From NCBI GenBank assembly GCA_021777555.1, contig JAJYDK010000009.1, forward strand, positions 46,352-110,351: a stretch of DNA of 64,000 bases. Reading direction: 5' to 3'. Under the pieces are notes generated by a model, which searched no databases, was not told the DNA's origin, and saw nothing but the letters and a program-made list of their open reading frames with translations. Position 1 is the first letter of the stretch. Every line of letters starts with the position of its first letter. This DNA comes from Pseudomonadota bacterium (GTDB taxonomy: Bacteria > Pseudomonadota > Gammaproteobacteria > Steroidobacterales > Steroidobacteraceae). Below are positions 1 to 64,000 of this stretch, one piece after another. The position numbers were made by a program, and so were the translations under genes.

Positions 1-655
1 CCGCCGGCGAGCGCAGGAGATAAGCGGGATGATACGTCACCACGAGAGGCGTGTTGCGCTCCCCGAAATGATGCACGCCGCCGCGCAGCCGGGCGAGCGG
101 CGCATCGCTCGAGAGCAGGGTCTGGGCGGCGATGCGGCCGACGGCGAGCAGCAGCTTCGGGCGCACCAGCTCAATCTGCCGGTGCAGGTAGGGCAGGCAT
201 GCGGCGACCTCCTCGGGCTTGGGGTCGCGATTGCCCGGCGGACGACTCTTCAGAATATTGGCGATATAGACGTTCGCGCCGCGGCTCAATCCAATCGCGC
301 GCAGCATGGCATCGAGCAGCTGCCCGGCCCGGCCGACGAAGGGCTCCCCCCGCCGATCCTCCTCGGCGCCCGGCGCCTCCCCGATGACCATCCAGTTCGC
401 CTCTCGGTTGCCGACCCCGAGAACGCCCTGGGTGCGGCTCTCATGCAGGGGGCACCTGGCGCAGTCGCGCACTTCGCTCCACAGGGCCTGCCACCTCGCG
501 TCGACTGAATGGCCGTCCGAGGCGGTGGCGCCCGCATCCGCCGGGACCGGTACGGGCGCCGCCTCGGACTGCGGTCCCCCCTCGGGGGGGTGGCGCGGCA
601 CCCACAGCTCGATTCCGATCGCACGCAGGTACTCGGCGCGAGCCGCGCGGTCCAT
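1..655 (-). CDS. Type-4 uracil-DNA glycosylase, 3' end cut by the window
   Basis: Removes uracil from DNA to start base-excision repair. About 218 residues are visible; the C-terminus lies outside the window. The family-4 signature GEAPGAEED sits near residue 88 and is followed by [16 protein letters not shown]; the late motif HPAYLLRS is near residues 207-214. The N-terminal CxxC pair of the iron-sulfur cluster is present (DCARCPLH), as is the later Cys in EEVAAC, but the position that is Cys in the Thermus enzyme as I remember it (KCRPP) reads KSRPP here. ATG at 655 shares one base with the TGA of the phosphatidylserine synthase gene (TGATG), so the two are translationally coupled. A 35-residue Pro/Ala-rich leader precedes the catalytic domain. 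Confidence 0.88.
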
Positions 656-1467
656 CAGCCACGCCTCTCGCGGAATGGCCTCCGGCGGCGCCGGAACCGA
701 CGCCAGATCCACACGATCGGCGCAGATAGCGCATAGATTCCGAATATTGCCAGCAGAAGCAGCGATGGATCGCTGGCGATCAGCACGATGGCCAGGAGCA
801 CCAGGAGCAGGTAGATGAAGCGGACCGGCCCCTCCAGATTGATCTTCTTGAAGCTGAAATAGCTGAACCGGCTGACCATGAGCGCACCGGCCAGCGCCGT
901 GACGGTGAAGGCGATGATGAGTCCGGTGAGTCCGGGCTCATGCCACTGGCTGGAGAGCCAGATGAACCCCGCGACCGTCGCTGCGGCGGACGGGCTCGGC
1001 AGCCCCTCGAAGTAGCGCTTGTCCACCACGGTGGTGCGAACATTGAACCGCGCGAGCCGCAGGGCGGCCGAGGCGGCGTAGAAAAAGCACGCGAGCCACC
1101 CGAAACGCCCCCAGGCCCGGCCGTACTCGGCGATCCGGACCACGCCCCACTGGTAGGCGACGATGGCCGGGGCGAGGCCGAAGGCGACCATGTCGGAAAG
1201 ACTGTCGTATTCCTTGCCGAAGGCGGTCTCGGTATGGGTCAGACGGGCGATCCGTCCATCGAGCGAATCGAAAATCATCGCGATGAACACCGCCATGCCG
1301 GCGGGCGCGAAGTGCTTGTCGATGGCCGCGACGATGGCATAGAACCCCGAGAACAGGGTGCCGGTGGTCAGCAGGTTCGGCAGCAGATAAATGCCCCTGC
1401 GCGGGTTCGGGGTGTGCTCGCCCCCGGCCTCAGGCGGGGCGCTCGTCGAATTAGGGCTTGCGGACAT
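655..1467 (-). CDS. pssA: CDP-diacylglycerol-serine O-phosphatidyltransferase
   Basis: Makes phosphatidylserine, the precursor of phosphatidylethanolamine, in the inner membrane. The CDP-alcohol phosphotransferase signature is complete: DG-x2-AR-x8-G-x3-D-x3-D, seen as DGRIAR, then [10 protein letters not shown]. Several membrane segments follow, and the C-terminus is strongly basic ([10 protein letters not shown]). The Pro/Ser-rich N-terminus starts here at ATG 1467, which has GGAAG eight bases upstream; an in-frame GTG/ATG pair at 1497/1494 would add ten residues but shows no ribosome site. With this start the protein is 270 residues, normal for the multi-spanning PssA type. Divergent from proS and coupled to the downstream glycosylase. 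Confidence 0.9.
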
Positions 1468-1571
1468 GTCGGGGGCTTCCGGTCGGCGGAACATCACGCG
1501 CCGCGGCGCATCTTAGCAGCTCGCGCTCTCCTGTTATGATGGCGGCTTCTTTGTCCCACAAGACCCGCGCC

Positions 1572-3284
1572 ATGAGGCTTTCGCAGTATCCCATCCAGAC
1601 CACCAAGGAAACCCCGGCCGAGGCTGAGATCGTCAGCCACCAGCTCATGCTGCGCGCGGGACTCATCCGCCGCCTCTCCTCGGGCCTGTACAGCTGGCTG
1701 CCGATGGGCCTGCGGACCCTGCGCAAGGCCGAGGCCATCATCCGCGAGGAGATGAACCGGGCGGGCGCCCTCGAGCTGCTGATGCCCGTGGTCCAGCCGG
1801 CGGAGCTGTGGCAGGAATCCGGCCGCTGGAAGGAATACGGCCCGGAGCTGCTGCGCCTGAAGGACCGCCACCAGCGCGACTTCGTCGCGGGCCCCACGCA
1901 CGAGGAGGTCATCACCGACATCGCGCGCCGGGAGCTCAAGAGCTACCGCCAGCTCCCGGTGAACTTCTATCAGGTCCAGACCAAATTCCGCGACGAGATC
2001 CGGCCGCGTTTCGGGGTGATGCGCGCACGCGAGTTCATCATGAAGGACGCCTACTCCTTCCACGCCGATGCGGCCTCGCTCGAGCAGGGCTACCGTCTCA
2101 TGCACGAGGCCTACACTCGGATCTTCACCCGCATGGGGCTGCAATTTCGCGCCGTGAAGGCCGACTCCGGCCCGATCGGCGGCGACGTCTCGCAGGAGTT
2201 CCATGTGCTCGCCGCCTCGGGCGAGGACGCCATCGTGTTCTCGGACGCGGACGAATACGCCGCCAACATGGAGGCCGCCGCCGCCCTGCCCCCGCGTGAG
2301 CCGCGCCCGGCGCCCCGCGAATCACTGGCCAGGATTGCGACGCCGGGGGCCAAGACCATCGAGGCGCTGGCGGGGCTGCTGAAGATCGAGCCCTCGCGCT
2401 GCCTGAAGACACTGCTCGTCGAGGGCGAGGGCGAGAATGAGGTCGTGGCGCTGCTCGTCCGGGGCGATCACGAGTTGAATGCCACCAAGGCGCAGCGGCT
2501 GCCCGGAGTGGCGAGCCCGTTTCGCATGGCGGACGCCGAGCGCATCCAGCGTGCCACCGGAGCGCAGGTCGGGTACATCGGCCCGCTCGGTCTCAAGTGC
2601 CGCATCTATGCGGACCATGCCGCCCTCGCGGTCGCCGATTTCGTCTGCGGCGCCAACGAGAAGGACATGCACCTCACGGGGGTCAACTGGGACCGCGACG
2701 TGCAGGGCTACGTTGCCGCGGACATCCGCAATGTCGTCGAAGGCGATCCGAGCCCGAGCGGCAAGGGCGCACTCAAGCTTGCCCGCGGCATCGAGGTCGG
2801 CCACATCTTCCAGCTCGGCCGCAAGTACAGCGAAAAGATGCACGCCGCGGTGCTCGATGAATCGGGCCAGGAAGTCACCGTCCACATGGGCTGCTACGGC
2901 ATCGGTGTGACGCGCGTCGTGGCGGCGGCCATCGAGCAGAACCATGATGAGCGCGGCATCCTCTGGCCGGAGCCGCTGGCGCCGTTCAAGGTCGTATTGG
3001 TGGCCCTCGGCCAGCAGAAATCCGCCGAGGTGCGCGAGCGGGCCGAGCGACTCTATGCCGAGCTCACCGGCGCGGGCATCGAAGTCCTCTTCGATGATCG
3101 CGACGCGCGTCCCGGCGTGAAGTTCGCCGACGCGGAGCTGCTTGGTATCCCGCACCGGCTGGTCGTCGCCGAGCGTGGCCTGGCGGCGGGCCGGCTCGAG
3201 TACCGGCACCGCAGAGACAGCGAGAGTGTGGAGTTTCCCGTTGATGAGGCGCTCGCATTCCTCAAGGACCGTCTGGGCCGCTAA
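1572..3284 (+). CDS. proS: Prolyl-tRNA synthetase
   Basis: Charges tRNA-Pro; class II synthetase of the bacterial type with the INS editing domain inserted between motifs 2 and 3. The protein is 570 residues, the usual length. It opens with [19 protein letters not shown], the standard N-terminus, so ATG 1572 is chosen although the frame is open for 38 codons upstream. Motif 2 region is [20 protein letters not shown], with the following [11 protein letters not shown] segment leading into the editing domain (about residues 225-405). Motif 3 and the C-terminal anticodon-binding domain follow ([17 protein letters not shown]). The stop lies inside the start region of the next gene, which overlaps by 41 bases. 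Confidence 0.97.
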
Positions 3285-3897
3285 GCCGGCCCGGCTCGCC
3301 CTCGCAACGCTGACTCTGGCCCTGCTCGGCGCCGGCTGGGCCGCACCCGCTCACGCCTACGGCCAGCGCGATCCGGCGCTCGCGCCCATCGTCAAGAAGG
3401 CGATCTCGCACGCGCAATGCTTCATGGACCGCTTCGATGCCGCGGTGTGGTACACCCTCATGGAGCCGCGGCTCGTACGATACGTGCCGAAGCCCGCCGA
3501 GCGGTTGAGCATCCTGAAGCAGGTGTACTGCGTGACGCACGAGCCCGGCGCGGCGCGGCTGCCGCCGGGGTTGGTGCTGGCCGTCATGCAGGTCGAGAGC
3601 GATTTCAACCGCTGGGCGGTCTCATCGAGCGGCGCGGTGGGACTGATGCAGGTGATGCCCTTCTGGCCGGAACACCTGGGGATGAAGGGCTACCAGCTGG
3701 TGGGCGTCGCGCCCAACATCCGCATGGGCTGCGCGATCCTGCGCTACTACCTCGGCGTCACCCACGACAACGTGCGGCTCGCGCTGGAAGAGTACAACGG
3801 CAGCGTGGGGCATCATCATTACCCCGATCGCGTGCTCATCGCCTGGGAGAACTGGAACGGCGCGGACGATCTGGGTTTCGCCGACGCGAAACGTTAG
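3244..3897 (+). CDS. Lytic transglycosylase, SLT domain
   Basis: Cleaves the glycan strands of peptidoglycan in the periplasm. Starting at ATG 3244 the 217-residue protein has a signal peptide with a leucine-rich core ([16 protein letters not shown]) and a likely cleavage after AHA. The SLT catalytic segment [20 protein letters not shown] carries the acid Glu in QVES and is followed by LMQVMP. The tail [16 protein letters not shown] matches the substrate-groove part of the family. It overlaps the end of proS in another frame and its stop overlaps the stop of the convergent acylphosphatase gene by four bases. The exact subfamily is not clear to me. Confidence 0.88.
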
Positions 3898-4169
3898 CGG
3901 GCGTGGAATCCCACCGGTGGCTCGCGCAGGTGCTGGGGCGCCTCGGCCACCTCCACCGCGGCGACCTTGGAGGCCGTAGAGCCCGTCCACAACCACTCGA
4001 CGAACGCGCTCACCGCCACCTCTTCCCCGCAGACGAGCACCTCCACGCGCCCGTCCAGGAGGTTCTTCGCATAACCGTGCACGCCGAGCTCGGCCGCACG
4101 ATGGGCGCACGTGGCCCGATAAAACACGCCCTGGACACGGCCGGACACCAGGCACTTCTTGCAGACCAT
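3894..4169 (-). CDS. acyP: Acylphosphatase
   Basis: Small cytosolic enzyme hydrolysing carboxyl-phosphate bonds. The 91-residue length and the motif GRVQGVFYRA, holding the catalytic Arg, and GYAKNLLDG, holding the catalytic Asn, are diagnostic. It has two extra N-terminal Cys residues (CKKC) before the domain. Divergent from wrbA with 28 bases between the starts; convergent and overlapping with the lytic transglycosylase gene. Confidence 0.95.
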   Translation of the reverse strand: MVCKKCLVSGRVQGVFYRATCAHRAAELGVHGYAKNLLDGRVEVLVCGEEVAVSAFVEWLWTGSTASKVAAVEVAEAPQHLREPPVGFHAR

Positions 4170-4188
4170 GGAGAGAAATATACCCTAG

Positions 4189-4791
<603 letters not shown>

Positions 4792-4799
4792 TCCGCCGT

Positions 4800-5495
4800 C
4801 TAACGCGGCTCGAGCCGCGCCAACACCTCGCGGATGAACGGCACCGTCAGGCGCCGCTGGGCGGCGAGGGCCGCCTCATCGAGCGTATCGAGCAACCCAT
4901 AGAGCCGGCGCATGTCGCGCGGAAACCGCCGCTGAAGCCAGCGCACCGTCTCCTGAGGCAGCTCGAGCCCGCGCAGCCGCGCGCGCAGCTGCAGCGCCTG
5001 GTGCTGCTCGCTCTCATCGAGCGGGCGCAGCTGAAAGACCGCCGCGGCCGCGCACCTCGAGGCGAGATCCGGGAGCGACCACCCGAGCAGCGCCGGCGGT
5101 ACGCGCGCGGCGAGCAGCAGCGACCCGCCGCTCTCGGCGAACTCCCGCAGCACGGTAAAGAGCGCCCGCTCCCATTCCCGGCGGCCCACCACGCTCTCGA
5201 GATCATCGACGCACAGACAGCTGAGTTGCGGCAGGCCCTCGAGCACCTCCACACCGAGCGCGGCGAGCTCACCCAGCGGCACGAAGCCGCTGCGCCGCGA
5301 CTGCCCGGCGGCCGCGCAGACGGCCTGCAGCAGATGGGTCTTGCCGGAGCCCTCCGCGCCGCAGAGCCAGGTGAGGCCCGCCTCCCCGGCCGCGGCCCGG
5401 CGCGCATGCTCCAAGGCCTGCGCGTTGCCCGCGGGCAGGAAGCTCTCGAATACGGCCCGGTCGGGGAGTCGGACCCCAAGCGGAAGCTGATGCAT
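4800..5495 (-). CDS. hda: DnaA regulatory inactivator Hda
   Basis: AAA+ protein related to DnaA domain III that, with the DNA-loaded sliding clamp, stimulates ATP hydrolysis by DnaA after initiation. The 231-residue protein begins MHQLPLGVRLPDRAVFESF; QLPL near the N-terminus fits the clamp-binding motif of Hda proteins. Walker A is GAEGSGKTH and Walker B is CLCVDDLESV; the sensor/box VII region is LPDLASRCAAA. There is no DnaA domain IV, so it is not a second DnaA. Third gene of a DUF2066, CDP-alcohol transferase, hda series with gaps of 3 and 9 bases. Confidence 0.92.
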   Translation of the reverse strand: MHQLPLGVRLPDRAVFESFLPAGNAQALEHARRAAAGEAGLTWLCGAEGSGKTHLLQAVCAAAGQSRRSGFVPLGELAALGVEVLEGLPQLSCLCVDDLESVVGRREWERALFTVLREFAESGGSLLLAARVPPALLGWSLPDLASRCAAAAVFQLRPLDESEQHQALQLRARLRGLELPQETVRWLQRRFPRDMRRLYGLLDTLDEAALAAQRRLTVPFIREVLARLEPR

Positions 5496-5504
5496 GCGCG
5501 CGCC

Positions 5505-6062
5505 TCAGCCCGCCCGCGCCCGCTGCGGCGCCACCCAGGCCCTGCGAGTGAAGGTCGCAACGTAGTCGAGCCCCGAGAGGGCCGTGGTCAGGAGCACGAT
5601 GAGCGCCAACGCACGCAGCACTCCGGTCGGCGGGAAGAGAAATGCCGCCCCGAGCATGACCGCGGCGAGATACAGCAGCTGGGTCCCGGTGTTGACCTTG
5701 CTGATGAGGGTCGGACGGCCGCGCAGCGGCCCGAACCACAGACGGTAGATGAGCGCGCCGAGGGCGATCATGACATCGCGCGCCACCGCCGCGGCGGTCA
5801 CCCACCAGGGCACCAGGTCGAGCCAGGCGGACTCCACGAACACGATGACCAGCAACAGCTTGTCCGCCGCCGGATCCAACACCTTGCCGAGCTCGGAGGT
5901 CCAGTTGTAGCGCTTGGCGAGAAACCCGTCCAGGCCGTCGGAGACCGCCGCGATCACGAACAGGACGAGCGCCAGATCGTAGCGCCCCGAGCGCAGCAGG
6001 CTCGCGATCGGCCAGATCAGCGCCAGGCGGACCAGACAGATGAGATTGGGAATGTGCCGCAC
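5505..6062 (-). CDS. CDP-alcohol phosphatidyltransferase family protein
   Basis: Integral membrane phospholipid enzyme transferring a phosphatidyl group from CDP-diacylglycerol to an alcohol. The 185-residue protein has the core signature DGLDGFLAK...GKVLDPAADK. The usual AR of DG-x2-AR is AK here; all acidic metal ligands are kept. Four or five membrane segments are visible. RDVMIALGALIYRLWFG and SKVNTGTQLLYLA in the second half resemble the CMP-forming cardiolipin synthases more than classical PgsA, so the product could be phosphatidylglycerophosphate or cardiolipin. Overlap-like spacing with DUF2066 upstream (3 bases) and hda downstream indicates one transcript. Confidence 0.82.
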   Translation of the reverse strand: MRHIPNLICLVRLALIWPIASLLRSGRYDLALVLFVIAAVSDGLDGFLAKRYNWTSELGKVLDPAADKLLLVIVFVESAWLDLVPWWVTAAAVARDVMIALGALIYRLWFGPLRGRPTLISKVNTGTQLLYLAAVMLGAAFLFPPTGVLRALALIVLLTTALSGLDYVATFTRRAWVAPQRARAG

Positions 6063-6065
6063 GGC

Positions 6066-7226
6066 TCAGTGCGCGGCGGGTGTGGTCGCCGGCGGTGTCG
6101 CGGGTGGCGCCGCGGCGGCCGGGCCCGGAAGGTAGCGGTACACGAGCGCCCCGTCTTCCGCCTGCCCCTGCGCGGGCGAGAAATGCGGCGAGGTGGCGAG
6201 CATGCGGGCCACCGTCGCCGAGCCCCCCTCGGCCCGCAGATCGAATACGGCGGTGTTGCCACGAACCTCGCTGACGCCGGCGCGGCTCACCCCCGGCATC
6301 GCTTGGAGCATCAGCTCGATGTGGGCGTAATCCGCCAGGCTCGAAACCCCTTCGATCCGCACCCTCGCCTCACTCAGGCCATCGCCTCCCGAAACGGCGG
6401 GCGGCGCGAGCAGATCCACCGTGCCGTCTATCCCGGCGGTGAGCGGGCCGGTGAAGCTGCGGCGCAGGAACGGAGTGATCAACGTCCATTGCCACTGAGG
6501 CGCGTCGGACGGGACGGAAGGTGGCGGAGCACCGCTGCCCTGCCCCGGGGGCGCGGACACGGCGGGCGGGCCGGCGGCCTGGGGTGCTCCATTCGCCGCC
6601 TGCTGAGGCGTCGATGCAGGGGCTGCGGCGGGCGCCGGCGGCTGACCGACGAGCAGCTGCTCCGCCCCGAAGCGGTGCACGAGCGCGAGCAGAGCGTTCT
6701 GCGCGAGGAGCTGGCCACTGGAATCGGTGACCGGCAGCGGCATGATGCTGATGGGCAGGCCTCGGGCCTGGGCGGCCTGCTCCAGAGCGGCGTGATCGGC
6801 CTCGTAGTCGGCCTGGTCGGGCATGGGACTCAGCACGATGAGCGTGAAGGGGCGGTCGGCGCTCCAGACGCTGCGTCCGAGGCCAGTGATCGCGCGGTCG
6901 ACCTCCGCTCCGTTGAACGCCACCTGCAGCTCCCCTTGCGGACCGCGCTGGTAGTTCACGACGTACTTCGGCGCCTGGGCCACGAGCGATGCGAACACCG
7001 GATCGGTGGCCGATTCCGGGTGGCCGGTGGCCCGCACCAATGCGGCGCGCATCGCCTGTTGCAGCGCCGGCGCGGACTGGCCGCTCACGTCGACCACGAA
7101 TACCGGGACGCGGCGGGCCGCCCGGCACAGGACCGGCAGCGCGGCACAGGAGAGAACCAGAAGGGCGAGCCGGAGAGGACGGAGGGCGGTGGGCTTGGCG
7201 GCTGGCATCCGATCGAGTGTTTGCAT
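6066..7226 (-). CDS. DUF2066 domain-containing exported protein
   Basis: Unknown function; the DUF2066 family is encoded next to hda and a CDP-alcohol transferase in many gammaproteobacteria. From ATG 7226 the 386-residue product has a signal sequence ([17 protein letters not shown]), which could also be read as a lipoprotein-like Cys. The conserved N-terminal half begins [21 protein letters not shown] low-complexity Ala/Pro/Gln linker of about 55 residues (around 200-260) separates it from a second folded part, and the C-terminus is again Ala/Pro-rich. GGCGGG lies just before ATG 7226; ATG 7208 is an alternative. Divergent from purM. Confidence 0.82.
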
Positions 7227-7309
7227 CCCGCCACGGCGCCGGGCGGAAAGGTACAATACCATACACGCGTGTGCCGCACGGCGGCCGCTCCATCCTCGAA
7301 AGTGATTGC

Positions 7310-8347
7310 ATGACAGAAGGGAAAACAGGCCGCGGCATGACCTACCGCGACGCGGGTGTCGATATCGACGCCGGCGACGAGCTCGTCGAGCGCATCAAGC
7401 CGCATGTGGCGCGCACGCGCCGGCCCGAGGTGCTGGCCGGCATCGGCGGTTTCGGCGCGCTGGTGGAGCTGCCGCCCGGCTACCGGCGACCGGTGCTGGT
7501 CTCGGGCACCGATGGGGTCGGCACCAAGCTGCGCCTGGCCATCGATACGGGCCACCACGACACGATCGGCATCGATTTGGTGGCGATGTGCGCCAATGAC
7601 ATCGTCGTGCAGGGCGCCGAGCCGCTTTTCTTCCTCGACTACTACGCCACCGGCAAGCTCCGGGTGGATGTGGCCGAGGCGGTGATCCGCGGCATCGTGG
7701 AAGGCTGCAGCCAGGCGGGCGCCGCACTGGTGGGCGGCGAGACGGCCGAGATGCCCGGCATGTACCACGGCGACGATTACGACCTGGCCGGCTTCTGCGT
7801 GGGCGTGGTGGAAAAGGATGCCATCATCGATGGCACCACCATCCGCCCCGGCGATGCGGTGATCGGGCTCGCCTCCTCCGGGCCGCACTCGAATGGCTAC
7901 TCGCTCATCCGGCGCCTGATCGCCTCGAGCGGAGCCGACAGCCGCACCCGGGTCGAGGGCACGCCGCTGTTCGAGCGGCTGCTCACCCCCACCCGCATTT
8001 ATGTCAAGCCGCTTCTGGCGCTGGCGCAGACCCTGCCCGTGCATGCGCTCGCCCACATCACCGGCGGCGGCCTCACGGACAACATTCCGCGAGTGCTGCC
8101 GGAGGGCCTGGAGGCGGTGCTCGAGCGGCGCCGCTGGCCCGAGGACCCGGTGTTCGAGTGGATCCGCCGGACCGGCAACATCGATCCCGCGGAGATGTAC
8201 CGCACCTTCAACTGCGGCATCGGGATGGTGGTCATCGTGCCGCAGCAGCATGCCGAGCAGGCGCTCGAATTCCTCGCCGCACGCGGCGAGACCGCACGGA
8301 TCATTGGGGAGATCCGCACGGGCACCCGCGGCGCCGTCATCGAGTGA
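7310..8347 (+). CDS. purM: Phosphoribosylformylglycinamidine cyclo-ligase (AIR synthetase)
   Basis: Converts FGAM to AIR in purine synthesis. 345 residues, exactly the usual length from ATG 7310. Diagnostic segments: [20 protein letters not shown] near the N-terminus, [33 protein letters not shown], and [11 protein letters not shown]. The C-terminal half has [16 protein letters not shown] and FNCGIGMV. The stop overlaps the GTG start of purN (GTGA), so the two steps are translationally coupled, as in E. coli where purMN form an operon. Confidence 0.97.
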
Positions 8348-9009
8348 GCCGCGCGCCCCTTAAGATCGCGGTGCTCATCTCGGGGCACGGCTCCAACATG
8401 GCGGCTATCGCCCGTGAGTGCCGCGAAGGGCGATTGAACGCGCGCATCGGCATCGTGCTCTCGGACCGGCCCGGCGTAGCGGGCCTCGACACCGCACGCG
8501 CGATGGGGATCGAGGCGCGCGCCATACCCTGGCAGGGGGCCGCGCAACGGGGGGTGTTCGAGCGTTCGCTCGAGGCGGCCCTGGCCGAGGTGAAGCCCGA
8601 TCTCATCGTCCTCGCGGGCTTCATGCGCATTCTCTCGCCGCAGTTCGTGGCGTCGCACGCCGGACGGATCCTGAACATCCATCCCTCGCTGCTGCCGAAA
8701 TACACCGGGCTCCATACCCACCGCAGAGCGCTCGAGGCGGGCGAGCGTGAGCATGGCGCCAGCGTGCACTTCGTGACTGCGGAACTCGATGGCGGCCCCC
8801 TCGTGCTGCAGTCGCGGGTCCCGGTCCGTTCCGAGGACACCGAGCAGAGCCTGTCAGCCCGGGTTCAGAAGACCGAGCACATCATTTATCCTCGCGTCAT
8901 CGGATGGCTGGCCGAGGGACGGCTCACCTGGCGGCAGGACCGCCCGTGGCTCGATGGCCACCCGCTCCTTGACCCGGTGGTGGAGGATTTCAGTGCGGAT
9001 CGGAACTGA
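8344..9009 (+). CDS. purN: Phosphoribosylglycinamide formyltransferase
   Basis: Transfers the formyl group from 10-formyl-THF to GAR. 221 residues from GTG 8344, chosen because it overlaps the purM stop and places the beta-strand [16 protein letters not shown] at the N-terminus as in the family. The catalytic Asn-His-Asp set is seen in [20 protein letters not shown] (Asn and His) and in [10 protein letters not shown] (Asp). The 3' end overlaps the start of the DUF3108 gene by 17 bases. Confidence 0.95.
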
Positions 9010-9730
9010 CACAGTGCGCCGCGGCGCCTTGGGCCTCGCCCTGCTGCTCGCCACCGCGGCCACGCTCTGCCGCGCGGACGCTGCGTCCCCGCCCGCAACG
9101 CCGCCGACCTTCGTCGCAAAGTACTCCGTCGCCTGGCATGGCATCACCGCGGGCACCTCGACCCTGACGCTCGCCGAGACTTCGCCCGGGCAGTACCGCT
9201 ACACCTCCGAGGATCACGCGAGCGGACTGTTCAAGCTGTTCATCCGCCGCGCCATCCAGCAGGAAAGCCGCTTCAGGGTCACCAACGGAGAGGTCCAGCC
9301 GCTGAGCTTCCGGGCCGAGGGCAATGGCCCGACCGAGGAAGTGACCTTCAACTGGACCTCCGGACGGGTGACCGGCACCGCCAAGGGCAAGCCCCTGGAC
9401 CTGAAACTCGAGCCCGGCACCCAGGACCCGGGATCGGTGCAGATCGCGCTGATGCTGGCCTTTCTCGAAGGGCATCCCCCCTCGAGCTTCTGGATGCTCA
9501 ACACGGATGTGATCAACCAGTTCGAGTTCGAGCCGAAGGGCAAGGCGACGCTCGACACCCCGCTCGGACCCGTGCAGACACGCCTCTACACCAGCCACCA
9601 CGCCGGAGCGCGCCGCACCACCTACATGTGGCTCGCCCCCTCGCTCGATTACCTGCCGGCGCGCCTCGAGCAGCGTCGCGGCAACGACGTGCTGTTCGCG
9701 CTCAACATCCTCGCCTACAGGAAGCAGTAG
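8993..9730 (+). CDS. DUF3108 domain-containing exported protein
   Basis: Exported protein of unknown function; DUF3108 genes commonly follow purN in gammaproteobacteria. 245 residues from GTG 8993, preferred because GGAGG lies six bases upstream inside purN; a second GTG at 9014 is possible. The signal peptide core is GALGLALLLATAATL. The mature part begins TFVAKYSVAWHGITAGTSTL and ends with the hallmark YLPARLEQRRGNDVLF, a beta-rich domain expected in the periplasm. Convergent with dcd 24 bases downstream. Confidence 0.87.
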   Translation: MRIGTDTVRRGALGLALLLATAATLCRADAASPPATPPTFVAKYSVAWHGITAGTSTLTLAETSPGQYRYTSEDHASGLFKLFIRRAIQQESRFRVTNGEVQPLSFRAEGNGPTEEVTFNWTSGRVTGTAKGKPLDLKLEPGTQDPGSVQIALMLAFLEGHPPSSFWMLNTDVINQFEFEPKGKATLDTPLGPVQTRLYTSHHAGARRTTYMWLAPSLDYLPARLEQRRGNDVLFALNILAYRKQ

Positions 9731-9754
9731 GGACAGCGCGCCGCGCCCCGAGCG

Positions 9755-11449
9755 TCAGGTCTTGGGCAGCGTCACGCCCCGCTGCCCTTGGTACTTGCCG
9801 CCCCGGTCCCTGTAGGAGGTCGCGCACACCTCGTCCGACTCGAAGAACAGCATCTGCGCCACGCCCTCGTTGGCGTAGATCTTCGCCGGGAGCGGCGTGG
9901 TGTTGGAGAACTCCAGCGTGACGTGCCCCTCCCATTCCGGCTCCAAGGGCGTCACGTTCACGATGATGCCGCAATTGCGGACGAAGACACCTGCCTCGAG
10001 TGCGAAATTGCCAGCCTCCGGAACCGTCAAACAATAGACGTCGTGCTCGCCGGGCAACTCTCTGATCGCAGCGACCTTGTGATTTCGGTAGGCAGGAGTG
10101 CCTCGAAAGCCCGCAAGCACTTGTGGGAATCGGCGGAAAACCGAACGGTCGCAGTGCAGCAGCGCCGCCGCGCCACGGATGGAGCCCGTTTCGTCGAGCG
10201 CAGAACGCGCGCGGTCCGCAGTGATTTCATCCCGCAATTTGATCCGCCGCGCGATCTCGGCCTGCCTTTGTCGCCGCGTCCCATCGTCAGCGGCCCATGC
10301 GCGCATCATTCGCTGTGCGTGCCTTTCCCGCTCGGCCGGATCCGCGAATCTCCTGAACATCGCGCCGCGATGAGCCTCTCGTGTGACATCACTCTGATTT
10401 CGCCGAGCCTCCATGAGGCGTGCGCGGACAGCGGCGTACCGCTCACTGCCCCAGAAGGCATAGGCGCGCGCGCTCTGCACTGCCGCAAAGTGCGCTCGCC
10501 ACTCGGGGTTCAGCGCACGGCGCGCGAGCGCATCGCGGATGGCGGCGCCGTGCTCCTCTGGACTGAACGCTTCTCCGTAGTTCGCCTCGTTATGCAGCCT
10601 AATGTGATCGGACGCCGCCATCCTGATCAGGTTCGTCGGCCGATTGTTGCGGCGATTAAAAACCATGTGATGCCGATGGGTACCGGAAGTGTCCGAATAA
10701 ATGGCGTGTCTCAGATTCCATTCATCGGCAAGGCGATGCGTCGCATGCATGTACCCGTCGATCGGCTGATACACCGTCTCGTAGCCCCTGACGAGGTCGC
10801 GGTAGAGGGGCATCAGCGCGTCGCCCGGACGGAGTGTCTGAGCTTCGGCCATCCGGCCATCGCGGCGCATGAACTGGTGATCCGCCGTGGCATGGATGCG
10901 CCGCCCATCGTCCAGCTCGATCTCGAGCAGCGAGTCACGCCCGATATATCGGGGCACATCGAGCAGGGACACGATCAACCGACCATTCGGCCCGATGCTG
11001 TAGCCCCAAAAGAGTTCGCCGGAATCGTGGCGGCGCGCCATTTCCTCTAGCGTCGGCGCGGTGCCGTCCACCAACGCCACACGCGTGTCTCCGCGGAAAC
11101 ACCTCGCATAGGTCGACTTGCCGAGACAGACAGTGAGCACGCTGCGTGGAATCCGGAAGTACTCCACGGTGCGCGCCAGCGCAAAGGAATTCGGTGGAAT
11201 CACGCATACATCTGACTTGAGATCCACGAAACTCTTCTCGTCGAAAGCCTTCGGATCGACGATGGTGGAGTTGATGTTGGTGAAGATCTTGAATTCATCC
11301 GCACAGCGGACGTCGTAACCGTAGCTCGACGTACCGTAGGAGACGATCTTGTGGCCATCGACGTAGCGAACCTGCTCGGCCGCGAACGGCTCGATCATAC
11401 CGTGATCGCGCGCCATACGACGGATCCAGTGGTCTGATTTGATGCTCAT
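9755..11449 (-). CDS. dcd: dCTP deaminase precursor containing an intein
   Basis: Deaminates dCTP to dUTP for thymidylate synthesis. The frame encodes 564 residues, but the two outer parts together give 188 residues, the normal length of the beta/gamma-proteobacterial Dcd. N-extein: residues 1-116, starting [12 protein letters not shown] (ATG 11449) and ending GKSTYAR. C-extein: residues 493-564, starting [19 protein letters not shown] with the catalytic Glu in TLEFSN and ending GVTLPKT. The 376 residues between them are an intein. The extein joins at STYAR/CG, a conserved active-site motif, so unspliced protein should be inactive. Start 11449 is preferred over a 27-codon upstream extension because MSIKSD is the standard beginning. 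Confidence 0.95.
9974..11101 (-). mobile_element. Intein with HNH endonuclease inside dcd
   Basis: In-frame protein-splicing element, precursor residues 117-492 (376 aa). Start: Cys117 (TGT) in [14 protein letters not shown], the intein block A pattern. Block B: HATADHQF (T188, H191). C-terminal blocks: [20 protein letters not shown] then Arg491-Asn492, followed by extein Cys493. The terminal Asn and both Cys nucleophiles are present; the usual penultimate His is Arg. Central HNH endonuclease region at about 256-286: HRHHMVF...NNRPTNL...DHIRLH. Residues 292-400 are Arg/Ala-rich helices, and 408-445 ([20 protein letters not shown]) look like a helix-turn-helix. By hand count 63 of 120 bases at 10621-10740 are G/C, lower than the flanking gene, consistent with separate origin. 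Confidence 0.93.
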
Positions 11450-11589
11450 CGGACAATGATACTCTCGGCAAGAAAAACATCGAGGTCCACCCCTCCCTAC
11501 GTGCGAATCGCACGCGAAAATCAGGGGCACCCAAACACATCATGCCGGACTTCGCGGCCACCGCGAGGCGCGCGACGGAGCTTCGTACG

Positions 11590-12699
11590 TCACTTCTTCT
11601 CTACGACGATCTTGGGGAAAACACCGCTGTGATCGAGCGGCCGCAGTGCGAGCGCTCCGGCCGTGCGCCGCGCCATATCGAGATAGGCTCGCGCGCGCGG
11701 CGAGTCGGGAGCGGCGATCACCGTCGGCTGTCCGCCGTCGGCCTCCTCCCGGATGCGCACATCGAGCGGCAGCTCACCGAGGAGCCTCACGCCGTACTGC
11801 GCGGCCATGCGGGCGCCGCCGCCCTCGCCGAAGATATGCTCGGCGTGCCCGCACTTCGAGCACACGTGCACGCTCATGTTCTCCACGATGCCGAGCACCG
11901 GCACCGAGACCTTCTCGAACATCTTCAGTCCCTTGCTCGCGTCCGAGAGCGCAATGTCCTGGGGTGTCGTCACGATCACCGCGCCCGCCACGGGCACCTT
12001 CTGCGCGAGGGTGAGCTGAATGTCGCCCGTGCCCGGGGGCATGTCGACCACGAGATAATCGAGCTCGCCCCACTGGGTCTGGGACAGAAGTTGGCTCAAC
12101 GCCTGAGTGACCATCGGGCCGCGCCACACCATGGGCTGGTCGGCGTCCACGAGAAAACCGATGGACATGGCCGCCACGCCGTGTTTCTTCAGCGGCTCGA
12201 TGTGCTTGCCGTCGGGCGAGACGGGCCGCTCGCCCGCGAGACCGAGCATCAGCGGCTGGCTGGGTCCGTAGATGTCCGCGTCCAGCACCCCGACCCGCGC
12301 CCCCTGGCGGGCCCAGGCGAGGGCCAGATTGGCCGCCACCGTGGACTTGCCCACCCCGCCCTTGCCGGAGGCGACGGCGACGATGTTCTTGATCTTCCCG
12401 AGCGGCTGCAGGGGCCTCTGCACCGCATGCGCCCGGATCTGCGATTCCACCGTGACGCGCACCGACTCGGCATGCCCGGCCGAGCGCAAGTGCTTCTCGA
12501 TCTGCTCAGCCAGCTCCTCCTGGTAACCCCCGACCGGGAAGCCGAGGACGATTCGGGCGGCATAGCCCCCCTCCACCGCCGTCAGCCCGCGCAGCGCGCC
12601 GGCCTCACGCAGCGTCTGGTGCAGATACGGGTCGGCGTAGGACTCGATCGTCGAGCGCAGACCGTCCAGAATGGGATCGTCGGCAGAATCTTCGGCCAT
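11590..12699 (-). CDS. apbC: Mrp/ApbC family iron-sulfur carrier ATPase
   Basis: P-loop ATPase that holds and transfers Fe-S clusters. 369 residues from ATG 12699 (an in-frame upstream Met at 12738 is less likely). N-terminal MIP18-like domain (about 1-90), then the deviant Walker A GKGGVGKST, LDADIYGPSQP, VDMPPGTGDIQLTLAQ, and the paired cysteines CSKCGH that bind the bridging cluster. In E. coli the orthologue lies beside metG; here metG is 5 kb away with the kinase and two PilT-like genes between. Upstream intergenic region is shared with the divergent kinase gene. Confidence 0.94.
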   Translation of the reverse strand: MAEDSADDPILDGLRSTIESYADPYLHQTLREAGALRGLTAVEGGYAARIVLGFPVGGYQEELAEQIEKHLRSAGHAESVRVTVESQIRAHAVQRPLQPLGKIKNIVAVASGKGGVGKSTVAANLALAWARQGARVGVLDADIYGPSQPLMLGLAGERPVSPDGKHIEPLKKHGVAAMSIGFLVDADQPMVWRGPMVTQALSQLLSQTQWGELDYLVVDMPPGTGDIQLTLAQKVPVAGAVIVTTPQDIALSDASKGLKMFEKVSVPVLGIVENMSVHVCSKCGHAEHIFGEGGGARMAAQYGVRLLGELPLDVRIREEADGGQPTVIAAPDSPRARAYLDMARRTAGALALRPLDHSGVFPKIVVEKK

Positions 12700-12946
12700 G
12701 GGACCTTGCAGCGCGGCGGCAGTGGCGAGGGGGAGCATATTCTAGTGGCTCGATCGGCAATACGCATGGGCGAGCTGCGGCAGAGTGCCGCCGCCCCGGC
12801 TATGGCATACTTCCCGCACGTCCCCGCAGAGCCCTCAGAAACTCGAGCCCGGTGACCCGGGAGCAGCCCAGGTCGTTCCGCGGCATCAGGGAGCAACGAA
12901 GCGGGGCTCACGGGGGAAGCAGCGGAGTGCCTCGGCAGATCGGCTG

Positions 12947-15322
12947 ATGAGTTTTTTCACCAATGTGCGCGCCGACCGGTTGATCACCGGCATCCGGTCA
13001 TCGGCGGACCCGGCGAGCGCGGACACCCAAAAATCCATCGCGCGCCTGAAGGACTTGGGTCCGGGCGCCATCGGCCCGATCCTGGCGGCCCTCCCCGAAG
13101 CGGACAAGAACGCCACGCTCGCCCTGGTGGAGGTGCTGGCGCACCTGGTGGGCCCGAAGACCTTCCCCCAATACGTGCAGGGACTGGTCGAAGGCAGTCC
13201 GCGGGTGGTCGCCGGCATCGGCTGGGCCCTCACCAGCAGCCGCAATTTCCCGCCGCAGCTGCTCCTGGATGCGCTGGCCACCCCCGGGGTCGCCAAATCC
13301 AAGGTGCTCGAGGTCATCGCAGCCCACAAGTCGCGCTTCACGGTGCGCGAGCTGCTGAATGCCGCCTACACGCAGGAGCCGAACGAGAAGGCCGCGCTGT
13401 TTCGCATCATCGGGGAGCTGGCCGGCCCGAGCGTCCTGCCCGAGCTCATCCAGCGCCTGCACGGCAAGGACCCCATCGCGCGCGTTCACATCATCAACGT
13501 TCTCGCTCGCTTCAGCACGCCGGAGGTGCACCTCGCCCTGCAGAGCCTGCTGACGGACCCCAACAAGCTGATCCGCGGGGCCACCCTCTCGGCGTTGCAG
13601 CGCATGGACGGGGCGATCGACGTCGAGAAGGTCTGCCAGCTGCTGAAAGACCCCGAGATCGAGGTCCAGAACAAGGCGGTCGACGTCGTCATCAAGGCGA
13701 ACGACCCGGAGACCATCCGCTACCTGATCGAGGTACTCAAGGACGAGAGCGAGGGCGCCCGGCGGGCGGCGGTCGAGGTGCTGAACGAAGTCGGCGACGC
13801 CAAGTCGGTGAAGCACCTGCTCGGTGCGCTCAAGGACAGCGACTGGTGGGTGCGCTCGCGGGCGGCCGACGCCCTCGGCAAGATCGGCGGTCCACGGGTC
13901 ATCGACGCGGTGCTGCAGCTCGTCAAGGACAAGGAGGAGGACATCCGCCGCGCCGCCATCGAGATCCTGAATCAGACCAAGGACGAGCGCGCCGTCGAGT
14001 CGCTCATCCAGGCCACCCGCGATCCGGACTGGTGGGTGAGCGAGCGCGCGGTCGATGCGCTCGCGGAAATCGGCAGCAAGCGGGCCGTGCCCCGGCTGCT
14101 CGAGATGCTCAAGGAGAGCAAGCCCAAGGCCATGCCGATCGTGGTGCGCGCCCTCGGCAAGCTCGGCGATGCGCAACTTGCCACCACGCTCATGCCGCTG
14201 CTCGGCAGGCCCGAGCGGGAGCTGCGGATCGAGGTCATGCAGGCGCTCGCCCATGTGGCCGATGCGCCGAGCGCCGAGTCCGTGCGCACGCAGCTCAAGG
14301 CGCAGGCGAGCACCGCCGATCAGACGATCGCGCGCGCCGCCGAGGCGGCCCTCGCCGATCTCGAGCGGCGCCTGGCGGGTGGCCCCGCGACCTCGGAAAT
14401 CATCCTGCCGCAATCCCCGCTGCCGCCCGCGGTGGGGCCCGAGGCGGCGCGGGCGGGCGCGAAGGAAACGGCCGCGCTCGACATCCAGACCCTCAAGCCC
14501 GGGGACATCCTCGAAGGCCGCTACAAGTACCTCGACCGCATCGGCAAGGGCGCCTTCGGCACCGTGCTGCTGATGGAGGACACGGTGGTCGATGAGCGGC
14601 TGATCCTGAAGTTCCTCAATCCCAATGTGGCGACGGACGAAGAGGTGATGAAGCGCTTCGTCCACGAGCTGCGCTACTCGCGCAAGATCACCCACCACAA
14701 CGTCATCCGCATCTACGACTTCCTTTTCATCCAGGGCAATTACGCCATCTCCATGGAGTACTTTCCCTCGCACACCCTCGGGAGCGAGATCACCGGGGAG
14801 AAGCCCCTGCCGCTGAAGCGTGCGCTGCAGTTCGGCATCGACATCTGCACCGGCATGGTGGTTGCCCACCAGGCGGGCATCGTGCACCGCGACCTCAAGC
14901 CCGCGAATGTGCTGATCAACCAGGAGGGGCTGCTCAAGATCGTCGATTTCGGTGTGGCCGCCGCACAGCGCGAGAGCGAGACCCAGCTCACCCGCACCGG
15001 CTACGTGATCGGCTCGCCGAAGTACATGGCGCCCGAGCAGATCCTCGGCAAGCGGGTCGATGAGCGCGCCGACATCTACGCCCTCGGCGTCATCCTCTAC
15101 GAAATGCTCACCGGCACCCCGCCCTACTCGCGCGGCGACCACATGTCGGTCATGTATCAGCACGTGCAGGGCAAGGCCCGCCCGCCCCAGGAGATCAACC
15201 CGGCCCTGCCGCCCGGCCTCTCGGATATGATCATGCGCGCCATGGCGGTCGATAAGGCCAAGCGCTTCCAGAACATGGGCGAGGTGCGCATGGCGCTCGA
15301 GAGGTATCTGAGGAGCGCCTGA
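12947..15322 (+). CDS. HEAT-repeat protein fused to a serine/threonine kinase
   Basis: 791 residues from ATG 12947. Residues about 15-480 form tandem HEAT/PBS-like helical repeats, for example DWWVRSRAADALGKIGG and DWWVSERAVDALAEIGS. A Pro/Ala linker follows, then a Hanks-type kinase from about 515: glycine loop IGKGAFGTV, VAIK-type Lys in LILKFL (near 554), catalytic HRDLKPANVL (near 645), DFG (near 666), APE in MAPEQ, and DIYALGVILYEMLTG. All catalytic elements are present, so it should be active. No membrane segment is visible; expected in the cytosol. It precedes two PilT-type ATPases on the same strand (122-base gap), suggesting a link to surface motility or its control, but substrates are unknown. 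Confidence 0.92.
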   Translation: MSFFTNVRADRLITGIRSSADPASADTQKSIARLKDLGPGAIGPILAALPEADKNATLALVEVLAHLVGPKTFPQYVQGLVEGSPRVVAGIGWALTSSRNFPPQLLLDALATPGVAKSKVLEVIAAHKSRFTVRELLNAAYTQEPNEKAALFRIIGELAGPSVLPELIQRLHGKDPIARVHIINVLARFSTPEVHLALQSLLTDPNKLIRGATLSALQRMDGAIDVEKVCQLLKDPEIEVQNKAVDVVIKANDPETIRYLIEVLKDESEGARRAAVEVLNEVGDAKSVKHLLGALKDSDWWVRSRAADALGKIGGPRVIDAVLQLVKDKEEDIRRAAIEILNQTKDERAVESLIQATRDPDWWVSERAVDALAEIGSKRAVPRLLEMLKESKPKAMPIVVRALGKLGDAQLATTLMPLLGRPERELRIEVMQALAHVADAPSAESVRTQLKAQASTADQTIARAAEAALADLERRLAGGPATSEIILPQSPLPPAVGPEAARAGAKETAALDIQTLKPGDILEGRYKYLDRIGKGAFGTVLLMEDTVVDERLILKFLNPNVATDEEVMKRFVHELRYSRKITHHNVIRIYDFLFIQGNYAISMEYFPSHTLGSEITGEKPLPLKRALQFGIDICTGMVVAHQAGIVHRDLKPANVLINQEGLLKIVDFGVAAAQRESETQLTRTGYVIGSPKYMAPEQILGKRVDERADIYALGVILYEMLTGTPPYSRGDHMSVMYQHVQGKARPPQEINPALPPGLSDMIMRAMAVDKAKRFQNMGEVRMALERYLRSA

Positions 15323-15445
15323 GGCCGCCCGCCGCCGCCAGAGGACCCGCGAGCGTGTGCCAGCTCAAATTTTCAAGCGCAAGCGGTTGATTTCTCCGGG
15401 ATCCTGGCGCGAAAGTACGGCCTCGACCCGGCAGGAGAGCTCGTT

Positions 15446-16549
15446 TTGGCCCGTATCGATGCCTTCTTGAAGCTCGGCGTGCAGCAGGGCTGCTCGGACG
15501 TGCACCTCGCCGTCGGCGTGCCCCCGATGCTGCGCATGCACGGGGATCTGCTGCCCATCAAGTTCCGCGACCTGCGCGCCTCGGAGCTCGAAGGCTACGT
15601 GGTCGAGATCCTCACGCCCTCGCAATCCGAGCGCTTCTCCGCCGGCAGCGATCTGGACTTTTCCTACGTATCCGCCGACGGCGGACGCTTCCGCGTCAAT
15701 GTCTTCCGCAAGGAAACCGGCATCGGCGCCACCTTCCGCACCATTCCCTCGCAAGTGCCCTCGCTCTCCCAGATGGGCCTGCCACCGGCGCTCGAGAAGC
15801 TCTGCGACCACCACCAGGGGATGATCCTGGTCACGGGCGCGACCGGCACGGGCAAATCGACCACGCTCGCGGCGATGATCGATCACCTGAATCAGACCCG
15901 CAAACTCAACATCATCACCCTGGAGGATCCGATCGAGGTGGTGCACCGCAGCAAGATGAGCCAGGTCATCCAGCGGGAGCTCGGCACCCATATCCCGAGC
16001 TTCGCCGAAGGCGTGCGGGCCGCCATGCGCGAGGACCCGGATGTGATCCTGGTCGGCGAAATGCGTGATGCGGAGACGATCTCCATGGCCATGACCGCCG
16101 CCGAGACCGGCCACCTCGTCTTCGGCACGCTGCACACGACGAGCGCCGTCAAGACCATCGACCGCATCATCGACGCTCTGCCGATCGAGCAGCGCGAACA
16201 GACCAAGAGCTTCCTGTCGCAGAGTCTGCTCGCGGTGGTCACGCAGGTGCTGGTGAAGACGCCCGACGGCCACGGCCGCAGGGCGGTCTGCGAGATCATG
16301 GTGATGACTCGGGCGATCGCCAAGCTCATCCAGATGGACCAGACATTCCAGATCCCGAGCCTGGTGCAGACCAACCGCGACCTCGGAATGCAGCTGCTCG
16401 ACCAGGCGCTGCTTGCGGCGATCACCGCCCGGGAGATCGATCCCGAGCACGCTTACAGTTACGCCACCGACAAGCGTCCGTTCCAGAAGTACGTCACGGA
16501 CGTCGAACTGCTTCCCAAGACCGAGACGGCCCCCGCGCCGGGCGCGTAG
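15446..16549 (+). CDS. PilT/PilU-family ATPase (first of a pair)
   Basis: Hexameric secretion ATPase family that powers type IV pilus retraction at the inner membrane. 367 residues from TTG 15446, which has AGGAGA seven bases ahead; no better in-frame start was found. N-terminal PAS-like domain opens DAFLKLGVQQGCSDVHLAVG. Walker A GATGTGKSTT, Asp box LEDPIE, Walker B REDPDVILVGEMRD, His box GTLHTTSA. The C-terminal motif is AIAKLIQ and then DLGMQLLDQAL. It is less like canonical PilT at the C-terminus than the next gene. 21 bases separate the two. Confidence 0.9.
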   Translation: MARIDAFLKLGVQQGCSDVHLAVGVPPMLRMHGDLLPIKFRDLRASELEGYVVEILTPSQSERFSAGSDLDFSYVSADGGRFRVNVFRKETGIGATFRTIPSQVPSLSQMGLPPALEKLCDHHQGMILVTGATGTGKSTTLAAMIDHLNQTRKLNIITLEDPIEVVHRSKMSQVIQRELGTHIPSFAEGVRAAMREDPDVILVGEMRDAETISMAMTAAETGHLVFGTLHTTSAVKTIDRIIDALPIEQREQTKSFLSQSLLAVVTQVLVKTPDGHGRRAVCEIMVMTRAIAKLIQMDQTFQIPSLVQTNRDLGMQLLDQALLAAITAREIDPEHAYSYATDKRPFQKYVTDVELLPKTETAPAPGA

Positions 16550-16570
16550 GGATCATCCAGGGGCTCCCGC

Positions 16571-17632
16571 ATGGCGACCATCGATACCTTCCTGCTCGAG
16601 GTGCTGCAGCGACGCGGCTCGGACCTGCACTTCATCGCAGGCGAGCCGCCGCGCATCCGCCTGTTCGGCGAACTGATGCCGCTCAAGGACCAGCCGCTCG
16701 GCCAGGAATTCGTGAAGCAGACCCTCTATGAGATCCTGCCGAAGCTCGCCGCCGAGCGCTTCGAGTCGAAGGACGGAGCCGACTTCGCCTACACCATCCC
16801 GGAGGTTGGGCGCTTCCGGGTCAACGTGATGCGGCAGTTGAACGGCATGGGGGCGGTGCTGCGGGCCATACCCTCGAGGGCGCTCACCCTCGATCAGCTC
16901 GGCCTGCCCGAGGCGGTGCGCGCACTCTGCCGCGCCAGCAACGGGCTGGTGCTGGTCACCGGAAAGACCGGCTCGGGCAAGTCGACGACACTCGCCGCAA
17001 TGATCGATGACATCAACGCGCGCGAGAAGGGCCACATCCTCACCATCGAAGATCCGATCGAATTCGTGCACCAGCGCAGGAACTGCCTGATCAGCCAACG
17101 TGAGATCGGCGTGCACAGCTCGAGCTTTGCAGCGGCGCTGCACTCCGCCCTCCGCGAGGATCCCGATGTCATTCTCGTCGGCGAATTGCGCGATCTCGAG
17201 ACGATGAGCATCGCGGTGACCGCGGCCGAGACCGGCATCCTCGTCATGGGCACGCTGCACACCAACGGGGCCGCGCAGACCGTGGACCGCATGGTCAACG
17301 TATTCCCCTCGGACAAGCAGTCGCACGTGCGCGGGATGCTCTCGACCTCGCTTCGCGGGGTGGTCTCGCAACAGCTGCTGCGGCGCGCCGACGGCGAGGG
17401 CCGGGTCGCCGCCCTGGAGATCCTCATCAATACGCCCGCGGCGGCGAGCCTCATCCGCCAGGGCAAGCTCGACCAGCTCGAGAACGTCATGCAGTCGGGG
17501 GCCCAGTTCGGCATGCGCACCATGGACAGCGCCATCCAACAGCTGCTCGAGCAGCGGCTCGTCACGGGCGAGGAGTCCTACCAGAAGGCCATCAACAAGG
17601 GGAAATTCGAGGCCCTGAGGGGCGAGGCGTAG
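16571..17632 (+). CDS. PilT/PilU-family ATPase (second of a pair)
   Basis: 353 residues with the same architecture: DTFLLEVLQRRGSDLHFIAG, Walker A GKTGSGKSTT, Asp box IEDPIEFVH, Walker B REDPDVILVGELRD, His box GTLHTNGA. The C-terminal AASLIRQGKLDQLENVMQSG and FGMRTMDSAI match the retraction-ATPase C-terminus well, so this is the better PilT or PilU candidate. The two paralogues differ too much to be a recent duplication. No pilin, PilB, PilC or secretin gene lies in the window. It ends 96 bases before metG. Confidence 0.9.
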   Translation: MATIDTFLLEVLQRRGSDLHFIAGEPPRIRLFGELMPLKDQPLGQEFVKQTLYEILPKLAAERFESKDGADFAYTIPEVGRFRVNVMRQLNGMGAVLRAIPSRALTLDQLGLPEAVRALCRASNGLVLVTGKTGSGKSTTLAAMIDDINAREKGHILTIEDPIEFVHQRRNCLISQREIGVHSSSFAAALHSALREDPDVILVGELRDLETMSIAVTAAETGILVMGTLHTNGAAQTVDRMVNVFPSDKQSHVRGMLSTSLRGVVSQQLLRRADGEGRVAALEILINTPAAASLIRQGKLDQLENVMQSGAQFGMRTMDSAIQQLLEQRLVTGEESYQKAINKGKFEALRGEA

Positions 17633-17728
17633 CGGAGCTCCACGGCCGGATCGCTCCCTGCCCCGCAGCGTCCGCGAAAATCCGCTCATCGGTCGCGCTC
17701 GCACTCGATGCTCCGGTAAACTTGCCGG

Positions 17729-19852
17729 ATGAGCGAGACATTCTTCGTCACCACCGCCCTGCCCTACGCCAACGGCCCGTTTCACATCGGGCACATCATG
17801 GAGTACATCCAGGCCGATATCTGGGTGCGCTTCCAGCGCCTGCAGGGCCACCGGGTGCACTTCGTCGGCGCCGATGACGCCCACGGCGCGCCCATCATGC
17901 TCAAGGCCGAGGCGGAAGGGGTGACCCCGCAGGAGCTGGTCCAGCGCATCGCCGCCGGCCGCCCCCGCTACCTCGAGGGCTTTCACATCGGCTTCGATCA
18001 CTGGCATTCGACCGATTCGCCCGAGAACGTCGCGCTGTCCCAGGACATCTACCGGCGGCTGAAGGCCGCCGGGCTCATCTACGCCCGGCCGGTCGAGCAG
18101 TTCTATGATCCGCTCAAGGGCATGTTCCTCGCCGACCGGTACATCAAGGGCGAATGCCCGAAGTGCCACTCCAAGGACCAGTACGGGGATGCGTGCGAGG
18201 TCTGCAGCAGCGTCTACTCCCCGACGGAGCTCATCGAGCCGTACTCGACCCTGACCGGCGCGAAGCCGGTGCTCAAGACCTCCGATCATTTCTTCTTCCG
18301 CCTCTCCGACCCGCGCTGCGTCGCCTTTCTGCACGAGTGGCTCGAGTACCCGGGGCACGTGCAACCCCAGGTGGCCAACAAGGCGCGCGAATGGCTGTCG
18401 GGCGAGGGCGATCGGGCGCTCTCGGACTGGGACATCTCGCGCGATGCGCCCTACTTCGGCATCGCGATCCCGGATGCCCCGGGCAAGTACTTCTACGTGT
18501 GGCTCGATGCCCCCGTCGGCTACCTGGCGTCGCTCAAGAATTACTTCGACAGCGGCAAGGCGCGCGCGAACGGCGAGCTGCGTGGCTTCGAGGAGTTCCT
18601 GACCGCAGCCGACACCCGGCAGGTGCACTTCATCGGCAAGGACATCATCTACTTCCACACGCTCTTCTGGCCGGCGATGCTGAAGTTCGCGGGAGCACCC
18701 TACAAGGTCCCCGACAACGTGCACGTACACGGCTTCATCACCGTCTCGGGCGAGAAGATGTCGAAATCGCGCGGCACCGGGATCAGCCCGCTGCGCTACC
18801 TCGAGATCGGCATGAACCCGGAGTGGCTGCGTTACTACATCGCCGCCAAGCTCAATGCCAACGTGGTGGACATCGATTTCAATCCCGATGACTTCGTGGC
18901 ACGGGTCAACAGTGATCTCATCGGCAAGTACGTCAACATCGCGAGCCGGGCGGCGAACTTCATCACCCGGCACTTCGAGGGCGTGATCGAGTACGGCCCC
19001 GCGCTCGAGGCGCTCACCCAGGAGGCGCGCTGGGTGGCCGGGCAGGTGCGCGAGAGCTACGAGAGCCGCGAGTTCGGCCTGGCCATGCGCCAGACGATGA
19101 CCTTCGCCGACCGGATCAATCAGGAGTTCGACGCGCGCCAGCCCTGGGTCGCGGCCAAGGATCCCGGCCGGCGCGCGGAGCTGCAGGACACCTGTGCGCG
19201 CGCGCTCTATGGCTTCAAGGTGTTGAGTGTGCTGCTCACGCCCGTGCTTCCCGAGGTCTCGGGGCGTGTCGCTCGCGAGCTCTTCGGGCTCGAGCGGCCG
19301 TTGCGCTGGGATGACCTGCTCGAGCCGCCGAGCCGGGTGAACCCGTATCAACACCTCATGACCCGAGTCGACCCCAAGCAGCTCGATGCGCTCCTCGAGC
19401 CAGCGGAGACGCAGACGGACACGGCGAAGACGGCCGAGCCCGCCAAAGCGCCGAAGGCGTCTCCCGCGCCGGGCGCGGCCGCCGCGGCCAAGGCCGGCCC
19501 GGCGTCACAGGCCGAGGCAGTGCCGGCCACCATTGCCATCGACGATTTCAAGAAGGTCGACTTGCGCGTGGCGCGCATCGCGGCCGCGGAGCACGTCGCG
19601 GGAGCGGACAAGCTCCTTAAGCTGACGCTGGATCTGGGACATGAGACCCGCACCGTGTTCGCCGGCATCAAGGCCGCGTACGACCCGCAGACGCTCGTGG
19701 GGCGGCTCACGGTGATGGTCGCCAATCTCGCGCCGCGCAAGATGAAGTTCGGCCTGTCCGAAGGGATGGTGCTCGCGGCGAGCGGCGAGGCCGGCGGCCC
19801 CTACCTTCTCTCCCCCGACTCCGGCGCCACGCCGGGCATGCGGATCAGCTAG
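17729..19852 (+). CDS. metG: Methionyl-tRNA synthetase
   Basis: Class I synthetase charging tRNA-Met. 707 residues. HIGH-type motif in [17 protein letters not shown], zinc-knuckle cysteines in [17 protein letters not shown], and [19 protein letters not shown]. After the anticodon domain there is an Ala/Pro/Lys linker (about 560-600) and a C-terminal tRNA-binding/dimerisation domain like EMAP/Arc1p ([12 protein letters not shown]...[10 protein letters not shown]). This is the long, dimeric E. coli-like form. First gene of a tight series with the RnfB-like, nth and DUF1841 genes (7-base gaps). Confidence 0.97.
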
Positions 19853-19859
19853 AGAGCCG

Positions 19860-20423
19860 ATGCCCGGCGCTGAGGACATCGACGCGCTGCTGCCGCAGAC
19901 CCAGTGCACGCGCTGCGGTTATCCGGGTTGCCGGCCCTACGCCGAGGCGATCGCCCGGGGAGAGGCGGACATCAACCAGTGCCCGCCGGGGGGAGCCGCG
20001 ACCCTTGCGGCGCTGGCAAAGCTGCTGCGCCGCGAGCCGCTGCCGCTCAACCCGGCAAACGGCGCCGAAGGACCTCCCCGGCTTGCCTTCATCGACGAGG
20101 AGGCCTGCATCGGCTGCACGAAATGTCTTCCGCCCTGCCCCGTCGATGCGATCGTCGGCGCACGCAAACACATGCACACCGTGGTCATGGAACTGTGCAC
20201 CGGCTGCGAGCTGTGCGTGGCCCCCTGCCCGGTCGATTGCATCGTCATGATCCCCCGGCCCGCGACCCGGGAGACTCCCGCCCCGCCCGATCCCGCCGCG
20301 AACCGCCGCCGCTTCGCTGCGCACAACGCCCGGATCGCGCGCCGTGCCGGAGAACGTGCCATGCTGCTGGGCGCGAGAAAGCGTCTCGCCGCCACGCGCT
20401 CCCCGAAGACGAGTTCCGAGTGA
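19860..20423 (+). CDS. RnfB/RsxB-like ferredoxin, soluble form
   Basis: Electron-transfer protein with three Fe-S cluster sites. N-terminal Fe4S4 domain CTRCGYPGC...INQCPPGG, then two bacterial ferredoxin motifs [12 protein letters not shown] and [12 protein letters not shown]. 187 residues; the C-terminal tail is basic and Ala/Arg-rich. The N-terminal membrane anchor of true RnfB/RsxB is missing, and no other rnf/rsx subunit is encoded nearby, although its position directly before nth mirrors the end of the E. coli rsx-nth cluster. Function is therefore uncertain: it may serve another membrane or repair partner. A GAGAG sequence precedes ATG 19860. Confidence 0.88.
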
Positions 20424-20430
20424 ACCCACC

Positions 20431-21147
20431 GTGCATCCGGCCACCATCCGCGCCCTGTATCGACGCCTGAAGGCGGCCAACCCCCGCCCGCAGAGCGAGC
20501 TCGAGTATTCGAGCCCCTTCGAGCTGCTGGTGGCGGTCATGCTCTCGGCGCACACGACGGACAAGAGCGTCAATGCCGCGACCCGCAGGCTCTTCCCCCT
20601 CGCCAACACGCCTCAGGCGCTTCTCGCTCTGGGCGTGGAGGGCGTGAAGCCTTACCTGAAGTCCGTGGGACTCTACAACGCCAAGTCTGAGAATCTGATC
20701 GGGCTGTGCCGGCGGCTCGTTGAGCACCATGGCGGCCAAGTGCCCCGCGACCGGGCCGCGCTCGAGGCGCTTCCCGGGGTGGGCCGCAAGACCGCCAGCA
20801 TCATCCTCAACATCGTGTTCGGTGAGCACGAGATCGCGGTCGACACTCACATCTTCCGCGTGGCCAATCGCACCGGCCTCGCCCCGGGCAGGACACCGCT
20901 CGCCGTCGAGCGGGGATTGGTCGCGCGTACGCCGGCGGAATTCAAGCACGATGCCCACCACTGGCTGCTGCTGCACGGACGGTACGTCTGCACCGCGCGC
21001 GCACCCGCCTGCCCGAGCTGCCTCATCGCGGATCTGTGCGAGTACCCCGACAAGACGGCCGGCACTCCATCGGGCAAGGCCTCGCGCGGGACGAGCGATG
21101 AGCGCCGAAGGCCCCGGTCGCGCAGCCGCCGTGCGGTCGCAGGTTGA
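20431..21147 (+). CDS. nth: Endonuclease III
   Basis: Bifunctional glycosylase/AP lyase for oxidised pyrimidines. 238 residues from GTG 20431, chosen to match the family N-terminus (HPATIRALYRRLKAANP). Helix-hairpin-helix with the catalytic Lys: LPGVGRKTAS; catalytic Asp in AVDTHIFRVANRT; Fe-S cluster Cys pattern C-x6-C-x2-C-x5-C at the C-terminus. The segment LSAHTTDKSVN has His where E. coli Nth has Gln41, the residue that fills the gap left by the flipped base. A basic 25-residue tail (RRRPRSRSRR) is added to the C-terminus. Confidence 0.95.
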   Translation: MHPATIRALYRRLKAANPRPQSELEYSSPFELLVAVMLSAHTTDKSVNAATRRLFPLANTPQALLALGVEGVKPYLKSVGLYNAKSENLIGLCRRLVEHHGGQVPRDRAALEALPGVGRKTASIILNIVFGEHEIAVDTHIFRVANRTGLAPGRTPLAVERGLVARTPAEFKHDAHHWLLLHGRYVCTARAPACPSCLIADLCEYPDKTAGTPSGKASRGTSDERRRPRSRSRRAVAG

Positions 21148-21149
21148 GC

Positions 21150-21578
21150 ATGCCCTTCTTCGCCGATCAGAACCGCGAACAGCTGAGGCGCCTCTACAGG
21201 GAGGCCTGGCGCAAGTACCGCGCCGGTGTCGCGCTCGAGCCGCTCGAGGGTCAGATCGCCGCTGTGATCGCCGAGCATGCCGAATACGTCCCGCTGCTGG
21301 AATCGCCGCAGGGACTGGCGCAGGAATTCACGCCCGAGGGCGGGCGCGAGAACCCCTTTCTGCACATGGGGCTTCACCTTGCGGTCCGGGAGCAGGTCTG
21401 CACGGACCGTCCGGCCGGCATCACCGCCGTCCACGAATCGCTTTCCCGGCGACTCGGGGATGCCCATGCCGCGGAGCACATGATGATCGAGCGCCTCGCC
21501 GAGACCCTGTGGGAAGCCCAGCGCTCCGGCCGCATGCCGGACGAGCAGGGCTACCTCGAGCGGCTGCGGACGTTGTGA
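21150..21578 (+). CDS. DUF1841 family protein
   Basis: Conserved protein of unknown function, 142 residues from ATG 21150, which follows the nth stop by two bases; a TTG at 21144 that overlaps that stop is a possible alternative. Recognisable by FADQNREQLRRLYREAWRKY at the N-terminus and ENPFLHMGLHLAVREQ in the middle. It is all-helical in appearance, with no signal or membrane segment. DUF1841 genes sit near nth in many gammaproteobacteria. Confidence 0.85.
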   Translation: MPFFADQNREQLRRLYREAWRKYRAGVALEPLEGQIAAVIAEHAEYVPLLESPQGLAQEFTPEGGRENPFLHMGLHLAVREQVCTDRPAGITAVHESLSRRLGDAHAAEHMMIERLAETLWEAQRSGRMPDEQGYLERLRTL

Positions 21579-21644
21579 CCTCGCCCCGCCGGACGCCGGG
21601 ACGAAGCAGATCAGGCGCATCCCTGCGCCGGCTGCCGGGTGAGA

Positions 21645-22406
21645 TCAGAACAATCCGGAGATCTCTCCGGAGACTTCCTTCGTCAGCGCGGGCGTGGCGT
21701 AGCTGAAGGCGAGGTTCAGCCCCTGCGCCTGCGCCACGATGCGGTCGCGGTAGATCATCCAGTTCTTCACGCCGCTCGTGCTCGTCTGCATGGTTCCGCC
21801 CATGCCCTGCTCGGCGTTGGTCTGGCTGGTCGTATAGACACCGGCCTGACGCTGCTCGAGCTGGATGTCGACCACCATCATGTAGTGCTTGTGCTGGATG
21901 AAATGGCCGATCACGGCGCCGGCGAGCGCGCCGGCAAGCAGCGCTCCGGCCTGGGTGCCGCCGTCGTTGCTCGTCATGGCGCCGATGAGCCCGCCGCCGA
22001 AGCCGCCCGCCAGGGCGCCCGCCGCGGTGTAATTGCCCTGCTGTTTACCGACATACAGCACGTTGTACATGACCATGTATTCGGCCTTGGTCGGGTCGTT
22101 GGTGACCTGATAGCCGCGGGCCGCGAGATCCTGGCTTACCTCGGACTCGACGCCGAGGTTCTGGGCACTCGAGGTGTTGTGTCCGTCGATGAACACCACC
22201 CGCTCCTGCGGAGCGACGGGCTGCAGGAAAATGCTGCTGCTCATGTGCGCGGACAGCTGCATGTTGCCGGCGGACAGGCCGCTCGAGCTGGTCTGCTGGG
22301 GCGCGGGTCCCGTGGCGCAACCCGCGAGCGCGAGCGTCCCGAGGCAGGCCGAGCCGAGGACCATCGATTTCGATCGCGCCAGCATCCCGATCAGTGAGGG
22401 TTTCAC
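21645..22406 (-). CDS. TraT-like complement-resistance lipoprotein
   Basis: Outer-membrane lipoprotein resembling TraT of F-type plasmids (surface exclusion, serum resistance). 253 residues from GTG 22406, with AAAGG nine bases upstream. Lipobox TLALAGC. Family matches remembered from F TraT: MSSSIFLQPVAPQERVVFID, then AARGYQVTNDPTKAEYMVMY, a glycine/alanine-rich membrane-like centre (AAGALAGGFGGGLIGAM), and a C-terminus resembling TraT's end (YRDRIVAQAQGLNLAF). No tra genes are near, so this is a chromosomal relative. Its actual role here is unknown. Confidence 0.8.
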   Translation of the reverse strand: MKPSLIGMLARSKSMVLGSACLGTLALAGCATGPAPQQTSSSGLSAGNMQLSAHMSSSIFLQPVAPQERVVFIDGHNTSSAQNLGVESEVSQDLAARGYQVTNDPTKAEYMVMYNVLYVGKQQGNYTAAGALAGGFGGGLIGAMTSNDGGTQAGALLAGALAGAVIGHFIQHKHYMMVVDIQLEQRQAGVYTTSQTNAEQGMGGTMQTSTSGVKNWMIYRDRIVAQAQGLNLAFSYATPALTKEVSGEISGLF

Positions 22407-22801
22407 GATTGCATACCTTTCGTGTTATTGCACAGACACTTTCGTTCCGCCCAAAGGCCATCGCGTGACCTCGGACGCCATGTGTTTCCCGCTCCTCGGC
22501 ACGGCGCCACCATGCGCCGGCTCGTCTTGCGCACACTCACGCACGGCGCGAGCGGGCCGTTCCGGAGGGATCCGGGACGCCATGGGGATGTTATCGGCGC
22601 AAGCGCCGCAGCCTTGAGGGCGAAGTGCCCGGGTGACTCGAAACGTGACGGGATGCCGGGGACTGGGCGGTGACGCGAACGGTCGCACCGCGCGCCGGGA
22701 AGCCTGCACGAAGACGAGTGGGACGGCGGATGCCCGGCGCGGCGCGCAGACGCCGCGCCGCGTCACGCTCCGGTGGCGAGATCGGCCTTCGGGCCGCCCG
22801 C
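22407..22801. other. Intergenic stretch between the TraT-like and aqpZ genes
   Basis: 395 GC-rich bases between two minus-strand genes. It should hold the promoter and leader of the TraT-like gene (GTG start with AAAGG just upstream on the minus strand) and the 3' end of the aqpZ transcript. Frames through it are short, Arg/Ala-rich and antisense-like. I see no RNA gene, repeat or convincing terminator. Confidence 0.5.
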
Positions 22802-23506
22802 CTACACCTGCGGGCTCTTCGCCTCGAGCAGAGTGCGGTAGATGAGCCCGCCCGCCACGCCGCCAAGGAGCGGCATCACCCAGAACAGCCACAGCTGATG
22901 CACCGCCCAGCCGCCCTGAAAGATCGCCACGCCGGTGCTGCGCGCGGGATTGACGGACGTGTTGTCCACAGGGATGCAGATGAGGTGAATCAAGGTCAGG
23001 GTGAGGCCGATGGCGAGCCCGGCGAAACCCGCTGGAGCCCGCTTGTCGGTCGCCCCGTGAATGACCAGCACGAACATCGCCGTCAGTACGAACTCCGCGA
23101 TCATCGCGGACTGCATGGAGTAGCCACCGGGAGAGTGCGCGCCGTAGCCGTTCGAGGCAAAGCCGCTCGCCGAGGCGCTGAAGCCGGGCTTGCCGCTCGC
23201 AATGGCGTACAGCACCGCGCCCGCCGCGATCGCCCCCACCACCTGGACGAGGACGTAGGGAACCACGTCCTTGGCGCCGAACCGACCTCCGGCAAACAGC
23301 CCCACCGTCACGGCGGGATTGAAGTGTCCGCCTGAGATATGGCCCACCGCATACACCATGGTGAGGACCGTGAGGCCGAAGGCGAGCGCGACCCCGAGGA
23401 ATCCGATTCCGAGATGTGGGAAAGCCGCGGCGAGTACCGCGCTCCCGCATCCTCCGAGCACCAGCCAGAACGTTCCGAAAAACTCCGCCGCCAGTCTCTT
23501 GCTCAT
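22802..23506 (-). CDS. aqpZ: Aquaporin Z
   Basis: Water channel of the inner membrane, 234 residues from ATG 23506 (GGAG six bases upstream). Both NPA boxes are present: [13 protein letters not shown] and [13 protein letters not shown]. The selectivity-filter Arg follows the second NPA, and the AqpZ-like N-terminus reads [20 protein letters not shown]. Six membrane segments are visible. The Cys in GGCGSAV is as in E. coli AqpZ. Monocistronic by spacing. Confidence 0.95.
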
Positions 23507-23685
23507 TGTCGTCTCCGATTTGGGCGGAGGGCCTTTGGAGGGCCCCCGACCTTTGCTTTTTGGCAAACCGACCCGGCCACTTCGCCGGCATGGTAGCACA
23601 ACCCCACGCTGATTCATTGCGGCGCCTTGGGCGGCCCACGGTCCGCTGATACACTACGGAGGCGAGCGCAGATCAAGGACCGCAC

Positions 23686-24987
23686 ATGGTGATCAGCCGC
23701 GGTGAGTGCGAGGCGATCGAGCATGCGAGCGTCGATGAGCTCCGGCACGTGCAGCTTCAGCGCTTGCGTTGGTCAATCCGCCACGCCTACGAGAACGTCG
23801 GGCACTATCGAGGCAGCTTCGATGCGCACGGGGTCGGCCCGGCGACGCTCGGCTCGCTCGAGGACCTGGCGAAGTTTCCCTTCCTCACCAAGCAGGACTT
23901 CCGCGCCCGATATCCATTCGGACTGTTCGCAGTGGCCCGCGAGAAGGTGGTGCGCCTTCACGCCTCGAGCGGCACGACCGGCAAGCCGACCATCGTCGGG
24001 TACAGCGCCAGGGACATCGACACCTGGGCGACGCTGATGGCCCGCTCGATCCGCGCCGCCGGCGCGCGCACCGGCGATGTCGTGCACATCGCCTATGGCT
24101 ACGGCCTGTTCACCGGCGGTCTGGGCGCGCACTACGGCGCGGAGCGCCTGGGCTGTACGGTGGTGCCCGTCTCCACGGGACGGCGGGACTGGCAGGTGCA
24201 GTTGATCGAGGACCTGCGTCCCGACATTCTCATGGCCACCCCGTCATACGCCCTGACGCTCGCCGAGGCATTCGTCCGCAAGGGACTCGACCCGCGCCAG
24301 AGCTCTCTGCGCATCGGCATCTTCGGCGCCGAGCCCTGGAGCGAGCCGATGCGCCGGGAGATCGAATCGCGCCTCGGCCTCGAGGCCATCGACATCTACG
24401 GGCTCTCGGAAGTGATGGGCCCCGGGGTGGCCTGTGAGTGCATCGAGAGCCGCGACGGGCCGGTGATCTGGGAGGATCACTTCTACCCCGAGGTGATCGA
24501 TCCGGACACCGGGGAGGTGCTCCCCGAAGGTGAGGAAGGCGAGCTGGTGCTGACCTCGCTCACCAACGAGGCGCTGCCCGTGATCCGCTACCGCACGCGG
24601 GATCTGACCCGGCTGCTGCCGCCGACCGCCCGGTCCATGCGGCGCATGGCCCGCGTCCAGGCCCGGAGCGATGACATGTTGATCATCCGCGGTGTCAACG
24701 TGTTCCCCTCGCAGATCGAGGAGCAGATCCTGCGCAACCCGCAGCTCGCGCCGCACTATCAGCTCGAGCTCACCCGCGAGGGATATCTCGACGCCCTGAC
24801 GGTGCACGTGGAAAGTCTGGCTCCCGATGAGGACATCGCCACACGGCGAAGCACCGCGCACGCGCTCGCACAACACCTGAAGATGCACATCGGCATCCAG
24901 GTGGCCGTGGTGGTGCACCTTCCGGGGGTGATCGGGCGATCCAAGGGCAAGGCCAGGCGTCTGATAGACCGGCGCCCGGCGCCGTGA
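23686..24987 (+). CDS. paaK: Phenylacetate-CoA ligase family protein
   Basis: ANL-superfamily ligase that forms an acyl-AMP and then the CoA thioester of an aryl acid. 433 residues, usual for PaaK. Phosphate loop LHASSGTTGKPTIVGY, IYGLSEVMGPGVACEC, and YRTRDLTRLL with the hinge Arg-Asp; the C-terminal domain has IIRGVNVFPSQIEEQIL. AAGGA lies ahead of ATG 23686. No other phenylacetate degradation genes (paaABCDE, paaZ) are in the window, so the substrate may be another aromatic acid; the symbol names the family. Confidence 0.85.
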   Translation: MVISRGECEAIEHASVDELRHVQLQRLRWSIRHAYENVGHYRGSFDAHGVGPATLGSLEDLAKFPFLTKQDFRARYPFGLFAVAREKVVRLHASSGTTGKPTIVGYSARDIDTWATLMARSIRAAGARTGDVVHIAYGYGLFTGGLGAHYGAERLGCTVVPVSTGRRDWQVQLIEDLRPDILMATPSYALTLAEAFVRKGLDPRQSSLRIGIFGAEPWSEPMRREIESRLGLEAIDIYGLSEVMGPGVACECIESRDGPVIWEDHFYPEVIDPDTGEVLPEGEEGELVLTSLTNEALPVIRYRTRDLTRLLPPTARSMRRMARVQARSDDMLIIRGVNVFPSQIEEQILRNPQLAPHYQLELTREGYLDALTVHVESLAPDEDIATRRSTAHALAQHLKMHIGIQVAVVVHLPGVIGRSKGKARRLIDRRPAP

Positions 24988-25005
24988 CCCGGCGCCACAG
25001 GCCGG

Positions 25006-25686
25006 CTAGCGCGGCCATACAAGGCCGAAGTACTCGCCAAGGAGCGTGCGACCCTTCGAAGTCAGAGCAAGCGCCCGATTGGCGGAATTGCGCTTCAGGC
25101 CGCGTGTCCTCTCCAGCCGCTCGCAAAGTGCGGCGCCGAGCCAGCCCGCGACATGCGGGCGCCCTTCCGTCCAGTCGAGGCACGGCCGAACGATGGCGCG
25201 GCGCATCGCGTACGGCGGCGCCAGATCAAACCTGGCGAGCCATTCATGACCGGTCGCGCTGAGTGCAAACCCGTCGGAGCCGGCGATGATGCGGCCTTTC
25301 AGGATGAGGGAGTCGCAAATTGCCACACCGAGCGCGCCGGCTATGTGATCGTAGCAGCGGCGCGCGTGCTTGAGCGCGGGCTCGAGGCGCTCTGTCTTTC
25401 GCCGCGCGAGACTGGCCGCAAACGAGAGAGTCTCGATCGCATGAGCGACATCGGCATCGCGCAGGCGATAGTACCGGTAGCGGCCACGGGCGCTCACGGC
25501 GAGAAGCCCACCATCGAGCAAGAGGCTCAGATGAGCGCTGGCCGCCTGCGGCGAGGCTCCGGCCTGTGTGGCGAGCTCGCCGGCGGCGCGCTCGCTCCCG
25601 TCCATCAACACCGCCAGCATTGCGGCGCGGACCGGGTCACCGACGAGCGCCCCCATCCGCGCAATATTGGATAGCCCCGTAGCCAT
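25006..25686 (-). CDS. ArsR-family winged-helix regulator with C-terminal extension
   Basis: 226 residues from ATG 25686. The first 100 residues form an ArsR-type winged helix: ALVGDPVRAAMLAVLMDG, AGELATQAGASPQAASAHLS (recognition helix) and RGRYRYYRLRDADVA (wing). No metal-binding ELCVCDL-type motif is visible. The remaining 120 residues are an uncharacterised, probably ligand-binding part with two Cys. Divergent from the flavin reductase-like gene with 86 bases between the starts, so that gene, and itself, are the likely targets. Confidence 0.85.
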   Translation of the reverse strand: MATGLSNIARMGALVGDPVRAAMLAVLMDGSERAAGELATQAGASPQAASAHLSLLLDGGLLAVSARGRYRYYRLRDADVAHAIETLSFAASLARRKTERLEPALKHARRCYDHIAGALGVAICDSLILKGRIIAGSDGFALSATGHEWLARFDLAPPYAMRRAIVRPCLDWTEGRPHVAGWLGAALCERLERTRGLKRNSANRALALTSKGRTLLGEYFGLVWPR

Positions 25687-25772
25687 GTGCTGCCATGATA
25701 AGGCTCGCGCCCGCACCGTCGTTACAGGACATCCTGAAGCATTCCGCGGGACCGGCCTGCCAGAATCCCGCC

Positions 25773-26531
25773 ATGGACAGCCAGAATCCAGATCGCTTCG
25801 TCACCGTCTCGCCGGAGATTCTCTATTTCGGCACGCCGGTCGCCGTCATCAGCACGCTCAACCCGGATGGAACGACCAATCTCGCCGCCATGTCGAGCTT
25901 CTGGGCGCTCGGCGACCGTTTCATGCTGGGCTTGACGTCCTACGGCCAGACCGGACGCAATCTCGCGCGCACGCCGGAATGCGTGCTGAATCTGCCCTCA
26001 CCCGCCGAATGGGAGCAAGTGGAGCGGCTCGGTCATACGACCGGGCGCTTCCCGCTCACCGACTACCACCTGGGCGCCGGCATCGCGCACGCAAAAGACA
26101 AGTTTGGCGTCTCCGGCTTCTCGCCGCTTGCCTCCCAGATCGTGGCGCCCCTGCGCGCGGCGGAGTGTCCCGTGCAGATCGAGGCGCGTGGACTCGCGCA
26201 GAACACGCCAACGGGAGAAGGCAGTCTCCTTTATTTCGAGGTGCAGCGACTGCGCGTGCATGCCGATAGCGCGATCCTGGACAGCGCGCACACTCGTATC
26301 GACATCGATGCCTGGTCACCGCTTTTCTACGTTTTTCCGCCCCTATTTCGGCAAATGCGGACGGCTCGGAAAGAGCTTTCGGGCGCGAAATTGATCGGAG
26401 ATCCGCTCGCGCAGAGGCGCTCTCGATGGATGCGTCTCCAATTGGCCATTCCACCCCGGGGACCGGCCCTAGACCCTAGGGCCGGTCCCGTATCCATCCC
26501 GAGCCCGGCTCAGGTGTCGACTACGGTGTGA
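25773..26531 (+). CDS. Flavin reductase-like FMN-binding protein
   Basis: FMN-binding split-barrel protein; family members reduce flavin or carry it for oxygenases. 252 residues from ATG 25773 (MDSQNPDRFVTVSPEIL). The FMN-binding run is TPVAVISTLNPDGTTNLAAM and SSFWALGDRFMLGLTSYG, followed by NLARTPECVLNLPS. The domain seems to end near GDPLAQRR; the last 35 residues (Pro/Arg-rich, through STTV) read across a 14-bp palindrome and overlap the convergent gene by 11 bases, so the true end may be earlier in relatives. Probably under control of the divergent ArsR-type gene. Confidence 0.82.
   Translation: MDSQNPDRFVTVSPEILYFGTPVAVISTLNPDGTTNLAAMSSFWALGDRFMLGLTSYGQTGRNLARTPECVLNLPSPAEWEQVERLGHTTGRFPLTDYHLGAGIAHAKDKFGVSGFSPLASQIVAPLRAAECPVQIEARGLAQNTPTGEGSLLYFEVQRLRVHADSAILDSAHTRIDIDAWSPLFYVFPPLFRQMRTARKELSGAKLIGDPLAQRRSRWMRLQLAIPPRGPALDPRAGPVSIPSPAQVSTTV
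26459..26489. terminator. Perfect 14-bp stem, 3-base loop; likely bidirectional terminator
   Basis: GGGACCGGCCCTAG, loop ACC, then CTAGGGCCGGTCCC. It lies between two convergent genes but inside the 3' coding frame of the flavin reductase-like gene. Neither side has a clear run of T, so it is a strong hairpin without the classical tail; it could also be a protein-binding palindrome. Confidence 0.5.
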
Positions 26532-28836
26532 CGGCATTCACCGAAGTACCCCAGTTGGCAAAGGTGTCCCGGGTACCGCCGCAGATGCCCAAACCAGCGG
26601 TGAACGCGGCACCGGTGCAACTTGCGAACTGGATGTACTCGTTGGCGAAGTAGATCTCCCCGGTCTGCGGATCGAATACCCCCTGCGAGTAATCACCCCA
26701 GCGCTCGCGGGTGTACGGGTAGCCCAGATACTCCGTAAAGCCGTCCTGCGGGGCTTGCCCGAGATCGACCACATCAATCGTCCCCGATGACAGTCGCCCC
26801 TTGCCGACAAGGACATTCACGTAGGCGGTCGACGGATAGAAACCGCCATCATCCGCACCCGTCGGCCCTCCGTTCCCGGTGAGTGTGAAGACCAGTGCGG
26901 CCGCGCCGTAGTCCGGCGCGATCAGGTCGGGCATCGACAGGTCCTCGTGAGTCGGAGCGATATATCCCTGTCCGGCCAGACTGAATAAGCCGCCGTGATC
27001 GAAGCCTGCGGTGCTGACCACGTAATCCGCAGCGCCGAGGTGGGTCTCCGAGGACGTCCCGAACGACTCGATGACCTGGGTTGATATCGCGCCCCAGAGC
27101 TTGCCCTGGGCCTGCGAGGCCTGGGTGAAATTGTCGCCGTTGGTCGCGATGCCGCCCTCCGGGCAAGAAGCGTCACGCGCGAGCCCCAGGGCGCCGCATT
27201 CATCCCCAAGCGGGATCGGCCCCGCCTTCTGCGGCGCGGAAAATCCGGGGTTGAGATAAGGTTCCACACCGGACAACAGCTGGCCGCCGAAGCGGATCGC
27301 GCCGCAACCTTCGCAACTCGTACTGTCGAGCGCCGAGAGCTCGGTCCAAGCGAAGACCGCGAGCCGGGAGTCGCCAGTGTTGTAGAAATCCAGCGTGTCC
27401 AGCATGAACGCCGAGCCGCCATTACTGTTGTCGAACTGCGTCGGGTCCGGAGGCATCGCCGGGATCACCGAGTACCAGCAGGTGAAGCCCGGCAATTGGT
27501 ACGTGTCGTCGGAAACGCAGGTGCCGTCCGGCGTGGGAAGCGCGCCCATGTTCTCGATGGCGACGTTGAAGTCTGGATTCGGCGCCCCGTCTGCCAGGGT
27601 TACCGACCGCCCGTTTTCCATTGCGGCTTTATCGAAGGCGAACTCCTGCGCGCCGTTGAAATAGCCACCGCCGATGCCCGGCTCGACAAGCGGAAACTCG
27701 TCGTAAAAGACCAGGAAGGCATCCCTGCTCACCGCGGTCTTGGCGAAGTCGTTCAACAGGTTTGGCGCACCGGGCTCGGCCGGGTTGTAGTTGGCATCTA
27801 GAAAATAGACGTTGTACGGGCCGTACGGGCTGTCGCCGGTGGTCACCGCGATCGCCTCGTAGCATGTATGAGCAACTCCGGCAAAGCAGCCGGCGAATGG
27901 GCCGCCGCTCGCTTCGGAGCTCGCCGAGACGATCTCCGTGAAGAACCAGTGGCCTCCGTGGGCGTAATCGAAATTGCAGGAGACGTCCCCGCCGCTCGAC
28001 CAGCCCTTTGCGGTCAGGCCCATCATCGTGTCGAGCGGGATCACGCCTGATACGCGCTGCAACCTCGTATCGAACAGGCGCACCTCACCGATATTGTTAG
28101 ATTCGACGACGTAGCCCTTTCCGGCGCACAGCCCCTGATCCGACGGCTCGGTGTCTCCGTTCGTGTTGATCGGCATCGTGCTGGAGTCGACCGCGTCGAT
28201 CCCCTTCACTCCCATCGTGGCGGAGGCGAGCAGACTGATCGGGTTGCAGCCGGCGCCGCCGGAGGTGCAGCTGATCGTCGACAATGCGCCAGCCGAGGAC
28301 GGTTTGCCCGCGCCCTGCGGCGGAACGAACTGCGCGTGGGGTGACAGACGCGGCCCACCCGGGAAAGCGGCGGCTGCGGCGGCCGCGGCCCTGGCGGAGT
28401 TCGTGATCGACCGACCTGTAACGCTCATGCGGGCGGTGGCAGACAGATAAGCCGCCGCCGCGGCCTGCAGCCGCGCGATGCCGCCCGGCGACAGTCGCGC
28501 GGCGGCATTATCCGCCCCCTTGATGTTGACCCAAGCCCGTTGCGCAGCCGACGAGCCGAGCGCGAACGAAGCGGTCGAGGGCACCAAGGTAGGACCAGCC
28601 AACAACGCGCAGCCGCTGGCGCAGCCCGTTGCCGCCGGGCCGGTGAAGGTAGGCACTTCAGTGCCGAGGCTGGATACGGTCACACTGCTGGTCGGTGAGC
28701 CTGCCGCAGTGCTGGATGTGGTGAGCAGTCCCGCCGGCAGTGCCAGTGAGCAAAGCAACAGGGAGACTTTGAGTGCGATCCTCGAGTGTCCGAAGACAGA
28801 GGCTCGGGCACGAGCCCTGATGCACGATGTGATCAT
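26521..28836 (-). CDS. Large secreted protein of unknown function
   Basis: 771 residues from ATG 28836, with GGGAGG four bases upstream. A long basic N-region is followed by a signal core (VSLLLCSLALPAGLLTTSS). The first 200 mature residues are Ser/Ala/Thr-rich with an Ala run (SARAAAAAAAAFPGG), looking like a linker. The rest is Asp/Gly/Cys-rich, with recurring aromatic-acidic segments (SDQGLCAGKGYVVESNNIGE, CNFDYAHGGHWFFTEI, TGEIYFANEYIQF), which suggests a beta-propeller or other all-beta fold stabilised by disulfides. No catalytic motif was recognised. Base composition looks less GC-rich than the neighbours. Convergent with the flavin reductase-like gene. Confidence 0.8.
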   Translation of the reverse strand: MITSCIRARARASVFGHSRIALKVSLLLCSLALPAGLLTTSSTAAGSPTSSVTVSSLGTEVPTFTGPAATGCASGCALLAGPTLVPSTASFALGSSAAQRAWVNIKGADNAAARLSPGGIARLQAAAAAYLSATARMSVTGRSITNSARAAAAAAAAFPGGPRLSPHAQFVPPQGAGKPSSAGALSTISCTSGGAGCNPISLLASATMGVKGIDAVDSSTMPINTNGDTEPSDQGLCAGKGYVVESNNIGEVRLFDTRLQRVSGVIPLDTMMGLTAKGWSSGGDVSCNFDYAHGGHWFFTEIVSASSEASGGPFAGCFAGVAHTCYEAIAVTTGDSPYGPYNVYFLDANYNPAEPGAPNLLNDFAKTAVSRDAFLVFYDEFPLVEPGIGGGYFNGAQEFAFDKAAMENGRSVTLADGAPNPDFNVAIENMGALPTPDGTCVSDDTYQLPGFTCWYSVIPAMPPDPTQFDNSNGGSAFMLDTLDFYNTGDSRLAVFAWTELSALDSTSCEGCGAIRFGGQLLSGVEPYLNPGFSAPQKAGPIPLGDECGALGLARDASCPEGGIATNGDNFTQASQAQGKLWGAISTQVIESFGTSSETHLGAADYVVSTAGFDHGGLFSLAGQGYIAPTHEDLSMPDLIAPDYGAAALVFTLTGNGGPTGADDGGFYPSTAYVNVLVGKGRLSSGTIDVVDLGQAPQDGFTEYLGYPYTRERWGDYSQGVFDPQTGEIYFANEYIQFASCTGAAFTAGLGICGGTRDTFANWGTSVNAVTP

Positions 28837-29402
28837 GAATCCTCCCGCTTGAATTTGTTGTAATGGATATAGCCAATGAGGCGTAATGTTCGAGTGTACG
28901 TGCTGCGCATGCGCTCAAGACCTGAATCTGTCGCGGTTGCACGACTAGATACGATCATGACCGCAATTGGAACATCGATGGCGCGGGCTGCCTTGATGGA
29001 AGGCGTCAGCATCTTCTTCACGGTCGGCCTGGGTGGCGCATGACGACCAGAGGGTATCGGTACGGTCTTGTGTCTGCGGTGGATCCACGAGCGAGCACGA
29101 TGTCAGCAGATGCACCGTACATCCAATTGAATCAGCAAGTTGCCCCGCTCTGTTCGCGAATGGAGTGAAGTCGTATGAGGCGGACGTGAATTTCACACTC
29201 GGGCAAGTTGACCGCTTCGTGAGCGATGACGGAGCGGGACTTGTATGCACGGAAGCCTCGAGTGCCGTGACGCCACCACTTGCAACAGAAGCTCAGCAAA
29301 GCTGGGATTGCACGCAGCGCGAGCCGCCCGACGCTCTTCCACTCAATCGCGACCGGCCAGCTCGACCGTGAGCTCGATGGCGGCCCGGCGCGCCGCGCGC
29401 CC
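28837..29402. other. Stretch without a supportable gene
   Basis: 566 bases upstream of the secreted-protein gene. Its first 100 bases should contain that gene's promoter and leader. Several short open frames exist on both strands, up to about 110 codons, but none has a recognisable domain or a good ribosome site. Visibly lower in GC than the genes around it; could be a decayed gene or acquired DNA. Confidence 0.4.
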
Positions 29403-29903
29403 TCACGCCCCGATCGGCGCGGCATCGAGCGCCGCAAGTCCCTTGGCGGCGACAACCGACATTGACAGGATGCTGTACGCCGCGATGGAGGCTGCAACGA
29501 TGACCAGGGCCACCTGGCCCGGTGTGCCGATCGGCAGGAGAAGAACCGCAAGCAGCGCAACACGCGAGAGCGACCCGGGGCGACCGAAGATCCGCCCCTG
29601 CCCGAGCGGCCAATACGACAGGGAGTGCAGGGACGGGTCGGCGGCCCAGCGGGAGCGGATCCGCCGAACGGGCGCGTAGTGAGATCCCACGGTCTCAAGT
29701 CCCACCGCGATCACTCCAGCGAGCCAGGCCAGACTCAACAGGGCGAGAAGGATCAACAGCCGGCTCGGCACAGCGAGCGCTGCCCGCAGCGCCGCCGAGC
29801 CGGGCGCAGGCTCGAGAGCCATGAGACCCTGGACGAGCCACGCCCCTTGCGCCGCGCCAGCGACACGTCGCAGAGGCTTGCGACGTTCGCCCCCGTGAGC
29901 CAC
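29403..29903 (-). CDS. Possible small membrane protein
   Basis: 166-residue frame from ATG 29903. Two strongly hydrophobic stretches are seen: RLLILLALLSLAWLAGVIAV (about 48-68) and VALLAVLLLPIG through VALVIVAASIAAYSIL (about 115-150). The opposite strand translates to Arg/Ala/Gly-rich sequence typical of a non-coding shadow, which supports this strand. No family is recognised and no clear ribosome site is seen. It may be a fragment of a larger membrane protein. Confidence 0.4.
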   Translation of the reverse strand: MAHGGERRKPLRRVAGAAQGAWLVQGLMALEPAPGSAALRAALAVPSRLLILLALLSLAWLAGVIAVGLETVGSHYAPVRRIRSRWAADPSLHSLSYWPLGQGRIFGRPGSLSRVALLAVLLLPIGTPGQVALVIVAASIAAYSILSMSVVAAKGLAALDAAPIGA

Positions 29904-30003
29904 TGACGAGCGGCGAGCAATTGCGGCTCGCGCCCAGCGAGCGAGCGCGGGAGATGAGCCGGAAAGGGGCGCGGGTCCCGCACTTTGCGCCCCCGGCTCG
30001 CGC

Positions 30004-31782
30004 CTACTTTTTCGGAATGTAGAGGTCCGTCAGCGTGCCTTCGTGGGCCTCCGCCGCCATGGCGACGGTCTCGGAAAGCGTCGGATGCGGATGGATGGTG
30101 AGGCCGATGTCGGCGGCATCGCAGCCATTCTCGATGGCGAGCGCCACCTCGCTGATGAGCTCACCGGCATTCGTGCCGACGATCCCGGCGCCGACAACCC
30201 GACGAGTATCGGGGTCGAAGAGCAGCTTCGTCACGCCCTCATCCCGCCCGATCGAGAGCGAGCGGCCGCTCGCGGCCCAGGGGAAGACGCCCTTCTCCAC
30301 CTTGATGCCCTTCGCCTTGGCCTCGGTCTCGGTGAGGCCCACCCAGGCGATCTCCGGATCGGTGTAGGCGACGGAGGGTATGACGCGCGCATCGAACGCG
30401 CTCTTGTGACCTGCCGCCACCTCGGCGGCGACCTTTGCTTCGTGCGTCGCCTTGTGCGCGAGCATCGGGGCACCGGCGATGTCGCCGATCGCGTAGATGT
30501 GCGGCACGTTGGTGCGCATCTGCTCGTCCACAGGGATGAACCCTCGGTCCGAGACGGTCACGCCGGCCGTCTCAGCCCCGATCAGCTTGCCGTTCGGCGA
30601 GCGGCCGACGGCCACCAACACCCGGTCGTACAGCTGCGGCGGGGGCGCCTTCTCGCCCTCGAAGGTCACGCGCACCCCCTCGGACATCGCCTCGACGCGC
30701 GAGACCTTCGTGCCGAGGAGGATCTGCTCGTAGCGGGCGCGAATGCGCCGCTCGAGCGGCCGCACCAGATCCGGATCGCAGCCCGGGATGAGCTGCGGTG
30801 TCAGCTCTACCACGCTGACTCGGGCGCCGAGCGCAGCGTAGACGCACGCCATCTCGAGTCCGATGATGCCGCCGCCGATCACCAGCAGCCCGCCGGAGAA
30901 CTCCGGCAGCTCGAGTGCGCCGCTCGAATCGATGATGCGCGGGTCCTCGGGCAGCCCCGGGAGGCGGATCGCCTCGGAGCCGGCCGCGATGATGCACTGC
31001 TCGAAGTGGATGCGCTCGGTGCCCTGCTCGCGCGCAACCTCGACCACGTTGGGGCCGACGAAGCGGCCGGCACCCTGCACCACCTCGACCTTGCGTTGCT
31101 TGGCGAGTGAGCTCAAGCCACCGGTGAGCTTCCTCACCACCGAGGCCTTCCAGTCACGCAGCTTCGCCCGCTCGATCCGCGGTTTGCCGAAGGTGATGCC
31201 GTGCGCGGCCATCTCCCCTGCGTCCTCGATCACCTTGGCGGCGTGCAGTAACGCCTTCGAGGGAATGCAGCCGACGTTGAGGCAGACGCCGCCGAGGGTG
31301 GGCCAACGCTCCACCAACGTCACTTTCAGTCCGAGATCGGCTGCACGAAATGCCGCCGTGTAGCCGCCCGGCCCCGCCCCGAGCACCAGCACCTGCGTCG
31401 AGCGATCGAAATGCATCCCCGCGGCGGAGGCCGCTTTCACGGCCTCGCCCGCACCCTGGGGCGCGGCCGGCCGAGGCGATTCGGCCGGCTGATGGGCAGG
31501 CTTCTGCGCACCGCCCGGCGCCGCCGGTGCGGCCGCCGCTTCGGCGCCAGTCTCCACGCGTGCGATCAGGGAGCCCTTGGACACCTTCTCGCCCACCTTC
31601 ACCAGCACCTCGGTGATCGTGCCCGCAGCGGTGGCCGGAACGTCCATCGAAGCCTTGTCGGTCTCGAGGGTCACCAGGGCCGAGTCGACTTCAATCCGCT
31701 CTCCCGGCCGCACCAGCACCTCGACCACGGCCACATTGCTGAAATTGCCGAGGTCCGGGACCGTCAGGTCGATGCGGCTCAC
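30004..31782 (-). CDS. lpdA: Dihydrolipoyl dehydrogenase (E3) with N-terminal lipoyl domain
   Basis: Reoxidises dihydrolipoyl groups of the pyruvate dehydrogenase complex. 592 residues: lipoyl domain (about 1-80, lipoylated Lys in ETDKASMDVP), an Ala/Pro linker, then the FAD/NAD disulfide reductase. FAD loop VLGAGPGGYTAAFRAA, redox pair in GGVCLNVGCIPSKALLHA, NAD loop IGGGIIGLEMA, and the C-terminal catalytic IHPHPTLSE. Lipoyl-bearing E3 proteins are known from several beta- and gammaproteobacteria. ATG overlaps the stop of aceF (ATGA). Last gene of the aceE-aceF-lpdA operon. Confidence 0.96.
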   Translation of the reverse strand: MSRIDLTVPDLGNFSNVAVVEVLVRPGERIEVDSALVTLETDKASMDVPATAAGTITEVLVKVGEKVSKGSLIARVETGAEAAAAPAAPGGAQKPAHQPAESPRPAAPQGAGEAVKAASAAGMHFDRSTQVLVLGAGPGGYTAAFRAADLGLKVTLVERWPTLGGVCLNVGCIPSKALLHAAKVIEDAGEMAAHGITFGKPRIERAKLRDWKASVVRKLTGGLSSLAKQRKVEVVQGAGRFVGPNVVEVAREQGTERIHFEQCIIAAGSEAIRLPGLPEDPRIIDSSGALELPEFSGGLLVIGGGIIGLEMACVYAALGARVSVVELTPQLIPGCDPDLVRPLERRIRARYEQILLGTKVSRVEAMSEGVRVTFEGEKAPPPQLYDRVLVAVGRSPNGKLIGAETAGVTVSDRGFIPVDEQMRTNVPHIYAIGDIAGAPMLAHKATHEAKVAAEVAAGHKSAFDARVIPSVAYTDPEIAWVGLTETEAKAKGIKVEKGVFPWAASGRSLSIGRDEGVTKLLFDPDTRRVVGAGIVGTNAGELISEVALAIENGCDAADIGLTIHPHPTLSETVAMAAEAHEGTLTDLYIPKK

Positions 31783-33131
31783 GGCACCGCCTCGACGAGC
31801 GAGCGTGGATCCGCGAGCGTTTTGGCGAGGAACGTGGTGAAACGCGCCGCGGCGGCCCCGTCGATGACCCGATGATCATAGGACAGCGACAAGGGCAGCA
31901 TGAGGCGCGGCACGAACGTCCCGTCGCGATAGACCGGTTTGTAGGCCGACCGGGAGACCCCGAGAATGGCGATCTCCGGGGCGTTGATGATGGGCGTGAA
32001 GGCGGTGCCACCGATCCCCCCGAGGCTCGAGATGGTGAAGCTCCCGCCCTGCATCTGCGCGCCCGAGAGCTTGCCGTGGCGGGCCGCCTCGGACAGCTCG
32101 GCGAGCTGGCGGGCGGTCTCGTAGATATCCTTGCGGTCGGCCTCGCGCACCACCGGCACCATCAGGCCGTTCGGCGTGTCGGCGGCGAAGCCGATGTGCA
32201 CGTACTTCTTCAGGACGAGGCTGGCGCCGGAAGGATCGAGCGAGGCGTTGAAAGTCGGAAATGCCTGCAGCGCCTTGACGCAGGCGCGCACGATGAAGGC
32301 GAGCGGGGTGAGCTTGATGCCCCGGGCCGCCGCCGCATCCTTCAGCTGCGCACGCAGCGCCTCGAGGTCGGTGATGTCCGCTTCGTCGAACTGGGTGACG
32401 TGCGGGATGTTGACCCAACTCGCGTGCAGCCGTGGACCCGATATGCGCTGGATCCTGGAAAGCGGCTGAACCTCGACCGGACCGAAGGCGGTGAAGTCGA
32501 CGGTCGGCACAGCGGGCAGTGCACCGCCCACCGCGGCGCCACCCGGCGAGGCGAGCACGCCCTTGACGAACGCCTTCACGTCCTCGTGCGTGATGCGGCC
32601 CTTGAAACCGCTGCCCGTGACGCGGGTGAGATCCACCCCGAGCTCGCGGGCAAACTTGCGCACGCTGGGCCCGGCATGGGCACGGGAGAAGCCCGGCTCA
32701 TTGATCGGCGGCAGCTCGGCGCTCGCGGGCATCGAAGCGGCAGTCGGTGTTGCGGCAACCGGAACGGCCACTGCAGGCGCGGGCGTTGCAGCCGCGGCGG
32801 GCTGCGAAGCGGGAACTGCGGGCGGCGCGGCTGCGCTCGCCACCTCCTGCGCGGCCGCAGCCGAAGCCACTGCGCCGCTCTCGAGCGCGCGCACCGTGGC
32901 CACCAGATCGCCCGCGGACACCTTGCCGCCCTTGGCGACGTGGATCTTCTCGATCACGCCGGCAGTGGTCGAGGGCACATCCATCGTGGCCTTCTCGGTC
33001 TCGAGCGTGACGAGCGGCGCCTCCGGCTCGATGCGCTCGCCGACCTTGACGAGCACGTCGATCACGGTGACGTCTTTGAAATTGCCCATGTCGGGCACGC
33101 GCACTTCCACGAGGCTCTCTGCCGCGCTCAT
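31779..33131 (-). CDS. aceF: Pyruvate dehydrogenase E2, dihydrolipoamide acetyltransferase
   Basis: Core of the complex; transfers acetyl groups to CoA. 450 residues: one lipoyl domain (Lys in ETEKATMDVPS near residue 45), a long Ala/Pro linker, the peripheral subunit-binding domain (VRKFARELGVDL...GRITHEDV) and the catalytic domain ending with LSYDHRVIDGAAAARF (His and Asp of the CAT-type active site). E. coli AceF has three lipoyl domains; here the second lipoyl domain of the complex is carried by E3. 18 bases separate it from aceE. Confidence 0.96.
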   Translation of the reverse strand: MSAAESLVEVRVPDMGNFKDVTVIDVLVKVGERIEPEAPLVTLETEKATMDVPSTTAGVIEKIHVAKGGKVSAGDLVATVRALESGAVASAAAAQEVASAAAPPAVPASQPAAAATPAPAVAVPVAATPTAASMPASAELPPINEPGFSRAHAGPSVRKFARELGVDLTRVTGSGFKGRITHEDVKAFVKGVLASPGGAAVGGALPAVPTVDFTAFGPVEVQPLSRIQRISGPRLHASWVNIPHVTQFDEADITDLEALRAQLKDAAAARGIKLTPLAFIVRACVKALQAFPTFNASLDPSGASLVLKKYVHIGFAADTPNGLMVPVVREADRKDIYETARQLAELSEAARHGKLSGAQMQGGSFTISSLGGIGGTAFTPIINAPEIAILGVSRSAYKPVYRDGTFVPRLMLPLSLSYDHRVIDGAAAARFTTFLAKTLADPRSLVEAVP

Positions 33132-33149
33132 TCGGTTGGCCTTCCGCTG

Positions 33150-35822
33150 TCAGACTTTCCAGGGAACGGGCTTTTCGGGGTCGACCCCGAGAGCCTTGAT
33201 CGCGGCGCTCACCGAGGCAGGCTCGAGCTTGCCCTCATCCGCGAGCGCCTTCAGGGTCGCCGCCACGATGTGATCGCGGTCGACCTCGAAATGCCGTCGC
33301 AGCGCCGCACGCGAATCCGACCTTCCGTAGCCGTCGGTGCCGAGGCAGTGGTAAGGCCCGGGTATCCACTGGCGAATCTGCTCGGGAACGGTGCGCACGT
33401 AGTCGGTCGCGGCGATGAACGGGCCGCGCGCATCCGCGAAGCACTGGCTCGCGTAGGGCTTGCGGGCCGTCTCCCCCGGATGCAGCTGGTTCCAGCGCTC
33501 GCACTCGAGGGCCTCGCGCCGCAGCTCGCTGAAGCTCGTGACCGAGAACACCTCGGTGCGCACGCCGTACCGGCTCTCCAACACCTCGGCCGCCGCCTGA
33601 CACTCGCGCAGGATGGTGCCCGAGCCGAGCAGCGTCGCGCGCAGCTTCCCCTTGGAACCTGCCGCCTGCAGCCGATAGGCGCCCTTGAGAATGCCCGCCT
33701 CGGCGCCCTTCGGCAGGGCCGGCTGCGGGTAGTTCTCGTTCATCACGGTGATGTAGTAGAAGATGTTTTCCTGCTCGACGTACATCCGCCGCATGCCGTC
33801 CTGGATGATCACGGCGAGCTCGTAGCCGAAGGTCGGATCGTAGGCCACGCAGTTCGGCACCGTGGTCGCCACGAGCTGGCTGTGTCCATCCTGGTGCTGC
33901 AGGCCCTCGCCCGCGAGGGTGGTGCGTCCGGCCGTGGCGCCGAGCAGGAAGCCGCGCACCTGCTGATCGCCCGCGGCCCAGATGAAGTCCCCGACCCGCT
34001 GGAAACCGAACATCGAGTAGAAGATGTAGAACGGCACCATGCTGATGGCATGGTTGCTGTAGGCCGTGCCGGCGGCGATCCACGAGCACAGCGCGCCCGC
34101 CTCGTTGATGCCTTCCTCGAGGATCTGGCCCTTCTTGTCCTCGCGGTAGGACATGAGGGTGTCGGCGTCCTGCGGCGTGTAGAGCTGTCCCACGGAGGAA
34201 TAGATGCCGATCTGGCGGAACAGCCCCTCCATGCCGAAGGTGCGTGCCTCGTCGGGCACGATCGGCACGATGTTCCTGCCGATGGTCTTGTCCTTGAGCA
34301 GCGTCGTCAGGATGCGCACGAACGCCATGGTCGTGGAGATCTCCCGATCCCCGGTGCCCTCGAGCACCGCCGAGAACGCCTCGAGCGGCGGCACGGCGAG
34401 CGGCGGAGCGTGCTTGCGCCGCGCGGGCAGGTAGCCCCCGAGGCCCTTGCGCTGCTCGTGCAGGTAGCGGGCCTCCTCGGAGTCCTCGGGCGGCTTGCGA
34501 AACGGCAGCGCGGCGACCTCCTCGTCCGTGACCGGGATGTGGAAGCGGTCGCGGATGGCGCGCAGATCCTCCTCGGAGAGCTTTTTCTGCTGGTGGGCAA
34601 CCATCTGGCCCTCGCCCCCCTTGCCGAGCCCGAAGCCCTTGACGGTCTTGGCGAGAATGACCGTCGGCTGGCCCTTGTGGCTCATGGCGGCGGCATAGGC
34701 GGCGAAGACTTTGCGATGATCGTGGCCGCCGCGGTTGAGCCGCCAGATCTCCTCGTCCGACATGTTGGCCACCATGGCCTTGAGCTCGGGGTACTTGCCG
34801 AAGAAATGCTCGCGGGTGTAAGCGCCGCCCTTGGCCTTGAAGTTCTGATACTCGCCGTCGACGCACTCCTCCATCAGGCGCCGCAGCAGACCCTCGGTGT
34901 CGCGGGCGAGCAGCGGATCCCAACGCGAGCCCCACAGCACCTTGATGACATTCCAGCCGGCGCCGAGGAAGGCGGCCTCGAGCTCCTGGATGATCTTGCC
35001 GTTGCCGCGCACCGGCCCATCGAGCCGCTGCAGGTTGCAGTTGATGACGAAGACGAGGTTGTCGAGCCCTTCGCGCACCGGCATGGTGAGCGCGCCCATC
35101 GACTCCGGCTCATCCATCTCCCCGTCGCCGAGAAACGCCCATACCTTGCGGTCGGAGGGAGCAATGAGACCGCGGTGCTCGAGATAGCGGATGAAACGGG
35201 CCTGGAAAATGGCCTGCATGGGGCCCAAGCCCATCGAGACGGTCGGGAACTGCCAGAAGTCCGGCATCAGCCACGGGTGCGGGTAGGACGAGAGTCCCTG
35301 GCCGGGCCCGCCGGCCTCCTGGCGGAAGTGCTGCAGCTGGCTCTCGGTGAGGCGGCCCTCGAGATAGGCGCGCGCGTAAATGCCCGGCGAGGAGTGTCCC
35401 TGGTAGAACACGAGGTCCCCGGGATGCTCGGCCGAGGGGGCGCGCCAGAAGTGGTTGAAGCCAACCTCGTAGAGGGTCGCCGACGAGGCGTAGCTCGCCA
35501 GGTGCCCGCCGTACTCGGAGGACTTGCGGTTGGCCGCCACCACCATGGCGAGGGCGTTCCAACGGATGTAGGCCTCGATCCGCTTCTCGAGCGCGCGGTT
35601 ACCCGGGTACACCGGCTCGCGCCCCGGCGGGATGCTGTTGACGTAAGCGGTGTTGGCCTTGAACGGCAGATAGGCGCCGCTGCGGCGCGTGTAATCGATG
35701 AGCCGCTCGAGGAGGAAGTGCGCGCGCAGGGGGCCGTGCGTCTTCAGCACCGAGTCGATCGACTCGAGCCATTCCTGGGTTTCAACCGGATCGATGTCTG
35801 AGAGCTTTGGCGGTTCGGTCAT
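33150..35822 (-). CDS. aceE: Pyruvate dehydrogenase E1, homodimeric type
   Basis: Thiamine diphosphate enzyme that decarboxylates pyruvate. 890 residues, the normal length of the single-chain E1. N-terminal TEPPKLSDIDPVETQEWLES resembles the E2-binding region. ThDP/Mg loop GDGEMDEPES, active-site segments GHSSPGIYARAYLEGR and ANMSDEEIWRLNRGGHD, and the C-terminal TDGYGRSDSRAALRRHFEVD are all recognisable. No pdhR-like regulator is adjacent; 199 bases separate it from the divergent peptidase gene. Confidence 0.97.
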   Translation of the reverse strand: MTEPPKLSDIDPVETQEWLESIDSVLKTHGPLRAHFLLERLIDYTRRSGAYLPFKANTAYVNSIPPGREPVYPGNRALEKRIEAYIRWNALAMVVAANRKSSEYGGHLASYASSATLYEVGFNHFWRAPSAEHPGDLVFYQGHSSPGIYARAYLEGRLTESQLQHFRQEAGGPGQGLSSYPHPWLMPDFWQFPTVSMGLGPMQAIFQARFIRYLEHRGLIAPSDRKVWAFLGDGEMDEPESMGALTMPVREGLDNLVFVINCNLQRLDGPVRGNGKIIQELEAAFLGAGWNVIKVLWGSRWDPLLARDTEGLLRRLMEECVDGEYQNFKAKGGAYTREHFFGKYPELKAMVANMSDEEIWRLNRGGHDHRKVFAAYAAAMSHKGQPTVILAKTVKGFGLGKGGEGQMVAHQQKKLSEEDLRAIRDRFHIPVTDEEVAALPFRKPPEDSEEARYLHEQRKGLGGYLPARRKHAPPLAVPPLEAFSAVLEGTGDREISTTMAFVRILTTLLKDKTIGRNIVPIVPDEARTFGMEGLFRQIGIYSSVGQLYTPQDADTLMSYREDKKGQILEEGINEAGALCSWIAAGTAYSNHAISMVPFYIFYSMFGFQRVGDFIWAAGDQQVRGFLLGATAGRTTLAGEGLQHQDGHSQLVATTVPNCVAYDPTFGYELAVIIQDGMRRMYVEQENIFYYITVMNENYPQPALPKGAEAGILKGAYRLQAAGSKGKLRATLLGSGTILRECQAAAEVLESRYGVRTEVFSVTSFSELRREALECERWNQLHPGETARKPYASQCFADARGPFIAATDYVRTVPEQIRQWIPGPYHCLGTDGYGRSDSRAALRRHFEVDRDHIVAATLKALADEGKLEPASVSAAIKALGVDPEKPVPWKV

Positions 35823-36021
35823 GCGGTCTCACGCTCGTCGATCGAGCCCGCGCGCCTCGGCGCGCCAGGCCCACAATGAATCCTGGTGCCGCGATCTCCG
35901 CCGCTTCCGGTCCGCCAGCGCAGCCTCGGACCCACGATGCACGGTCCTGAAGCGAAAGGCTCGGGCCGAATGGAGTAGGATGCGCCGCCAGCATCCCCTG
36001 CGAGCGAAAGTCGCCTGTCTA

Positions 36022-37596
36022 ATGAGCCGCGCAATAATCCGGGTTTCATCCTCTACGGTCAAGCAAGGAGCGCAGGCGGGCGGGCGGGCGCAGCGCCCTC
36101 AATCGCTCCTGCCCAGCGCGAAAAGCCCTGAAATCGTGCGCTCGCGCACCTATGGCGATGTCGACACCCTACTTGTGGTGATGCCGGAGTCTGCCGGAAG
36201 AGAGAGTCTGTCGGGGCTCCCGGAGGGCGGCCGCTGGCAGGATCTGCACGCGCGGGAGAAACCCCGCGCGGGAACCGTGCGCAGCACCTCGCTCGCCAAC
36301 CGCCGCCAGACGCTGGCGGTGCTCGGCTTCCTGCCCGAGCGCGCGAGCGCCTTCGAGCGCCTGCAACTCGCCGGACGGATGCTCAAGGAGGCGGCCGGTC
36401 GCTCGCCCGAGAGCCTCGGCCTCGGCGCGATCGGTGCGGCCGCAACGATCAAGGCCGGGCTCGATGCGCTCCTCTCGGCAAGCCTCGCGCAGGCGTTCGC
36501 GCTGCCGAGCTTCAAAGCGAGCGCCTCGCCGGAGCGGCGCATCCGCCGCATCGTGCTTCCCGCAGACGCCGAGCTCGACCTCCGCCATACGCGCATCAGC
36601 GCGGAGGGAACCAACCTGGCGCGCTGGCTCACCGCGCTCCCGCCCAACATTCTCGACTCCCGCGCCTACCGGCGGGTCCTCACGCAGCTCGCCCGCCGCC
36701 ATGGCCTTACGATGCGCTGGCTCGGGGAGGAAGCGCTGCGCCGGGCGGGCGCCAGCGCCTTTCTCGCGGTCGCCCGCGCCAATGAGAGCCCGGTCGCGGG
36801 CATCGCGCACCTCGCCTACCGGCCCGGCCGCAGAGCCCGCGGCTCGCCCGATCTCGCCCTCATCGGCAAGGGCATTCTGTTCGACACCGGCGGAGTCAAC
36901 CTCAAGACGCACCGCTCCATGCTCGACATGCATACCGACATGGCCGGCAGCGCGGTCGCGCTCTCGACGCTCATCGCGCTCGCCGAGCTGCGTGCGCCCG
37001 TCTCGGCCGATGCCTGGCTCGCGATCACCGAAAACCACATCGGACCGCGGGCCTACCGGCCGCAGGAGGTGGTGCGCGCAGCGAACGGGGTCAGCATCCA
37101 GGTGGTGCACACCGATGCCGAGGGGCGCATGGCGCTCGCGGACACGCTCGCGTTGGCTGCGCGCACCCGACCGCGCCTGATGATCGACTTCGGCACGCTG
37201 ACCGGCGCCTGCGTGTATGCCTTGACCGAGCGCATGAGCGGTGTGTTCGCCAACCGGCCGGGCCTCGCGCAGCGGCTCATCGAGGCCGGTCGCTCGAGCG
37301 GCGAGCGGGTCTGGAGCTTTCCGTTCGAGGAGGACTTCGACACCGATCTCGAGAGCAAGGTCGCCGACATCCTGCAGTGCGCCGTCGAGGGCAAGGGCGA
37401 TCACATCCTCGCCACGCGCTTCCTCAGCCGGTTCGTCCCTCGCGAGCTCCCCTGGGCGCACGTGGACCTGTCCTCCGCGACGCGCACCGGGGGCCTCGGG
37501 CACATCAACACCGACATCACCGGGTTCGGTGTACGCTTCGCCCTGGAGCTCATCTTGAAACAGAACGTTCTGAAGTCGCTGGAGGATCACGCGTGA
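36022..37596 (+). CDS. M17 leucyl aminopeptidase family protein
   Basis: Two-metal cytosolic aminopeptidase. 524 residues from ATG 36022; no convincing ribosome site was found and upstream starts (35980) are possible. The first 170 residues are the variable N-domain. Catalytic domain: GKGILFDTGGVNLK (metal Lys and Asp, catalytic Lys), DMHTDMAGSA (metal Asp) and HTDAEGRMALADTL (metal Asp and Glu, catalytic Arg). All ligands known from PepA are kept. The C-terminal part (SATRTGGLGHINTDITGFGV) is diverged from PepA. The stop overlaps the GTG start of pyrC. Confidence 0.88.
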   Translation: MSRAIIRVSSSTVKQGAQAGGRAQRPQSLLPSAKSPEIVRSRTYGDVDTLLVVMPESAGRESLSGLPEGGRWQDLHAREKPRAGTVRSTSLANRRQTLAVLGFLPERASAFERLQLAGRMLKEAAGRSPESLGLGAIGAAATIKAGLDALLSASLAQAFALPSFKASASPERRIRRIVLPADAELDLRHTRISAEGTNLARWLTALPPNILDSRAYRRVLTQLARRHGLTMRWLGEEALRRAGASAFLAVARANESPVAGIAHLAYRPGRRARGSPDLALIGKGILFDTGGVNLKTHRSMLDMHTDMAGSAVALSTLIALAELRAPVSADAWLAITENHIGPRAYRPQEVVRAANGVSIQVVHTDAEGRMALADTLALAARTRPRLMIDFGTLTGACVYALTERMSGVFANRPGLAQRLIEAGRSSGERVWSFPFEEDFDTDLESKVADILQCAVEGKGDHILATRFLSRFVPRELPWAHVDLSSATRTGGLGHINTDITGFGVRFALELILKQNVLKSLEDHA

Positions 37597-38645
37597 GTTC
37601 GGGCTCCCTCTCGATCACGCTGCGTCGCCCGGACGACATGCACCTTCACGTGCGGGACGGCGAGTCCCTGCGTGCGGTGCTGCCCTTCACCGCGGCACGC
37701 TTCGCGCGCGCGCTCATCATGCCCAACCTGAAGCCCGCGGTGAGCACTGCGGAGCAGGCGTTGTCCTACCGCCGCCGGATTCTCGATGCCCTGCCGGCGG
37801 GCACGCGCTTCGAGCCGCTGATGACGCTTTATCTGACGGATCGGACCGATCCGGCCGAGGTCGATCGGGCCCGGGCGAGCGGCTGCATCGTCGGCTTCAA
37901 GTTGTATCCCGCCGGCGCCACCACGCACTCGGACGCCGGGGTCACGGACATCCGGCGCGTCGATGCGGTGCTCGCACGCATGCAAGAGACCGGCCTCGTC
38001 CTCGAGGTGCACGGCGAGGTCACCGACCCGCGCGTCGATATCTTCGAGCGCGAGTCGCGTTTCATCGACACGGTGCTCGCGCCTCTGGCCGAGCGGTTCC
38101 CTCGCCTGCGCATCGTGTTCGAGCACATCACCTCGCGCGCCGCTGTGCGGTTCGTGCTCTCGGCGCGCGAGGGCATCGCCGCGACCTTGACTCCCCAGCA
38201 CCTGCTGATGAACCGCAATGCGCTCTTCGCCGGTGGCCTGCGCCCGCACCATTACTGCCTGCCGGTGCTGAAATCCGAGGCCGACCGCGAAGCGCTGCTC
38301 GGCGTCATCGCAAGCGGTGATCCGCGCTTCTTCCTCGGCACCGACAGCGCCCCGCATGGACGCGCCGCCAAGGAAGCCGCCTGTGGGTGCGCCGGGATCT
38401 TCTCGGCCCATGCGGGCCTGGAGCTGTACGCCGAGGCATTCGAAGCCGCGGGCGCGCTCGAGCGGCTCGAGGCATTCGCATCCGCATACGGGGCGGATTT
38501 CTACGGCCTGCCGCGCAACGAGGGACGGATCCGCCTGGTCAAGACGGACTGGGACGTCCCGGCCTCCTATCCCTTCGGCGCCGATGTGCTCATTCCGCTG
38601 CGTGCGGGAGAGCGTATCGCGTGGCGAATCGAGGAACCGGCATGA
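37593..38645 (+). CDS. pyrC: Dihydroorotase, class II
   Basis: Third step of pyrimidine synthesis. 350 residues from GTG 37593, overlapping the peptidase stop (GTGA), with GGAGG upstream. Zinc ligands: DDMHLHVRDG (HxH), the carboxylated Lys in GFKLYPAGATT, VHGEVTDP and FEHITSRAA (His), and catalytic Asp in LGTDSAPHGRAAKE. Length and motifs match E. coli PyrC rather than the class I type. The stop overlaps the start of rnt. Confidence 0.96.
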   Translation: MSSGSLSITLRRPDDMHLHVRDGESLRAVLPFTAARFARALIMPNLKPAVSTAEQALSYRRRILDALPAGTRFEPLMTLYLTDRTDPAEVDRARASGCIVGFKLYPAGATTHSDAGVTDIRRVDAVLARMQETGLVLEVHGEVTDPRVDIFERESRFIDTVLAPLAERFPRLRIVFEHITSRAAVRFVLSAREGIAATLTPQHLLMNRNALFAGGLRPHHYCLPVLKSEADREALLGVIASGDPRFFLGTDSAPHGRAAKEAACGCAGIFSAHAGLELYAEAFEAAGALERLEAFASAYGADFYGLPRNEGRIRLVKTDWDVPASYPFGADVLIPLRAGERIAWRIEEPA

Positions 38646-39352
38646 GCGGGCCGACCCCGGCGACGCAGACCGGCGCGGCCCGCGGCCTGATGGCCAGCCG
38701 CTTCCGGGGCTATCTGCCGGTCGTCATCGATGTGGAGACCGGAGGGTTCAACGCCGAGACCGATGCGCTGCTCGAGATCGCCGCGGTCATGATCGACATC
38801 GATCCGGACGGGGCGCTCAAACGCGGCGCCACCCACAACTATCACGTCAAACCGTTCGAGGGCGCGAAGATCGAGGCGGCGGCCTTGCAGGTCAACGGCA
38901 TCGATCCGTTTCATCCGCTGCGCCCGGCGCTGCCCGAGCAAGACGCCCTGCAGCGTATCTTCCGGGAAGTCCGGCACGCCATGAAGGCTTACGAGTGCCG
39001 GCGCGCCATCCTGGTCGGCCACAACGCCGCCTTCGACCTGGGGTTTCTCAACGCGACGGTCAAGCGCGCGGACCTCAAGCGCAACCCCTTCCACCCCTTT
39101 TCCTGCTTCGACACCGCCACACTCGGTGGCGCCGCCCTCGGTCAGACGGTGCTCGCCAAGGCGGCGATGGTGGCGGGACTGCACTGGGACAAGGCGAGCG
39201 CGCACTCCGCCCACTACGACGCGGAGCGCACGGCGGACCTGTTCTGCCTGGTGTGCAACCGCCTGCGCGAGAGCTTCCTCTTGGCGCAGACTCGCGCACT
39301 CGAGCTCGGCTGGTTCACTCAGCCCGCCGAGGCAGACGGCGGCGAGCCCTGA
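38642..39352 (+). CDS. rnt: Ribonuclease T
   Basis: DEDD 3'-5' exonuclease that trims tRNA 3' ends and matures stable RNAs. 236 residues from ATG 38642 (ATGA overlap with pyrC). ExoI: VVIDVETGGFNAETDALLE; ExoII: HNAAFDLGFL; ExoIII: SAHYDAERTADLF with the catalytic His. FRGYLPVVIDVETGG at the N-terminus and GWFTQP at the C-terminus are typical of gammaproteobacterial RNase T. In E. coli rnt and grxD are also neighbours. Confidence 0.95.
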   Translation: MSGPTPATQTGAARGLMASRFRGYLPVVIDVETGGFNAETDALLEIAAVMIDIDPDGALKRGATHNYHVKPFEGAKIEAAALQVNGIDPFHPLRPALPEQDALQRIFREVRHAMKAYECRRAILVGHNAAFDLGFLNATVKRADLKRNPFHPFSCFDTATLGGAALGQTVLAKAAMVAGLHWDKASAHSAHYDAERTADLFCLVCNRLRESFLLAQTRALELGWFTQPAEADGGEP

Positions 39353-39373
39353 TAAGGCGCGCCGCCCCTCGAA

Positions 39374-39691
39374 TCACACCGCCCCGGCGCCCTCGAGCAG
39401 CGACTTGAGCTCACCGCTCTCGTACATCTCGAGGGTGATGTCGCAGCCGCCGACGAGCTCACCCTTCACGTACAGCTGCGGGTAGGTCGGCCAGTTGGAG
39501 TAGCGCTTGAGCCCCTCGCGCAGCTCCGGTTCCTCGAAGATGTTCACGGACTTGAACTGCGCGCCGACCGCGCGCAGCGCCGCCACCGTCTGGGCGGAAA
39601 AGCCGCATTGCGGAAAATCCGGCGTGCCCTTCATGAACAGCACCACCGGACTCGAGCCGATCTCGGCCTTGATTCTCTCGACCATGTCCAT
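39374..39691 (-). CDS. grxD: Monothiol glutaredoxin Grx4
   Basis: Fe-S cluster carrier and iron-homeostasis glutaredoxin. 105 residues. Active site CGFS in GTPDFPQCGFSAQTV; glutathione-binding segments NWPTYPQLYVKGELVGGCD and ITLEMYESGEL. Convergent with rnt (21-base gap) and followed upstream on the same strand by the DUF1289 gene with four bases between. Confidence 0.96.
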   Translation of the reverse strand: MDMVERIKAEIGSSPVVLFMKGTPDFPQCGFSAQTVAALRAVGAQFKSVNIFEEPELREGLKRYSNWPTYPQLYVKGELVGGCDITLEMYESGELKSLLEGAGAV

Positions 39692-39695
39692 CGCT

Positions 39696-39890
39696 TCACC
39701 TCTTCAGGGACTCTCTGCGCCGCCCCAGGGCGGCGACCAATTGCCATTGCTCCGCGGCGCTCATGGCGCCCCAGCGGGCGATCTCGGCCCGCGTGCGCAA
39801 ACAGCCTGCACAGTACCCCCGCTCATCCAACGAGCAGACATTGACGCAGGGAGAGGGGGGACGAGGTGCCGGCGCGGAAATCTCTGCCAT
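39696..39890 (-). CDS. DUF1289 small Cys-rich protein
   Basis: 64 residues. Four cysteines in SPCVNVCSLDERGYCAGC followed by RTRAEIARW are the family signature and suggest a zinc or Fe-S site. Function unknown. Its position four bases upstream of grxD suggests co-expression, possibly in metal or cluster handling. Divergent from nadC with 61 bases between the starts. Confidence 0.88.
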   Translation of the reverse strand: MAEISAPAPRPPSPCVNVCSLDERGYCAGCLRTRAEIARWGAMSAAEQWQLVAALGRRRESLKR

Positions 39891-39951
39891 CCACGGCCAT
39901 TATGGGGCCAGCGCGGCGAAGTTCAAACCGAGCCATGATAGCCTCCCCCGG

Positions 39952-40830
39952 ATGAGAGAGCGGAATACCCCCGGCACCGCAGCGCCCCCACCCGATCTCG
40001 CGGAGCAGGTTGCCGCCGCATTACGCGAAGACATCGGCACGGGCGATGTCACGGCGCAGCTCGTGCCCGAGCGGCAAAGGGTCCACGGCCGGGTCGTGAG
40101 CCGCGAGGCGGCCGTGCTCTGCGGCCGCCCCTGGGTCGAGGAATGCTTCCATCAGCTCGATCCCGCGATCCGCCTCTCCTGGCGCGCCGGCGAGGGCGAG
40201 CGGCTTGCGGCCGGACAGGTGGTCTTCGAGATCGAAGGACCGGCACGGCCCATCCTCACCGGGGAGCGCACCGCGCTCAATTTCCTGCAGCTGCTCTCGG
40301 CCACGGCCACGCAGGCGCGCCGCTTCGCCGAGGCCATCGCGGGCACCGGCTGCGCCATCCTCGATACCCGCAAGACCCTGCCGGGCCTGAGGAAGGCCCA
40401 GAAGTACGCCGTGCGCTGCGGGGGCGCGCGCAACCACCGGCTGGGCCTCTATGACATGGTGCTCATCAAGGAGAACCACATCGCCGCGGCGGGCTCGATC
40501 GGGGCGGCGGTATCGGCCGCCCGTGCGCTCGAGGGCGCGGTCCAGGTGGAGGTGGAAGTCGAATCCCTGGCGGAGCTCGAGGAGGCCCTCGCCGCCGCGC
40601 CCGACATCGTGATGCTCGATGAGTTCACGCTCGAGGACATGGCAAGGGCCGTCGCGATCAACCGGGCGCGCGGGCGGCCGGTGCTGCTCGAGGCCTCGGG
40701 CAGCGTCAGCCTCGAGAACGTGCGCGCGATCGCCGAGACGGGCGTGGATTTCGTCTCGGTCGGCGGGATCACCAAGCACGTGCACGCGGTGGATTTGTCG
40801 ATGCGGCTCGAGTTCCAGGACCCCGACTAG
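39952..40830 (+). CDS. nadC: Quinolinate phosphoribosyltransferase (carboxylating)
   Basis: Makes nicotinate mononucleotide from quinolinate for NAD synthesis. 292 residues from ATG 39952. Key segments: REDIGTGDVTAQLVPE, GERTALNFLQLLSATATQ, LDTRKTLPGLRKAQKYAV, RCGGARNHRLGLYDMVLIKE, and EASGSVSLENVRAIAETGVD. All substrate-binding Arg/Lys/His clusters of NadC are present. Ends 36 bases before the convergent ligase gene. Confidence 0.96.
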   Translation: MRERNTPGTAAPPPDLAEQVAAALREDIGTGDVTAQLVPERQRVHGRVVSREAAVLCGRPWVEECFHQLDPAIRLSWRAGEGERLAAGQVVFEIEGPARPILTGERTALNFLQLLSATATQARRFAEAIAGTGCAILDTRKTLPGLRKAQKYAVRCGGARNHRLGLYDMVLIKENHIAAAGSIGAAVSAARALEGAVQVEVEVESLAELEEALAAAPDIVMLDEFTLEDMARAVAINRARGRPVLLEASGSVSLENVRAIAETGVDFVSVGGITKHVHAVDLSMRLEFQDPD

Positions 40831-40866
40831 GCCCGGGCGTCCGCAAATCCGGCCGGAACGTCTGCG

Positions 40867-42828
40867 TTACGCCACGACGAGTTTGCTCTCGAGATGGCGC
40901 GCGAGCTCCGCGATGGTCGGGAAATCGAAGAGCTCGGTCAGGTCGATCTTGCCGGGATACTCCCGATCGATCTGCTCGTGGATCTCGATGAGCTTGAGCG
41001 AGCTCGCCCCGAGCTCGAACAGGTTGTCGTTGACATCGATCCGCTTGCCGCCGAGCGCGGTGTCGCAGATCGTCTTCAGCCTCTCCTCGATCGCGCTCAA
41101 GGAGGCCGATTCGGGGCCGCGGGCGGCCTCGCGCAGCGCGCTGAGCTCCGTCAGCTCCGCCTCGAACTCGCCGTCGAGGAGGTTCTCCTCGAGCAGGTGG
41201 CGCTGAATCTTGCCGCTCGTGGTCTTGGGGATGCGCTTGACCGGCACCACCTCGGCCACCTCGAGCCCGCACTGCTCGTTGATCAGGCGGGCCACCGCCG
41301 TCGCAATCGGAAGGAAATCCTCCATGGAGCCCCGATGCAGCACGAACAGCACCAGTTCCTCGACCTCAGAGGGCGGGCGGCGCACGCCGGCGGCCACCAC
41401 CTTGCCGAGCTCGAGTCCTTCGATGCGCTGCGCGATGCCCTCGAGATCGTGCGGGTAGTAGTTCTGGCCGTTGACGAAGATGATTTCCTTCGCGCGGCCT
41501 GAAACGTAGAGATCTCCGCCGTGGACCACTGCGAGATCGCCGGTGCGCAGCCAGCCGTCGGCGGTGAAGGCGGCGGAGTTGGCCTGCGGATTCTCGTAAT
41601 ACCCGCGCGTGACGTTCTCACCGCGCATGTGCAGGTTACCGATGCGTCCCTCGGCGAGCGGGCGATCCTCGTCGTCGGCGATCCGCACCTCGCAGTACGG
41701 GATCGCCTTGCCCTCGGACACCAGCTGCACGGCATCGCGTGAGTGCGCATCGACGAGCTGCACTTCGGCACCCACGCCGAGCTGATGTCGGTTGAGCGCG
41801 ATGGTGCGCATGGGCGCCCCGGGTGGCGGGAAACTCACCGCGAGCGAAGCCTCCGCCAGGCCATACACCGGATACATGGCGTTGCCCGCGAGGCCTGCCG
41901 GAGCGAGCCGCCCGAGGAACTGCTCGCAGAGCTCCACCGAGATGGGCTCGGCGCCGTTGAAGATCAGCCTGACGCTCGAGAGATCGAGCCCCTCCACGGG
42001 CCGCTCGCCGAGCACCTTGAGGTAGTGCTTGTAGCCGAAGTTCGGCGAGCAGAGGATGGTGGCGCGGATGCGGCTCGCGAACTGCAGCCACAGCAACGGC
42101 CGGCGGACGAACAGCTCCGTCGGCATGATGTGCGCGTGCACCCGGTTGAAGAACATGACGAGGTGGAAGCCGATCAGCCCCATGTCGTGGGTGAGGGGCA
42201 TCCACGAGAGGCTGACGTCGTTCTCGTTGAATCCGGCGACTTCGGTCGAGCCACGCGCGTTGGCGATGATGTTGCCATGCGTGAGCACCACACCTTTCGG
42301 CTCGCTGGTCGAGCCCGAGGAGAACTGGATGAAGGCGATATCCTCGGGGCGCGCGGCGTGCACCTTGCCCGCGCGCGAGATGTCATCCAGGTCATCCACC
42401 AGGAAGGCGCGGGCACGCAGCCGCTGCATCGTGCCGCCTTCCCCGATCTGCTCGGCAAAGGCCGCGATGCGATCGAGCGAGCGGCGCTCGGTGTAGATGA
42501 AGGGATCGCCGAGGCGCCGGGCGATCCTCAGAAGCTTGTGCCGGTGCTCATCGCTGATGCCGAGCGCCACCGGCACCGGAATGATGCCTCCGAGGACGGC
42601 CGCCCAGAATGCGTCGATGAACTGCTCGTTGTTGCCGAGGAAGAGGATCAGCTTGTCCCCCGGACGCGCGCCGAGCCGCTGCAGGTGATGCAGGATGCCC
42701 AGGGCCCGCTCGTAGAGCTCGTCGAATCCGACGGCGCGGGTGTCGTTCTCGCCCTCGAGATAGGTGAGGGCGCGCGCAACGGTGCGATTGGACTCGATCA
42801 GTCCTGTAAGGGTCGTGACATTGAGCAT
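40867..42828 (-). CDS. Acyl-AMP ligase with C-terminal carrier-protein domain
   Basis: 653 residues: an ANL adenylation domain of the FAAL/long-chain type (about 1-560) and an acyl-carrier domain (about 575-650). Phosphate loop FSSGSTSEPKGVVLTH, then SWMPLTHDMGLIGFHLVMFF, typical of fatty acyl-AMP ligases; hinge region GDLAVVHGGDLYVSGRAKE; late Lys in PKTTSGKIQRH. Carrier site: LFELGASSLKL, with the phosphopantetheine Ser just before Leu-Lys. Predicted to activate a fatty acid and load it on its own carrier arm. ATG shares one base with the P450 stop (TGATG), so the two are coupled. Substrate unknown. Confidence 0.88.
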   Translation of the reverse strand: MLNVTTLTGLIESNRTVARALTYLEGENDTRAVGFDELYERALGILHHLQRLGARPGDKLILFLGNNEQFIDAFWAAVLGGIIPVPVALGISDEHRHKLLRIARRLGDPFIYTERRSLDRIAAFAEQIGEGGTMQRLRARAFLVDDLDDISRAGKVHAARPEDIAFIQFSSGSTSEPKGVVLTHGNIIANARGSTEVAGFNENDVSLSWMPLTHDMGLIGFHLVMFFNRVHAHIMPTELFVRRPLLWLQFASRIRATILCSPNFGYKHYLKVLGERPVEGLDLSSVRLIFNGAEPISVELCEQFLGRLAPAGLAGNAMYPVYGLAEASLAVSFPPPGAPMRTIALNRHQLGVGAEVQLVDAHSRDAVQLVSEGKAIPYCEVRIADDEDRPLAEGRIGNLHMRGENVTRGYYENPQANSAAFTADGWLRTGDLAVVHGGDLYVSGRAKEIIFVNGQNYYPHDLEGIAQRIEGLELGKVVAAGVRRPPSEVEELVLFVLHRGSMEDFLPIATAVARLINEQCGLEVAEVVPVKRIPKTTSGKIQRHLLEENLLDGEFEAELTELSALREAARGPESASLSAIEERLKTICDTALGGKRIDVNDNLFELGASSLKLIEIHEQIDREYPGKIDLTELFDFPTIAELARHLESKLVVA

Positions 42829-44138
42829 CAGCGACGTTCCAGTCTCATGAATACGGGATGACGGGTGCGAAGGTTGATCTGCGCTTCGAGCTCGATCGGC
42901 TTGTCCGGCACATAGATCAGGCGGAATCGCCGCGCCACCCGGTGCAGGTGCATCAGCATTTCGTAGAGCGCGAAAGTCTCGCCGATGCAGTGGCGGGGAC
43001 CGGCTGCGAAGGGCATGTAGGCGAAGCGGGGCCGCTCGGCCTCGTGCTCGGGCGCGAATCGCTCGGGCATGAACGCATCCGGGGCGCGCCAGTAGCGCGG
43101 ATGCCGGTGCAGCAGGTAAAGCGGCAGGAGCACATTGGCGCCGGCCGGAATCTCATACCCCGAGAGCACATCCGCAGCCACCGTGCGGCGCGAGAGGAGC
43201 CACCCGGGCGGATAGAGCCTGAGCGCCTCGTCGATCACCTGCCGGGTGTAGGTGAGCCGCTCCATCTGCGCAAGGCTCGGGGCCGGCGCCTCTTGCGCGG
43301 CATCGATCTCCGCGTGCAGCCTCGATTCGACCTCGGGGTGCTGCGAGAGCAGGTACCAGGTCCAGTTCAGGCCGCTCGCCGTGGTCTCGTGACCGGCCAC
43401 CACGAGCGTCATGATCTCATCGATCAGCTCGCGCTCGCCCATGGTCTCCCCGGTATCCTTGTCGCGCGCGTTCATGAGCATCGACACGTAGTCGAAGTGC
43501 TCCTCACCGTCCGCGCGGCGCCGCTCGATGAGCCGGGCAACGAGCTTGGTGAGCGAGCGGAACTTGTAGGCGAACTGGAGGTTGCGCTCCTGCTCCCGGG
43601 TGACGACCTCGAAGGGATTGCCGCCGAGCTCGGCTGACATCCGATCGAGGTCGCGGCCGAAGATGGCGCGCAGCACGACGCTCAGGGTGAGCTCGCTCAT
43701 CTCGTCGGTGAGGTTCACCGGCTCGCCACGGCCCGCGAGCGCCTCCCAGCGCGCCAGGAGCTGCGTGTTCTCCTCGCCGATCACGCGGGCGAACTCGGTG
43801 ATGATGCGCCGGTGGAACAGCGGCTGCAGCATCATCCGCTGGCGGCGCCAGAACTCGCCCTCGCTGGTCATGATGCCGTTGCCGAGCAGGATCTTCACCC
43901 GATCGAGACCGATCCCCTTGGTGTAATTGCGGTGATTGGACACCAGGATCCGCTTGACATCGTCAGGGTGGTGCACGACGTAGGTGTGCGACTTGCGCGC
44001 CGGCACGTACACGCGATAGAGGTCCCCGTGCAGCGCGAACAGCTCGGTCATCCGCTGCAGCGAGTCGTCGGTGGAGCCGATGTCGAACTGCTCGGCCGCC
44101 TCGGGCGGCTCGGCCTGGGTTGTCGCGGGTCTGCTCAT
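42828..44138 (-). CDS. Cytochrome P450
   Basis: Heme-thiolate monooxygenase, 436 residues from ATG 44138. I-helix oxygen site AGHETTASGLNW, K-helix EALRLYPP (ExxR), and heme loop MPFAAGPRHCIGETFAL with the axial Cys. No N-terminal membrane anchor and no fused reductase, so electrons must come from separate redox partners not encoded here. Sequence flavour (HETTASGLNWTWYLLSQHP) recalls fatty-acid/terpenoid hydroxylases of the CYP4/CYP110 kind. Coupled to the ligase-carrier gene, so a carrier-bound acyl chain is a plausible substrate (inference). Confidence 0.93.
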   Translation of the reverse strand: MSRPATTQAEPPEAAEQFDIGSTDDSLQRMTELFALHGDLYRVYVPARKSHTYVVHHPDDVKRILVSNHRNYTKGIGLDRVKILLGNGIMTSEGEFWRRQRMMLQPLFHRRIITEFARVIGEENTQLLARWEALAGRGEPVNLTDEMSELTLSVVLRAIFGRDLDRMSAELGGNPFEVVTREQERNLQFAYKFRSLTKLVARLIERRRADGEEHFDYVSMLMNARDKDTGETMGERELIDEIMTLVVAGHETTASGLNWTWYLLSQHPEVESRLHAEIDAAQEAPAPSLAQMERLTYTRQVIDEALRLYPPGWLLSRRTVAADVLSGYEIPAGANVLLPLYLLHRHPRYWRAPDAFMPERFAPEHEAERPRFAYMPFAAGPRHCIGETFALYEMLMHLHRVARRFRLIYVPDKPIELEAQINLRTRHPVFMRLERR

Positions 44139-44186
44139 GTAAGCTTTACAGTATACCAATCGACACAGTGCACTTCGGAGCTCTCC

Positions 44187-44933
44187 TTGAGCAGGACCGG
44201 GCCGGGTCAGCGTAATTCCTTCTACCGCAAGCTCCCCTACTCGGGTCGGCGCATGACGCCGGCGCGTGAGCGGCTGTACCGGCTCGCGCTGCCCGTGGGG
44301 CTTGCCATCATCCGTGCCTGGTGGCGACTGTGCCGCGTCGTGAAAATCGAGGGCGAGGAGCACCTCCTCGCCGCCCTTGCGGCCACGCCCTCGGTTCTAC
44401 CGTGCTATTGGCACCAGCACCAGCTCTATTGCGGAAAGTACCTGCTCGAGCAGCGCGCCCGCGGCCTGAAGGTCGGCTTCCTGATCAGTCCCTCGGTGGA
44501 TGGGGAGATCGGCGCCATGCTGGTGCGGCGCCTGGGGGCCGAGGTCATCCGCGGCTCCTCCACCCATACGGGCGCCCGGACGTTGCGCGAGTATTACCAG
44601 GCGCTGGTCAAGGAGGGCATCTCGCCGGCCATCACCCCGGATGGTCCGCGGGGTCCACCTCATCAGTTCAAGCCCGGCGCCATACTGCTTGCACAGATGT
44701 CCGGCCGTCCGATCGTGCCCATGGCCTTTGCCGCCTCGCGCGCCTGGCGGATCAAGTGGGACGGGTTCGTGATTCCAAAGCCCTTCGCCCGCATCGCCAT
44801 CGCGATCGGTCCTGCCCGCCACGTGCCGCGCACGCTCGATGCCGCCGGGCTCGAGAGGCTCCAGCAGGAGATGGCGCTCGAGCTGCGCCGCACCTATGAG
44901 ACCGCGCGGCGGGCCCTGCAGGAACGCCCCTGA
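44187..44933 (+). CDS. DUF374 lysophospholipid acyltransferase-family protein
   Basis: Acyltransferase of the glycerophospholipid/lipid A type, possibly at the inner membrane. 248 residues from TTG 44187, chosen because GGAG lies six bases upstream; ATG 44253 lacks one. Family segments: PCYWHQHQLYCG (catalytic His region), DGEIGAMLVRRLGAEVIRGS, and ITPDGPRGPPHQFKPGAILLA followed by GRPIVPMAFA. One N-terminal membrane segment. Divergent from the P450 gene with 48 bases between, which may link it to the same lipid product. Confidence 0.85.
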   Translation: MSRTGPGQRNSFYRKLPYSGRRMTPARERLYRLALPVGLAIIRAWWRLCRVVKIEGEEHLLAALAATPSVLPCYWHQHQLYCGKYLLEQRARGLKVGFLISPSVDGEIGAMLVRRLGAEVIRGSSTHTGARTLREYYQALVKEGISPAITPDGPRGPPHQFKPGAILLAQMSGRPIVPMAFAASRAWRIKWDGFVIPKPFARIAIAIGPARHVPRTLDAAGLERLQQEMALELRRTYETARRALQERP

Positions 44934-45193
44934 TCGCGCGCGCATGCGCAACCTTAAAGTGAAATTCGCGGACTGCGTCGCATCTTTACATACTCGCAGG
45001 GAAGATTCTGTCAAGTCGCCAACCCTTGACCGAACAGTACGTTAGCTTGTGTTCCTGAACAGGTATGCGAGAATCAGCCGCAACTCGTTAAAAGATCACG
45101 GCCGACGCCCCCCGTTTGCGCAGGCGGTAGTTCACGCTAACCGACTTGGGGGCAGTGTAGGCTGTGATTGACGGGCTAAGAGGTCACTGGTTC

Positions 45194-47863
45194 ATGTCGA
45201 GTCCACCGCCGGAAAAACCTGCGGATTTCTCAGCGACGGACATCCTGTCCTCGGATGCCTGGAAGGACAAGACTCCCAAACTCGGCATCGACGTCACGTG
45301 TACGAAGATCGCCGTGGACTTCCAGAACATGCGCAAGGGCACGGTCACCGAGTGCCTGCAGCGCAATCTGGCGCTGCTGCGCGAAGTGACGGGAGTCGAC
45401 TGCGCATTCCTTGCCACGTTGCGCCCGGACGCCCCTGTCGTCCAGGACGTGCAGTTCGACCGCACCACGCTCTCCCAGTGCCGGCCTGAGGGACTCCAGG
45501 AGACCCACCTCCCCTCGCTCCCCTGGCTCAACGGACGCCTGGAGAATCTGCGGCTCTCGCAGTTGCCCGACACGAGCGCGCCCTCGCGCGAGCAGGCCGC
45601 GGAGGCACAGCGCTTCGCCTCGCTCTACATGGGCTCGGTCCTGATGATCGCCCTGCGCGTGCAAGGCAAGCCCGCGGGCTTCCTCGGCCTCGCCAATACC
45701 CTGCCCCGCAGCTGGGATGTGAGTCTGCAGCTCCTGATGAAGCTGCTCGGGGCGAGCCTCGCCACCGGGCTCGAGCGGCTGCGCATCGAGGGCCGCCTCG
45801 CCAAGCTCGAGGAGCGCACCGCGCTTGCGCAATCGGCCGCGAACGACGGCCTGTGGGACTTCGACGTCGAGAACAACGAGGTCTATTTCTCACCCCGCTG
45901 GAAGGCCATGCTCGGCTACCGGGACGAGGATCTGCGCGGCTCGCCCGACTGGAGCAGCCTCGTGCATCCGGATGACCTGCCGCGGGTGCAGGCGGCGATC
46001 CGCGAGCATATCGACGGCAAGACCCCGAACTTCGAAAGCACGCACCGCATGCGTCACCGCAATGGCGAGTGGCGCTGGGTCGTCAGCCGCGCCACCGCGC
46101 GAGTCGATCAGCATGGCCGGCTGCTGCGCCTGGTCGGCGTCGAGCTCGACATCACCGAGCGCAAGCTCTATGAGGAGGCGCTGTTTCGCGAGAAGGAAAG
46201 CGCCCAGATCACCCTGCAATCGATCGGCGACGGCGTCATCACCACCGATGCCGATTCGGTCATCGATTACATCAATCCGGTCGCCGAGGCGCTCACCGGC
46301 TGGCGCCTGGAAGCGGCCATGGGCCGCCCGGTGGAGGAGATCTTCCGCGCCTTCCACGAGGAGACTTGCGAGCCGCTCGAAAACCCCCTGACCATGTCGA
46401 TCCGTCGCGTACGGCCCATCAAGTCGGTGCGGCCGATGCTGCTGATCCGCCGCGACGGCAACGAGCTCTACGTCGAGAGCACCGCCGCGCCGATCCGCGA
46501 CGGGGCCGGTAAGGTCACCGGCGGCGTCCTGGTCTTCCACGATGTGAGCGAGGCCCGCGAGCTCAACCGGCGGCTGTCCTACCACGCCAGCCACGACCTG
46601 CTGACGGGGCTGGTGAACCGGCGAGAGTTCGAGAATCGCCTGGAGCGGGCGCTGAAGAGCGCCAAGGCCCACGAGTCCTCCTACGCACTGTGCTACCTCG
46701 ACATCGATCAGTTCAAGATCATCAACGACACCTGCGGCCACAGCGCCGGCGACGCCCTCCTCGGCCAGGTCGGCGCGTTGCTCAAATCCAAGGTCCGCTG
46801 GCGCGACACGCTCTCGCGTCTCGGCGGCGATGAGTTCGGCATTCTTCTCGAGAGCTGCTCGATCGATGAGGCGATGCGCACGGCCGAAACGCTGCGCGAG
46901 GCGGTGCGCAATTTCCGCTTCACCTGGGAGGATCGTGTCTTCCGGCTGGGCGCGAGCGTCGGCGTAGTGCCGATCACCGCGGACAACGAAGACGTGGCCT
47001 CCGTCCTCTCTGCCGCCGACAGCGCCTGCATGGCGGCCAAGGAAGCCGGCCGCAACCGCGTGCACAGCTTCGCCGAGAATGACATGGAGCTCATGCGCCG
47101 CAGGCGCGAGATGCAGTGGGCGGCGCGCATCAATACCGCGCTCGAAGAGGGCCGCTTCGAGCTGCACCGCATGGCCATCCTGCCGCTGCAGCACGCCCAT
47201 CCGGGGCAGCATTACGAGCTGCTGCTGCGCCTGAAGGACGAGTCCGGACGCATCGTCACCCCGAACGATTTCATCGCGGCCGCAGAGCGCTACGGCATCA
47301 CGCCGGCCATCGACCGCTGGGTGATCGAGAATGCCTTCCGGTGGCTGGTCTCCGAGGCCGACGAGCGCGAGAAGCTCGCGCTGTGCTCGATCAATCTCTC
47401 GGGCCAGAGCCTGGGGGATGACAAATTCCTGCCCTTCGTGATCGATCAGTTCCATCGCAGCGGCATCGACGGCTCGAAGATCTGCTTCGAGATCACCGAG
47501 ACCGCGGCCGTGGCGAGCTTCTCGCAGGCCAACCGCTTCATCCAGGCGCTGAAGGAGCTCGGCTGCAAGTTCGCCCTGGATGATTTCGGCACCGGACTCT
47601 CTTCGTTCGGCTACCTCAAGCACTTCCCGGTCGATTACCTCAAGATCGACGGCAGCTTCGTGCGCGAGATCCTGCGCGACCCCATCGACCGCGAGATGGT
47701 TCGCTCGATCAATGAGATCGGGCACCTCACCGGCAAGCAGACCATTGCGGAGTTCGCCGAGAACGCCGAGATCATCCAGATGCTCACCAGTCTCGGGGTG
47801 GACTTCGCCCAGGGATACGGCGTGGCGCAGCCTCAGCGCGTGCTCAAGGCGGCCGTTGCCTGA
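45194..47863 (+). CDS. GAF-PAS-PAS-GGDEF-EAL cyclic-di-GMP signalling protein
   Basis: 889 residues from ATG 45194 (a GTG at 45164 would add ten). N-terminal GAF-like domain (about 35-195), PAS/PAC (about 215-335, ending DITERKLYEEAL), second PAS (about 340-455), GGDEF (about 465-625) and EAL (about 640-885). Diguanylate cyclase motif GGDEF at 544-548, with the inhibitory RxxD site (RWRD) five residues before it. The EAL signature reads ELL (675), but SINLSGQSL, EITET, DDFGTGLSSF and LKIDGSFV are intact, so phosphodiesterase activity is possible. Cytosolic, no membrane segments; the sensed signal is unknown. Confidence 0.93.
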   Translation: MSSPPPEKPADFSATDILSSDAWKDKTPKLGIDVTCTKIAVDFQNMRKGTVTECLQRNLALLREVTGVDCAFLATLRPDAPVVQDVQFDRTTLSQCRPEGLQETHLPSLPWLNGRLENLRLSQLPDTSAPSREQAAEAQRFASLYMGSVLMIALRVQGKPAGFLGLANTLPRSWDVSLQLLMKLLGASLATGLERLRIEGRLAKLEERTALAQSAANDGLWDFDVENNEVYFSPRWKAMLGYRDEDLRGSPDWSSLVHPDDLPRVQAAIREHIDGKTPNFESTHRMRHRNGEWRWVVSRATARVDQHGRLLRLVGVELDITERKLYEEALFREKESAQITLQSIGDGVITTDADSVIDYINPVAEALTGWRLEAAMGRPVEEIFRAFHEETCEPLENPLTMSIRRVRPIKSVRPMLLIRRDGNELYVESTAAPIRDGAGKVTGGVLVFHDVSEARELNRRLSYHASHDLLTGLVNRREFENRLERALKSAKAHESSYALCYLDIDQFKIINDTCGHSAGDALLGQVGALLKSKVRWRDTLSRLGGDEFGILLESCSIDEAMRTAETLREAVRNFRFTWEDRVFRLGASVGVVPITADNEDVASVLSAADSACMAAKEAGRNRVHSFAENDMELMRRRREMQWAARINTALEEGRFELHRMAILPLQHAHPGQHYELLLRLKDESGRIVTPNDFIAAAERYGITPAIDRWVIENAFRWLVSEADEREKLALCSINLSGQSLGDDKFLPFVIDQFHRSGIDGSKICFEITETAAVASFSQANRFIQALKELGCKFALDDFGTGLSSFGYLKHFPVDYLKIDGSFVREILRDPIDREMVRSINEIGHLTGKQTIAEFAENAEIIQMLTSLGVDFAQGYGVAQPQRVLKAAVA

Positions 47864-47920
47864 GTCGCGGTTGTCTGCATATAGGTGCAAATACCCAGGT
47901 AATCGGCCCAAGAGTCTGTC

Positions 47921-47926
47921 TATAAT
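47921..47926 (+). promoter_or_regulatory. Candidate -10 box (TATAAT) of the Irr-like regulator gene
   Basis: A perfect TATAAT stands out in GC-rich DNA eight bases before the ATG at 47934. No good -35 hexamer is found at the normal distance. If used, transcription would begin at or next to the start codon, giving a leaderless or nearly leaderless mRNA. Confidence 0.35.
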
Positions 47927-47933
47927 GAATTTT

Positions 47934-48368
47934 ATGGACTCTATCGGGTCTTCGGCGCCTGAGATGGTCGTCCGCTGCCAGCGGCGGATGGCCAATTGCG
48001 GCATCCGGCCGACCGCGCAGCGCATGCGCATCGCCACGCTGCTGCTGGCCGAGCCGCAGCACCTGTCCGCGGAGCAGATCCTGGCCACGCTGCGCGGCAA
48101 TGGCGCGCGGGTCTCCAAGGCCACGGTCTACAATACGCTCAATCTCTTCGCCTCCCACGGACTCATCCGCCAGCTCTCGGTGGATGGTTCGCGGACGTGG
48201 TTCGACTCGAACGTCGATGCCCACTACCACTTTCACGATGTCTCGACCGGCGCCCTGATCGATGTCCCGGTGCCCGAGGTCGAGTTCAGCCGTCTGCCGC
48301 CGACGCCGCCCGGCACCGAGGTGGACGGCATCGACCTGATCATCCGGTTGAGAAAAAAGCCATCCTGA
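47934..48368 (+). CDS. Fur-family transcriptional regulator, Irr-like
   Basis: 144 residues. Winged helix: GIRPTAQRMRIATLLLAEP, LSAEQILATLRG, SKATVYNTLNLFASHGLIRQ. The CxxC zinc pairs of Fur/Zur are absent; instead there is HYHFHD followed by TGALIDVPVPEVEFSRLP, and a C-terminus like that of the rhizobial heme-responsive Irr. This suggests sensing of heme or iron status. No ribosome site is seen before ATG 47934; ATG 47925 and 47964 are in the same frame. Lies 70 bases after the GGDEF-EAL gene. Confidence 0.85.
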   Translation: MDSIGSSAPEMVVRCQRRMANCGIRPTAQRMRIATLLLAEPQHLSAEQILATLRGNGARVSKATVYNTLNLFASHGLIRQLSVDGSRTWFDSNVDAHYHFHDVSTGALIDVPVPEVEFSRLPPTPPGTEVDGIDLIIRLRKKPS

Positions 48369-48400
48369 GCGCCGCCACGGGGCGTGCGGGGAGATCCGGC

Positions 48401-48706
48401 GTGTACATGTATCACCACTACGGATTCTGGGGATTTCACGGGTTCTCGGGTTTCGGCTGGGTCGTGGCCGTCATCGCCATCATCCCGTTCTGGAAAATCT
48501 GCACGCGCATCGGCCACTCGCCCTGGCTCAGCCTCCTGATGGTCGTACCGCTCGCCAACCTGATCTTCCTCTACTGGCTGGCCTTCTCCGCCTGGCCCAA
48601 CCAGCCCGGCGGCACCGGCCCGGGGACCATCGGCGGCGCGGGATTTCCGCCCGGCCCGAGCGCAGGTCCCAGCAGCCCGGGCCCCTCGGGACCCGGAGCG
48701 GCCTAG
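48401..48706 (+). CDS. Small membrane protein
   Basis: 101 residues from GTG 48401 (GGGGAG seven bases upstream; ATG 48407 also in frame). Aromatic/Gly-rich N-terminus (YHHYGFWGFHGFSGFGW), then membrane segments WVVAVIAIIPFW and SLLMVVPLANLIFLYWLAF. The FWKICTRIGHSPWLSLLMVVP stretch resembles the DUF5684-like small membrane family. Pro/Gly/Ser-rich tail. Follows the Irr-like gene by 32 bases; function unknown. Confidence 0.7.
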   Translation: MYMYHHYGFWGFHGFSGFGWVVAVIAIIPFWKICTRIGHSPWLSLLMVVPLANLIFLYWLAFSAWPNQPGGTGPGTIGGAGFPPGPSAGPSSPGPSGPGAA

Positions 48707-48871
48707 ACGCCCCACCCCGGGGACGTTGGCCGCGGACACCGGGGAGCGGCGAAGGCCCCTCCCTGCGGCGGCAATGCGGCCCCGGGTCCGCCCAATGCGC
48801 GGCCCGTCACGATTCAGGCTAAGGGACGGGGTGACGACAGCGCCCGCTGCCTATAGAATTCGCCGCCCGGC

Positions 48872-48947
48872 GCCGGGATAGCTCAGCTGGTAGAGCAGCG
48901 CATTCGTAATGCGCGGGTCGTAGGTTCGAATCCTATTCCCGGCACCA
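48872..48947 (+). tRNA. tRNA-Thr (anticodon CGT)
   Basis: Complete cloverleaf: acceptor arms GCCGGGA and TCCCGGC, D-arm TAGCTCAGCTGGTAGAGCA, anticodon stem GCGCA/TGCGC around loop TTCGTAA (anticodon CGT, reads ACG), T-arm with GGTTCGAATCC. Discriminator A and an encoded CCA end the gene. Confidence 0.97.
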
Positions 48948-48958
48948 CTCCCTTCGTG

Positions 48959-49143
48959 TCAGCCCCTCAGGCCGAGCCCCCGGAGCCACGCATCCACTTG
49001 GCCGAAGGCATCCTGCTGCCATTGCTCGGGTGAGCGGTCGCCGAGAATTGCGGTCTGCTCGAGGAATTTGCGAACACACGTCGGTCCGTAGCCCTCCAGG
49101 CTATCGAACTTTTCCGCGATGACCTGTAGCCGTTTATAGGGTC
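48959..49143 (-). pseudogene. C-terminal fragment of an unidentified gene
   Basis: An open frame of 60 codons ends at TGA 48959-48961 and has no start; it is closed upstream by an in-frame TGA. The translation looks like a real protein end, not low-complexity: KRLQVIAEKFDSLEGYGP, then RKFLEQTAILGDRSPEQW and DAFGQVDAWLRGLG. The family is not recognised. It lies 11 bases after the tRNA gene, a common place for remnants of integrated elements. Confidence 0.4.
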
Positions 49144-49292
49144 ATGGGCGGAACACATTCGCCGCACGCCATGGTGCCCGATCGTTCGATCAGGGAGGAC
49201 TCCATCCCACAAATGCCCCAATCCTCCCTGGCATACGCTCGCGCAGCTCACTTTGGCGCGCTATCCACAGATTCGTGTGACGGCGTTGAGAT

Positions 49293-50123
49293 CTACGCAA
49301 GGAGATGGCGATGCTCATCGATGAACTGCTCGGGCGTCCTCAACGGCTGACCGACGATTTCTGCCGCGCTTTTGTCAACGCCGGCCGGCAGCCCTTCCTG
49401 TTGATCAACCTTGATCGCCTTGAAATGGGCCGCGAATGCAGGATCGCCGTCCAAGCCAAGGACCTTTACGAATTCGTCCGGCGAGACCTGCTCGAAGCGA
49501 ATCTCCTTCCCGAGCGTTCTCGCGAGAGTGCTCGAGAGTTCGATGTGACTGACTTCGACGGGGCCCGTGATCGGGATGACCTTGGTACCGAACGCTTCGG
49601 GGTTCTCGAGAATCTCCACGACGACACGTGCTATGTCGACCGCGGCGATGGGCACGAACCGGCTCTCCGGGTCGAATGGTGTCAGATAGCGGCCGGCGCG
49701 GATCACAGGCGCCGCGTACAGCATCCATTCTGAAAAGAGGTTAACTCGAAGATGCGCGGTCGGAACGCCCGAGCGGTTGAGGATCTGCTCGGAAAGCCAG
49801 TGATTCAACGTTGCCGGGCTACGTGCGTGCGGGCGCGACTGTTGTTGCGACATGTAGACGACCTGCTTCACGTTGTGCTCGCTTGCAGCCTGGGCAAATA
49901 TCGCGGTTGCTTCTACCGCGCCCTGCGTCAACGGATAGCAGAAGTAGGCGCCGTCGACGTCCCGCATCGCACCACGGACATCTTCGATGTTCAGCATGTC
50001 ACCGACCACGATTTCCGCGCCCAACTCCTTCAGCGTCTGGGAGCGGTCGTCCTCACGTCGAACGAAGGAAGATCTGATCTCCAAGAGCATCGAAGACGCA
50101 TCGACGAAAGCTCTGGACTCCAT
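49293..50123 (-). pseudogene. NmrA-like NAD(P)-binding protein, 5'-truncated
   Basis: Most of an NmrA/SDR-type sugar-nucleotide or quinone reductase family protein is present: FVRREDDRSQTLKELGAEIV, DVDGAYFCYPLTQGAVE, VYMSQQQSRPHARSP, and HLRVNLFSEWMLY. The N-terminal Rossmann strand with GxxGxxG, which should precede FVRRED, is missing. Instead the frame continues past about 50066 into sequence (MESRAFVDASSMLLEIRSS) that on the other strand encodes the TetR remnant. An ATG at 50123 could still allow translation, but cofactor binding should be lost. Probably non-functional. Confidence 0.75.
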
Positions 50124-50463
50124 GAGGGAAGGTGCGACTTCTGGTCAGTCAACGGCTCAATACGTCGATGCATATCTCACCGAGCAACATCGCGACGACA
50201 CGGGAAACGGCTGCATGATGGCAGCATTGGCAAGCGAGATTGCGCGCGAACCTGCGGCTCAATGCGCATTCACGCGGCATGTGGAGGGTATGGTCGAAGG
50301 CTTCACCGAACGCCTTGCGAAGGCAAAAAGGAAAAATGCTCGTCGCCACGCGATTCATGCGCTTTCGAGCATCGTCGGAGCCATCGTTCCGGCTCGCGCA
50401 GTTGATGACCCTGAACTGTCAGAAGAGATTCTTCGCGAGACGCGAGTGGCGCAGGATCAATAG
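50062..50463 (+). pseudogene. TetR-family regulator, C-terminal half only
   Basis: The frame from 50062 reads TKEDLISKSIEDASTKALDS and then YVDAYLTEQHRDDTGNGC with MMAALASEIARE, the ligand-binding half of a TetR regulator beginning exactly after the helix-turn-helix (normally ...YHFPSKEDL). The DNA-binding domain is absent; upstream in this frame is the antisense of the NmrA-like gene. The 3' end is intact and overlaps the stop of the Usp gene by seven bases. A regulator divergent from its NmrA-like target is a common arrangement, now fused by deletion. Confidence 0.75.
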
Positions 50464-51431
50464 CCCGTCTGGACTCCGGAGTGGGCGACCATCTGAGCAC
50501 CGCGCGGGGTCATGGGAACGCGGTTCGAGAAATCGATCGGCTTGACGATCAACATATCGCAGGCAAGGCGGTCGAGAAGCTTCTCCGCGGTGTTGCCGAT
50601 CACCAGGCGCCTCGCTCCGGAGCGCGAGATCGCGCCCATGACGACGATCTGCGCCCCGATCTCACGGGCCACCGTATCGATCGCCTCGACCGGATGGTGG
50701 GCGATGATGTGTCTTCGCGCGCGGGTCACAGAGGAGCGCACCGTGCGATCGAGAGCGGCTCGGGCTTGAGACTGGGCCTTCTTGGCGATATCCGCAGCGC
50801 CGGCCGCGCCTTCCCCGGGAAGCGCCGGGCCGGCCGGTCTCGGGTTGTGTGCGTAGACGGCGTGCAGCGCACCCCGCAATGCGCGGGTGACGGCCGATCC
50901 GTAGTGCAGAATCTGCGCATCGAGTCCCGCCGGTTTCGCGCGGGCGTGTCCCGGGTCGAGCGCCACCAGCACCACCGGATGGGTGTAGGGCGGGCGAGTC
51001 TTCACGAGGAGCACGGGCACGGCCGAGAGCCGCAGCAGCTCGAAGTCGGTGAATCGCAGCAGCCAGGGCATGCGATGGGAGGCGGGATGCAGCTCGGCGA
51101 CAATCAGCGACGCCTTGAATTGGTGTGCCGCGCGGATCACCGCCTCGTGAGGGGGGTAGTCCCACTCCGCGGCCACCGTCACGGTGATCTCCCCGCCGAG
51201 GCGCCTGGCCACCACCATCAGCTGCGCGAGCACGCGCTCGCGCCGGATGCGCTCGAGGTTGGCAAGATTCTGGATTTCGCGCACATCGACCACCACCGGC
51301 TCGCTCAGCGCGTGGAAGAGCCGCACCTCGGCGCCGAGCGCGCGCGCGAGCCGCACCGCCTTGTCGGCGGCCGGCAGCGACCGTGCCCAGGGATTCTTGA
51401 TCGCAACCAGGATCCGTGAGATGGCCTTCAT
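50457..51431 (-). CDS. Tandem universal stress protein (UspE-like)
   Basis: 324 residues from ATG 51431. Two Usp domains: the first (about 1-150) begins ISRILVAIKNPWARSLPAAD, the second (about 160-300) begins VVLVALDPGHARAK and ends with the nucleotide-loop motif GAISRSGARRLVIGNTAEKLL (G-2x-G-9x-G-S/T type), followed by CDMLIVKP. Only the second domain keeps the ATP-binding loop. Divergent from the P-type ATPase gene with 134 bases between; expected to be part of a stress or energy-limitation response. Confidence 0.9.
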   Translation of the reverse strand: MKAISRILVAIKNPWARSLPAADKAVRLARALGAEVRLFHALSEPVVVDVREIQNLANLERIRRERVLAQLMVVARRLGGEITVTVAAEWDYPPHEAVIRAAHQFKASLIVAELHPASHRMPWLLRFTDFELLRLSAVPVLLVKTRPPYTHPVVLVALDPGHARAKPAGLDAQILHYGSAVTRALRGALHAVYAHNPRPAGPALPGEGAAGAADIAKKAQSQARAALDRTVRSSVTRARRHIIAHHPVEAIDTVAREIGAQIVVMGAISRSGARRLVIGNTAEKLLDRLACDMLIVKPIDFSNRVPMTPRGAQMVAHSGVQTGY

Positions 51432-51565
51432 TGGGATACGATGCTGATCATGCCGGTGTGCCCGTGCCATACGGGTTCACCGCAAACCGGTGGCTGAAAG
51501 CCGCACTGCCCCCTGCGGTCCCGGCAGTGCGTAATTCCCGCATGCTCCGCAGCAAGGCAGACATC

Positions 51566-53929
51566 ATGTCGCAAGCCCCTGCAGCCGCCCACGCGGCCGC
51601 TCTCGAGACAACCGGCACGGGCCTCCCCGGCCTCACCACCGATGAGGCGCGCCGCCGGCTCGAACAGTACGGCGCCAATACCGTGCCGGACGCCGAGCCG
51701 AGCCAGTGGCGGCGACTGCTGTCGAAATTCTGGGCCCCCGTTCCCGGGATGCTCGAAGCCGCCATTCTGCTGCAATTCATGCTGCACGAGTATCTCGAGG
51801 CGGCGGTCATCGGGGTCCTGCTCCTGTTCAACGGCGCACTCGGCATGGTGCAGGAAGGCCGTGCACGGGCCACCCTCAACGCCCTGAAGGCGCGCCTCGC
51901 GCTGACCGCGGTCGTGCGGCGCGATGGCCGCTGGGGAACCCTGATGGCCTCTCAACTGGTGCCGGATGATGTCGTGAAACTCACCCTCGGCGGCATCGTC
52001 CCGGCGGACGTGCGGCTGCTCGAGGGCGATGTGCTCCTCGATCAATCCATGTTGACCGGCGAGTCTCTGCCGGTCGAGGCCGGCGCCGGCGCATCGACCT
52101 ATGCCGGAGCGCTCGTGCGCCGCGGCGAGGCGCTCGCGCAAGTCACCGCGACAGGTCCACGGACGAAATTCGGTCGTACCGCGGAACTGGTCCGGGTCGC
52201 CCATGGTGCGAGCTCGCAGCAGCAGGCGGTGTTGCGCGTGGTTCGCAATCTTGCGCTCTTCAGCACCGCGATGGTGCTTCTGCAGCTCGCCTACGCGACG
52301 GCCCTGGGCATGCCGGGCATAGAGATGATTCCGCTCATTCTCACCGCAGTGCTGGCCGCCATCCCGGTGGCGCTGCCGGCGACCTTCACATTGGCCTCGG
52401 CTGTCGGCGCACGCTCGCTCGCCGGTCTGGGGGCATTGCCGACACGCTTGTCCGCCATCGACGAGGCCGCCACCATGGATGTGCTGTGTGCGGACAAGAC
52501 CGGCACCCTGACCCAGAACGCGCTGGCGGTGACCGCCGTGAAGGCCGCCCCCGGATTCGATGAATCGCAGGTGCTCGCCCTGGGCGCCCTGGCGAGCGCC
52601 GAAGCGGGATTGGATCCGGTCGATGCGGCCATCCGCGAGGCCGCGGCCCAACATCCCCGCGGCGATTCGCCGCATCGCATCCGCTTCGTGCCCTTCGACC
52701 CGGCGCAGAAGATGTCAGAGGCTCAGGCGAGGGACGCCGAGGGTCACACGCTGCGGATCGTCAAGGGAGCATTCGCCCGCATCGCCGAGCTCACCCCAGC
52801 ACCCGCGGACATCACCGCCTCCGCGCAGGCCATGGCGAGCCAGGGCTACCGCGTGCTCGGGGTCGCTGCCGGATCGGCGGACGCCCCGTCCTGGGCCGGT
52901 CTGATCGCACTCAGCGATCCGCCCCGCCCCGATGCCCGCAAGCTCATCGCGGAGCTGAAATCCCTCGGCGTGCGCACCGTCATGGTGACCGGGGATGCGG
53001 CTTCGACCGCGAGCGTGGTCGCACAGGCTGTAGGGATCGAGGCGCGCATCTATCCGCCGGGTCCGGCGCCCGAGCGGATCCATCCCGGCGAGTTCGGCGT
53101 ATTCGCCGGCATTTTCCCCGAGGACAAGTTCCACATCGTGCGGGCCTACCAGGCCGAAGGGCACACCGTGGGCATGTGCGGCGACGGCGCCAACGATGCC
53201 CCCGCCCTGCGGCAGGCGCAGATGGGCATCGCGGTGTCCACCGCCACGGATGTGGCGAAATCCGCCGCCGGCATCGTCCTCACGCAACCGGGACTTGCCG
53301 GAATCCTCGAGGCCGTCAAGACCGGGCGCGTGGCGTACCAACGCATCCTCACGTACACGCTGCGCTCGGTGACCGCCAAGATCAATCAGATGCTCTTCCT
53401 CACCGCCGGGCTGCTGTTGACCGGTCACGCCATCCTCACGCCGATGCTGATCGTCATCGTCATGATCGGCGGCGATTTTCTCGCCATGTCCGCGACCACT
53501 GACAACGTGCGCCCCTCCTCCGAGCCGAACGCATGGCGGATCGGAAACATCACGATCGCGGCCATCGTCCTCGGGCTCGGCAACGTGCTGTTCTGCACGG
53601 CGGTCATCGCCGTGGGGGATTTTCATCTCGGCTGGAGCGCCGGCCACGGGCTGCGCACGCTTGCGGCGGTCACACTGGTGTTCAGCACCCAGGCCGCTTT
53701 CTACGTGGTGCGCGATCGACGCCGCCTCTGGAGCTCGAGGCCAAGCACCTGGGTCGTGCTCTCCTCGGTGCTCGATGTGGCGAGCATCTCGCTCCTCGCG
53801 GCTTATGGGCTCCTCATGCACCCGCTTCCCTGGCACATCATCGGCGCCGTGCTCGCCGCGGCGGCGTTGTTCGCGTTGGCGCTCGACTTCGTCAAATCCC
53901 GGGTTTTCCCGCGGCTTCGCCTTACCTGA
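51566..53929 (+). CDS. Plasma-membrane proton-efflux type P-ATPase (P-IIIA-like)
   Basis: 787 residues from ATG 51566 (AAGG upstream; ATG 51542 also in frame). Actuator motif MLTGESLPVE, phosphorylation site CADKTGTLTQNAL, nucleotide domain FVPFDPAQKMSEAQ and RIVKGAFAR, hinge GDGANDAPALRQAQMGIAV. Membrane segment M4 contains IPVALPATFTLASA, and M6 contains MIGGDFLAMSATTDNV, as in bacterial relatives of fungal/plant H+-ATPases. It lacks the heavy-metal CPC motif and metal-binding domains. Ion specificity is inferred from family resemblance; Mg2+ or Ca2+ transport is less likely. Confidence 0.88.
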   Translation: MSQAPAAAHAAALETTGTGLPGLTTDEARRRLEQYGANTVPDAEPSQWRRLLSKFWAPVPGMLEAAILLQFMLHEYLEAAVIGVLLLFNGALGMVQEGRARATLNALKARLALTAVVRRDGRWGTLMASQLVPDDVVKLTLGGIVPADVRLLEGDVLLDQSMLTGESLPVEAGAGASTYAGALVRRGEALAQVTATGPRTKFGRTAELVRVAHGASSQQQAVLRVVRNLALFSTAMVLLQLAYATALGMPGIEMIPLILTAVLAAIPVALPATFTLASAVGARSLAGLGALPTRLSAIDEAATMDVLCADKTGTLTQNALAVTAVKAAPGFDESQVLALGALASAEAGLDPVDAAIREAAAQHPRGDSPHRIRFVPFDPAQKMSEAQARDAEGHTLRIVKGAFARIAELTPAPADITASAQAMASQGYRVLGVAAGSADAPSWAGLIALSDPPRPDARKLIAELKSLGVRTVMVTGDAASTASVVAQAVGIEARIYPPGPAPERIHPGEFGVFAGIFPEDKFHIVRAYQAEGHTVGMCGDGANDAPALRQAQMGIAVSTATDVAKSAAGIVLTQPGLAGILEAVKTGRVAYQRILTYTLRSVTAKINQMLFLTAGLLLTGHAILTPMLIVIVMIGGDFLAMSATTDNVRPSSEPNAWRIGNITIAAIVLGLGNVLFCTAVIAVGDFHLGWSAGHGLRTLAAVTLVFSTQAAFYVVRDRRRLWSSRPSTWVVLSSVLDVASISLLAAYGLLMHPLPWHIIGAVLAAAALFALALDFVKSRVFPRLRLT

Positions 53930-54083
53930 AGCCGCCCTGGGATGTCCGATCAATGACTTACGGCGTGACATCGCTCAGCCGGGATCGGCCCAATAGGTAA
54001 ATGACCGAATAACATCATCGCCGCTTATCCCCAAACTTGACAAGGTCCGATCCCGGACACTGCAGTCACACGGGAGTATCACC

Positions 54084-54524
54084 ATGAGCCTGATTCGATG
54101 GGATCCATTTGCGGACGTCGAGAACATGTTCAACCGCATGCTGCCGCGGCTCAGCCGTGGCCCGCGCCTGTCTCTGGAGGAGGACGGTGGAGTCACTTTC
54201 GAGTGGTCGCCAACGGCTGACATCAGCGAGACCGACAAGGAATACCTGGTCCACGCCGATCTGCCGGGCATGAAGAAAGAGGACGTGAAGGTCACCTACA
54301 GCGACGGACTGCTCACGATCCAGGGCGAGCGCAAGCAGCACAAGGAGGAGACCAACGAGAAGTATCACCGGGTGGAGAACTACTACGGCAGCTTCAGCCG
54401 CGCCTTCAGCCTGCCGGAGAACATCAAGGCCGATGCGATCCGCTGCGAGAGCAAGGACGGCGTGCTCAGCGTACACATCCCCAAGGCCGAGCAGAAGAAA
54501 CCGCAGGAGATCACGGTTCAGTAG
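54084..54524 (+). CDS. Hsp20 family small heat shock protein
   Basis: 146 residues, ATP-independent holdase. N-terminal LIRWDPFADVENMFNRM, then the alpha-crystallin domain (about 40-135): ADISETDKEYLVHADLPGMK, the dimerisation loop EERKQHKE-like stretch, SFSRAFSLPENI, and the conserved DGVLSVHIPK. GGGAG precedes ATG 54084. No sigma-32 promoter could be matched in the 150 bases upstream. Its transcript probably ends at the hairpin at 54548-54586. Confidence 0.93.
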   Translation: MSLIRWDPFADVENMFNRMLPRLSRGPRLSLEEDGGVTFEWSPTADISETDKEYLVHADLPGMKKEDVKVTYSDGLLTIQGERKQHKEETNEKYHRVENYYGSFSRAFSLPENIKADAIRCESKDGVLSVHIPKAEQKKPQEITVQ

Positions 54525-54547
54525 CCACCGGGCGCTGAATCACGTGT

Positions 54548-54592
54548 CGGGAACGGCCCAGGCGTCGTTGGCCTGTGCCGCTCCCGTCTTGT
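54548..54592. terminator. Hairpin between hsp20 and rhlE, likely bidirectional terminator
   Basis: Two 16-base arms, CGGGAACGGCCCAGGC and GCCTGTGCCGCTCCCG, pair at 14 positions around a 7-base loop, followed by TCTTGT. It sits between the stops of two convergent genes. Confidence 0.6.
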
Positions 54593-54605
54593 GACAGACT
54601 TGCGA

Positions 54606-56105
54606 CTACGCGCGCCGCCAGCCGCTGTCGGTGCGTCCTTGACCCGCATCGCGGCGGGGACCGCGGCGCTCCGAGTTGAGTCGCTTGCCCTGGTGGTGCG
54701 GGCCGCGGTGGACGTGACCGCCGCGTCCCGGGGTACCCGCTGCGGGGCCCGCCTCCTGCCGAGTGCCCCGGCTCTCCCCCGGAGGCGTCCCGTGCGGCGG
54801 CTGCGCCCCCCGGTTGCCGGTCGGCGCCCGCCCCGATCCCTGCTGGCGGGGCCGTTGTCCTTCGCCTCGTCGCTGCATCCCGCGATGCATCGGCCGCCGG
54901 TTGCCCGGGGCACCCGCGGAGCCACGATCGGCCTCCCGCTCACCCCCGTCAGCGCCTTCCGCCGCATTGGCGACCAATGCGAATTTCGGCAGCGCCGCCT
55001 CTGGAATGGTCCGCTTCAACAGCTTCTCGATGTCCCGCAGCAACGGACCCTCATCGGGTGAGACCAGCGCGACCGCCGAACCCGTAGCTCCGGCGCGCGC
55101 CGTGCGCCCGATGCGATGGACGTAGTCCTCGGGCACGTTGGGCAACTCGTAGTTCACCACGTGCGGCAGCTCCTTGATATCGAGGCCGCGTGCGGCGACC
55201 TCGGTGGCCACCAACGCCGTGACCCGATAGCCCTTGAAATCCTCGAGCGCCCGCACGCGCGCACTCTGGCTCTTGTTGCCATGGATGGCCGCCGCTGCGA
55301 TGCCCGCGCCCTCGAGCTGCTTGGCGAGACGGTTAGCCCCGTGCTTGGTGCGGGTGAAGACGAGCACCTGCTGCCAGTTGCCTTCTTGAATGAGATGCGC
55401 GAGCAGGTGGCGCTTGTGATCCTTCGGCACGCGGTACAGGCACTGCTCGATGCGATCGGCGGTGGAGTTGCGGCTCGCGACCTCCACGGTCTTCGGATCG
55501 CGCAGGAATCGCTGCGCCAGGGAGCGGATGTCCTCCGAGTAGGTGGCGGAGAACATCATGTTCTGACGTTCGGGCGGCAGGAGCTTCAGCACCTGACGGA
55601 TCGCATGGATGAAGCCCATGTCGAGCATCCGGTCCGCCTCATCGAGCACGAATTGACCGATGCGGCGCAGGTCGAGCACGCCCTGGCCGGCGAGGTCCAG
55701 GAGCCGCCCGGGCGTGGCGACCAGAAGATCGCACCCGCGGCGCAGCTCATCGATCTGCGGATTGATGCCGACGCCCCCGAACACCACCGTGGCGCGAAGG
55801 TTGAGATAGCGCCCGTAGAGCCGGGCATTGTCGGCGACCTGAGCCGCGAGCTCGCGGGTGGGCGTCAACACCAGTGCCCGCGGCGCCTTGCGCGGGGTGT
55901 CGGCGCCGGCCTGCGCCAGGCGCTGCAGAATGGGCAGCACGAAGGCCGCCGTCTTGCCGGTGCCGGTCTGGGCGCCGGCGAGCACGTCGCGGCCGGCGAG
56001 GATGGCCGGGATGGCCTGGGACTGGATGGGAGTCGGCGATGCGTAGCCTTTCTCGGATACGGCACGCAACAGCTCGGGCGAGAGCCCGAGTTCGGAAAAT
56101 GACAT
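54606..56105 (-). CDS. rhlE: DEAD-box RNA helicase RhlE
   Basis: ATP-dependent RNA helicase for ribosome assembly and RNA turnover. 499 residues from ATG 56105 ([20 protein letters not shown]). Q motif [10 protein letters not shown], motif [12 protein letters not shown], Ia [64 protein letters not shown]. The C-terminal 120 residues are Arg/Gly/Pro-rich and basic, an RNA-binding tail typical of RhlE. Divergent from uup. Confidence 0.94.
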
Positions 56106-56347
56106 GAATACCTCAATGGTCGTACCCGCGCAAACGGCCGCCCGCCCCGCCCGGATACCGGGGAGCGAGCCTGAAAAGGCCGTGGCGGTCAAAGCGAGGG
56201 AAGGTTATGGATATCGAAGCGAAGCCGGGAGTGGCTCGACCGCGAGCGAGGCAGGCGCAGACCGCTGGGCGCCTGTATAGTCTTGCGCCGCGCACTATAC
56301 CGATCCCCGGCCCCAGAGTCCATTTTTCGTCCATTGTTCGCCATCCG

Positions 56348-58222
56348 ATGCCACTTCTGACCCTGCGCGATGCGCACCTCGCCTTCGGTGACCGCGCCCT
56401 CCTCGACGGCGCCCAGCTCGCGATCCAAACCGGCGAGCGTCTGGGATTCATCGGCCGCAACGGTACGGGCAAATCCACCGTGCTGCGCATCATTGCGGGC
56501 CTGACCACGCTCGATGACGGCGAGCTCGCGAGCCGCGCCGGGCTGCGTATCGCGATGGTCGAGCAGGAGCCGGTATTGCCCGAGGCCGGGGACCTCAAAG
56601 CGAGCCTCCTCGAGCGCGCCCGGACCCTGGCGCACGCCTCGGCCTGCAGCGGCGAGCAGCTGCACGGGACGGATCGGGACCGGTGGCAGCTCGAATCGCG
56701 CCTCGCGGAATTCCTCCATCGCTTCGGGCTCGAGGGCACCGAGAGCCCCATGCGCTGCTCGGGAGGAGAGCGCAAGCGCGCCGCGCTCGCCCTCGCCCTC
56801 GCCTCCGAGCCCGAGCTGCTGCTGCTCGATGAGCCCACCAATCACCTCGACATCGAGGGCATCGGAGCCCTCGAGGAGCATGTGCTCAAGGTCCCCGCGG
56901 CCGTGATCGTCACCCACGACCGCGCATTCCTCGACGCCCTCGCCACGCGCATCGTGGAGCTCGACCGAGGCGTCATCCGCTCCTATCCCGGCAACTTCGC
57001 CACCTACGAGACGCGGCGCGATGAGCAGATCGCGGCCGAAGACCTGGCGCGCCGGCGCTTCGAGAAATTCTGGCAGCAGGAGGAGGTCTGGATCCGCAAG
57101 GGTGTCGAAGCGCGGCGTACGCGCAACGAGGGGCGCGTCAAGCGGCTCGAACACCTGCGCGAGGAGCGCGCCGAACGCCGCGACCGGCTCGGCAACATCA
57201 AGCTCGCACTCGATGCCGGGGAGCGCTCCGGGCGGCTGGTCGCGGAGCTCACCGAGGTATCCCATGGATTCCCGGGACGCAAGCTCATCGAGGGACTCTC
57301 GACTCGCATCATGCGCGGTGACCGGGTGGGTCTCATCGGACCCAACGGCGCCGGCAAGTCGACCCTGATCCGCATAGTCCTTGGGGAGCTTGCCCCGCAA
57401 CGCGGCACGGTGCGGCTCGGCACGGGCCTTCAGGTCGCCTACTTCGACCAGATGCGCGAGCGGCTCGACCCCGAGGCAACTCTCGCCGAGGCGATCAGTC
57501 CGGGATCGGACTGGATCACCATCGGGGAGGAGCGCAAGCACATCATCACGTATCTCGGGGATTTCCTCTTCCCGGCGCACCGGGCGAAGTCTCCGGTGCG
57601 GATGCTCTCGGGAGGCGAGCGCAACCGGCTGTTTCTCGCGCGCCTGTTCGCCCGGCCCGCCAATCTGCTGGTGCTCGATGAGCCCACCAACGATCTGGAC
57701 ATCGAGTCGCTCGAACTCCTCGAGCAGCGCCTGCAGGACTACTCCGGGACGCTGCTGCTCGTGAGCCATGATCGACGGTTCCTCGACAACGTCGTGACCC
57801 AGACCCTGGTGGCCGAGGGAGAGGGTCTCTGGCGCGCCTACGTGGGCGGCTACACCGACTGGCTGCGCCAGCGCCCGCAGCCCGCATCGAAAGCCCGCGG
57901 ACCGAGAGACGCGAGGGAAACCTCCGAGACGCTGCCGAATGGCGCAGCGATCGCCGCGCCCGTGCCGAGAAGCTCCGCGCAGCGCGCCCGGCTCGGATAC
58001 ATGGAGGGACGGGAGCTCACGGCGCTTCCGGCTCAGATCGAGGCGCTGGAGAGGGAGCAGGGCGAGATCACCGCGCGCATGAGCGAATCCGCGTACCACA
58101 CCCAGGGTCCGGAGCGCATCCGCGCCGATACCCGGCGGCTGGGGGAGATCGAGGCGGAGCTCACCGACAAGTACGCCCGCTGGGAGACGCTCGAGGCGCG
58201 CGCGAGCGGCAGCGGATCCTGA
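56348..58222 (+). CDS. uup: ABC-F ATPase Uup
   Basis: Soluble tandem ATPase of the ABC-F group that acts on ribosomes or DNA branches, without membrane domains. 624 residues from ATG 56348. First cassette: GRNGTGKST, CSGGERKRAAL, LLDEPTNHLDIEG; second: GPNGAGKST, LSGGERNRLFLA, VLDEPTNDLDIES. The C-terminal 90 residues form a charged coiled coil (QIEALEREQGEITARM...), as in Uup. Linker residues between cassettes (FEKFWQQEEVWIRKGVEARR) match Uup as well. Confidence 0.93.
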   Translation: MPLLTLRDAHLAFGDRALLDGAQLAIQTGERLGFIGRNGTGKSTVLRIIAGLTTLDDGELASRAGLRIAMVEQEPVLPEAGDLKASLLERARTLAHASACSGEQLHGTDRDRWQLESRLAEFLHRFGLEGTESPMRCSGGERKRAALALALASEPELLLLDEPTNHLDIEGIGALEEHVLKVPAAVIVTHDRAFLDALATRIVELDRGVIRSYPGNFATYETRRDEQIAAEDLARRRFEKFWQQEEVWIRKGVEARRTRNEGRVKRLEHLREERAERRDRLGNIKLALDAGERSGRLVAELTEVSHGFPGRKLIEGLSTRIMRGDRVGLIGPNGAGKSTLIRIVLGELAPQRGTVRLGTGLQVAYFDQMRERLDPEATLAEAISPGSDWITIGEERKHIITYLGDFLFPAHRAKSPVRMLSGGERNRLFLARLFARPANLLVLDEPTNDLDIESLELLEQRLQDYSGTLLLVSHDRRFLDNVVTQTLVAEGEGLWRAYVGGYTDWLRQRPQPASKARGPRDARETSETLPNGAAIAAPVPRSSAQRARLGYMEGRELTALPAQIEALEREQGEITARMSESAYHTQGPERIRADTRRLGEIEAELTDKYARWETLEARASGSGS

Positions 58223-58361
58223 GCGAGCCTGCGCCCATATCGGCGCAACGGCCCCGGAAGCGCACGAAGTTGGTGCGTCGACTTCGCCCGCACGGCCGCA
58301 CATCGTGAATCGGATGGCGCCATGGCCCGCGTTATCCCGGCCCGAGGCTTGCGCGGGCATC

Positions 58362-58377
58362 CGGCACGGCCTTTGCA
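58362..58377 (+). promoter_or_regulatory. Candidate sigma-54 promoter of the GAF-domain gene
   Basis: CGGCACGGCCTTTGCA matches the RpoN consensus (TGGCACG-N4-TTGCA) with the invariant GG at 58363-58364 and GC at 58375-58376, ten bases apart. Transcription would begin near 58388, leaving a leader of about 26 bases that contains GGAGG before ATG 58414. The enhancer-binding activator site was not identified. Confidence 0.65.
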
Positions 58378-58413
58378 TCGCATTGCCCAACCGGGCAAAC
58401 ATCGGAGGTCGCG

Positions 58414-59031
58414 ATGGCGGTCATGACTTGGCGCGGGCACCCCCCGATCTTCGCCGCCCCGGAGCTCGATCGGGACGATGAGAACCGCATCGCGTTGTTT
58501 CAGGTGTCCAAAGCGGCACGGTGCGCGAGATCCGAGGAAGAGCTGCTGCGCGGCGCGCTCGAGTCGGTACGGGCGAGCTTCGGGTGGGTGTATGCGAGTT
58601 ACTTCAGGGTCGTGCGCCGCGAAGCGCTCGAGCCCGAGCTCGCCTTCGCATTCGACTCGGGAGAACTGCCGGGCGTATTCCGTCAGGCGACCGTCGATGT
58701 GCGCTTCGCCCGGGGAGTGGGTCTTGCGGGGCTCGCCTGGGCGCGGCGTGACTTCGTGTTCGTCGAGGACGTGACCCGCGCCCGCGGCTTCCTGCGGGCC
58801 GAGGCGGCGCTCGCGAGCGGCATCCGCTCGGGATTCTGGGTGCCGGTCATGAGCGCCGCGCAGGTGATCGGCACGATCGAGTTCTTCTCCCCCGAGCGGA
58901 TGCGCCCGGGCAAGGGGCGCATGGCCGCCCTGAGGGCGATTCAGGGGATCCTCGCGGGCGCGCTCGAGCGCGTTCGGCGCTGTGGGCACCCTCCGGCCAA
59001 CACGATGCCGGCAATACCCGGCGGGGGCTGA
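58414..59031 (+). CDS. Stand-alone GAF-domain protein
   Basis: 205 residues; a single GAF sensory domain (about 25-195) with ALFQVSKAARCARSEEELL at its start and SGIRSGFWVPVMSAAQVIGT near its end. No effector domain or helix-turn-helix is attached, so it must act through a partner. A GGAGG ribosome site lies four bases before ATG 58414. A sigma-54 type promoter directly precedes it. The convergent Usp gene ends eight bases away. Confidence 0.85.
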   Translation: MAVMTWRGHPPIFAAPELDRDDENRIALFQVSKAARCARSEEELLRGALESVRASFGWVYASYFRVVRREALEPELAFAFDSGELPGVFRQATVDVRFARGVGLAGLAWARRDFVFVEDVTRARGFLRAEAALASGIRSGFWVPVMSAAQVIGTIEFFSPERMRPGKGRMAALRAIQGILAGALERVRRCGHPPANTMPAIPGGG

Positions 59032-59039
59032 AGGACGCC

Positions 59040-59930
59040 TCAGCCGGAGTCCGCCGTCCGTTCAGGTGAGGGGGACTGCGGCTTGACGAGCACGAAATCG
59101 CAATGCAAGTCCTCGACCAGAATCGACGTCAGCGTTCCCACGAGCGTCAACGCGCTCGGGCGATGCGTCAGCGCGCCGAGAACCATGACATCGTAATCCC
59201 GTCCGGCGGAGAACCGGGACAGTTCGCGCTCGGGATGACCCGCCAGAATATGGACATGACGGTCATCGATGCCCGCTCCACGCGCGAGCTGGCGAATCTT
59301 TTCCGCGCGTGATCGGCTGGATGCCTCATCCGGCGCGGCGCGCTCGGCGTAAACGACATCCAGCTCGGCGCCGGTGGCGAGCGCAAGGGCTTTCGCAAGC
59401 TCGAGGATGGTGCCCGCCAGCCCCTTGGTCTCCTCATCCGACGCGTCGATCGCGGCGGCCATGCGCAGCTTCTCTCGCCAGCGCCTGCCCCGCACCAACA
59501 CCAGTGTGGACGGGCAGGTGCGCATCAGCTGCCAGTCGTTCGCGTCACAGGCGCTGTGGTTTGCGCGGCCGCCGCCCACTGCCTTGATCACGAACTCGGG
59601 GCCGCTCCTGCGCACCTTGTGCAAGATGCTCTCGTAGAGCGGACTCTCGCACGAGGCGTCGATCTGCACGGACAGATCCGCAAGACCGAGCGCGTCCTTG
59701 TGCCGGGAGAGATAATCCGTCGCCCGCGCAATGCAGGCCTGCACCACCTTGCGGGAAAAACCGTTGGGCTCGTACGAGTGCTTCAGGGCATACGCCTGCT
59801 CCGCATCGCACAGAAACAGCTCGAGCGGGAGTCTGAGGGAGCGTGCCACGCGCGCCGCCTTCGTCAAGAGTGTCGCGTCGACCTCGCACTGCGTGCTGAC
59901 AACCAGGATTGAGTTCGTTTTCGCCATCAT
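59040..59930 (-). CDS. Tandem universal stress protein
   Basis: 296 residues from ATG 59930 (ATG 59927 equally possible). First Usp-like half begins NSILVVSTQCEVDATLLTKA; second half begins KLRMAAAIDASDEETKGLAG and ends LGALTHRPSALTLVGTLTSI with FVLVKPQ. The glycine-rich ATP loop is poorly kept in both halves, so it may be of the non-ATP-binding UspE kind. Divergent from the hybrid kinase gene by 208 bases. Similar in plan to the Usp at 50457-51431 but clearly diverged. Confidence 0.85.
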   Translation of the reverse strand: MMAKTNSILVVSTQCEVDATLLTKAARVARSLRLPLELFLCDAEQAYALKHSYEPNGFSRKVVQACIARATDYLSRHKDALGLADLSVQIDASCESPLYESILHKVRRSGPEFVIKAVGGGRANHSACDANDWQLMRTCPSTLVLVRGRRWREKLRMAAAIDASDEETKGLAGTILELAKALALATGAELDVVYAERAAPDEASSRSRAEKIRQLARGAGIDDRHVHILAGHPERELSRFSAGRDYDVMVLGALTHRPSALTLVGTLTSILVEDLHCDFVLVKPQSPSPERTADSG

Positions 59931-60138
59931 CTGTGCACCGCCCGATCGCCTGAGATCGCGCCCCATGCGATTCACGCTCTCACAGGCCATGCCCGGAATC
60001 CATCCGCACTCTCAACGACTGCGGCTGCGGCGCTCCCGCCCTTCCCCCACCAGGCATCATCAGGCGGTCGGAATCCCCGGATTGCCATAGGTAATTACGC
60101 GTATTTGCGCCGCCATCCGCCCTCGGTCAAGCTCGCAC

Positions 60139-61704
60139 ATGGCACCGAGCACCGGCACTCCGCTTTCGCCTCTCCTGCCGCAGGCGCTCGAGAGCGCGCC
60201 GGATGCGATGATCATCACCGACGCCTCGGGCGCGATCGTCTTCGCCAGCCGACAGGCCTGCGCCCTGCTCGGCTACGGCACGGACGAGCTCGACGGTTGC
60301 CGCATCGAGCAGCTGATGCCCGAGCGCTTCCGCTCCATGCACATCCGGCACCGGACTCAATTCACCGCGGAACACCGCTCCCGCCCGCTGGGGGCGGAAC
60401 TCGAGCTGCGGGCGCTGCGCCGGGACGGGAGCGAGTTTCCCGTCGAGATCAGTCTCAGCCCCATTCACCACGAGGGCCAAGCGCTCACCGTGGCGGCGAT
60501 CCGCGACGTGACGGAGCGCAGGCGCTCCCAGGCGGAGCTCATCGCCGCCCGCGAGGCCGCTGAGTCGGCCCGCCGCGCCGCCAACGACGCCCGCGAAGCG
60601 GCCGAGCGCGCCAACCTCTCCAAGAGTCGTTTTCTTGCGACCGCGAGCCATGATCTGCGCCAGCCGCTACAGGCCCTGGCGCTGCTCAATGGCACGCTTC
60701 GACAGCTCGCCCGCGGTGACGACGCCCTCGCCATCCTCACCCGCCAGAGCGAGGCGATCGATGCGATGGCGCGCCTCCTCGGCGCGCTGCTCGAGCTCAG
60801 CCGGCTCGAGTCCGGGGCCATCAAGCCGAGCCTCGAGGATTTCCCGGCCGCGGAGCTGTTCATGGCGATGCGGGCGGAGTTCGCCGCAGCCGCCGCCGCC
60901 AAAGGTCTGACGCTCGAGATCACGCCTCCGACGCACATCATCCACGGCGATCGGGCCTTGGTTGGACAGATCCTGCGCCACCTCATGTCGAATGCGCTCC
61001 GATACACCCCGCGCGGCCACGTGCGCCTGCGGGCCGAGACTCTCTGCGAAGGCGTGCGGATCGATGTCGAGGATACGGGCATCGGGATCGCCTCCGAGGA
61101 GCTGCCGCGCATCTACGACGAGTTCTACCAGGTGGACGATCGGGCTGCCGCGGCGCAGGGCGGCTGTGGGCTGGGTCTGAGCATCGTACGGCGCCTCGTG
61201 AGCCTTCTCGATCTCGAGCTCGAGGTCCGCTCGGTCATCGGACACGGCTCGGTGTTCTCGCTGACACTGCCCGGCCGGGAGAGCCCGCCGGCGCCGGCGC
61301 CGGCCTCCGATCCGTCACAGCCGCAACCCGCCGCGCAGCCGCCTCTCGTGTTGATCCTGGAGGACGACCAGGCCGTCCTCGATGCGATGCGTCTGTTGCT
61401 GAAAGTGCATGGCTACCAAGTGCTGACCGCCACCACCATCGCGCAGGCCCTGCGCCAGGCGCGCGAGCACCCGGTCCTCAGGCTGCTGATCACCGACTAT
61501 CATCTGACCGCTGGAGAGACCGGCACCGAGGCGATCAATGCGCTGCGGGCCGAGCTCGGCGCGGATCTGAAGGTGGCGCTGGTGAGCGGTGCCATCCCGA
61601 GCACCCTGCCCGGGCTCGAGGAGAATGCGCGGCTGCGCCTCGTGGGCAAGCCGATCCGCGCCGAGCAGTTGCTCGAGATATTGCAGTCCCTGCGCGATGC
61701 CTAG
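60139..61704 (+). CDS. Hybrid histidine kinase with PAS and receiver domains
   Basis: 521 residues, cytosolic. PAS/PAC domain (about 12-135), a short Ala/Arg coiled coil, dimerisation/phosphoacceptor domain with HDLRQPLQALALL (His171), and ATPase domain with GLGLSIVRRLVSLL. After a Pro/Ala linker comes a C-terminal receiver (about 400-521) with LEDDQ and the phospho-accepting Asp453 in ITDYHL. The HDLRQPLQA form of the H-box is found in kinases that partner with LuxR-type regulators; no such regulator is adjacent. The stop overlaps that of the convergent phosphorylase gene by four bases. Confidence 0.92.
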   Translation: MAPSTGTPLSPLLPQALESAPDAMIITDASGAIVFASRQACALLGYGTDELDGCRIEQLMPERFRSMHIRHRTQFTAEHRSRPLGAELELRALRRDGSEFPVEISLSPIHHEGQALTVAAIRDVTERRRSQAELIAAREAAESARRAANDAREAAERANLSKSRFLATASHDLRQPLQALALLNGTLRQLARGDDALAILTRQSEAIDAMARLLGALLELSRLESGAIKPSLEDFPAAELFMAMRAEFAAAAAAKGLTLEITPPTHIIHGDRALVGQILRHLMSNALRYTPRGHVRLRAETLCEGVRIDVEDTGIGIASEELPRIYDEFYQVDDRAAAAQGGCGLGLSIVRRLVSLLDLELEVRSVIGHGSVFSLTLPGRESPPAPAPASDPSQPQPAAQPPLVLILEDDQAVLDAMRLLLKVHGYQVLTATTIAQALRQAREHPVLRLLITDYHLTAGETGTEAINALRAELGADLKVALVSGAIPSTLPGLEENARLRLVGKPIRAEQLLEILQSLRDA

Positions 61705-63434
61705 CGCAGGTACGCTTCAGTGGCGTACCGGCGCATCATGCGATGGCTGTTGAAGTAGGCGGCGTTGATGCCGATGGTCGCCTGCATCACCTTCACCCAG
61801 CCGCGCGCATCGTCGCCATAGCCGTAGTAAAGCGGCAGCACGGTGTGTTCGAGCTTCTCGTAGAGCGAGTGCGCGTCCTCGATCGCCCAGCCCGTGACCC
61901 CTTCGATGCAGCCCTCGACCCACCAGCCATCCATCACCGAGAGGCTCGGGACGCCGTTGAAGGCGGCCTTCATGCCGCTCGTCCCCGAGGCCTCGAGCGG
62001 TGGCAACGGCGTGTTGAGCCAGATGTCGGCGCCCGCCACGAGCAGCAGCGCGAGCTCGAGGTCGTAGTCCGGCAGGTACACCACGTTGATTGCGCCTGCG
62101 AGCTCCCGGGCGTGCCCGTGCAGCCGGGCGATGAGCCGCTTGCCCTCCTCGTCGTGCGGATGGGCCTTGCCGGCGAGCACGATCTGCAGGGGCTTCTCGT
62201 GAGCGATCTTGCGCAGGCGCTCGACATCGGTGAACAGAAGCTCCGGCCGCTTGTAAGCGGTCATGCGGCGCGCGAATCCGAGCGTCGCCACCCCGGGCTC
62301 CAGGGTGATACCCGTCAACGTCCTCACCCGCTCGATGAGTGACTGCTTCGCCTGGGCGTGCGCGGCGAGCAGCAAGGCATCTGGAATACCGTACACTCTC
62401 ACGAGCAACTCCGGCTCGTGACACCATCCCGGGATGAAGCGGTCATACAGCTCGCGAAAGCTCGCCGCGCTCCAGGTGTTTGGATGCACTCCATTGGTGA
62501 TGGCCCGCACCTGGTAACCCGGATACATCTTGGCGGAGACTTCGGCGTGCCGCTTGGCGACACCGTTGACGAAGTCGCTCACGCTGAGGGCGAGCTGCGT
62601 CATGTTGAGATCGTTCGGACCGCCGAGGGAGGTCAGCAGCGAGAACTCGATCGGCCCGTGCTCGGTCCCGGGCTCACCGGGCTTCGGAAGCGCGCGATCG
62701 TCGTAGCCGTAGACGCTGCTTGCGAACAGGCGCTTCACGAGCTCGTACGGAAAGCGGTCGTGACCGGCCTCGACGGGAGTGTGGGTCGTGAAGCGGCACA
62801 GATCCCGCACCCGCGGCAGGTCGTAGGCGAGCTCCCCGGGGCGCACGTCCTCGGCGCGATAGGCATAGCGGCGCAGCAGCTCCACCCCGAGCAGCGCCGA
62901 ATGACCCTCGTTCATGTGATAGGCGCTGATATCGAACTCGAGCGCCTGCAGGATGCGCACACCCCCGAGGCCGAGCACCATCTCCTGCTTGAGCCGGTAG
63001 ACCTCGTCGCCTCCGTAGAGGTAATGGGTGATTTCGCGGTCATCGGGACGGTTCTCGGGCAGATCTGTGTCGAGCAGCAGCACCGGGGCACGCCCGCCCA
63101 TGCGGCTCTCGATGACGTACAGCCACACGCTGACCCACACAGGCCGGTCCTCGATGCGCACGGCCACCTTCGCATCGAGCTGGCGCCCCCAGCGCGCCGG
63201 ATCCCAGGTGGCCGGCCGCTCGAGCTGCCCGCCATCGGCAATCTGCTGCCGAAAGTATCCGGCGCGGCTCACCAGCGTCACCCCGACGAGCGGCAGACGC
63301 AGATCGGCCGCCGAGCGCAGCGTATCGCCTGCGAGCACACCGAGTCCTCCGGCGTAGTTCGGGATCTCGTTGCGCAGGGCGATTTCCATGGAGAAATACG
63401 CCACCCGCGGTAGATTGAGAAACTCATCGAGCAC
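61701..63434 (-). CDS. Alpha-glucan family phosphorylase, short type
   Basis: Phosphorolyses alpha-1,4-glucan to glucose-1-phosphate, mobilising glycogen. 577 residues from GTG 63434, preferred because AGGAG lies nine bases upstream; a longer frame from 63494 lacks one. Begins [20 protein letters not shown] (glycosyltransferase family 35, short form). [42 protein letters not shown], and the PLP site [19 protein letters not shown] with its Lys are present. It lacks the about 200 extra N-terminal residues of E. coli GlgP. No other glycogen genes are in the window. Confidence 0.9.
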
Positions 63435-63783
63435 GATGTCATCTCCTGTGCGGCTCTTCCCGGCGCATGAGTCAGTGTCCAGCCTCGACTCCACGTATCG
63501 CGGCTCCTGAGCGCCCGCGCACGGCCCCGGTCGTTCCGGACCTTCCCGCTCGTGCGCATTTCCCGGCGGTCAGGCCTGCCTCGTTCGACGATGCCGAACG
63601 GCGCCTCAGATCCGCTCCGCGCGCTTCAAGCTCCGCCCACCCGGCGGCCGGAGCCTTGCTTACCTGTAACGATACACAGTTGAGCGATCCCCCCGTCAAT
63701 GGCTGGACAAACACCCCGCTGCCGGCGGATGTCCCGCTGCGCGTTGACTTGAACCGCCGGGGTCGCTCGCGTCCATGCACGCT
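63435..63783. other. Intergenic stretch upstream of the phosphorylase gene
   Basis: 349 bases that should carry the promoter and leader of the minus-strand phosphorylase gene and the 3' end of the next minus-strand gene. On the minus strand TTGACG (63694-63699) is followed after 19 bases by TATCGT, a weak promoter candidate. No gene, RNA or repeat was recognised. Confidence 0.4.
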
Positions 63784-64000
63784 TCATCGCATGACTTCCG
63801 CCGGCAGATGCGCGCGCACCGCCTCCTCGGTCTGATGCACCAGGTCCTTCCGGACTTCCGCCGCGACGCTCGAAGCGAGGCCGGACGGCAACTCCTTGCG
63901 GAGCATGCCGAGGAAGCCCGGCTCGGCCATGAGCACGATCCGATCGAACTTCCCCTCGCGCTGTGCGAGCGCCAATGCCTCGCCAATGCGGCGCGCGAAC
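63784..64000 (-). CDS. Host attachment family protein, 5' end outside the window
   Basis: The last 71 residues are visible. FARRIGEALALAQREGKFDR followed by IVLMAEPGFLGMLRKELP and the ending VRKDLVHQTEEAVRAHLP are characteristic of the host-attachment (Rhizobium AtsE-like) / archaeal RF1-like family C-terminus. In many proteobacteria these proteins sit among stress genes; the biochemical role is not established. The start lies beyond position 64000. Confidence 0.78.
   Translation of the reverse strand, partial: FARRIGEALALAQREGKFDRIVLMAEPGFLGMLRKELPSGLASSVAAEVRKDLVHQTEEAVRAHLPAEVMR

Follow-up and report, generated by a model that had tools for sequence, protein, structure and literature searches.

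A predicted intein in the chromosomal dCTP deaminase gene of a Steroidobacteraceae bacterium, with empty, full-length and shortened copies in one genus

How could a gene for dCTP deaminase (Dcd), which produces building blocks for DNA, still supply that enzyme when it is interrupted within a conserved motif? The question is raised by a 64,000-nt stretch of DNA from a Steroidobacteraceae bacterium (assembly GCA_021777555.1, contig JAJYDK010000009.1, positions 46,352-110,351 of the forward strand; hereafter the window), in which dcd is a single open frame of 564 codons (9755-11449, minus strand).

The interrupted dcd gene and its intein

Residues 1-116 and 493-564 of the predicted product together form a 188-residue dCTP deaminase that belongs to the Dcd family by its matches to PF22769 (1.1e-28), TIGR02274 (3e-40) and PDB entry 4dhk. 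The match of 4dhk to the precursor (E 1.2e-101) is split into two parts that meet at the Cys of STYAR-CGIIV, and by this alignment an in-frame deletion of the insert leaves an intact and conserved Dcd. The N-extein, which ends in LGKSTYAR, occupies 11102-11449 (116 codons), the C-extein, which begins CGIIV, occupies 9755-9973 (72 codons and the stop), and the 376-codon insert that begins with Cys and ends in Arg-Asn lies between them at 9974-11101, all on the minus strand; we call this insertion point site b. A preliminary description made from the sequence had reported the continuous frame, the 188-residue Dcd left upon removal of the insert, and an insertion point in the conserved STYAR/CGIIV segment just ahead of a Cys native to the enzyme, each of which the frame and the 4dhk alignment bear out.

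A gene for an Mrp/ApbC-type ATPase (mrp, 11590-12738, same strand) adjoins dcd, and purM, purN and a DUF3108 gene lie on its other flank. Next to mrp is a gene (12785-15322, plus strand) whose 845-residue product has HEAT repeats and, after them, a protein kinase domain. The host genome is a 4.0-Mb draft (97.4% complete, 117 contigs) in which this is the only intein found and the window gene the only Dcd found; the idea that another dcd copy renders the insert harmless was rejected, as the other PF22769 match in the genome is a dUTPase. The gene had also been called essential, a label that we do not retain: it is the sole Dcd found, yet dcd mutants of E. coli are viable.

The insert matches Pfam Intein_splicing (6.5e-14) and NCBIfam intein_Nterm (2.2e-8), and its sequence and predicted fold both identify a Hint splicing domain. 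It comprises an N-terminal splicing region (intein residues 1-106, 10784-11101) and an endonuclease region (residues 107-336, 10094-10783), with boundaries set by us, and a C-terminal splicing region (residues 337-376, 9974-10093), all on the minus strand. A structure model of the precursor had a mean pLDDT of 66.1 and a pTM of 0.48, with the exteins mostly below 50, and because its extein part is poor we conclude nothing from it about the fold of the enzyme within the precursor.

The intein has the class 1 set of Cys1, a block B TxxH (T72-A-D-H75, 10877-10888, minus strand, assigned by sequence and conservation), a terminal Asn376 and, at +1, the enzyme's own Cys. Block names follow common usage in part and otherwise that of PMC5050341. 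The assisting histidines that are typical of class 1, though not defining, are both absent: the penultimate residue is Arg375 (9977-9979), and in the 12-residue block F a Cys (Cys357, 10031-10033; both codons on the minus strand) stands at the usual place of Asp and Gly364 at that of His. Because both are missing, the window intein is not a canonical class 1 intein. The earlier proposal of an intein with class 1 nucleophiles is upheld by these residues and by the Intein_splicing match, and its wider claim of class 1 chemistry holds for the nucleophiles and fails for the canonical form. A class 3 assignment, which the block F Cys might suggest, was rejected: class 3 inteins have no nucleophile at residue 1, where the window intein has Cys, and of their Trp-Cys-Thr triplet in blocks B, F and G (described in the available portion of PMC5050341) only the Cys is found here, with no Trp in block B and Val374 in place of Thr.

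Cys1 is found in all 126 full-length rows of the alignment. Among the 120 matches listed, one of which is the window's own cluster, Cys1 and the block F Cys and Gly are each present in 120, the terminal Asn is present in 119 (P0113 has Ile), and a block F His is present in none. The penultimate residue in these 120 is Arg (39), Lys (26), His (23), Gln (16), Ser (11), Gly (4) or Glu (1), as counted by pattern for 116 and by eye for 4. At 20 loci from genome contigs it is His (12), Lys (3), Arg (3) or Ser (2), and all 20 have the block F Gly.

From these residues, splicing of the window protein would likely begin with an attack by Cys1 on the Arg-Cys bond that precedes the intein, after which the N-extein would pass to the enzyme's own Cys, cyclization of Asn376 would free the intein, and a normal peptide bond would come to join the exteins. 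For the cyclization step, neither of its usual aids, the penultimate histidine and the block F histidine, would be available. We hold with high confidence that dcd of this chromosome contains a 376-residue intein between STYAR and the native Cys, that the intein is predicted to excise itself and leave a 188-residue enzyme, and that its HNH region likely once served to spread it.

The HNH region and the stages of the homing cycle

The endonuclease region contains an HNH motif (intein residues 142-171, 10589-10678, minus strand) that was identified by conservation and by a match to a PHROG HNH endonuclease (5.2e-6 over intein residues 139-182). The Pfam HNH models, including PF13392 (HNH_3), gave no match to the window copy; PF13392 matches the intein of cyanophage CL131 at 6.4e-9. 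Further along, a conserved 21-residue stretch that is helical in the model (10127-10189, minus strand) is a possible DNA-binding helix-turn-helix. The HNH histidines and asparagines are near-invariant across the 126 full-length rows. Position 147 is Asp in 124 of them; the other two rows are the window protein, where the codon is GTT (Val; 10661-10663, minus strand), and the database copy of that same protein. Val147 is the window's sole departure from the 93% consensus of these rows anywhere in the intein, and it may impair the endonuclease.

We propose that the HNH region probably acted in the past on dcd genes lacking the intein, cutting them and so spreading the element; homing by the window copy itself is an inference only. 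A special case of this reading, to which we give even weight, is that the intein splices, its endonuclease is already dead, and the copy persists only through the need to splice. Besides Val147, this is suggested by the other inteins of the genus, where 2 of the 18 copies read are full length (376 residues; the window and G900) and the other 16 are shortened in this region, to a total of 190-307 residues. The G900 copy (locus L106), the only other full-length one, has Pro150 and Ser157 in its HNH motif, as does L012, at positions that are otherwise near-invariant.

The selection pattern bears on both readings. By the NG86 method, with many pairs near saturation, dN/dS in pairs among L012, L059 and L061 was 0.76-1.26 in the endonuclease region, 0-0.29 in the splicing regions and 0-0.10 in the exteins (the L059-L061 C-extein had too few aligned codons), a pattern to be expected if splicing remains a requirement and the endonuclease has become dispensable. 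The window-L012 pair gave a dN/dS of 0.12 for the endonuclease region, against 0.03-0.04 for the splicing regions. The former value indicates that most of that divergence arose under constraint, which counts against a dead endonuclease, and the importance assigned to Asp147 comes from its conservation.

Distribution, a neighboring intein and the empty site

A scan of genome contigs gave 25 loci, of which 21 (L007-L027, with L018 a fragment) lie in Dcd at this site and 4 in other proteins; the titles of the 21 name Gamma- and Betaproteobacteria, Chloroflexota (Anaerolineaceae, Caldilineaceae, Oscillochloris) and one Deinococcales metagenome-assembled genome (MAG). Dcd flanks were seen at 1 of 25 loci in the viral-contig scan (L032, on the contig of L005). 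That contig encodes a Dcd with this intein in a form of 317 residues (L005:2088-3608), and its dcd has neighbors with PHROG matches to thymidylate synthase, a sigma factor, a DNA methyltransferase and replication initiation. Eleven phage records matched the intein, CL131 being the only one with an annotated dCTP deaminase, and a single plasmid record matched, with a gyrB intein.

The presence of the intein is patchy at close range. A site was scored as empty when the match ended at the Cys in a frame too short for an intein, or when the joined site was read. In a sample of 120 genomes from the family, 17 have this intein (2 of these with a second one), 7 have only an upstream intein, 86 are empty and 8 have no Dcd match, with G007 and G099 left unjudged. 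Of 58 genomes sampled from the genus 47 matched, and these comprise 17 with this intein only, 1 with both, 1 with the upstream intein only, 21 empty and 7 unjudged. With few candidates scored per genome, the class sample gave any match in 8 of 369 genomes (this Dcd intein in 4, the window's own included) and the phylum sample in 1 of 398, the window itself.

More distant relatives of the intein occur in other proteins (L028, L029 and L033-L056), one of them GyrB-like and many of them viral with the flank ALK(V/I)P; where the C-terminal end was read, most of these copies have the block F His missing from the Dcd family. In a Chloroflexi MAG, the start of a related intein follows the flank VGYDIG (L030:623-1084). 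This flank resembles that of RtcB, which fits the match of the window intein to NCBIfam NF052663 (RtcB_rel_intein2). Among curated intein-bearing models NF052663 scores best, at 118 bits for the intein and 129 for the precursor; its host protein is RtcB-like, and the window score is far below the whole-protein cut-off of 1050.

The upstream intein (allele a) lies in the same gene, five residues before the window's site, and is absent from the window. It was found as LGK^C...HN^STYAR (the caret marking a splice junction), with 303-410 residues, in 9 of the 120 matches listed (P0020, P0021, P0027, P0031, P0035, P0081, P0086, P0087 and P0117), each of which also has the site b intein; L016, L072 and L073 are further doubles. 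It is of LAGLIDADG type (LAGLIDADG_3 was found in that of P0117), has Ser at +1 and ends in His-Asn in most copies read. Double carriers thus have a LAGLIDADG-type intein at GK^STYAR and an HNH-type intein at STYAR^C, with only STYAR left between them as a five-residue extein. The upstream intein stands alone at L074-L080 and L115 (7 family genomes and 1 of the same genus), again with Ser at +1. A narrow search of the open-access literature found no paper on inteins a few residues apart.

G896 offers a natural empty site, in a 3.3-kb stretch that is collinear with the window (92-95% identical) and from which exactly the intein is missing (extein dS 0.37). In a tree of Mrp plus Dcd from 34 same-genus genomes, built by a quick method with 5 of 39 loci dropped, the window falls in a starred group with the empty G896 and G899, beside three carriers of mini-inteins. 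Intein presence on this tree requires at least 9 changes, 6 of them forced by starred branches, and is weakly clustered (44 of 500 shuffles were as low).

Both a gain of the intein by the window lineage and its loss from G896 and G899 would fit these data. A recent gain, suggested by the empty nearest relatives, was not established: an AU test did not reject one clade of the window intein with the inteins of its host-tree sisters (p 0.506), and mismatches between the window and G896 are not raised beside the insertion site, so that co-conversion from a distant donor was not seen. A low GC3 of the N-extein (0.75) was rejected as its sign, the empty relative G899 having 0.655. Splicing-region dS of 1.12-1.49 to L012, L059 and L061 (0.55-0.81 for extein and mrp) also suggested a recent gain but did not establish it, since dS to L063, L065 and L066 is 0.72-0.81, near that of the host genes. 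Transfer of the intein is clearer in betaproteobacteria, where L007 and L009 have exteins 94% alike and inteins 65% alike, and L009 and L011 have exteins 86% and inteins 87% alike.

This distribution bears on another explanation, that the intein is retained as a switch by which redox state or stress controls Dcd through the three cysteines at the splice junctions and in block F. Cys1, Cys357 and the +1 Cys are indeed conserved, but a patchy presence that includes empty closest relatives is unlike that of a needed switch, and regulation of Dcd by the intein is a supposition; we consider this explanation improbable.

Known Dcd inteins and implications

The closest known system is the Dcd intein of gp069 of cyanophage vB_AphaS-CL131, which is excised in E. 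coli according to the available portion of PMC6293099. Like the window intein, it occupies STYAR^C...N^CGII, combines Hint and HNH regions and has a block F Cys and Gly with a non-His penultimate residue (Lys); unlike it, it resides in a phage gene and has 352 residues, with 36% identity in the intein and 45% in the exteins. Its published limits, 133-483 in that text, omit Cys132, and we read it as 132-483 (L006:3391-4446).

That the insert does not splice, leaving a broken or bulky Dcd, is in our view very improbable. The penultimate and block F histidines are missing and splicing of the window protein is a prediction from its sequence, but the CL131 intein excises with the same non-His pattern, the L012, L059 and L061 trio keep their splicing regions while the endonuclease decays, and no other Dcd was found in the genome. 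An assembly or binning chimera, conceivable in a draft of 117 contigs, is extremely improbable, as the layout is identical in the 119 other listed matches and in loci from other genomes and the window flanks are collinear with G896.

The same host gene carries an intein in archaea: the dtd (Dcd) allele is listed for 6 Halobacteria and 0 Bacteria in a table in the available part of Soucy et al. 2014 (PMC4071816), and the likeness to the window is one of host gene, deoxycytidine triphosphate deaminase. Mycobacteriophage class 1 inteins in other host proteins have penultimate Gly, Lys or Ser, with splicing demonstrated for one (RDF, Gly), and the penultimate His, which varies in phage inteins, may be replaced in its role by a block F His further upstream (available portion of PMC5050341); the Dcd family, CL131 included, also lacks the block F His. 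A search of the open-access literature surfaced the CL131 and Halobacteria papers and none on bacterial chromosomal Dcd inteins, and the available text of PMC5371798 and PMC7412058 has no Dcd intein. Some database entries are already named, for example, "deoxycytidine triphosphate deaminase/intein/homing endonuclease", and the same insertion point was found in CL131 and many bacterial entries. The case had been put forward as noteworthy, which needs correction in view of Halobacteria, CL131 and the many bacterial database sequences; by sequence, the window intein is a further example at a site already occupied in other bacteria and in a phage.

Somewhat more tentatively, at a little short of even confidence, we suggest that site b Dcd inteins make up a large bacterial lineage whose splicing dispenses with both Asn-cyclization histidines, so that the penultimate residue can drift, that some members have a second intein five residues upstream so that STYAR is a full extein that has to be ligated on both sides, and that within one genus the empty, full-length, decaying and mini stages of homing occur together.

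The range of Dcd inteins, described from phage and Halobacteria, is extended by these findings to chromosomes of bacteria, and within a single genus the empty, full-length and mini states of one allele can be compared. That the endonuclease decays neutrally next to a splicing region that stays conserved is natural evidence of a need for splicing in vivo. The loss of both assisting histidines across the lineage makes their substitute a directly testable question, and the five-residue middle extein of the doubles is an unusual test of the minimum spacing between inteins.
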